From IMG/VR virus record IMGVR_UViG_3300042731_001194, positions 1 to 26,890 of that record: a stretch of DNA of 26,890 nucleotides; one strand, written 5' to 3'. The position numbers and the translations under genes are program-made. Position 1 is the stretch's first letter, and the number at the start of each line of letters is the position of its first letter. The notes under the pieces are model-generated. The model was not told where the DNA came from and ran no database searches. It saw only the letters and a list, made by a program, of their open reading frames with translations. This stretch comes from a virus. Shown here piece after piece: positions 1-26,890 of this stretch.

Positions 1-1
1 T

Positions 2-1561
2 AGCAATTTTGTTTTTATTGATGTTAAAAATGAAACGGGTGTTGAAATACCATTAGGTACAGGTTGTATGGCTGTTGGTACTGACGGTAACTCTGGGCAT
101 ATATTAGTTGCTCCTTTTGTTGCAGATGGAAGTGTTCAACCTAGATATTATATAGGTGTACTTGAAGAGACTATTCAAAATGGAGAGTTTGGTAGAGTTG
201 TTACGCAGGGTGAAGTTAATCAAATAAATACAACCGCATTTTTAGACGGCGATGTACTTTGGTGTGATCCTGCTAATCCAGGTGGTTTTACAAAAAATGA
301 ACCTGCTGCTCCAGCTGCTAAATTAGCTACAGCTATAGTATTAAATTCTTCTACAAATGGTAAGATATTTGTAAGGGTCCAGGGCAATGAAGGATTGCAT
401 GAGCTGCACGATGTTAATGCTCCAGAAGCTGCTCTTCAAAATGATGACGTTCTTTATTGGGACGCTATAAATGGCTATTGGTCCCACAAGCAAATAAATA
501 TTGGGTCAGGAGACAGCGGTTCAATTCCTATTTGGAATGCAGATGGCACTTTGGGGCAATCTGGGTTTACCCAAGTTGGGACTAGCGTTGTTTTTAGCCA
601 ACCAGGAGGCGCCAACTTTCTTATGCTCGACTCTCAAGGGGCTGGATCACATATTATGTTAGATGGTTTTTCTCTTGGCAGCGTTGATCCAGTAAACGGG
701 GTTATGATGGTAGCTAATGGAGCGCTTGTTCAAGAGTTTAATTTTAATATCACAAGTATTGCAAACTCTTATCTAAGCATTAACCCTGCAGCAGATACTT
801 TAACAATTAATAGTACAACTGGAGAGGGACAAATTTTAATGTCGCAAGGAGAATTATCTGTCCCTAATACTGTAACGGCTTCCTCTTTTATTACTACAGC
901 GGGAGTAATTGATTCCACAGCGGCGGGAGAGTTTCAGTTTAATGCAGATAACGGTAATGTGCAACCTGATTCTAAATTTACCTTTAGAATAGACGGCACA
1001 GAACGTATGCGTATTGCTCAAGGCGGTAATGTAGGTATAGGGACAACTAACCCAAGGGCTAAGCTTGAAGTAACTAATCAATCTTATTTAAAAGAGATAT
1101 GGAACGAAAATGGCTTGTATTTTGGCTCTTTTGCTGAAGCCGCTGCTAATACATATATATTTGGAGAAGGAGCTAATACAGGTGCGCAATATTTGGAGTT
1201 TGGGGTAAACTTTACTCCAAGAATGAGAATAAATGATGGTGGGGATATTAATATATACAATGGTATTATTAGCGGTACCGCATATTCTACATCAGCTACT
1301 GTAGCCGCAACAGATTTAAATTTTAAATCAGCGCAGGTATTTACAAAAACAATAACAGGTGATACCACATTTACATTCTCAAATACGCAAATAGGTATGG
1401 TTAAAGATTTCATACTTACTGGTGGCGGAGCGGCTGTATTAACTTGGCCGGTAGGTACAAAATTAGCAGCTGGCACATATGATGGCACAGTATCAAACTT
1501 AATACAAATTTTAGTAGTTGGAGCAGGAGACTACTGGTTAACAATTTCACAACCTCAATAA
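2..1561 (+). CDS. Tail fibre / virion adhesin, 5'-truncated by the window edge
   Basis: The frame is open from base 2 through the first Met at 68, so the true start lies upstream and the 3' part (about 520 codons) is seen. The N-terminal third is a beta-rich domain of the kind repeated in marine phage fibres, with the sequence GDVLWCDPANPGGFT followed by GKIFVRVQGNEGLHELHDV. The middle carries the motif NVGIGTTNPRAKLEV, typical of trimeric fibre repeats (about nt 1028-1073). The C-terminal 90 residues (from about nt 1290) resemble the common fibre-tip domain, with FTKTITGDTTFTFSN and a TWP...G..YDGT pattern ending in YWLTISQPQ. I see no S74-type self-cleaving peptidase. It probably forms the distal fibre that contacts the host envelope. 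The next gene looks like a fibre chaperone, which fits. The assignment rests on motifs, not on a search. Confidence 0.8.
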   Translation, partial: SNFVFIDVKNETGVEIPLGTGCMAVGTDGNSGHILVAPFVADGSVQPRYYIGVLEETIQNGEFGRVVTQGEVNQINTTAFLDGDVLWCDPANPGGFTKNEPAAPAAKLATAIVLNSSTNGKIFVRVQGNEGLHELHDVNAPEAALQNDDVLYWDAINGYWSHKQINIGSGDSGSIPIWNADGTLGQSGFTQVGTSVVFSQPGGANFLMLDSQGAGSHIMLDGFSLGSVDPVNGVMMVANGALVQEFNFNITSIANSYLSINPAADTLTINSTTGEGQILMSQGELSVPNTVTASSFITTAGVIDSTAAGEFQFNADNGNVQPDSKFTFRIDGTERMRIAQGGNVGIGTTNPRAKLEVTNQSYLKEIWNENGLYFGSFAEAAANTYIFGEGANTGAQYLEFGVNFTPRMRINDGGDINIYNGIISGTAYSTSATVAATDLNFKSAQVFTKTITGDTTFTFSNTQIGMVKDFILTGGGAAVLTWPVGTKLAAGTYDGTVSNLIQILVVGAGDYWLTISQPQ

Positions 1562-1569
1562 AAATAAAC

Positions 1570-2022
1570 ATGGTAGCAATATTAGTGAACGGAGAAATAA
1601 AAACATTTGGTTCAGTCCCTAAAAATTGGACTGATGAAAATGGGTTGCACTTAAACATTGGCAACGGAGCTGCATTTGGATTTAAAGATGTTGTAATACC
1701 TAGTTATGATTCTAGAGCGCAAGAATTAGCAAACTTACACTTAGAAGGAAATGTTTATACTTATGATGTTATAGACAAACCCATTCAAGAAACACTTTCT
1801 AAATTAAAAGAGCAAAAAATATCTGAGTTAAAATCTATTGCAGGAAATAAATTGTCTGAAACAGATTGGTACATTATTCGCGAAGCAGATAGCGGAGAAG
1901 CTACACCACAATCTATTAAAGATGAAAGAGCAGCATTAAGGGCAAAATCAAATGATTTAGAAGTACAAATAAATACTTTAACAACTAAAAAAGAAGTTGT
2001 ATTATTTGACATTAGCTTTTAA
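1570..2022 (+). CDS. Tail-fibre-assembly-like protein
   Basis: 150 aa, starting 8 nt after the fibre stop with an AAAAATAAAC leader. The N-terminal half is a small beta-rich domain (VAILVNGEIKTFGSVPKNW). The C-terminal half (residues about 75-150) is helical and contains LSETDWYIIREADSG followed by KDERAALRAKSNDLEVQI. This resembles the phage tail assembly chaperone family (DUF4376 / Phage_tail_APC type), in which a short helical region with a tDW motif and a following R-x-x-LR helix is conserved. Members usually sit just after a fibre gene and help it fold or trimerise, matching the position here. The family match is from recognition of the motif pattern and is moderate. The alternative is a minor structural protein of the fibre. 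Confidence 0.5.
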   Translation: MVAILVNGEIKTFGSVPKNWTDENGLHLNIGNGAAFGFKDVVIPSYDSRAQELANLHLEGNVYTYDVIDKPIQETLSKLKEQKISELKSIAGNKLSETDWYIIREADSGEATPQSIKDERAALRAKSNDLEVQINTLTTKKEVVLFDISF

Positions 2023-2032
2023 AAATTAAGTT

Positions 2033-2578
2033 ATGTCTATAAATAATAGATTAATAAATACAGGAGAGTCATTAGGGCCTCCAGAAATAGGCCAGCTTAG
2101 GGAAGGGGGAATTGTTTTCTATATAAACGAAGCAAGTTCTTATGGATTTGTAGTTTCTTTAGATACTTGGCAAGTTAGATATGGTACAACATCCCCTATT
2201 TATAATGGATTAAGATTTAATGCTGCAAAATATATCGGACAAGGAGCGGCTAATACAGCTTTAATGTTAGCAACTTTTGGAGCAAGTAACGACACTCATA
2301 TAGCTTATTATACTCAAACTTATAATGCTGGCGGATATACGGATTGGTATATCCCATCTAATCTTGAATTAAGAGAGTATGCAAATATAAGGGGAACCAT
2401 AGATGCTGCTATTATAGCTAATGGAGGAACCACAAGAAACACAGGTGGATTTTTAGCTTCCAATTTAAAAAGTGAATCACTTGTAAATTCTATCAGCTTT
2501 GTTAGTGGTGCAGATTATACAGTAGGTATTACGGCAAACACTTTTAATACAAAATTTATAAGGACTTTTACATTTTAA
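2033..2578 (+). CDS. DUF1566 / C-type-lectin-like receptor-binding candidate
   Basis: 181 aa. After an N-terminal tag (NNRLINTG, residues 4-11), residues about 20-120 follow the DUF1566 (Lcl C-terminal) pattern: GQLREGGIVFYI, then GFVVSLDTW, then AKYIGQGAANT, then GGYTDWYIPSNLEL, where the DWYIPS..EL block is the family signature. These domains adopt a C-type-lectin-like fold and are common at the tips of bacterial and phage adhesins. It lies with two fibre genes upstream and a second putative adhesin downstream that carries the same N-terminal tag. The likely role is receptor recognition on the cell surface. No signal peptide is seen, as expected for a virion protein. The family call is good. 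The receptor is unknown. Confidence 0.65.
   Translation: MSINNRLINTGESLGPPEIGQLREGGIVFYINEASSYGFVVSLDTWQVRYGTTSPIYNGLRFNAAKYIGQGAANTALMLATFGASNDTHIAYYTQTYNAGGYTDWYIPSNLELREYANIRGTIDAAIIANGGTTRNTGGFLASNLKSESLVNSISFVSGADYTVGITANTFNTKFIRTFTF
2042..2066 (+). repeat. Copy 1 of a shared adhesin N-terminal coding repeat
   Basis: 25 nt encoding N-N-R-L-I-N-T-G plus one base. It differs at two positions from 2588-2612 at the start of the next adhesin gene. Both copies are in frame at codons 3-4 onward, so this looks like a duplicated docking tag rather than chance. Confidence 0.7.
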
Positions 2579-2581
2579 ATA

Positions 2582-3313
2582 ATGTTAAATAAAAGATTAA
2601 TAAATACTGGAGTAAATGCAATAGCAGGGCCTACAGGGGCTACTTTAGAAGCGTTAGGGTTTGGGGGAGATTCTTATCCAGTTGCTTGGCAATATGGGAT
2701 AGATGCTCATGATGGCTTAATATACAATATAAACAGAGATAGTTTTGCAATTGGAATAAGTACTTGGCCGCCTCCGGTTTTTTCAGCTACTTATACTACT
2801 ACATATCCAAACCCTTACAAACCGCTTGTAATTTCAAGAGAAAGTGATGGAAATTTTTTAGTTGTTATAACAAGTTTAGGCACAAAAAGATATAATCCTT
2901 CTTTTGTTGAAATAGACACTCTTGGCGGTAGCGGTTGGGATATTACAGCTACAGATATTGGATATGCTGCTACAGATACTTCAAATTGGGTTTATATATA
3001 TGATAATACTGGGGGGCTTTTAAATATGTGGATTCCATCTCAGGGGGGAACTTCTGCATATAATGGTATTGCTTGGGATGGTAGCGGATTGTGGGTAAGT
3101 AGCGAAACAAGCATTGGAAGCGGAACAGGAGGAGTTTGTTATAAGTATGATTTAAATGGAAACTATACCGGTTATTCTTTTCCTCTTTGGGCTGACAGAC
3201 CTTTTGCTACTATGGGATATGACCCAATTCAAGAAAAGTTTTATGGTTTTCAAAGACCATCTGGTGCAGCTTATGGTGGCACGATTGCAAGATATGGGGC
3301 TACATTTAATTAA
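2582..3313 (+). CDS. Putative receptor-binding protein, beta-propeller-like
   Basis: 243 aa. The N-terminus, MLNKRLINTG, nearly repeats that of the preceding protein, followed by a short GPTGA collagen-like turn. The rest is rich in aromatic beta strands with recurring blocks such as YGIDAHDGLIYNIN, FVEIDTLGG, WVYIYDNTGGLLNMW, GIAWDGSGLWVSS and YKYDLNGNYTGYS. These look like blades of an NHL/WD-type propeller: strand, Asp-Gly turn, strand. The spacing is irregular, so the fold is an inference. Its position directly after a lectin-like adhesin and the shared N-terminal tag suggest both attach to the same fibre or baseplate site. I do not recognise a named family. Confidence 0.5.
   Translation: MLNKRLINTGVNAIAGPTGATLEALGFGGDSYPVAWQYGIDAHDGLIYNINRDSFAIGISTWPPPVFSATYTTTYPNPYKPLVISRESDGNFLVVITSLGTKRYNPSFVEIDTLGGSGWDITATDIGYAATDTSNWVYIYDNTGGLLNMWIPSQGGTSAYNGIAWDGSGLWVSSETSIGSGTGGVCYKYDLNGNYTGYSFPLWADRPFATMGYDPIQEKFYGFQRPSGAAYGGTIARYGATFN
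2588..2612 (+). repeat. Copy 2 of the shared adhesin N-terminal coding repeat
   Basis: Matches 2042-2066 at 23 of 25 positions and encodes N-K-R-L-I-N-T-G. The two differences are T to A at position 6 and A to T at position 21 of the unit. Confidence 0.7.
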
Positions 3314-3368
3314 TAAAATATCATTTATTAGTGGGTTAAATATAAAAAACAATAAATAAATAAAAACA

Positions 3369-3686
3369 ATGAACAACTGGGAAATTTCAAGCGTTAAGGC
3401 GAAAGTGGAACAAAACGGATTACAAAATGTAATTAGTACTATACACTGGAGACTTAGCAAACAAGACGGAGAACACTCTGCGGATGTATACGGTTCTAAG
3501 TCATTACAGGCCCCTGATGCAGCTAATTTTATTCCATCTGACCAAGTAACCTTGGATATACTTAAAACTTGGTTAGAAGCTTCATTTAAGGCTGAGGAGT
3601 TAGAATCTTTAAATGCAAGCTTAAACGCTCAAATAGAAGATAAAAAGAACCCAAAAGAAATAGAAATTTTAATTAATAACTCTTAA
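3369..3686 (+). CDS. Small conserved phage protein (DUF7936-like)
   Basis: 105 aa, preceded by an AAATAAATAAAAACA leader. The pattern is W-E-I-S then GLQNVISTIHWRLS, then a YG..SL..PD..NFIPSDQ segment, then DILKTWLEASF, ending in a helix and a KNPKEIEI tail. I associate this with a small family found near tail genes of many tailed phages: a beta-hairpin domain with a conserved hWR, a mid-protein FIP, and a helix followed by an NP motif. The function is unknown, possibly a minor tail or fibre-associated protein. It begins a run of four small genes between the adhesins and groEL. Confidence 0.6.
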   Translation: MNNWEISSVKAKVEQNGLQNVISTIHWRLSKQDGEHSADVYGSKSLQAPDAANFIPSDQVTLDILKTWLEASFKAEELESLNASLNAQIEDKKNPKEIEILINNS

Positions 3687-3728
3687 ATTTAAATGTAATA
3701 GTAAAACAAAAAAATGATCATTTAAACT

Positions 3729-4013
3729 ATGGGGGAAAACATGCCTAAGTTAAATGATAATTCAGGTATATCTATAAATATAAAATGGCTTATACAGATT
3801 ATCATACTAGTCGGAGGGGCTGTGTTATTATACACAAGGCTTGAAACAAGAGTTAAAGACAACGAGGCAGAAATAAAATCTATAAGATTTAATCAAAACA
3901 CTTATATATTCCCAGATATAAGAGTTTTAGAAGATGACATTATAGAATATAAGTTAGAACGCGAAAGAGTTCGAAAAGATATTCAAATGCTAAAAAACCA
4001 AAAAAACAAGTAA
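3729..4013 (+). CDS. One-TM coiled-coil protein, spanin-like or minor lysis candidate
   Basis: 94 aa. It has a short polar N-terminus, one membrane segment (residues about 20-36, WLIQIIILVGGAVLLYT) and then a charged helix with heptad character to the C-terminus (LETRVKDNEAEIKSI, VLEDDIIEYKLERERVRKDI). An N-in membrane anchor with a long periplasmic coiled coil is the layout of an inner-membrane spanin subunit, but no o-spanin lipoprotein is embedded or adjacent, so this is only a suggestion. A second in-frame ATG lies at 3741 after a GGGGG run and would shorten the protein by four residues. It could equally be a superinfection or membrane-morphology protein. Confidence 0.6.
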   Translation: MGENMPKLNDNSGISINIKWLIQIIILVGGAVLLYTRLETRVKDNEAEIKSIRFNQNTYIFPDIRVLEDDIIEYKLERERVRKDIQMLKNQKNK

Positions 4014-4044
4014 TAATATAACTATTAACTATAAACCAAAACCA

Positions 4045-4335
4045 ATGACACTTTTTTACCGCACTCATTCGTGGAGTAGTGACCCACAAATTACCGATGA
4101 AACCAAGGAGTTATGGAAGCATATTGCCACCAAAGCTAACTGGAGAATCACCCAATTACCAAACGGTTTTTTTCAAACCGAATACCAAGATCTAAAAGAC
4201 AAAGATACTTGGAACGACGTAACCAGAAGAGAAACTATTAAAGGCGCAGAAGCAGCTATTGATTCAACAATAGAGCATTACGCTAAAAAATTAGAGTTCT
4301 TAGACGGGCCTAAAGTCGTTAAAACCTTTAAATAA
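4045..4335 (+). CDS. Small hypothetical phage protein
   Basis: 96 aa, soluble, with no signal or TM segment. Starting with TLFYRTHSWSSDPQITDETK, it has a predicted helix around ELWKHIATKANW, a short beta stretch (RITQLPNGFFQTEYQDL) and a C-terminal helix with many acidic and basic residues. It looks like an alpha/beta mini-domain seen in other marine phages, but I cannot name a family. It is the last gene before groEL and is separated from it by 30 nt that carry only the pentamer leader, so the two are probably co-transcribed. Confidence 0.6.
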   Translation: MTLFYRTHSWSSDPQITDETKELWKHIATKANWRITQLPNGFFQTEYQDLKDKDTWNDVTRRETIKGAEAAIDSTIEHYAKKLEFLDGPKVVKTFK

Positions 4336-4345
4336 AATACTACTT

Positions 4346-4365
4346 AAATCAAATTAAATTAAATT
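4346..4365 (+). promoter_or_regulatory. Pentamer A/T translation leader of groEL
   Basis: Four perfectly phased pentamers (AAATC, then AAATT three times) abut the ATG at 4366. No Shine-Dalgarno sequence is present. Bacteroidota genes start efficiently from A-rich, unstructured leaders, so this is read as the initiation region. A similar run precedes 9169. Confidence 0.45.
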
Positions 4366-5922
4366 ATGTCAGACGCAATTGTCAAAAACCTAAGTTTCGG
4401 TAATGAAGCTAAGGACAAAGTATTTGAAGGTATCACAAAACTCACAAAAGCCGTTAGTTCCACTCTTGGAGCTAGCGGTAAATGTGTGATGCTTGAAGAT
4501 GGAAATGGGAGACCAATTATAACTAAAGACGGTGTAACAGTAGCAGATAGTATTATACTATTAGATCCTGTTGAAAATATGGGAGCTACCCTTTTAAAAG
4601 AAGCTGCTAGAAAAACCGTAAGTGAAGCAGGAGACGGAACAACAACCGCAACTGTATTAGCGCACGCTATATTAACTGAAGCATACAATGTAGCTGATAA
4701 AATTAGCTCAAGGGATTTAAAGATTGGTATAGATAACGCTGTTGAAAAAGTAATTAAATACTTAGAATCAATATCAGTTGGCGTACAAGGAGATATGATA
4801 GATCAAATAGCTGCTATATCGACAAATAACGATAACGAACTGGGTAAGATTATAGGTGATGCTTTTAGATCTGTTGATGAAACAGGAGTAGTTATGATGG
4901 AAACGTCGTCAGATGGTACTACAGCTGTAGAAATAGTTGACGGTGTACAATATAATAAAGGACTAACTAATTCGCATTTTGTTACAAGCAAAAGCCAAAG
5001 AGTTGCTGAATTAGAAAACCCATATGTATTATTAGTTGAATCACCAATTGATAATATTAGACAAATTCAAAGTGTATTAGAGTTTGTTATAAAAGGTAAT
5101 AAGTCTTTACTTATAATTGCAGATGTAGATCAACCTGTTTTGGCTACACTGGCTATGAATAAAGCTAAAGGCAATTTAAAAATTAATGTTATTAATGCTC
5201 CTACATATGGCGTTGCTAAAAAAGAAACATTAGATGATCTTGCAATGCTTACTGGAGCTACTATTATAAATGAAGATTTAGGAGATGACCTAGATTTAAT
5301 TAATCCTCAATACTTAGGTAGTTGTGTAAAGAGTGTAACTACGGATGAGGAAACTATATTACAAGTTGGAGAAGTTTCAGAAGAAGTTAAAGAGGCCATA
5401 GAGGTTATTAAAGAAAAACTAACCACAGCTACAAAGCCGCATGAAATTGTAAAACTTGAAACAAGGTTAGCAAGGTTAGCTGCTAAAATAGCTATAGTAA
5501 AAGTTGGAGCTAACTCAGAAATAGAATTAAAAGAAAAGAAAGATAGAGTTGAAGACGCTATCTGCGCCACTAAGGCAGCTATTAAAGAAGGCATTGTGCC
5601 AGGAGGTGGAATTGCATTATTAAATGCCTCTGAAACAGTTAAGTCCAATACAATTGGGGAAGAAGCGCTCCTAGAGGCTATTAAGGCGCCATTTAAGACG
5701 ATTTTAGAAAATGCTAGTATAGAATATCAAGAATCTAAAATAGGCAAAGGAATGGGCTTAAATGTAATAACTGGCAAAAAGGTTAATATGATTAAACATG
5801 GTATTATCGACCCCTTGCTAGTTACTAAAAGTGCGCTTAGAAATGCAGCCTCCGTAGCTACAACTATTTTATCTACAGATTGTGTAATTAATAATTTAAG
5901 AATTAATGAAGGCAATAGGTAG
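4366..5922 (+). CDS. groEL: Phage chaperonin GroEL (Cpn60)
   Basis: 518 aa ATP-driven folding chamber subunit. All chaperonin landmarks are in order: TLGASGK (33-39), KDGVTVA with D55, GDGTTTATVLA with D90, an apical domain beginning near VDGVQYNKG, the RVEDA..ATKAA block with D397 (equivalent to the catalytic D398 of E. coli), GIVPGGGIALL, and GIIDP with D482. It is shorter than the usual 540-550 aa because the Gly-Gly-Met tail is missing (it ends right after the equatorial domain) and the late intermediate/equatorial region is trimmed. The bacterial LGPKGRNV loop reads LGASGKCV. All catalytic Asp residues are present, so it should be active. Its 3' end overlaps groES by 17 nt. In phages such proteins are thought to help fold capsid or tail proteins. 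Confidence 0.97.
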   Translation: MSDAIVKNLSFGNEAKDKVFEGITKLTKAVSSTLGASGKCVMLEDGNGRPIITKDGVTVADSIILLDPVENMGATLLKEAARKTVSEAGDGTTTATVLAHAILTEAYNVADKISSRDLKIGIDNAVEKVIKYLESISVGVQGDMIDQIAAISTNNDNELGKIIGDAFRSVDETGVVMMETSSDGTTAVEIVDGVQYNKGLTNSHFVTSKSQRVAELENPYVLLVESPIDNIRQIQSVLEFVIKGNKSLLIIADVDQPVLATLAMNKAKGNLKINVINAPTYGVAKKETLDDLAMLTGATIINEDLGDDLDLINPQYLGSCVKSVTTDEETILQVGEVSEEVKEAIEVIKEKLTTATKPHEIVKLETRLARLAAKIAIVKVGANSEIELKEKKDRVEDAICATKAAIKEGIVPGGGIALLNASETVKSNTIGEEALLEAIKAPFKTILENASIEYQESKIGKGMGLNVITGKKVNMIKHGIIDPLLVTKSALRNAASVATTILSTDCVINNLRINEGNR

Positions 5923-6166
5923 AAACTTAATAATAGAAAAAGTAAAAGAAGGAACAACCGCTACAAAAGGAGGTTTACTTCTTGCGGAGAATCAAAGAGA
6001 AGATATTAGATATATTATGGCTAATGTTGTTTCTGTTGGTGATGAAACAGCAGGTATAAAAGAGGGCGATCAAATTTATTATGATCGTCACGCTGGACAC
6101 AAAATAGAAGTGGACAAAAATATTTACCATATTATAAAGTTACAAGATGTAGTTGTTGTTTTATGA
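5906..6166 (+). CDS. groES: Phage co-chaperonin GroES (Cpn10)
   Basis: 86 aa lid for the GroEL chamber. The N-terminal strand RNLIIEKVKE is followed by a mobile-loop region, TTATKGGLLLAENQRED, with the GGLLL core that corresponds to the GroEL-binding GGIVL of bacterial GroES. Then come NVVSVGD, the IKEGDQIYYDRHAGHKIEV strand pair and a C-terminal LQDVVVVL strand, as in Cpn10. The length is slightly under the 95-97 aa norm. It starts inside groEL (17-nt overlap) and its stop overlaps the next start as ATGA, so all three genes are probably translationally coupled. The order groEL then groES is the reverse of bacterial operons, which argues against a simple recent capture of a host operon. Confidence 0.93.
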   Translation: MKAIGRNLIIEKVKEGTTATKGGLLLAENQREDIRYIMANVVSVGDETAGIKEGDQIYYDRHAGHKIEVDKNIYHIIKLQDVVVVL

Positions 6167-6609
6167 AAAGGCTAGAAGCAGGAGATGTTCGTGAACTTAA
6201 CCTGTTAAAACATTATCGAATAATAAGACAGTGGGCTAGTAGAAACAACAACTTAAATGATGCGGATTTAGAATTATTGATCTACTTTGATTGCATGGGT
6301 TTTTTCACTAAGCAAGATTATAAAATCGGTACTTATGCTTATAGCTGGGATAATAAGCGCTGGAACAGACTATTAAAAGAAGGGTGGATTACGGTTTGGA
6401 GAAAAAGAAACCATACTACTCAAAAATACCATATATATAAAGTTTCATTTAAGTGCAAACAGCTAATAAGTAGAATGTATCGTATTATGCTTGGCGAAGA
6501 AGATATACCAACGAACCATAGAAGAAATAAAATAATGAAAGGTAAAACTTATATGGACACAGTTCTTAAGACTGCAATTAATAATGTAAATAAAGATAAA
6601 GATAGATAA
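6163..6609 (+). CDS. Winged-helix DNA-binding protein (MarR-like fold)
   Basis: 148 aa, starting at an ATGA overlap with groES. Residues about 13-95 read as a winged helix: helix 1 LKHYRIIRQWASRN, helix 2 DADLELLIYFDCMG, recognition helix around SWDNKRWNRLLKEGW, and a basic beta wing ITVWRKRNHTTQKYHIYKVS. The C-terminus is a Lys/Arg/Asn-rich tail. This is the layout of MarR/PadR-type regulators, and similar small proteins occur in marine phages. It may bind phage DNA as a transcription regulator. Whether it controls the groEL-groES genes it is coupled to is not shown by the sequence. It could instead be a DNA-packaging accessory protein. Confidence 0.6.
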   Translation: MKRLEAGDVRELNLLKHYRIIRQWASRNNNLNDADLELLIYFDCMGFFTKQDYKIGTYAYSWDNKRWNRLLKEGWITVWRKRNHTTQKYHIYKVSFKCKQLISRMYRIMLGEEDIPTNHRRNKIMKGKTYMDTVLKTAINNVNKDKDR

Positions 6610-6610
6610 T

Positions 6611-6886
6611 ATGTATAATCCAAACGAACAAATGATAGACCCGTTGACTGGTATGCCGGTTCAAACAACTTTAACTCCGCCCGCGCCAAGTAATACATTA
6701 GGCAATGCTAAGCCGGTGTTTAACCAAGCAACTACTGATATTGCTAATAGTATTTATGGTACTGTAGATCAAAGACAGGCTTCTCTTGGAAATCGCGCTC
6801 CTTTGTTTTTTAAAGACCAAACTGGAGATGGAAAAATTACTAGGGCTGATGTTATTAAAGCAAGAACAGAAGGGTACGAAGAATAA
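6611..6886 (+). CDS. Small protein with a single EF-hand-like calcium loop
   Basis: 91 aa. The N-terminal 60 residues are Pro/Asn/Thr-rich and look disordered. Residues 69-80 fit an EF-hand loop: D69-x-T71-x-D73-G74-K75-I76-x-x-x-D80, followed by a short helix VIKARTEGYEE. Position 3 is Thr rather than Asp/Asn and position 12 is Asp rather than Glu, both tolerated in dockerin- and EF-hand-type loops. Calcium binding is therefore plausible but not certain. It sits between a wHTH gene and another tiny gene with one-base spacing, so it belongs to the same transcript. The role is unknown, possibly a virion or assembly protein needing Ca2+. Confidence 0.6.
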   Translation: MYNPNEQMIDPLTGMPVQTTLTPPAPSNTLGNAKPVFNQATTDIANSIYGTVDQRQASLGNRAPLFFKDQTGDGKITRADVIKARTEGYEE

Positions 6887-7131
6887 TGATTAAACTAATA
6901 AAAAATATTATGAAAAAAACGACACCAGCTGTAAGTAGAGTAGAAGCACACGGCATCACTGGAGCAAATGCTTTATGGGATGGGCCACTAGATACCACTG
7001 GTTTTCCAATGGGTAAAGGCTCTAGCAGCGGAAAAAACGGGATGAAAGTTAATATGGCAGAAGTACCTTACTCAGAAGGGACTATTACTTCTAAAACTTA
7101 TGCTAAAGGAAATGGCAGGGGCAGATCTTAA
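6886..7131 (+). CDS. Small Gly/Lys-rich hypothetical protein
   Basis: 81 aa, starting at a TAATG junction with the previous gene. A basic N-terminal stretch (MIKLIKNIMKK) is followed by a Gly/Ser/Asn-rich body (GITGANALWDGPLDTTGF, GKGSSSGKNG, KGNGRGRS) with no predicted globular core, no TM segment and no cysteine. Its 3' end overlaps the 52-aa membrane gene by 20 nt. I do not recognise it. The composition resembles small basic phage proteins of unknown role, and a later Met (residue 9) could be the true start. Confidence 0.5.
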   Translation: MIKLIKNIMKKTTPAVSRVEAHGITGANALWDGPLDTTGFPMGKGSSSGKNGMKVNMAEVPYSEGTITSKTYAKGNGRGRS

Positions 7132-7270
7132 GCTTTACGCAATTAACTTTTTATCATTTGCTGTTTCAATGACAGATATAGAACCTGCGCTTAAAATAAT
7201 GCTTTTAGTAGTTACTATAGGTTATACTGCAAATAAGTGGTATCATCTTGCGAAAAGTAAAAAGAAATAA
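7112..7270 (+). CDS. 52-aa small membrane protein, holin-like
   Basis: ATG at 7112, stop TAA at 7268-7270. It overlaps the previous gene by 20 nt in another frame and ends 3 nt before the peptidase start. There are two hydrophobic stretches, about 9-20 (YAINFLSFAVSM) and about 26-40 (ALKIMLLVVTIGYTA), separated by a short TDIEP turn, followed by a basic end (KWYHLAKSKKK). A tiny two-segment membrane protein with a Lys-rich tail placed directly before a peptidoglycan hydrolase is the hallmark of a holin or holin partner. A larger 3TM-type holin candidate follows at 8690, so this could instead be an antiholin or pinholin. It fills what would otherwise be an empty 140-nt gap. Confidence 0.65.
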   Translation: MAGADLKLYAINFLSFAVSMTDIEPALKIMLLVVTIGYTANKWYHLAKSKKK

Positions 7271-7273
7271 AAA

Positions 7274-7729
7274 ATGATTAGCAAGCATATATCTGATAAA
7301 GAGGGCAACTATTCAAGGACTGCTTTAAGACTTGGCATAGACAATACCCCTGAACCATATCACTTGGTTAATATGCAGGTTATTGCTGAGCTAGTTTTTG
7401 AACCGCTTAGAGAATGGGTTAAAGGACCCATTAAAATTAATTCATTTTACAGATGTAAAGAATTAAATTCGGCTATAGGCGGAAGTGTTAAATCTCAACA
7501 TTGCGAAGGTAGAGCAATTGATATTGACGATACATTTGGTTATAAAACCAACGCGGAAATGTTTGAGTATATAAAAAACAACTTAGATTTTGATCAATTA
7601 ATTTGGGAATTCGGAGATGACAAAAATCCGGATTGGGTGCATGTTAGTTATGTTTCAGTTGATGAAAATAGAAGGAGAATATTAAAAGCTTATAAGCTTG
7701 ATGGTAAAACAAATTATAAAATTATATAA
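7274..7729 (+). CDS. Endolysin, M15-family peptidoglycan peptidase
   Basis: 151 aa Zn metallopeptidase that probably cuts the stem peptide of peptidoglycan (M15 D-Ala-D-Ala / L-Ala-D-Glu type). The core shows NSFYRCKELNSAIGGS, then SQHCEGRAIDID, giving ligands H76 and D83 of the SxHxxGxAxD motif. Then FDQLIWEFGD contributes E112 as a candidate base, and PDWVHVSY contributes the third ligand H123. The length is normal for a single-domain enzyme. There is no signal peptide or cell-wall-binding domain, so export must rely on a holin, and holin candidates flank it on both sides. Function is inferred from motifs. The same fold is sometimes a tail-borne lysin, but the surrounding lysis genes favour endolysin. 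Confidence 0.88.
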   Translation: MISKHISDKEGNYSRTALRLGIDNTPEPYHLVNMQVIAELVFEPLREWVKGPIKINSFYRCKELNSAIGGSVKSQHCEGRAIDIDDTFGYKTNAEMFEYIKNNLDFDQLIWEFGDDKNPDWVHVSYVSVDENRRRILKAYKLDGKTNYKII

Positions 7730-8013
7730 TGGCATACACACAAAACTCGCCGCTTAATAAACTTAGAAAAACAACTAAAGGCAAAGGTCGTCATTTTTTA
7801 ACAGCCAAAGAAGGCGCTGGAATGACAGCTGCTGGTAGAGCTGCATATAATAAAGAAACTGGTGGTGATTTAAAAGCTCCTCAGCCAGGTGGTGGCAAAC
7901 GTAAAAAAAGTTATTGTGCTAGATCTAAGGGTCAAATGGAAATGCACAATATAAATTGTTCAAAAACACCAGATAAAAGAATTTGCGCAGCAAGACGCAG
8001 ATGGAAATGTTAA
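7729..8013 (+). CDS. Basic Cys-containing conserved phage protein
   Basis: 94 aa, starting at a TAATG junction with the endolysin. It has a characteristic pattern: SPLNKL at the N-terminus, then HFLTAKEGAGMTAAGRAAYN, then DLKAPQPGGGKRKKSYCAR, and a C-terminal CAARRRWKC. I recognise this arrangement (GAGMTAAGRAAYN, PGGGKRKKSxCAR, RRWKC) from small proteins scattered through marine and other tailed phages and some large viruses. Their function is unknown. The strongly basic charge and paired cysteines suggest nucleic-acid or metal binding, but that is inference. Confidence 0.75.
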   Translation: MAYTQNSPLNKLRKTTKGKGRHFLTAKEGAGMTAAGRAAYNKETGGDLKAPQPGGGKRKKSYCARSKGQMEMHNINCSKTPDKRICAARRRWKC

Positions 8014-8034
8014 TTAACAAATAAAACAAATATT

Positions 8035-8244
8035 ATGCCAAACATTAGTAAAAAAACAGCTTACGACGTTAAAGAAGCAAGTAACCAATCGCTTACTGCG
8101 TCGGCCAGAAAAAATTATGCTAAAAATGCTCAAGCCGGAATGAAAGATGACAGTCCTATGTCTATGTACGGATCTCCCGCTAAAATGAATAACTCTCCAA
8201 TGAAAATGAAAGGTTCTTGGATGAGTAAGCATTGCTCAAAATAA
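8035..8244 (+). CDS. Met-rich SPMxM-repeat small protein
   Basis: 69 aa. The N-terminal half is a helical region (SKKTAYDVKEASNQSLTAS). The C-terminal half is low-complexity, with the repeated element S-P-M-x-M / S-P-A-K-M (DDSPMSMYGSPAKMNNSPM, then KMKGSWM) and a CSK end. Such Met/Lys/Ser-Pro repeats recur in small Bacteroidota-phage proteins, but I know of no function. It is probably disordered. It is preceded by an ACAAATAAAACAAATATT leader and followed at TAATG by the next tiny gene. Confidence 0.6.
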   Translation: MPNISKKTAYDVKEASNQSLTASARKNYAKNAQAGMKDDSPMSMYGSPAKMNNSPMKMKGSWMSKHCSK

Positions 8245-8402
8245 TGGAATCCAAAGGTTTAGGCGACACTGTAGAAAAGATAACTAAAGCAACTGGTATT
8301 AAAACAGTTGTTGATAAAGTATCAGAGGGGCTTAATATACCTTGTGGTTGCCAAAAAAGAAAAAAAGCCTTAAATAAAATGTTCCCATATAATGGCGTTT
8401 AA
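8244..8402 (+). CDS. 52-aa CGC-motif phage mini-protein
   Basis: ATG at 8244 (overlapping the previous TAA by one base), stop TAA at 8400-8402. The sequence runs GLGDTVEKITKATGIKTVVD (helical), then a short linker and CGCQKRKKALNKMFPY. I recognise the C-terminal C-G-C-x-x-R-x-x-x-L-N-x-x-F-P-Y element from many small phage proteins. The two cysteines with basic flanks could form a metal or redox site. It overlaps the next gene by 11 nt. The function is unknown, but the coding case is good: motif conservation and a tight junction on both sides. Confidence 0.75.
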   Translation: MESKGLGDTVEKITKATGIKTVVDKVSEGLNIPCGCQKRKKALNKMFPYNGV

Positions 8403-8700
8403 GTTAAATAATCCCCCTTATTTAATTGATAACACACCTATCTATAATGTAGATTTAGGTAATGATATTTTAGGTAAAGCTAATAAAAATGGCAGTATAT
8501 TAATAAACAAAAATATAACTGATCCAGGAAAAATAAAAAAAGTTATTGAGCACGAGAGGGTTCACATTGATCAAATAAAACGAGGCGATCTTGATTATAA
8601 TGATAGTGCGGTATTTTGGAAGGGTAAAAAATATCCTAGATCAAAAATGAAAGAAGGTGCTAAAAACTTACCTTGGGAAAAAGAAGCTTATGGAAAATAA
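8392..8700 (+). CDS. Mini-zincin with HERVH motif
   Basis: 102 aa. Residues 54-58 read H-E-R-V-H, a perfect HExxH zinc-metalloprotease signature in a helix (KVIEHERVHIDQI). A conserved-looking PWEKEAY lies near the C-terminus (residues 94-100), supplying Glu residues that could be the third zinc ligand, as in gluzincins. Between them come GDLDYND and FWKGKKYPR. I associate this arrangement with small predicted peptidases of phages and bacteria. It has no signal peptide or TM segment. It could process a phage or host protein or simply be a structural zinc-binding protein. Activity is unproven, but the two motifs together make a zincin fold likely. Confidence 0.75.
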   Translation: MAFKLNNPPYLIDNTPIYNVDLGNDILGKANKNGSILINKNITDPGKIKKVIEHERVHIDQIKRGDLDYNDSAVFWKGKKYPRSKMKEGAKNLPWEKEAYGK

Positions 8701-9142
8701 AAAACCATTTAAAGAAACTGGCTTAGGCAAATTTTTATTAGGTGCTGGATCTACTATAATTGATGTAGTTGGAGATGTGCTTCCGGACAAAGGTCTTTTA
8801 GGAGTTGTTAAAAATTTAATAGATAAAGATCCAGATTTAAGTGAAGACCAAAAAGCCGAAGCTCACGATAGATTAGTAGAACTTTACAGATTAGAAGTAG
8901 CTGATAGAGATTCTGCTAGAAAGAGAGAAGTAGCATTAAGAAAACACGGAACTGACTGGATGTTCAATTTAACTGGTTTAGTTGGATTGGCAGCTTTTGC
9001 ATTTTTAGTTTATACAGTAGTTACTACAGAAGTGCCGCAATCAAATAAAGAAATTTTTATACATTTGTTAGGAATAGTAGAAGGAGTTGCTTTAAGTATT
9101 TTTGGATATTATTTCGGCTCCGCAATTAAAGATAATAAATAA
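8690..9142 (+). CDS. Holin, 3TM (GTA-type) family
   Basis: 150 aa from the ATG at 8690, preferred because it overlaps the previous gene by only 11 nt; an in-frame GTG at 8657 would add 11 residues. A Gly-rich hydrophobic N-terminus (GLGKFLLGAGSTIIDVVGDV) precedes a charged helix (DLSEDQKAEAHDRLVELY, RDSARKREVALRK). Two membrane segments follow at about 93-112 (NLTGLVGLAAFAFLVYTVVT) and 122-145, ending GYYFGSAIKDNK. This matches the Holin_3TMs / GTA holin layout. It would form lesions in the inner membrane to release the M15 endolysin encoded 1 kb upstream. The family is recognised from the pattern, not by search. Confidence 0.75.
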   Translation: MENKKPFKETGLGKFLLGAGSTIIDVVGDVLPDKGLLGVVKNLIDKDPDLSEDQKAEAHDRLVELYRLEVADRDSARKREVALRKHGTDWMFNLTGLVGLAAFAFLVYTVVTTEVPQSNKEIFIHLLGIVEGVALSIFGYYFGSAIKDNK

Positions 9143-9151
9143 CAATTAATT

Positions 9152-9168
9152 AAATTAAATCAAATCAA
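9152..9168 (+). promoter_or_regulatory. Pentamer A/T translation leader
   Basis: AAATT, AAATC, AAATC units followed by AA lead straight into the ATG at 9169, echoing the leader of groEL (4346-4365). No Shine-Dalgarno sequence is present. Confidence 0.4.
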
Positions 9169-9432
9169 ATGAAAAAAGTACAAGAAAACACAAACGAACA
9201 AAAAATTACAAAAGAACAATTAACTAAAATTCAAGAACAACAAAAACAATTGTCTGATATATTAAAAGACGTAGGATTTGTTGAGGTTCAAAAACACGCC
9301 TTATTACATAAGCAAGCTGGTCTTAATGAAGAAATTGAAAAGTTTAAGGCGGAGTTAGAGGAACAATATGGAGCCATTACTATTGACATAGAAACAGGCA
9401 CTTATACAGAAATAGTTAAAGAAGAAAAGTAA
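9169..9432 (+). CDS. Short coiled-coil protein, prefoldin-like in layout
   Basis: 87 aa. An N-terminal helix with heptads (QLTKIQEQQKQLSDILKDVG), a short linker (FVEVQKHALLHKQ), a second helix (LNEEIEKFKAELEEQYG) and a C-terminal beta strand (AITIDIETGTYTEIV). Helix-linker-helix of this size is widespread in tailed phages, annotated only as a coil-containing or prefoldin-like protein. It heads a run of tightly coupled genes reaching into the terminases. Prefoldin function would fit with the phage chaperonins, but the sequence shows only the coiled-coil architecture. It has no TM segment and no cysteine. Confidence 0.65.
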   Translation: MKKVQENTNEQKITKEQLTKIQEQQKQLSDILKDVGFVEVQKHALLHKQAGLNEEIEKFKAELEEQYGAITIDIETGTYTEIVKEEK

Positions 9433-9659
9433 TGTCATCTGTTATAAGAAAAATAAGTATAGGTTCTGACTATAAGAACGACGCTATGCATTACGCTGTT
9501 GGCCAATCGGTTTATGGCGGTCACGAAATAGCTTATATTTTATTTGACGAAAAAGATAGCTCTTATAACATTCACATAAAGAAAAACAGCGAGGTAATGC
9601 CATGGAAGAAGTTTAATTCTAACATGGCAATATCCGTTGAATATGATCTTGAGTACTAA
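9432..9659 (+). CDS. Conserved small phage protein of unknown function
   Basis: 75 aa, all-beta looking (RKISIGSDYKNDAMHYAVG, GGHEIAYILFDE, YNIHIKKNSEVMPWKKF, ISVEYDLEY). The IRKISIG..YK..AMHY.VGQ.V opening and the central WK are a pattern I have seen in small proteins upstream of packaging genes in marine phages, without a known role. It starts and ends at TAATG junctions, so it is co-translated with the coiled-coil protein before it and the tandem GroES-like protein after it. It may be a partner of one of these, but this is inference. Confidence 0.65.
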   Translation: MSSVIRKISIGSDYKNDAMHYAVGQSVYGGHEIAYILFDEKDSSYNIHIKKNSEVMPWKKFNSNMAISVEYDLEY

Positions 9660-10264
9660 TGAGAAGTATTTACGACTTCATTGTGAAGCCAGTTGGCAAA
9701 CGCTATGACAACGAAAAAAAGGTTGGTGATAAAACACTTATTACAAATACGTCAATAGAAAGTTTTAAATCTGTAAATAATTATGCTGAAGTAGTAGCCA
9801 CTCCTTTAGCTTATGAAACAGGCATAAGTGTTGGCGATATAATAGTTGTGCATCACAACGTGTTTAGAAGGTTTTATGATATTAGGGGTAAACAAAAAGA
9901 TAGCAGGTCAATGTTTATTGATGGCCTGTATTTTGTTGCTCCAGATCAAATATATTTATATGGGAATACTAAAAAATGGAAAACTTTTAATGATAGATGT
10001 TTTGTTGTTCCTATTGAAAATAAAGATAGCTTTTCTCTTGAAAAAGAGCAAGAGCTTGTTGGTATACTTAAATACGGCAATAGTTCCTTACAAGCGCTAG
10101 GAATCAATCCTGGGGACCTTGTTGGATATACTCCTGGCAGCGAATTTGAATTTGTTGTTGATGAAAAGAAATTATACTGTATGAAATCAAATGATATTGT
10201 AGTTAAATATGAATACCAAGGAAACGAAAAAGAATATAATCCAAGCTGGGCAAAAAGCAGTTGA
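9659..10264 (+). CDS. Tandem GroES-like (double Cpn10) protein, second co-chaperonin candidate
   Basis: 201 aa that divides into two similar halves, each with the Cpn10 order of elements. Half 1 (about 5-101): first strand DFIVKP, a long flexible loop (about 16-40) where the mobile loop belongs with TLITN as a GGIVL-like core, then YAEVVATP, ISVGDIIVVHHN, MFIDGLYFV and DQIYLY. Half 2 (about 109-187): DRCFVVP, a shorter loop, ELVGILKYG, INPGDLVGYTPGSEFEFVVD, KLYCMKSNDIVVKYEY. The VGDIIV / PGDLVG and C-terminal DI strand blocks align with VGDIVIF and SDILAI of E. coli GroES. Two Cpn10 domains in one chain occur in plant chloroplast Cpn20. This protein is coupled to genes on both sides, next to the terminases. 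GroES fold without co-chaperonin activity is possible. Confidence 0.6.
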   Translation: MRSIYDFIVKPVGKRYDNEKKVGDKTLITNTSIESFKSVNNYAEVVATPLAYETGISVGDIIVVHHNVFRRFYDIRGKQKDSRSMFIDGLYFVAPDQIYLYGNTKKWKTFNDRCFVVPIENKDSFSLEKEQELVGILKYGNSSLQALGINPGDLVGYTPGSEFEFVVDEKKLYCMKSNDIVVKYEYQGNEKEYNPSWAKSS

Positions 10265-10481
10265 GGAATTAATAAAAGTAGCTAGAGAAAAAATAGTTGA
10301 TTCAGATGACGACATATCAGCTGATAGACTAAAAAATGCTGCTGCTACAAAAAAACTAGCAATATTTGATGCATTTGAAATACTGTCTCGAATTGAACAA
10401 GAAGAGCAGTTGCTAAATGATGAATCAGCAGATTCTCCGCAAAAAAGCTTTAAAGGATTTGCTGAAAATAGATCTAAGTAA
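10209..10481 (+). CDS. Probable small terminase subunit
   Basis: 90 aa, helical and acidic at the end. The central stretch, SDDDISADRLKNAAATKKLA followed by IFDAFEILSRIEQEEQ, is a pattern I associate with small proteins placed directly before the large terminase in marine phages. It overlaps the preceding gene by 56 nt, an unusually long overlap, and it ends at TAATG against the large terminase, so it is co-translated with it. A small terminase recognises the genome packaging site and regulates the motor. No clear HTH is visible in the N-terminus, so the assignment depends mainly on position and the helical pattern. The long overlap leaves the start uncertain, since there is no later Met. Confidence 0.5.
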   Translation: MNTKETKKNIIQAGQKAVEELIKVAREKIVDSDDDISADRLKNAAATKKLAIFDAFEILSRIEQEEQLLNDESADSPQKSFKGFAENRSK

Positions 10482-12706
10482 TGTACGAGCAATCGCTATA
10501 TAAAATATTACCTGATCATATTAAGGCTAAAACCATTAAAACCCAAAACAGGTATAATAAATGGGAATATGGTTATAATAAAGAACACGATGTTGTTGTT
10601 ATAAGCAAAACAGGCAAGATTGGAGAAATATATGAGATACAAGGATTAAAGATAGCATTACCATACATAGATAACGCTTATTCAAGATCCGAAAATAAAT
10701 TAGAACAATATTGGGAATCTCATAAAATTCCAAGTGAACTATCAAAGATTAAAACAATTTTTGAATGGGACACTTTTCCTGATCACTTTAAAAACAGATG
10801 GTACGAATATATTGACCAAGAGTTTGAGTACAGGGAAAAAGGTTTTTCTTTTTACAACAAAGGCGTTCCAACTTATATTACTGGAACTCACTATATGTAT
10901 TTGCAATGGACTAAAATTGATGTTGGACAACCTGATTTTAGGGAAGCAAACAGATTATTTTTTATTTTTTGGGAAGCATGCAAAGCTGATCCTCGCTGTT
11001 TTGGAATGTGCTATCTTAAAAATAGACGATCAGGGTTTAGTTTTATGTCAAGCGCAGAAATAGTTAATCAAGCGACTATTTCTTCAGATGCTAGATTTGG
11101 AATATTATCAAAATCTGGATCGGATGCTAAGAAGATGTTTACAGATAAAGTTGTACCAATATCTATTAATTACCCGTTCTTTTTTAAGCCTATACAAGAT
11201 GGTATGGATAGGCCAAAAACAGAATTAGCTTATAGAGTTCCAGCTTCAAAAATTACTAGAAAGTCTGTAGACAAAGTTTCTAAAGATAAAAACGAATTAC
11301 AGGGGCTTGATACTACTATTGACTGGAAAAACACTGGAGACAACTCCTATGATGGTGAAAAATTAAAACTTCTGGTACACGATGAATCCGGTAAATGGGA
11401 AAGACCTGATAATATATTAAATAACTGGAGGGTTACAAAAACAACCCTAAGACTTGGTAGCAGAATTATAGGTAAGTGTATGATGGGTTCAACATCAAAT
11501 GCTTTAGATAAAGGAGGAGAAAACTTTAAAAAACTTTATTATGACTCAGATGTTACCAAAAGAAACCGCAATGGACAGACTAGTTCAGGATTATATTCTT
11601 TGTTCATACCTATGGAATGGAACTACGAGGGGTTCATTGATACTTATGGAATACCTGTATTCGACACTCCCGAAAAACCAGTTGAAGCAGCCGACGGCTC
11701 TTTAATTGAGTATGGGGTTATAGAGCATTGGCAAAATGAAGTTGATGGTTTAAAAAATGATCAAGACGGATTAAATGAAATGTATAGACAGTTCCCTAGA
11801 ACAGAACAGCATGCATTTAGAGACGAAGCAAAGCAATCTCTTTTTAATCTGACAAAAATATATCAACAAATAGATTATAATGAAGATTTAAGAAATACTT
11901 CAATTATAACTACTGGAAGTTTTTCGTGGGAAAACGGTATAAAAGATACTAGAGTTATTTTTAATCCTCATAAAGACGGTAGATTTAAAATAAGCTGGGT
12001 ACCACCTAAACATCTCCAAAATCAAGTGATAATAAAGAATGGTACTAAGTGGCCGGGTAATGAGCACTTAGGAGCTTTTGGATGCGATAGCTACGATATA
12101 TCCGGTACAGTTGATCAAAGAGGCTCTAATGGTTCGCTGCATGGTTTAACTAAGTTTTCAATGGAAGATGTGCCACCAAACCATTTCTTTTTAGAATATA
12201 TATGCAGACCGCAAACAGCGGAAATATTTTTTGAGGATGTTTTAATGGCGTGTGTTTTTTACGGTATGCCAATATTAGCAGAAAATAATAAGCCTAGACT
12301 TTTGTATCATTTTAAAAGAAGAGGCTATAGAGGTTTTTCAATGAACCGCCCTGATAAAATTTGGAATAAACTATCCGTAACTGAAAAAGAAATAGGTGGA
12401 ATACCTAACTCTAGTGAAGATATTAAACAAGCTCACGCAGCTGCTATAGAGACTTATATAGAGCAGCATGTAGGTCTTTTAGATACAGGATATGGTGATA
12501 TGTATTTTCAAAAAACATTAGAAGACTGGGCAAGATTTAATATAAATAATAGAACAAAGCATGACGCCTCGATTAGTAGTGGATTGGCTTTAATGGCGTG
12601 CAACAAACATAGATATGTACCTGTTAACAAAATAGAAAGAAAACCAATTGATTTAGGTTTTAAAAAATATAACAATGATGGTAGTACCTCAAAAATTATA
12701 ATATAA
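10481..12706 (+). CDS. terL: Terminase large subunit (packaging ATPase/nuclease)
   Basis: 741 aa motor that translocates and cuts DNA at the portal. ATPase: a degenerate Walker A, K180-N-R-R-S-G-F-S187, within CYLKNRRSGFSFMSSAEI; Walker B LLVHDE with D301-E302; coupling motif region GSTSNALDKGG (336-346). Between the halves comes the typical YRQFPRTEQHAF block (435-446). The nuclease half (about 530 on) opens with GAFGCDSYDISG, where D536 and D539 are candidate metal ligands, and continues with FLEYICRPQTAEIFFEDVLM, an RNase-H-like layout. The N-terminal 150 residues are longer than in many terminases. It starts one base into the previous stop and ends directly before the portal ATG, so the packaging genes form one transcript. 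Confidence 0.9.
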   Translation: MYEQSLYKILPDHIKAKTIKTQNRYNKWEYGYNKEHDVVVISKTGKIGEIYEIQGLKIALPYIDNAYSRSENKLEQYWESHKIPSELSKIKTIFEWDTFPDHFKNRWYEYIDQEFEYREKGFSFYNKGVPTYITGTHYMYLQWTKIDVGQPDFREANRLFFIFWEACKADPRCFGMCYLKNRRSGFSFMSSAEIVNQATISSDARFGILSKSGSDAKKMFTDKVVPISINYPFFFKPIQDGMDRPKTELAYRVPASKITRKSVDKVSKDKNELQGLDTTIDWKNTGDNSYDGEKLKLLVHDESGKWERPDNILNNWRVTKTTLRLGSRIIGKCMMGSTSNALDKGGENFKKLYYDSDVTKRNRNGQTSSGLYSLFIPMEWNYEGFIDTYGIPVFDTPEKPVEAADGSLIEYGVIEHWQNEVDGLKNDQDGLNEMYRQFPRTEQHAFRDEAKQSLFNLTKIYQQIDYNEDLRNTSIITTGSFSWENGIKDTRVIFNPHKDGRFKISWVPPKHLQNQVIIKNGTKWPGNEHLGAFGCDSYDISGTVDQRGSNGSLHGLTKFSMEDVPPNHFFLEYICRPQTAEIFFEDVLMACVFYGMPILAENNKPRLLYHFKRRGYRGFSMNRPDKIWNKLSVTEKEIGGIPNSSEDIKQAHAAAIETYIEQHVGLLDTGYGDMYFQKTLEDWARFNINNRTKHDASISSGLALMACNKHRYVPVNKIERKPIDLGFKKYNNDGSTSKIII

Positions 12707-15115
12707 ATGAATATATACACAAATACTAATAGCTCTTTCCCCAGCCAAGTGGTTAGCGACGCAGAAAAAGCTTCTATTGAATATGGGAAACAAGTTGCCC
12801 ACGCTATAGAGCAAGAGTGGTTTGATCAGGGGAGGACTAATGGTAATAGGTACCAAACAAATTATAATAATTTTCATCAGTTACGTTTATACGCAAGAGG
12901 TGAGCAATCTATACAAAAATATAAAGATGAGCTAGCTATTAATGGTGACTTGTCTTACCTTAATTTAGATTGGAAGCCAGTACCGGTTATATCAAAGTTT
13001 GTTGATATAGTTGTTAATGGAATGACCCAAAAAGGTTATAAAATTAACGCAATGGCAACTGATCCGTTTGCATTAAAGCAAAGAACAAACTATGCGTTTA
13101 ACGCTTTAAGAGACATTGAAAATAAAGAAATACTAGATCAAATTAGTGCGGAATTTGGTCAAAACTTATATGCTACAGCAGATCCAAGTAAACTTCCTGA
13201 AAATAAAGAAGAGCTTGATCTTTTTATGCAATTAAGCTATAAACAAAGTGTAGAGATAGCAGAAGAAGAAGTTATAGATACTGTTTTAAAGCAAAATAAA
13301 TACGAAGAGGTAAAGCAAAGACTTGCCTATGATCTTACAGTATTAGGTATTGCTTGTACAAAAACTAGGTTTAATCCTTCAAATGGTATTGTAGTTGACT
13401 ATGTAGACCCCGCATATATGGTTTATTCATATACAGAAGACCCAAACTTTGAAGACATATATTATGTTGGGGAAGTTAAAGCAATAACAATACCTGAGCT
13501 TAAAAAACAATTTCCGCATATTACTGAGGAAGAATTAAAAAATATACAAAATATGCCTGGTAACAACCAATATATAACTGGTTGGGGTAATTATGACGAA
13601 AACACGGTTCAAGTTTTATATTTTGAATATAAAACCTATATGAATCAAGTTTTTAAAATAAAGAAAACAGATAATGGATTAGAAAAAGCTATTCAAAAAA
13701 CAGATAGCTTTAATCCACCTGAAAATGACAACTTTGATAGAGTATCAAGGACTATTGAAGTTCTTTACTCTGGAGCAAAAGTATTAGGCAATGACACAAT
13801 GCTTGAATGGAAGTTGGCTGAAAATATGACAAGACCTTATGCTGATACAACTAAAGTGGTTATGAACTACTCTATAGTTGCTCCAAGAATGTATAAGGGC
13901 AGAATTGAATCTATTGTAAGCAAAATTACTGGATTTGCTGATATGATTCAATTAACTCATTTAAAACTGCAACAAGTAATGTCAAGAATAGTTCCAGACG
14001 GGGTATTCTTAGATATGGACGGACTAGCAGAAGTTGATCTTGGTAATGGAACAAATTACAATCCTGCTGAAGCATTGAATATGTATTTTCAAACAGGTAG
14101 TGTTGTAGGTAGATCTTTAACACAAGATGGCGAAATGAATAGAGGTAAAGTCCCTGTTCAAGAACTAGCATCATCTTCTGGTCAAGGAAAAATATCTTCT
14201 TTAATAAACACATACAACTATTATCTACAAATGATAAGAGATGTTACTGGTTTAAATGAAGCAAGAGATGGAAGCAATCCGGATAAAAATGCTTTATTAG
14301 GATTACAAAAAATGGCTGCTAACCAATCTAATGTAGCCACAAGACATATATTACAGTCTTTATTTTATCTTACGGTTAGAACATGCGAAAACATTAGTAT
14401 GAAAGTGGCTGATCTTTTAGAGTTTCCTTTAACTAAGATGTCTTTAATGAATAGTATAAACAGTTTTAATACTGCTGTTTTAGAGGAAATAGAAACTTTA
14501 AATACACACGATTTTGGTATTTTCTTAGAATTAGAACCGGAAGAAGAAGAAAAAGCTGCACTAGAACAAAATATACAAGTTGCTTTGCAATCAGGTGCAA
14601 TTGGATTAGAAGATGCTATTGATATAAGAGATATTTCTAATGCAAAGTTAGCTAATCAACTTCTTAAATTTAGACAAAAGAAGAAAAAAGAAGAAGCTAG
14701 AGCTGCTCAATTAGAAAACATACAAGCGCAAGCTCAAGCAAATGCTGAAACTTCAGAAAAGGCAGCATTGGCGGAAGTTCAAAAACAACAAGCTCTTACC
14801 CAAGAAAAAGTTAATATAGAACAAGCTAAATCTCAGTTTGAAATACAAAGAATGCAAACTGAAGCTCAAATTAAAAGAGAGCTTATGGCGGAAGAGTTTA
14901 ATTACCAAATGCAATTAGCGCAAATAAGAGCTAACGCAGAAGCTGGTAAAATAAAAGAAGTAGAAGATCGTAAAGATAAAAGAACTAAAATACAAGCTAC
15001 TCAACAGTCAGAGCTAATAGATCAAAGAAAAAATGATTTATTGCCAAAAGATTTTGAATCGCAGGGGAATGACACTCTTGGCGGATTCAACCTAGAGCAA
15101 TTCACTCCCAGGTAA
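12707..15115 (+). CDS. Portal protein
   Basis: 802 aa, starting at the base after the terL stop. The N-terminal wing shows EQEWFDQG, YARGEQSI and LNLDWKPVPVISKFVDIVVN, then NGMTQKGYKI, a pattern common at the start of podovirus-type portals. Mid-protein blocks (GIACTKTRFN, VDPAYMVYSYTEDPNFED) fit the wing and stem. The last 150 residues are a Gln/Glu/Ala-rich coiled coil (from about residue 655: KKKKEEARAAQLENIQAQAQ onward), suitable for a long barrel like the one in P22 portal. It forms a dodecamer at the unique vertex, docks terminase and anchors the connector proteins. Large size plus C-terminal coiled coil favours a P22-like rather than HK97-like portal. Confidence 0.87.
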   Translation: MNIYTNTNSSFPSQVVSDAEKASIEYGKQVAHAIEQEWFDQGRTNGNRYQTNYNNFHQLRLYARGEQSIQKYKDELAINGDLSYLNLDWKPVPVISKFVDIVVNGMTQKGYKINAMATDPFALKQRTNYAFNALRDIENKEILDQISAEFGQNLYATADPSKLPENKEELDLFMQLSYKQSVEIAEEEVIDTVLKQNKYEEVKQRLAYDLTVLGIACTKTRFNPSNGIVVDYVDPAYMVYSYTEDPNFEDIYYVGEVKAITIPELKKQFPHITEEELKNIQNMPGNNQYITGWGNYDENTVQVLYFEYKTYMNQVFKIKKTDNGLEKAIQKTDSFNPPENDNFDRVSRTIEVLYSGAKVLGNDTMLEWKLAENMTRPYADTTKVVMNYSIVAPRMYKGRIESIVSKITGFADMIQLTHLKLQQVMSRIVPDGVFLDMDGLAEVDLGNGTNYNPAEALNMYFQTGSVVGRSLTQDGEMNRGKVPVQELASSSGQGKISSLINTYNYYLQMIRDVTGLNEARDGSNPDKNALLGLQKMAANQSNVATRHILQSLFYLTVRTCENISMKVADLLEFPLTKMSLMNSINSFNTAVLEEIETLNTHDFGIFLELEPEEEEKAALEQNIQVALQSGAIGLEDAIDIRDISNAKLANQLLKFRQKKKKEEARAAQLENIQAQAQANAETSEKAALAEVQKQQALTQEKVNIEQAKSQFEIQRMQTEAQIKRELMAEEFNYQMQLAQIRANAEAGKIKEVEDRKDKRTKIQATQQSELIDQRKNDLLPKDFESQGNDTLGGFNLEQFTPR

Positions 15116-15146
15116 ATTTTATTAATTAATTATATATTATTATATC

Positions 15147-16316
15147 ATGTCAGAAACCGTAAAACAAGAAGGGGATTTTAAATTACAAAAGAAAAAACCT
15201 GCTATTAAAAAACTAAATGACAATAAAGATGTCATTAAAGTTGATCTAAAAACTAAAAAAGAAGAGGATGCCGTTCAAGAGCAAATCACAGATGAAAGCG
15301 TGTTACGCGCAGAACAACCCGAAGTGGAATTGCAAGAAGTGGTTGAACAAAACGAAAAACCCGCAGTCGCTACCACAGAAGCTGTTGAAGAAGAGCCAGT
15401 AGTTATTCAAGAAATAACAGAAGAAGAAGAAGAAGAGGTAAAAGATTTAACAGAGCAAGTAGAACAAGCCGTACAAGAAAATCAAGATACAGGAAAACAG
15501 TTACCTGAAAACATAGAAAAACTTGTTTCTTTTATGGAGGAAACAGGAGGAACTGTTGAAGACTATGTAAGATTAAATGCTGATTATACAAATGTAAGTA
15601 ATGAAGCATTATTAAAAGAATACTATAAAAAAACAAGACCTCATTTAGACGCTGAAGAAATACAATTCCTTATGGAAGATAACTTTAGCTATGATGAGGA
15701 GCTTGACGAAGAGCGAGATGTAAGAAAAAAGAAACTCGCTTATAAAGAAGAAGTTGCAAAAGCTAAGAACTATCTTGAAGATCTTAAGAGTAAATATTAC
15801 GAGGAAATCAAGTTGAGACCTGGTATTACTCAAGAGCAAAAGAAAGCGCTTGACTTTTTCAACCGATATAATGAAGAGCAAAGCATAGCTGCTGCGCAAC
15901 ACGAGAAATTTAAAGCCGAAACTAAAAAGCTTTTCTCTAATGATTTCAAAGGTTTTGACATCAATGTAGGAGATAAGAAATTTAGGTATGGTATTCAAAA
16001 TGTTGAAAAAGTAGCTGAGAACCAATCGAACATCAACAACCTAATTAAGAAGTTCTTAAATGATAAAGGTGAAGTTGTAGATACGAAAGGTTATCACAAG
16101 GCTATGTACGCCGCTGATAACATTGACAAAATAGCAGCGCACTTTTATGAGCAAGGCAAGGCTGACGCTGTAAAAGAAGTTGTTACTAATTCAAAAAATC
16201 CTAGTACTGAAACAAGACAAGCAGCTGCTGGTGATGTTTACGTAAATGGATTAAAAGTTAAAGCTATTAGTGGTTATGATTCTTCAAAACTAAGAATTAA
16301 AACAAAAAAATTTTAA
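15147..16316 (+). CDS. Acidic scaffold protein
   Basis: 389 aa with no TM segment. The N-terminal 130 residues are low-complexity Glu/Val/Gln (for example a run of consecutive Glu around residues 94-98) and look disordered. The middle is strongly helical (DEERDVRKKKLAYKEEVAKA, KNYLEDLKSKYYEEI). The C-terminal end is basic (KLRIKTKKF). Placed between portal and capsid, an acidic, helical, basic-tailed protein is the classic scaffold layout, where the basic tail binds the capsid protein. No peptidase motif is present, so a fused prohead protease is not supported. The last codons lie in the first copy of an 18-nt repeat that is also the leader of the capsid gene. Confidence 0.75.
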   Translation: MSETVKQEGDFKLQKKKPAIKKLNDNKDVIKVDLKTKKEEDAVQEQITDESVLRAEQPEVELQEVVEQNEKPAVATTEAVEEEPVVIQEITEEEEEEVKDLTEQVEQAVQENQDTGKQLPENIEKLVSFMEETGGTVEDYVRLNADYTNVSNEALLKEYYKKTRPHLDAEEIQFLMEDNFSYDEELDEERDVRKKKLAYKEEVAKAKNYLEDLKSKYYEEIKLRPGITQEQKKALDFFNRYNEEQSIAAAQHEKFKAETKKLFSNDFKGFDINVGDKKFRYGIQNVEKVAENQSNINNLIKKFLNDKGEVVDTKGYHKAMYAADNIDKIAAHFYEQGKADAVKEVVTNSKNPSTETRQAAAGDVYVNGLKVKAISGYDSSKLRIKTKKF

Positions 16317-16335
16317 AAATTAAAACAAAAAAATT
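16295..16335 (+). repeat. 18-nt direct repeat spanning scaffold end and MCP leader
   Basis: AATTAAAACAAAAAAATT occurs at 16295-16312 (encoding the scaffold C-terminus) and again, identical, at 16318-16335, ending right at the capsid ATG at 16336. The offset is 23 nt. The second copy acts as the A-rich initiation leader of the capsid gene. Confidence 0.85.
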
Positions 16336-17784
16336 ATGGCATTAGTAACACCCTCATTTGGGTCAATTAAACCATCTCAGAAACAACAACTTCTTGAGAG
16401 CAATTATTTAAACTTTACAGACGGATCTGGAAATGATTTTGCACAACAGTACTTACCTGAAATTTATGAGGCAGAAGTAGAGCGCTATGGAAATAGAACT
16501 TTATCTGGTTTCTTAAAAATGGTAGGAGCAGAAATGCCTATGTCTTCTGATCAAATTGTATGGTCTGAGCAAAACAGATTACATATCGCCTACGAAGGCG
16601 TTCAACTTGGTGCTGGACCAAATTCATTAATTATTGCTGAAGACCTTACACCTGGCGCTAATTTTGTGCAAAGTGTAATTTCTAAAAATCAAACTTTAGT
16701 AGTTATAAACCCAGCAACTGGAGCTGAATTAAAAGTTTTTGTAGAAGATGTTGTAGAAATGGCACCAATTGTTGAGATTCTAGTAAAACCCTACACTGCG
16801 TCTGATTTAAGCCCTTTGGGAGCACCTCCAACTGAAGGTTTTAAAATTTTCGTATACGGTTCTGAATATAAAAAAGGAACTAGAGATGCTGATATTAAAT
16901 CTGTAACACCTTCTTTCACTCAATATTCTAACTCTCCAATCATTATCAAAGAGAAATATGCTATCTCTGGATCTGATACTGCTCAAATTGGATGGGTTGA
17001 AGTTGCTACTGAAGACGGTGCTTCTGGTTACTTATGGTATTTAAAAGCCGAGTCTGAAACTCGTTTACGTTTTGAGGACTACTTGGAAATGTCTGTAGTT
17101 GAAGGAGAATTAGTTTCTGGTAGTTCTACATTAGCAAATGATGGAATTAAAGGTACAGAAGGTTTATTCGCCGCTATAAAATCAAGAGGTAACGTATTAA
17201 ACAACTTTACTGCTACATCTGGATTGGCTGATTTTGATAGTATTTTGAAAAACTTAGATACTCAAGGAGCTATTGAGGAAAACATGCTATTCTTAAACAG
17301 ACAAACTTCTTTAGATTTTGACGATATGCTTGCTGGTTTATCTGCTGGAGCTAACGGAGGTACTGCTTATGGATTGTTTGAAAACTCTGCAGAAATGGCG
17401 TTAAACTTAGGTTTTACAGGATTTAGAAGAGGTTCTTATGACTTCTATAAAACTGACTGGAAATACTTAAACGACGCATCTACTCGTGGAGCAACCACTG
17501 GAGGAGCAGGATATGTAGGATCTGGTATTGATGGTGTTTTGGTACCTGCTGGAACATCCACTGTATACGATCAAATATTAGGAACTAACATCAGAAGACC
17601 ATTCTTACACGTACGTTATAGAGCTTCTCAAGCTGACGACAGAAGAATGAAATCTTGGATCACTGGTTCTGTGGGTGGGGCTTACACTTCTGATCTTGAT
17701 GCTATGGAAGTACACTTCCTATCTGAAAGATGTCTTGTAGTTCAAGCAGCTAACAACTTCGTATTGTTTACTGCATCTGCATAA
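16336..17784 (+). CDS. Major capsid protein
   Basis: 482 aa HK97-fold-type shell protein, called from position after portal and scaffold, size, and sequence character. The N-arm LVTPSFGSIKPSQKQQLLES is followed by IYEAEVERYGNRTLSGFLKM and AEMPMSSDQIVWSEQNRLHI, a pattern common in capsid proteins of Bacteroidota and marine phages. It is Gly/Ala-rich with many Asn and Phe, and uses AAC, TTC, GAC and TAC codons more often than its neighbours, as expected for the most highly expressed gene. No protease cleavage site or separate prohead protease is visible, so maturation may be without N-terminal cleavage. It is followed by the strongest terminator in the window. Confidence 0.85.
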   Translation: MALVTPSFGSIKPSQKQQLLESNYLNFTDGSGNDFAQQYLPEIYEAEVERYGNRTLSGFLKMVGAEMPMSSDQIVWSEQNRLHIAYEGVQLGAGPNSLIIAEDLTPGANFVQSVISKNQTLVVINPATGAELKVFVEDVVEMAPIVEILVKPYTASDLSPLGAPPTEGFKIFVYGSEYKKGTRDADIKSVTPSFTQYSNSPIIIKEKYAISGSDTAQIGWVEVATEDGASGYLWYLKAESETRLRFEDYLEMSVVEGELVSGSSTLANDGIKGTEGLFAAIKSRGNVLNNFTATSGLADFDSILKNLDTQGAIEENMLFLNRQTSLDFDDMLAGLSAGANGGTAYGLFENSAEMALNLGFTGFRRGSYDFYKTDWKYLNDASTRGATTGGAGYVGSGIDGVLVPAGTSTVYDQILGTNIRRPFLHVRYRASQADDRRMKSWITGSVGGAYTSDLDAMEVHFLSERCLVVQAANNFVLFTASA

Positions 17785-17799
17785 TAACAACTTGTAATT

Positions 17800-17832
17800 A
17801 TTACCCCCGTTGTATTGGCGGGGGTAATTTTT
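17800..17832 (+). terminator. Intrinsic terminator after the capsid gene
   Basis: A perfect 10-bp stem, ATTACCCCCG (17800-17809) with CGGGGGTAAT (17819-17828), loop TTGTATTGG, followed by a T run to 17832. It is the only strong rho-independent terminator in the window and lies 16 nt after the capsid stop. It probably caps the abundant capsid mRNA and limits read-through into the connector genes. Confidence 0.85.
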
Positions 17833-17863
17833 ACTTTTATAAACTATTTAATCTTATTATATT

Positions 17864-18697
17864 ATGGCTAAAAAAGCTGCAGCTTCTACGCAAGAAGCAT
17901 TTGAAGAAACTATGGTTGTTGAACAACCAAAAAAAGAAACAACAAAAACTCCTGTTAAACCTTCTTGGGAAATAAAAGATAGAACGTATTATTTAACTGG
18001 AAATTTTAATCCATTAACATTTACTTTGTCTTCAAGACATACGTCTAGATACCCTTTATTATGGTTTGATAAAGAAACAGGTGAACAAAGAGAAATTAGG
18101 TATGCTACCAATCAAAACTCGCCTTTTGTAGATGAACAAAAAGGAGAGGCTACGTTGGGGCATATAATTTTTACAAATGGCACACTATTTGTACCTAAGG
18201 AAAAACAAAATTTACAAAAATTATTATCTTTATATCATCCCTCTTTAAACAAAAAATATCATGAGTTTGATGCCGTGATAAAAGCCACTGATGAATTAGA
18301 AAACTTAGATATTCAAATAGATGCTCTAGTTGCTGCTAGAGAAATGGATATTGATCAAGCTGAAGCTATTTTAAGAGTTGAAATAGGATCTTCTGTCTCT
18401 AGTATGAGCACTAAAGAAATAAAGAGAGATTTATTATTATTTGCAAAAAGAAATCCAGGATTGTTTATAGAATTAGCTAACGATGAAAACGTCCAATTAA
18501 GAAATTTTGCAATTAAAGCCGCTGAAGCTGGTATTATAAAACTATCACAAGATCAAAGAACGTTTACGTGGGGCACAAATAACGCTAAACTAATGACAGT
18601 TCCTTTTGATGAAAACCCATACTCTGCTATGGCTGCTTTCTTTAAGACCGACGAAGGTGTAGAAATCTTTAAGTCTATAGAGAAAAAATTTAAATAG
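17864..18697 (+). CDS. Conserved virion/assembly protein after the capsid gene
   Basis: 277 aa. A disordered Lys/Ala/Thr start (KKAAASTQEAFEE) leads into a beta domain (IKDRTYYLTGNFNPLTFTLS, RYPLLWFDKETGEQREIRYA) and then a helical part (AREMDIDQAEAILRVEIGSS, REIKRDLLLF-like helices, NFAIKAAEAGII) ending EIFKSIEKKFK. Similar proteins follow the capsid gene in several marine phage genomes. I cannot name the function. Candidates are a capsid-associated protein or a head-completion factor. It is preceded by the terminator, so it may need its own promoter or rely on read-through. No clear promoter consensus is seen in the 30-nt gap. Confidence 0.6.
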   Translation: MAKKAAASTQEAFEETMVVEQPKKETTKTPVKPSWEIKDRTYYLTGNFNPLTFTLSSRHTSRYPLLWFDKETGEQREIRYATNQNSPFVDEQKGEATLGHIIFTNGTLFVPKEKQNLQKLLSLYHPSLNKKYHEFDAVIKATDELENLDIQIDALVAAREMDIDQAEAILRVEIGSSVSSMSTKEIKRDLLLFAKRNPGLFIELANDENVQLRNFAIKAAEAGIIKLSQDQRTFTWGTNNAKLMTVPFDENPYSAMAAFFKTDEGVEIFKSIEKKFK

Positions 18698-18710
18698 TAC
18701 GTAATATTAA

Positions 18711-18740
18711 TATATGGGGTGATTAATTTCACCCCCTATA
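18711..18740 (+). terminator. Hairpin between connector genes, weak terminator or processing site
   Basis: GGGGTGA (18716-18722) pairs with TCACCCC (18729-18735) around a TTAATT loop. One T/C mismatch is followed by four A-T pairs (18711-18714 with 18737-18740). No T run follows on the + strand, so it is either a weak terminator or an mRNA processing or stability element. It lies between the stop at 18697 and the start at 18758. Confidence 0.5.
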
Positions 18741-18757
18741 TTATAATAAAAAATAAA

Positions 18758-19489
18758 ATGGCAATAAACGTAGATACAGTTTACAAAACAGTTCTGTTAA
18801 TACTCAACAAAGAACAAAGGGGTTATGTAACACCAAGTGAGTTTAATAAGATAAGCACGCAAGTTCAATTAGAAATATTTGAAAAGTACTTTGAAGATTT
18901 AAACCAACAACTACGCGTGCCTCAAGCTGATAGCGAATATGCTGACAGACAAAAAAATATTGACAATAACATATCTATATTTAAAACTATAGGTGATTCT
19001 ACTTATAATTCAGATGGATATTTTTTGCCACCAAGTAATACACATAGAATTGGTACTGTAATTTACAAAGATGAAGTGGAGCTGCAACGAGTTCAAAGGA
19101 ACGAGCTGCTTAATGTAAACATGTCTAAACTTACAAAACCAACAACAACTCATCCTGTATACGTTTATGAAGAGGGTACAACTACAAGCCCTCCACGTAT
19201 ATATGTATATCCAAAAACAATAACAAATGCTTCTGAAATCACGGTATCTTATATTAGAAAACCGTCTGACGTTGTTTGGGGCTATCAACAATTGGGTGGT
19301 GGTGTTTGGACTTCAGGACCATACATATATAACCCGGCAACATCTGTTCAGTTTGAATTAGATGCGACTGAGCAAACTAAAGTTATAACAAACGTTCTGC
19401 TTTATATGGGCATTGTCATAAAAGATCCTCAAATAATACAGGTTGCAGCACAACAAGCTCAAGCGGAAGAAGTAAATCAAAAAAGCTAA
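18758..19489 (+). CDS. Head-tail connector / adaptor candidate
   Basis: 243 aa from the ATG at 18758, preceded by an AATAAAAAATAAA leader. An upstream in-frame GTG at 18719 is rejected because it would put coding sequence across the GGGGTGA hairpin. The N-terminal half is helical (NVDTVYKTVLLILNKEQRGY, SEFNKISTQVQLEIFEKYFE). The second half is beta (YVYEEGTTTSPPRIYVYPK, EITVSYIRKPSDVVW) and ends in a helical region with many Gln (AAQQAQAEE). This helical then beta pattern with a pyxYP strand is seen in connector proteins of short-tailed phages. It is followed 6 nt later by another connector-like gene. Confidence 0.6.
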   Translation: MAINVDTVYKTVLLILNKEQRGYVTPSEFNKISTQVQLEIFEKYFEDLNQQLRVPQADSEYADRQKNIDNNISIFKTIGDSTYNSDGYFLPPSNTHRIGTVIYKDEVELQRVQRNELLNVNMSKLTKPTTTHPVYVYEEGTTTSPPRIYVYPKTITNASEITVSYIRKPSDVVWGYQQLGGGVWTSGPYIYNPATSVQFELDATEQTKVITNVLLYMGIVIKDPQIIQVAAQQAQAEEVNQKS

Positions 19490-19495
19490 TATATT

Positions 19496-20719
19496 ATGTC
19501 TAAACCAACCAACGGTTTAATAACCGAAACAAATAGCCAATATTACGCTGGTTCACAAAGTTTTACCACAGAAGAAGGGCAAACTTCTTTTGTTTCTACT
19601 TTTAATACAGATTTAGTTTTTGGAAGCTATTCGCCAACAACTCAAGAGTTTGGACTAAATAACTTTGTTTTATATAGTAGCCCAAGTGGACTACCTGGAA
19701 CATTTAATGAGTATATACAACCATACACAGTTAAAGATAATGTAATTACATTAGAGACCCCTTTAAGTGCTAAAAGCTATTTAATAATACAATTAAAAAG
19801 TAATAGTGGTGGCAAATATGGTAATGAAACTGCTTTTGGAGATGAAGTTGAAAATAACTACGGAAGCTACGCATATATAACTTTAAATGATATTATAAAT
19901 AACTTTTTAGTTGCTTATGTTGGAGCCGGTAAATTAATATCTGATGTTAAAAGAACAGATGTTATATTCCATGCAAAAAGAGGTTTACAAGAATTTAGTT
20001 ACGATACTTTAAAAAGTATTAAATCACAAGAGCTATCAATACCACCAAGCTTAAGTGTTATTATTCCACAGGACTTTGTTAACTATGTTAAAATGTCGTG
20101 GGTAGATGAATTGGGTGTAAAACATCAAATATATCCTACACAGTTAACCAGTAACCCATACGAAACACCTATTCAAGATGAATCAGGTGCTCCTGTTCAA
20201 GATTTTGACGAACAAAATTTACAAGGATCTTCTCAAACAGAAGAAAGATGGCGCCAAGCTAATACTAAAATAATAAATAATATAGCTTCATTAGAAGACT
20301 ATAATAATGGTTTAGATCCTAATAATCAATATTGGGATAATGGCAACTTTTACGGTAGAGCTTATGGTTTAGATCCACAAAACGCAAATATAAATGGTAC
20401 ATTTACTATAGATCATAGGCAAGGAAAAATATCTTTTTCAAGTGATTTAGTAGGTAAATTAATTATATTAGAATATATATCAGATGGCTTAGCTTACGAT
20501 ATGGACACTAAAGTGCCTAAATTAGCTGAAGAAGCTTTATACCTACATTTAGTATACAGCATTTTAGCAACAAGAGCTAATCAACCAGAATATGTTGTAC
20601 AAAGATTTAAAAGAGATAAAGCTGCTGCACTTAGAAATGCTAAAATAAGATTATCTAATATTAAGCTTAGTGAAATTGTCCAAATTATGAGAGGCAAATC
20701 TAAGTGGCTTAAACATTAA
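19496..20719 (+). CDS. Tail tubular A-like / adaptor structural protein
   Basis: 407 aa. The N-terminal 110 residues are beta-rich (FNEYIQPYTVKDNVITLETP). A middle segment runs DVIFHAKRGLQEFSYDTLKS then SLSVIIPQDFVNYVKMSWVD, typical of structural proteins near the portal of marine short-tailed phages. The C-terminal 70 residues are helical and basic (LAEEALYLHLVYSILATRAN, RFKRDKAAALRNAKIRLSN, ending RGKSKWLKH), suited for insertion in the connector. I interpret it as part of the adaptor/tail-tube ring between portal and nozzle. A gap of only 4 nt to the next tail gene supports co-translation. Confidence 0.6.
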   Translation: MSKPTNGLITETNSQYYAGSQSFTTEEGQTSFVSTFNTDLVFGSYSPTTQEFGLNNFVLYSSPSGLPGTFNEYIQPYTVKDNVITLETPLSAKSYLIIQLKSNSGGKYGNETAFGDEVENNYGSYAYITLNDIINNFLVAYVGAGKLISDVKRTDVIFHAKRGLQEFSYDTLKSIKSQELSIPPSLSVIIPQDFVNYVKMSWVDELGVKHQIYPTQLTSNPYETPIQDESGAPVQDFDEQNLQGSSQTEERWRQANTKIINNIASLEDYNNGLDPNNQYWDNGNFYGRAYGLDPQNANINGTFTIDHRQGKISFSSDLVGKLIILEYISDGLAYDMDTKVPKLAEEALYLHLVYSILATRANQPEYVVQRFKRDKAAALRNAKIRLSNIKLSEIVQIMRGKSKWLKH

Positions 20720-20723
20720 TTAA

Positions 20724-23700
20724 ATGGCTGAAATTAAAAATAATTTTATAAAAGCCAAGATGAACAAAGACCTAGACGATAGGCTTGTTCCTCCTGGAGA
20801 ATATAGAAATGCTCAAAATATATCTATAAGTAGGTCAGAAGGTTCTGACGTAGGTGCTTTAGAAAATATTTTAGGTAATTCTGTTATATCTTCTACTGTA
20901 CTAAATATACCTAATATAGATGTTATAGGCTTTCTTAACGATAATGCTACTGATAACATATATTTATTTTTAACAGACTATACTGACACGTCTGTTAGTG
21001 GCATATCTAACTTTGCTCCTTCAAATGCAAATTGTATTATATCAAGATACAATACTTCTACTAAAATATATACTAAACTTGTTCAAGGCAGATTTTTAAA
21101 CTTTGCAAAGAACAATCCTATAATTGGTGTAAATATACTTGAAAATCTTTTATTTTTTACAGATAATAGAAATCAGCCAAGAAAAATAAATGTTGATTTA
21201 GCTAATCCGAATGGCAGTGCAAATCCTACTTATTATTCTAGTGAAGATACCATTTCTGTAGCAAAGCCAGCGCCTCTTAAGGCAATAAAGCTAGTTAATA
21301 TAGCTCAGGGGTTACCATTAGAATCTACAATGATAAACCCCGCACAGGAGTTTATGCCTGATGGAACTACACCTAATCCGGATTACAATCCTAATTGGGC
21401 CGGTGATCCTAACTTTTTGCAAGACAAATTTGTTAGATTTAGCTATAGATATAAGTTTGATGATGGGGAATATTCTTTAATGGCTCCTTTTACACAAACA
21501 TGCTTTATCCCCAAACAACAGGGCTACTTTTTAGATGGAGATCAAGACGAGGCATATAGAAGTACAATAGTTCAATTTGTAGAAAATAATGTAACTCAAA
21601 TAGGTTTAAATATACCTTTTGAAACCGAAGATCCCTCTACTGACTTACATATTAGTGAATTAGAAATAATATATAGAGAATCTGATACAACTAATATAAA
21701 AGTTGTTGAGTCTATTCCTGTAAGCTCGGTAGTTAACAAGATGAAATCTAATGTAAACAAAAACGTTTACAATTTTACTTATATATCTACTAAGCCATAT
21801 AAAACTTTACCCGCAGATCAGGGAATTAGAGTTTATGATATGGTCCCAGTTAGAGCTTTAGCTCAAGAGGTTTCAGGAAATAGAGTTATGTATGGGAATT
21901 TCCATGATAGAATGTCCCCTCCTAAATCTATAGATTACGGGGTCGGTTATTCTTTGAAGTTGCAAGATAGCCAAGTAGAATATCCTAATCACACTACAAA
22001 ACAAAATAGAAATTACCAAGTTGGTATTGTTTTATCCGATAAATTTGGTAGACAATCTTCTGTCGTGTTATCTTCAAAAGATACTGGGGATAATGAAGAA
22101 GGCATCCAATATGGTGGTTCAACTATATATTTACCTTATTTTAACGGGGATTTATCTGATATATTAAATTGGCCAGGTTATGCATTAAGGGTCTTGTTTA
22201 ATTCACCTATCCCATCTAATTTAGATATTAAAGGTTATCCTGGCCTATATAGTGAAACAAACCCTTTAGGTTGGTATTCATATAAAATAGTTGTTAGACA
22301 ACAAGAACAAGATTACTATAATGTATTTTTGCCTGGTATTTTAAATGGTTATCCAAGCGGTACAACCAATTTTAATACAGAGGTAGACCAAACGGCAAAC
22401 ATTGTATTAATAAATGATAACATAAATAAAATTCCTAGAGATTTAGCTGAGGTTGGTCCAGATCAAAAACAATATAGAAGTAGTGTTCAAATATTTGGTA
22501 GAGTAACCCCAGATCCATTAGATTCTACTTTAAATAAACAATATAAGCCAGGAATATTATCGGACACAGTTGTATCAATATCTACTGTTAATGACACTAA
22601 CTATAATGAAACTCAAGGAACAAATTTAGTATATCCAGAGTTTTATCAAAGTGAAACAAATCCACTAATAGGAAGAATTAGTACGCAGCAACCAATAGGT
22701 ATTATTGGTAGCGCTACATACAATATAACATTAGGTGTTTATGAAACAGCTCCTGTTGTATCTTTATTAGATATATATTGGGAAACTAGTACAACTGGAT
22801 TAATATCAGAATTAAACCAAGCTATAAGCCAAGGTTTTGCTGGGCCTTATTTTATTAATTTAAATGGCGGCTATAATCAAAATGAAGGCATGGCATCTGG
22901 AACTAAAGTAGTTAGTGGGGCTTTTGCGGAAGACAGTAATAACTTACCTATAGTTACTCCTGTTAATTTTAGCTTTAGCTCTGTTATTGATGGAAATGGT
23001 GTAGATAGAACAAGCGAATTTACAATATCACAAACACCAAATTCTGCATATCAATTTGATATAGCTACAAATGGCTTGTTTTATTATGGATCAAATTCAT
23101 CTTATGACTTAGGCAATAGATCTTTTACTTTTACAATTAATTGCCAAGATATAGCTGGCGGCACAACAGAACAATTACAATTTACTGGTTCTGTAGCCAA
23201 TGTAGCTCCTAGCATAACTAATTGTCCTGCTAATCAATTGTTATTAGAAGGATTAACATCTCCTTGGGAAGTTTATACAATGGAAGGAAACAATGGCTCC
23301 GCGTCTGGGGTTGATCAAACACAAGGATTAACTTGGAGTATAAAAAGCGTTAGTTATAATGGAACATTAATAGAAGATCAAGATTTATTTACAATAGATG
23401 AAATTTCAGGTGTTATTAACCAACCAAATGGTAATGCCCAAAAAACGGGTAATTATCAGTTAGTTATAGGATTAGAGGATGCAGGCGGATTAACTTCTAC
23501 TGATTGTAATCTTTATGTTTCTTTTGGCGTACCACAAGAAATTTCTTTACAATTTTATTTAGAAACGCCTTATACAGATAGCTGGAATGTTGAATGGATT
23601 ACTGTTGATGGAACAAGACAGCAATCATTACCTGGGCCTTGCAATACTGGGTGTGAAACAATTAATACTAGGTCAGTACCAAGCAATAATACCATGGTAG

Positions 23701-23876
23701 CTAGAGTAAGCAACTATTCTAACCCATTGCAAGATGTAGCTCAATATTCATTTATAGTTGATAATACTGTAGTTAATACTCAAACAAAACAACCTCCATT
23801 TGATGCAACTGTAGAATATACTTTTACAAATGTACAAGCACAGTCTGAATATAGAGTAGAAGTGTATTACGGTTAG
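20724..23876 (+). CDS. Tail nozzle / stabilisation protein, N-terminal part, with Ig/cadherin-like domains
   Basis: 1050 aa. Residues 1-60 carry the signature NKDLDDRLVPPGEYRNAQNI, which I associate with tail-nozzle/packaged-DNA-stabilisation proteins (P22 gp10 / T7 gp12 type). The next 600 or so residues are beta-rich and alternate structural blocks (FRFSYRYKFDDGEYSLMAPF-like segment, FGRQSSVVLSSKDTG), ending near SLLDIYWETSTTGLISELN (about residue 675-690). Residues about 715-930 form at least two cadherin/Ig-like domains (QLQFTGSVANVAPSITNCP, LTWSIKS, SGVINQPNG, NYQLVIGLEDAGG). About 930-1050 looks like a further Ig-like domain with paired Cys. It ends at a TAG. The following gene appears to continue the nozzle. 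Confidence 0.65.
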   Translation: MAEIKNNFIKAKMNKDLDDRLVPPGEYRNAQNISISRSEGSDVGALENILGNSVISSTVLNIPNIDVIGFLNDNATDNIYLFLTDYTDTSVSGISNFAPSNANCIISRYNTSTKIYTKLVQGRFLNFAKNNPIIGVNILENLLFFTDNRNQPRKINVDLANPNGSANPTYYSSEDTISVAKPAPLKAIKLVNIAQGLPLESTMINPAQEFMPDGTTPNPDYNPNWAGDPNFLQDKFVRFSYRYKFDDGEYSLMAPFTQTCFIPKQQGYFLDGDQDEAYRSTIVQFVENNVTQIGLNIPFETEDPSTDLHISELEIIYRESDTTNIKVVESIPVSSVVNKMKSNVNKNVYNFTYISTKPYKTLPADQGIRVYDMVPVRALAQEVSGNRVMYGNFHDRMSPPKSIDYGVGYSLKLQDSQVEYPNHTTKQNRNYQVGIVLSDKFGRQSSVVLSSKDTGDNEEGIQYGGSTIYLPYFNGDLSDILNWPGYALRVLFNSPIPSNLDIKGYPGLYSETNPLGWYSYKIVVRQQEQDYYNVFLPGILNGYPSGTTNFNTEVDQTANIVLINDNINKIPRDLAEVGPDQKQYRSSVQIFGRVTPDPLDSTLNKQYKPGILSDTVVSISTVNDTNYNETQGTNLVYPEFYQSETNPLIGRISTQQPIGIIGSATYNITLGVYETAPVVSLLDIYWETSTTGLISELNQAISQGFAGPYFINLNGGYNQNEGMASGTKVVSGAFAEDSNNLPIVTPVNFSFSSVIDGNGVDRTSEFTISQTPNSAYQFDIATNGLFYYGSNSSYDLGNRSFTFTINCQDIAGGTTEQLQFTGSVANVAPSITNCPANQLLLEGLTSPWEVYTMEGNNGSASGVDQTQGLTWSIKSVSYNGTLIEDQDLFTIDEISGVINQPNGNAQKTGNYQLVIGLEDAGGLTSTDCNLYVSFGVPQEISLQFYLETPYTDSWNVEWITVDGTRQQSLPGPCNTGCETINTRSVPSNNTMVARVSNYSNPLQDVAQYSFIVDNTVVNTQTKQPPFDATVEYTFTNVQAQSEYRVEVYYG

Positions 23877-23911
23877 TATTAAATATTTACAAAAATAAGT
23901 GATTATAAATT

Positions 23912-25309
23912 ATGGCAGCATCAATAGAAGTATCATACTTTAATTCGTTTTGGTTAAAACAGGTTCGTAATTCAAGCAACGAAATCGTTTGGCCAAATGG
24001 TTATCCGTATCAAAGTGCTTTTCCTGGAACTGCTACAGCTGGAGATAATAATTGGTTTATTGAAGAATCAAGAATTAGAGGGGGATATAATAACACTCAA
24101 GTGGATTTAGGTGTAAAAGCTTATTTAGTTGAAGACGAGCCACAACAGCAGCATCGATCTAATGCTTTAATATATTCAGGTATATTTAATTCAAGAACAG
24201 GTGTTAATAATACAAATCAATTTTCAGTAGGCGAAAGCATAACTAAAGCCACTGATCCAGCAAATGGATCAATTCAAAAACTATATGCAGAAGATACAAA
24301 CTTAATAGTATTTCAAGAAAACAAAGTAAGTAGAGCTTTAATAGACAAAGACGCTATTTATTCTGCAGAAGGAAATGCAGCTGTAACTTCAACTCAATTA
24401 GTTATAGGACAAATAGTACCTTATGCTGGTAACTATGGAATAAGCCGAAACCCAGAAAGTTTCGCTGTATATGGTTATCAAAAATACTTTGCAGACAAAG
24501 ATAGAAATGCTATATTAAGATTATCTGTTGATGGATTAACTGAAATATCTGCTTACGGAATGTCTGATTACTTTAGAGACAATTTAAGCAGTATAAGTGA
24601 AAGTGGTAAAATTATAGGAGGCTATGATATACATAATAAAAATTATACTATATCACTACAGAAAACTCCTGCATGGCAAGAAAATGAAGATAACCCTGCT
24701 ACCTATGCAACATTAACTTTTGATGAGTTAGTTAACGGATGGAATAGTTTTTACACTTATAAACCTACAGCTGTAGGAAGTCTTAAAAATAAGTTTTATA
24801 GTTTTAAAAATGGCTCTATATATGAGCATTATACAAACTACAACGGAAATAATAGAGGTTACTTTTATGGTTCTTATGCTCCATCAAATATAACTTTTAT
24901 ATTTAATGAGAACTCGTCTGTATCTAAAAACTTCCAAACAGTAAATTACGAAGGAGATAATGGATGGCAAGTTACTAGTTTTGTATCAGATGCTCAAAAG
25001 TATGATTATGTAAATAATGGCTGGGTTAGTTATGACGACAAGACTGCTCAAGTGCCTAGCTACAGCCAAACATATGATGATGGCGGAATTATATATAGGT
25101 TAGGTTTTGATAGAAAAGAAAACAAATATTTTGCTAATTTAATAAGCAATAGTGCGCCAAGAGACGGTGAAATTATTTGGGGTAATGAAATGTCTGGTAT
25201 TAAAGGATATTTTGCTACTGTTACTTTTTCAACTGACGCAATTACTGATGTTGGAGGAGCAAAAGAGTTATGGAGCGTTGGATCTAAATTTGTAGTATCT
25301 TCGTATTAA
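23912..25309 (+). CDS. Tail nozzle protein, C-terminal part (separate gene)
   Basis: 465 aa. Starts SIEVSYFNSFWLKQVRNSS and runs through SNALIYSGIFNSRTGVNNTN, SITKATDPANGSIQKLYA, FQENKVSRALIDKDAIYSAE, GQIVPYAGNYGISRNPESFA, YFADKDRNAILRLSVDGLTE, ISAYGMSDYFRDNL. In other marine phages, as I remember them, this run follows the ETSTTGLISELN-type segment in one long nozzle protein. Here it is its own gene in a different reading frame, 35 nt after the previous stop with an A-rich leader. The C-terminal 200 residues are beta-rich (FYSYAPS.., YDYVNNGW, SVGSKFVVSSY). It probably assembles with the 1050-aa protein into the tail tip. Confidence 0.65.
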   Translation: MAASIEVSYFNSFWLKQVRNSSNEIVWPNGYPYQSAFPGTATAGDNNWFIEESRIRGGYNNTQVDLGVKAYLVEDEPQQQHRSNALIYSGIFNSRTGVNNTNQFSVGESITKATDPANGSIQKLYAEDTNLIVFQENKVSRALIDKDAIYSAEGNAAVTSTQLVIGQIVPYAGNYGISRNPESFAVYGYQKYFADKDRNAILRLSVDGLTEISAYGMSDYFRDNLSSISESGKIIGGYDIHNKNYTISLQKTPAWQENEDNPATYATLTFDELVNGWNSFYTYKPTAVGSLKNKFYSFKNGSIYEHYTNYNGNNRGYFYGSYAPSNITFIFNENSSVSKNFQTVNYEGDNGWQVTSFVSDAQKYDYVNNGWVSYDDKTAQVPSYSQTYDDGGIIYRLGFDRKENKYFANLISNSAPRDGEIIWGNEMSGIKGYFATVTFSTDAITDVGGAKELWSVGSKFVVSSY

Positions 25310-25324
25310 ATAAAATTAAATAAT

Positions 25325-25780
25325 ATGTCAAAAAAATTGACTAAAGCTGTTAAAGAAAAAAGACAGCAAATATTAGACTTTGAGGCTACATTATTAGCAA
25401 TGAAAGATAATGAAAATGTTTATTTTGGGGACGATCATAAGTACCCTTTAAAACATGTATTTACTGAAGGGCTTTATTTAAGAGAGCTAAGATTAGAAGC
25501 CGACACTACAATTGTTGGAAAAATACACAAAGAAGATCATATAGTTTTTTTATTACACGGGACAGTTGCTGTTGCTTCTGATGAAGGAGTTAACGTATAT
25601 GAGGGTCCTTGTTATATTAAATCACCTGCTGGTATAAAAAGAGTAGCTCACGCAATAACAGATATTATATGGGTTAACATCCATGCTAATCCTACTAATA
25701 CCCAGGATTTAGAAGAACTAGAAAACAATATAATAGCTAAAGACTATTTAGAATATGAAGAATTTAAAAAACTTAAATAA
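25325..25780 (+). CDS. Cupin-fold protein in the virion gene block
   Basis: 151 aa. After an acidic/basic N-terminal helix (residues 1-30), a beta-barrel with cupin-like spacing: LRELRLEADTTIVGKIHKED then HIVFLLHGTVAVAS, with H68, H72 and H78 in the first barrel motif, then GPCYIKSPAGIKRVAHA and DIIWVNIHANP, with H109 and H120 in the second. A helix near the end (DLEELENNIIAKDYLEYEEF) completes it. The usual Glu of cupin motif 1 is missing, so catalysis is uncertain. Similar cupins occur in structural blocks of marine phages without known role. It may be a virion or assembly factor, or a metal-dependent enzyme. The fold call is good, the function is open. Confidence 0.65.
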   Translation: MSKKLTKAVKEKRQQILDFEATLLAMKDNENVYFGDDHKYPLKHVFTEGLYLRELRLEADTTIVGKIHKEDHIVFLLHGTVAVASDEGVNVYEGPCYIKSPAGIKRVAHAITDIIWVNIHANPTNTQDLEELENNIIAKDYLEYEEFKKLK

Positions 25781-25786
25781 TACACT

Positions 25787-26653
25787 ATGTCATTTGGAGT
25801 AGCAGCAATAGTTGGAGCGGCAAGCGCTGGGGTTGCAGCAATAGGGGCTACCGTTGGAGCAATTTCTTCTGGCAAAAAAGCTAGAAAAGCTCGTTTGCAA
25901 GCCAAGCAATTAACAGGGGAATTAGAGGCACTAGAAAAAAATAGGCAAGAAATTATAAACCCATTTTCCGGCGTTAAAGATTTATCTTCATATATAACAG
26001 ACGTTAGCAATATGGCTACAAATCCATACGCTAATTTAGGTGTTGCAACTCAAGCCGCTGAAATTCAAATAGAGCAGGCAGATATTGCATTAGCAAATAC
26101 TTTAGATGCTATTAGAGCCACTGGATCTGGAGCCGGAGGAGCTACTGCTTTAGCTCAAGCAGCATTACAAAGTAAAAAAGGAGTTTCTGCAAGCATAGAG
26201 CAACAAGAAGCTCAAAATGAAAAACTTAGAGCTCAAGGGGAAGCTAATCTTCAAAATATTAAAATGTCAGAAGCACAAAGAGTGCAAGGCGCTTTAATGA
26301 GTGAACAAGGTAGACTGCAGCAAGCAGATGTATCCGGACAACAATTTGTTTTTGGGCAAAGAGAAGCTAGAGAATTACAACAACTTAATAGAAAGCAAGC
26401 ACAAATAACTGGGGTGCAACAACAACAAGCAGCGGCAAATCAAGCTCAAGCTGGTTATATAAGTGCCGGTATAAGTGCTGTTGGAAATATTGGTTCATCT
26501 ATGATGGGCCTAGCTGGCGCGCCAACCGCACCTGCGGCGCAAGCAGTGGGTATGGCTCCTGACATAATGGCGAATAGCCAAGCGGCCACTATGAATATAA
26601 CACCACAGTCTGTACCAGTAGCAACACCTACTGCGCCAATATTTAGAGGATAA
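25787..26653 (+). CDS. Internal virion protein, Ala/Gln-rich
   Basis: 288 aa. A Gly/Ala hydrophobic N-terminus (VAAIVGAASAGVAAIGATVG) could insert in a membrane. It is followed by long Ala/Gln-rich helices (ARKARLQAKQLTGELEALEK, QADIALANTLDAIRATGSGA, QQEAQNEKLRAQGEANLQNI, ELQQLNRKQAQITGVQQQQA) and a Pro/Ala-rich end. This composition is typical of ejection/internal core proteins of podoviruses, packed in the capsid and pushed out with DNA, and the gene is at the expected end of the structural block. A Gly-rich segment around GSGAGGATALAQ may be a hinge. The exact role is inferred. Confidence 0.6.
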   Translation: MSFGVAAIVGAASAGVAAIGATVGAISSGKKARKARLQAKQLTGELEALEKNRQEIINPFSGVKDLSSYITDVSNMATNPYANLGVATQAAEIQIEQADIALANTLDAIRATGSGAGGATALAQAALQSKKGVSASIEQQEAQNEKLRAQGEANLQNIKMSEAQRVQGALMSEQGRLQQADVSGQQFVFGQREARELQQLNRKQAQITGVQQQQAAANQAQAGYISAGISAVGNIGSSMMGLAGAPTAPAAQAVGMAPDIMANSQAATMNITPQSVPVATPTAPIFRG

Positions 26654-26667
26654 TTAAAAAATAAAAA

Positions 26668-26890
26668 ATGGGAGCATACGAAAATCCACAAGCAGTAATT
26701 GATACGGGTACGCCTCAGATATTAGCTGGAGCTATAGAAAATATTGGAAAGTTTGGGGCGAATATATTAGATCAAGAAAAAGAAAAAAGAATTGCTGAAG
26801 AAAAAGCAAGGAAAGAATGGCTTAAGTATACGTTTGAATTTTCAATGGACGAATACGACAAGGCTCATGAACAAATGATTGCCAATGGCG
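26668..26890 (+). CDS. Second internal virion protein, 3'-truncated by the window edge
   Basis: ATG at 26668 after a TAATTAAAAAATAAAAA leader. The 74 codons visible are open to the window end. The start, MGAYENPQAVIDTGTPQILA, leads into GAIENIGKFGANILDQEKEK and then a charged helix (RIAEEKARKEWLKYTFEFSM). A short Gly/Asn-rich opening followed by a long charged helix is seen at the start of internal virion or core proteins that follow genes like the preceding one. Too little is visible to assign it further. Confidence 0.6.
   Translation, partial: MGAYENPQAVIDTGTPQILAGAIENIGKFGANILDQEKEKRIAEEKARKEWLKYTFEFSMDEYDKAHEQMIANG

Follow-up and report, generated by a model that had tools for sequence, protein, structure and literature searches.

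How unlike adhesins might be fitted to one and the same phage tail is the question raised by two neighbouring genes of IMG/VR record IMGVR_UViG_3300042731_001194. The whole stretch of DNA analysed (the window) comprises the 26,890 bases of this record. It encodes a crAss-like muzzle protein (Pfam PF25731) and a portal assigned to phrog_6547, and the best 20 of the 87 matches of this portal in the phages collection, with 42-51% identity, come from Flavobacterium and Maribacter phages and one environmental phage. At the locus under study, a fibre gene is followed by a gene for a 150-amino acid (aa) protein and by two adhesin-like genes, with which the fibre gene group ends. The features to which the text refers are:

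1262-1561, plus strand: C-terminal domain (fibre tip) of the tail fibre gene (gene -2), whose ORF is open at the left end of the window and has its stop side at 1561; phrog_9942 tail fiber; the boundary at 1262 is an estimate (last ~100 residues).
1570-2022, plus strand: gene -1, the 150-aa partner, similar to Tfa and tail assembly chaperones by its AlphaFold2 fold and phrog_4912.
2033-2578, plus strand: first tagged adhesin-like gene, 181 aa, with a weakly Lcl_C-like body (translation, Pfam, PHROG).
2042-2065, plus strand: tag NNRLINTG, residues 4-11 of the first adhesin (23/25-nt match; DNA similarity to other loci ends nearby).
2582-3313, plus strand: second tagged adhesin-like gene, 243 aa, with no family match (translation, Pfam, PHROG).
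2588-2611, plus strand: tag NKRLINTG, residues 3-10 of the second adhesin (translation, consensus scan, 23/25-nt match).

The 181-aa protein begins MSINNRLINTGESLG..., i.e., its translated start reads MSI-NNRLINTG, and the 243-aa protein begins MLNKRLINTGVNAIA..., with the translated start ML-NKRLINTG. The initial annotation had claimed that two adhesins share this N-terminal tag, and this was confirmed: positions 2042-2066 and 2588-2612 are identical at 23 of 25 nucleotides (nt), the match extends 2 nt more upstream, and nothing clear was seen beyond. When the best 25-nt match within the first 45 nt was determined for 465 pairs of window genes, this pair scored 23 and the runner-up 18. Furthermore, a 22-nt consensus of both tags, with up to 3 mismatches allowed, was found exclusively at these two sites in the window, and 0 of 100 shuffles matched. 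Given both peptides and the codon usage of the window, 19.7 identities in 25 nt are expected (P(≥23) = 0.031), so that the DNA match is mostly that of a conserved peptide in AT-rich DNA. The bodies behind the tag had been labelled 'lectin-like' (181 aa) and 'propeller-like' (243 aa). The first label stood in part, with a weak, sub-threshold Pfam similarity to Lcl_C (E 0.064), a family which we take to be C-type-lectin-like; this body also matches phrog_4245 and resembles the downstream genes of two of the cassettes described below (L069 and L073). The second label found no support, since the 243-aa protein matched no Pfam or PHROG family, and it had no relatives among the viral contigs. The AlphaFold model of the 181-aa protein has a pLDDT of 35.7.

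The tag proved to be far more general than the window alone shows. Its DNA pattern matched 62 viral stretches in IMG/VR, being N-terminal to a gene in 53, where the tag peptide starts two or three residues past the initiator Met, and non-N-terminal in nine. The tag is often followed by a Gly/Ala-rich stretch and then by differing proteins. In 52 of the 54 loci (these 53 and the window) the gene directly upstream of the tag belongs to one family, and a profile search added a locus in which the partner gene is cut by the contig end (L044), i.e., 53 of 54; in the 54th (L035) the tagged gene begins at base 84 of the contig. The C-terminal domain of gene -2 likewise places it in a single family (...QVFTKTL..TFSN..GMVKD..ITG...GTYDGTVSNLIQI...SISQ) in 49 of the 54 loci, and in the other five the contig ends before it; its identity as a fibre rests on the phrog_9942 match of the window gene. 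The initial annotation had proposed looking for the tag elsewhere and for a conserved partner, and had named absence of the tag from the adhesins of other genomes as an argument against its reading. This absence did not come true, the tag being present on adhesin-like genes of many other phages, and the conserved partner is the gene just upstream. The tag peptides gave no match by tblastn in the phages collection, a result of little weight with so short a query.

An alignment of 49 tagged proteins (both window proteins and 47 of the 82 non-redundant downstream genes, after removal of those that were long or similar) revealed the consensus MxxNKRLIxTG at the start and almost none after it. In 106 motif-aligned rows, enrichment (about 1.8 to 2.5 bits) was also seen for the hydrophobic and N/G positions that precede the motif and for the T-G that follows it, and 11 residues beyond the K the value was <0.7 bits; as the rows were picked by the motif and some are identical, the four motif positions themselves have inflated values. 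Variation within the tag is mostly conservative (K/R, L/F/I, I/F/L/M), the codons at one position differ (TTA, CTT, TTC, ATA), and the distance of the tag to the ATG is nearly fixed; the conservative substitutions and the varied codons argue for selection on the peptide. The string RLINTG occurs in no paper of the literature searched, and the titles and abstract starts listed gave no description of this tag.

We then considered the gene between fibre and adhesin. The AlphaFold2 model of its product (pLDDT 94.8) has beta strands within residues 2-69 and helices within residues 76-145, i.e., an N-terminal beta domain and a C-terminal helical domain, which resembles the two-part architecture given for Mu Tfa and Pam3 gp25 in the available part of PMC9608196; there, the variable N-terminal beta domain binds the fibre and the helical C-terminal domain is conserved. 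The family phrog_4912 ('tail fiber assembly') was matched by the window partner with E 3.4e-6 and by 11 of 21 family members, and PF16778 by 4 of 21 members at E ≤ 0.1, the window protein reaching 15 bits against a cut-off of 26.6. Its structural relatives among viral models include proteins annotated as tail assembly chaperone, with E values of about 1e-3, and as DUF4376, with E 4e-3; the latter is a domain that tail fibre chaperones of Alteromonas phages carry (PMC10579305, available part). Among solved structures, Foldseek against pdb gave none at E ≤ 0.001 and the VIA-align rows cover mostly helices, and the best hit of a profile search of PDB sequences had E 0.25. We file the gene as Tfa-like on this sequence and model evidence, short of a proven member. 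Like the genes for Mu Tfa, Pam3 gp25 and the Alteromonas chaperones, it adjoins the fibre gene, which it directly follows in the 49 of 54 loci that are not contig-cut. The Tfa systems are described as fibre plus chaperone in the available parts of both papers (PMC9608196, PMC10579305), whereas here a tagged adhesin comes next.

The reciprocal search, by the upstream gene family, used an alignment of 21 sequences built from the tag-selected loci and found at least 600 stretches with at least 519 relatives, of which the best 80 were used; 68 non-identical of the 77 partner-selected downstream genes were counted. Of these 68 genes, 62 have the degenerate motif M-x(1-3)-[KRNDE]-[KR]-[LIVMF]-[LIVMF] and 50 have a stricter form of it; among the 579 other ORFs in these loci, the corresponding counts are 3 and 0. 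This motif was written after inspecting the data, and a score matrix from which each gene's own body cluster was left out served as a check, though anchored by a similar expression; it placed 63 of the 68 in the top 1% of the background. When six genes on loci sharing identical DNA with tag-selected loci were removed, the motif was found in 56 of 62, and a narrower earlier expression matched 16 of 86 (80 partner loci and six phage records). The exact [KN]RLINTG occurs in just 6 of the 68, and the remainder are degenerate (MSLNKRLMSS, MGFNKKFFTTGG, MAVNKRLLQGA, MGLNKRLIGAG and MSLGRRLISTG, for example), the commonest form being close to M-x-[LIF]-[NG]-K-R-L-I-x-T-G, about ten residues. The six genes in which the motif is missing comprise two clear cases (L073 and L136) and four near misses.

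No tag was found downstream of partner-like genes that match over the C-terminal half alone (L149-L160, contig-cut genes not counted) or only weakly (L148 and HTVC202P); in the cassettes of the loci examined, the tag adjoins full-length partner members or contig-cut ones. The HTVC202P gene is a distant relative of the partner, and in the 80 loci from its own search the motif was present in 0 of 79 downstream genes; in these loci, variable starts precede bodies that look homologous, the opposite of the pattern in the tag cassettes. A tblastn search with the partner in the phages collection returned 10 and 8 records, none with 80% query coverage, and the six phage records fetched among those 10 had no tag downstream, two of them having no downstream ORF under the rules used. 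In bacterial genomes the partner gave 7 weak matches, mainly to its C-terminal half and without a tag, i.e., no sign of prophage carriage. The window shows the cassette in a crAss-like phage, and other loci combine it with a tail tape measure gene, whose family occurs in eight loci and was identified through one representative, L069; hence the cassette extends beyond one tail type. In some phages (L102, L115 and L135) the whole set is doubled, and each adhesin has its own partner copy.

The bodies carried by the tag are diverse. In the 49 tagged proteins, Pfam matches were to DUF7483 (21), Laminin_G_3 (14), Gly_rich_2 (2) and Lcl_C (2), with single matches to LVIVD, BNR, Lactonase and Sortilin, and these families may overlap on one protein; phrog_24898 'tail fiber protein' was matched by 21 of the 49. 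Clustering of the 68 bodies gave 12 clusters, with 54 bodies in one of them by single linkage, and DUF7483-like and other bodies have in common a short YTGNGxTQ-like segment after the linker. The same families were also found without the tag. DUF7483-like bodies in eight phage records (seven isolates and one fosmid, fetched from 69 matched) were tagged in 0 of 8 cases: five begin with MAYTTI[NK]K, in two more a different start lies close to the body, and the protein of S-B43 is longer. In the literature searched no paper combined DUF7483 and phage. The 181-aa protein had no relatives in the phages collection, and among the viral contigs its weak matches were L002-L006, three of which (L002-L004) are matched identically; no motif was seen at the possible starts of these five loci, the start codons being uncertain (L002 has GTG alone upstream). 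No partner gene was found at E ≤ 1e-3 within the available stretches of L002-L006 and L241-L248. Two relatives of the 181-aa protein lie behind a partner gene; that of L069 is tagged and that of L073 is not clearly tagged. The occurrence of the same body families without the tag argues against the tag being a part of their fold; a prediction that it is part of the globular fold was the second outcome that the initial annotation had named as refuting its reading.

The exchange of adhesin cassettes, which the initial annotation had put forward, was analyzed from the limits of DNA similarity. Between the window and 32 matching loci, some of which overlap or are near-identical, similarity is 65-83% over parts of the fibre C-terminus and the partner. 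It begins inside the C-terminal part of the fibre gene, at -699 to -744 from the adhesin ATG (about 1289-1334), in 17 of the 32 loci. At the other end, it passes the ATG in 24 loci, with right ends at +4 to +34 nt and none further, and in 23 of these 24 it ends at +23 to +34 nt, i.e., at the end of the tag; in eight it stops before the ATG. These limits define a shared block of fibre tip, partner and tag, with the fibre shaft and the adhesin body outside. Among all cassettes, 447 pairs (which are non-independent, as in all the break counts) have DNA similarity across the partner to the adhesin start, 89 continuing into the body and 358 breaking before +250. The breaks peak near +30 to +45 and near +120 to +165 nt, the second peak being away from the tag. 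In the 230 pairs without any other body DNA match, which form 10 connected groups of 89 cassettes, the median break is at +51 nt and 103 breaks fall between +24 and +75; a group of 31, to which the window would belong judging from its comparison with the 32 loci, has its median break at +32. In 37 of 81 body-unmatched pairs with both genes ending inside the locus, similarity resumes ≤120 nt past both stop codons. Body replacement is shown by some pairs, such as L028 and L066: their identity is 91% as far as +38 nt, their bodies are unlike each other (similarity 0.05), and 10-20 nt past the stop the identity is back at 91%. Breaks of this kind could also stem from fast divergence of the bodies rather than from replacement. 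Since similarity breaks at or soon after the tag, and the preceding genes and, in some pairs, the following genes stay similar, the claim of cassette exchange was borne out, and an exchange at the tag is well supported by these alignments.

In 60 non-redundant partner-selected cassettes (three of which have no gene -2, and at least one of which, L104, has a gene -2 ORF unlike the domain), tag similarity correlated with that of the gene -2 C-terminus with rho 0.35, with that of the partner with rho 0.29 and with that of the body with rho 0.16, values that are confounded by phage lineage through shared ancestry. With the other held fixed, the correlation was 0.26 for gene -2 and 0.22 for the partner (n = 60). 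When the tag-selected loci were added, rho was -0.02 for the partner and 0.22 for gene -2, a comparison biased by the selection of these loci for a single tag. A T4 gp10-like adapter was absent from the Pfam and PHROG matches of the window genes scanned, with the fibre gene open at the window end and most loci being fragments. As the putative socket we favour the fibre tip, either by itself or together with the partner.

N-terminal peptides with a comparable role have been proposed before. According to the available part of PMC6872550, a heptapeptide and an undecapeptide are proposed to attach different receptor-binding proteins in K1-5, K1E and SP6, conserved N-terminal peptides also occur in KP32- and KP34-like phages, where attachment in the Klebsiella phages was itself deduced, and the sockets proposed for the K1-5 and KP phages are a T4 gp10-like adapter or anchor proteins. 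The tag resembles these peptides (7 to 29 residues in K1-5, SP6 and KP34) in that the extreme N-terminus is conserved on receptor-binding proteins that otherwise diverge, in its proposed fixing of different receptor-binding proteins to a socket, and in its hydrophobic residues, to which basic ones are added in K1-5 too. An extreme N-terminal peptide that is constant across divergent proteins, the defining trait of attachment peptides, is what was found here, and receptor binding is suggested by the body families. Compared by eye, however, the consensus matches none of the peptides published in the available part of that paper (MAKLTKP, MIQRLGSSLVK and MALxxLV of KP34); as the peptide differs between phage groups there, the mismatch excludes those groups and not the mode of action. 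The tag also differs from the K1-5 and KP34 systems, as far as the same source describes them, in its constant neighbours, with a Tfa-like gene and the C-terminal domain of a fibre in place of a gp10-like adapter, and in its bodies, which match DUF7483, laminin-G, Lcl_C and propeller families instead of depolymerase spikes. Its occurrence, both in a crAss-like phage and next to a tape measure gene, sets it further apart from the K1-5, SP6 and KP34 systems.

The position of the tagged gene recalls T2-type phages (T2, S16, PP01), in which, according to the available part of PMC12892980, gp38 is a separate fibre-tip adhesin whose N-terminus must match the fibre gp37, so that the first 113 residues of PP01 gp38 were swapped for those of T2 gp38 to fit T2 gp37. 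In that pair the match involves a whole N-terminal region and a glycine-rich body (polyglycine helix), whereas the tag has about ten residues and many body types, and here a chaperone-like gene lies between fibre and adhesin, unlike in the pair as described there. No gp38-type body was present among the 19 Pfam families (E ≤ 0.01) of the 49 tagged proteins, Gly_rich_2 being matched in 2. By analogy, the tag cassette would be like the K1-5 and SP6 peptides in mode and like the T2-type gp38 in position. Attachment peptides as a mode are already known; what differs here is the peptide, the socket candidates, the bodies and the tight Tfa-like linkage. Marine phage metaviromic islands link host-recognition genes with variable genome parts (PMC3909814, available part), and compared with that description the frequent joint of variation is here a defined peptide.

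The reading that we prefer, with a probability of about 0.7, is that the tag is a short N-terminal attachment peptide, by which interchangeable adhesins plug into a conserved module of fibre tip and chaperone; the precedent of the K1-5, SP6 and KP34 phages (PMC6872550, available part) argues for it. The chaperone-like protein would fold and trimerise the fibre tip, where it may remain as Mu Tfa does; according to the available part of PMC9608196, Mu Tfa stays on the virion, unlike T4 gp38 and Pam3 gp25, the latter having gone undetected in virions. The basic-hydrophobic tag would plug into a socket of the fibre C-terminal domain, of the chaperone-like protein or of both, and the linker would leave the body, whether lectin-like, laminin-G, propeller or DUF7483, suspended from the tip and able to bind the host surface. 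Replacement of the body would change receptor specificity, because the tag alone must fit. Of the docking tag suggested by the initial annotation, the exchange, the partner and the spread among phages are thus supported, and physical docking into one tail site, as well as the exact socket, is what we infer.

Other explanations have to be weighed against an attachment peptide. The upstream protein might recognize the tag on the nascent adhesin, for solubility or register, and then be released, in which case there would be no virion joint. The chaperone-like nature of the upstream gene, the separate copy for each adhesin in the three tandem cassettes and the failure to detect Pam3 gp25 in the virion (PMC9608196, available part) speak for such a chaperone-recognition peptide. 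The chaperones described in that source, however, act on the tail fibre, i.e., on the product of the gene before and not of the gene after, the tag covaries with the fibre C-terminus at least as well as with the chaperone, and there is a single chaperone gene beside the two tagged genes of the window, so that we consider this unlikely, if still worth keeping in mind. A tag kept mainly as a DNA homology arm for recombination of adhesin genes, with little role for the peptide, could be suggested by the frequent end of similarity at the tag and by the identity of the window copies beyond the codon-usage prediction; but the variation is mostly conservative at the protein level and uses different codons, its distance to the ATG is nearly fixed, and the similar fibre-tip and partner genes upstream form a far longer arm, which leaves this account quite improbable.

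The bodies might also be divergent homologues and the tag the first strand of an old common domain, as the large single-linkage cluster and the shared YTGNGxTQ-like segment could indicate. This is very hard to reconcile with the different starts of the eight DUF7483 records and with the Lcl_C-like relatives without a tag; furthermore, a Gly/Ala-rich stretch usually lies between tag and body, and Pfam assigns several unrelated families. We give least credit to the possibility that a gene start was simply duplicated locally and that the likeness means nothing more. The adjacency of the two window genes and their 23/25-nt match would fit it, but the presence of the tag at the same place in many other phages contradicts it as a general explanation. 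A signal peptide or capsid-targeting sequence was also considered and set aside by judgement.

A broader form of the attachment-peptide reading can be proposed tentatively, and we hold it to be somewhat less probable than not. The fibre C-terminal domain, the Tfa-like protein and the K-R-L-I tag would together be a portable adhesin socket, a block of ~750 nt that moves between unrelated tailed phages (crAss-like and tape-measure-bearing ones), and one among several parallel socket-tag systems; the adhesins would be standardised plug-ins and the tag the physical standard. The starts MAYTTI[NK]K... and PLILGTNSIKDTG... may belong to other such systems. If this portable socket is real, much of the host-range evolution of uncultured phages would consist of swapping bodies onto a few fixed tags. 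If the attachment-peptide reading is right, the ten-residue motif together with an upstream chaperone-like gene would mark host-binding proteins without a recognisable family, such as the 243-aa protein of the window, the frequent joint of adhesin exchange would be located at a defined peptide, and there would be a concrete hypothesis for how unrelated adhesins are fitted to one tail.

The window itself is unusual in one respect. Among the 91 cassettes examinable, it alone has a second tagged gene without its own partner gene, so that in the proposed mechanism its two adhesins would share one socket; a local duplication may be the source of the tag of the second gene. An apparent second tagged gene in L105 was set aside as an artefact, the supposed first gene being a full-length partner preceded by a stand-alone partner N-domain.

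Adhesin-like genes that follow an HTVC202P-type chaperone, at the loci found with the HTVC202P gene, a distant relative of the partner (L161-L240), and at one locus with a weak partner match (L148), carried at least three other N-termini (PLILGTNSIKDTG, LPTIATGNVGSALAG and IIIPANTISGG). The bodies of these genes look homologous, i.e., the start appears to vary while the body stays constant. The N-terminus differed again in a weak relative of the 181-aa window protein (L005:4716-5489), where it was MSMRYKGAVLSATAPVTSSSSAIGIWTMRQQ, a start that is common in phage structural proteins. In addition, a MAYTTI[NK]K start was frequent among the DUF7483-like proteins of pelagiphages (five of the eight records, L241-L248), and this start is possibly another attachment peptide.

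Variants of the cassette were also observed. A separate ORF corresponding to only the N-terminal domain of the partner (profile positions about 2-71) was located upstream of the full-length partner at three loci (L105, L110 and L117), and each of three further loci (L102, L115 and L135) carried two complete sets of fibre tip, partner and tagged adhesin. A 153-nt stretch of the window 3′ of the adhesins (3926-4078) was 98% identical to the related loci L083/L013, which lie on one contig, whereas the similarity in the partner gene region was just 73%; this difference may reflect a recent exchange.

Further downstream, the 4366-6166 region of the phage contains a gene for a GroEL-like chaperonin (PF00118, E 1.2e-58); a GroES-like gene (PF00166, E 1.8e-13) comes next and overlaps it. 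The crAss-like muzzle protein was spread over two ORFs (20724-25309), with Pfam matches to PF25731 on the first and to the C-terminal domain family PF25729 on the next.
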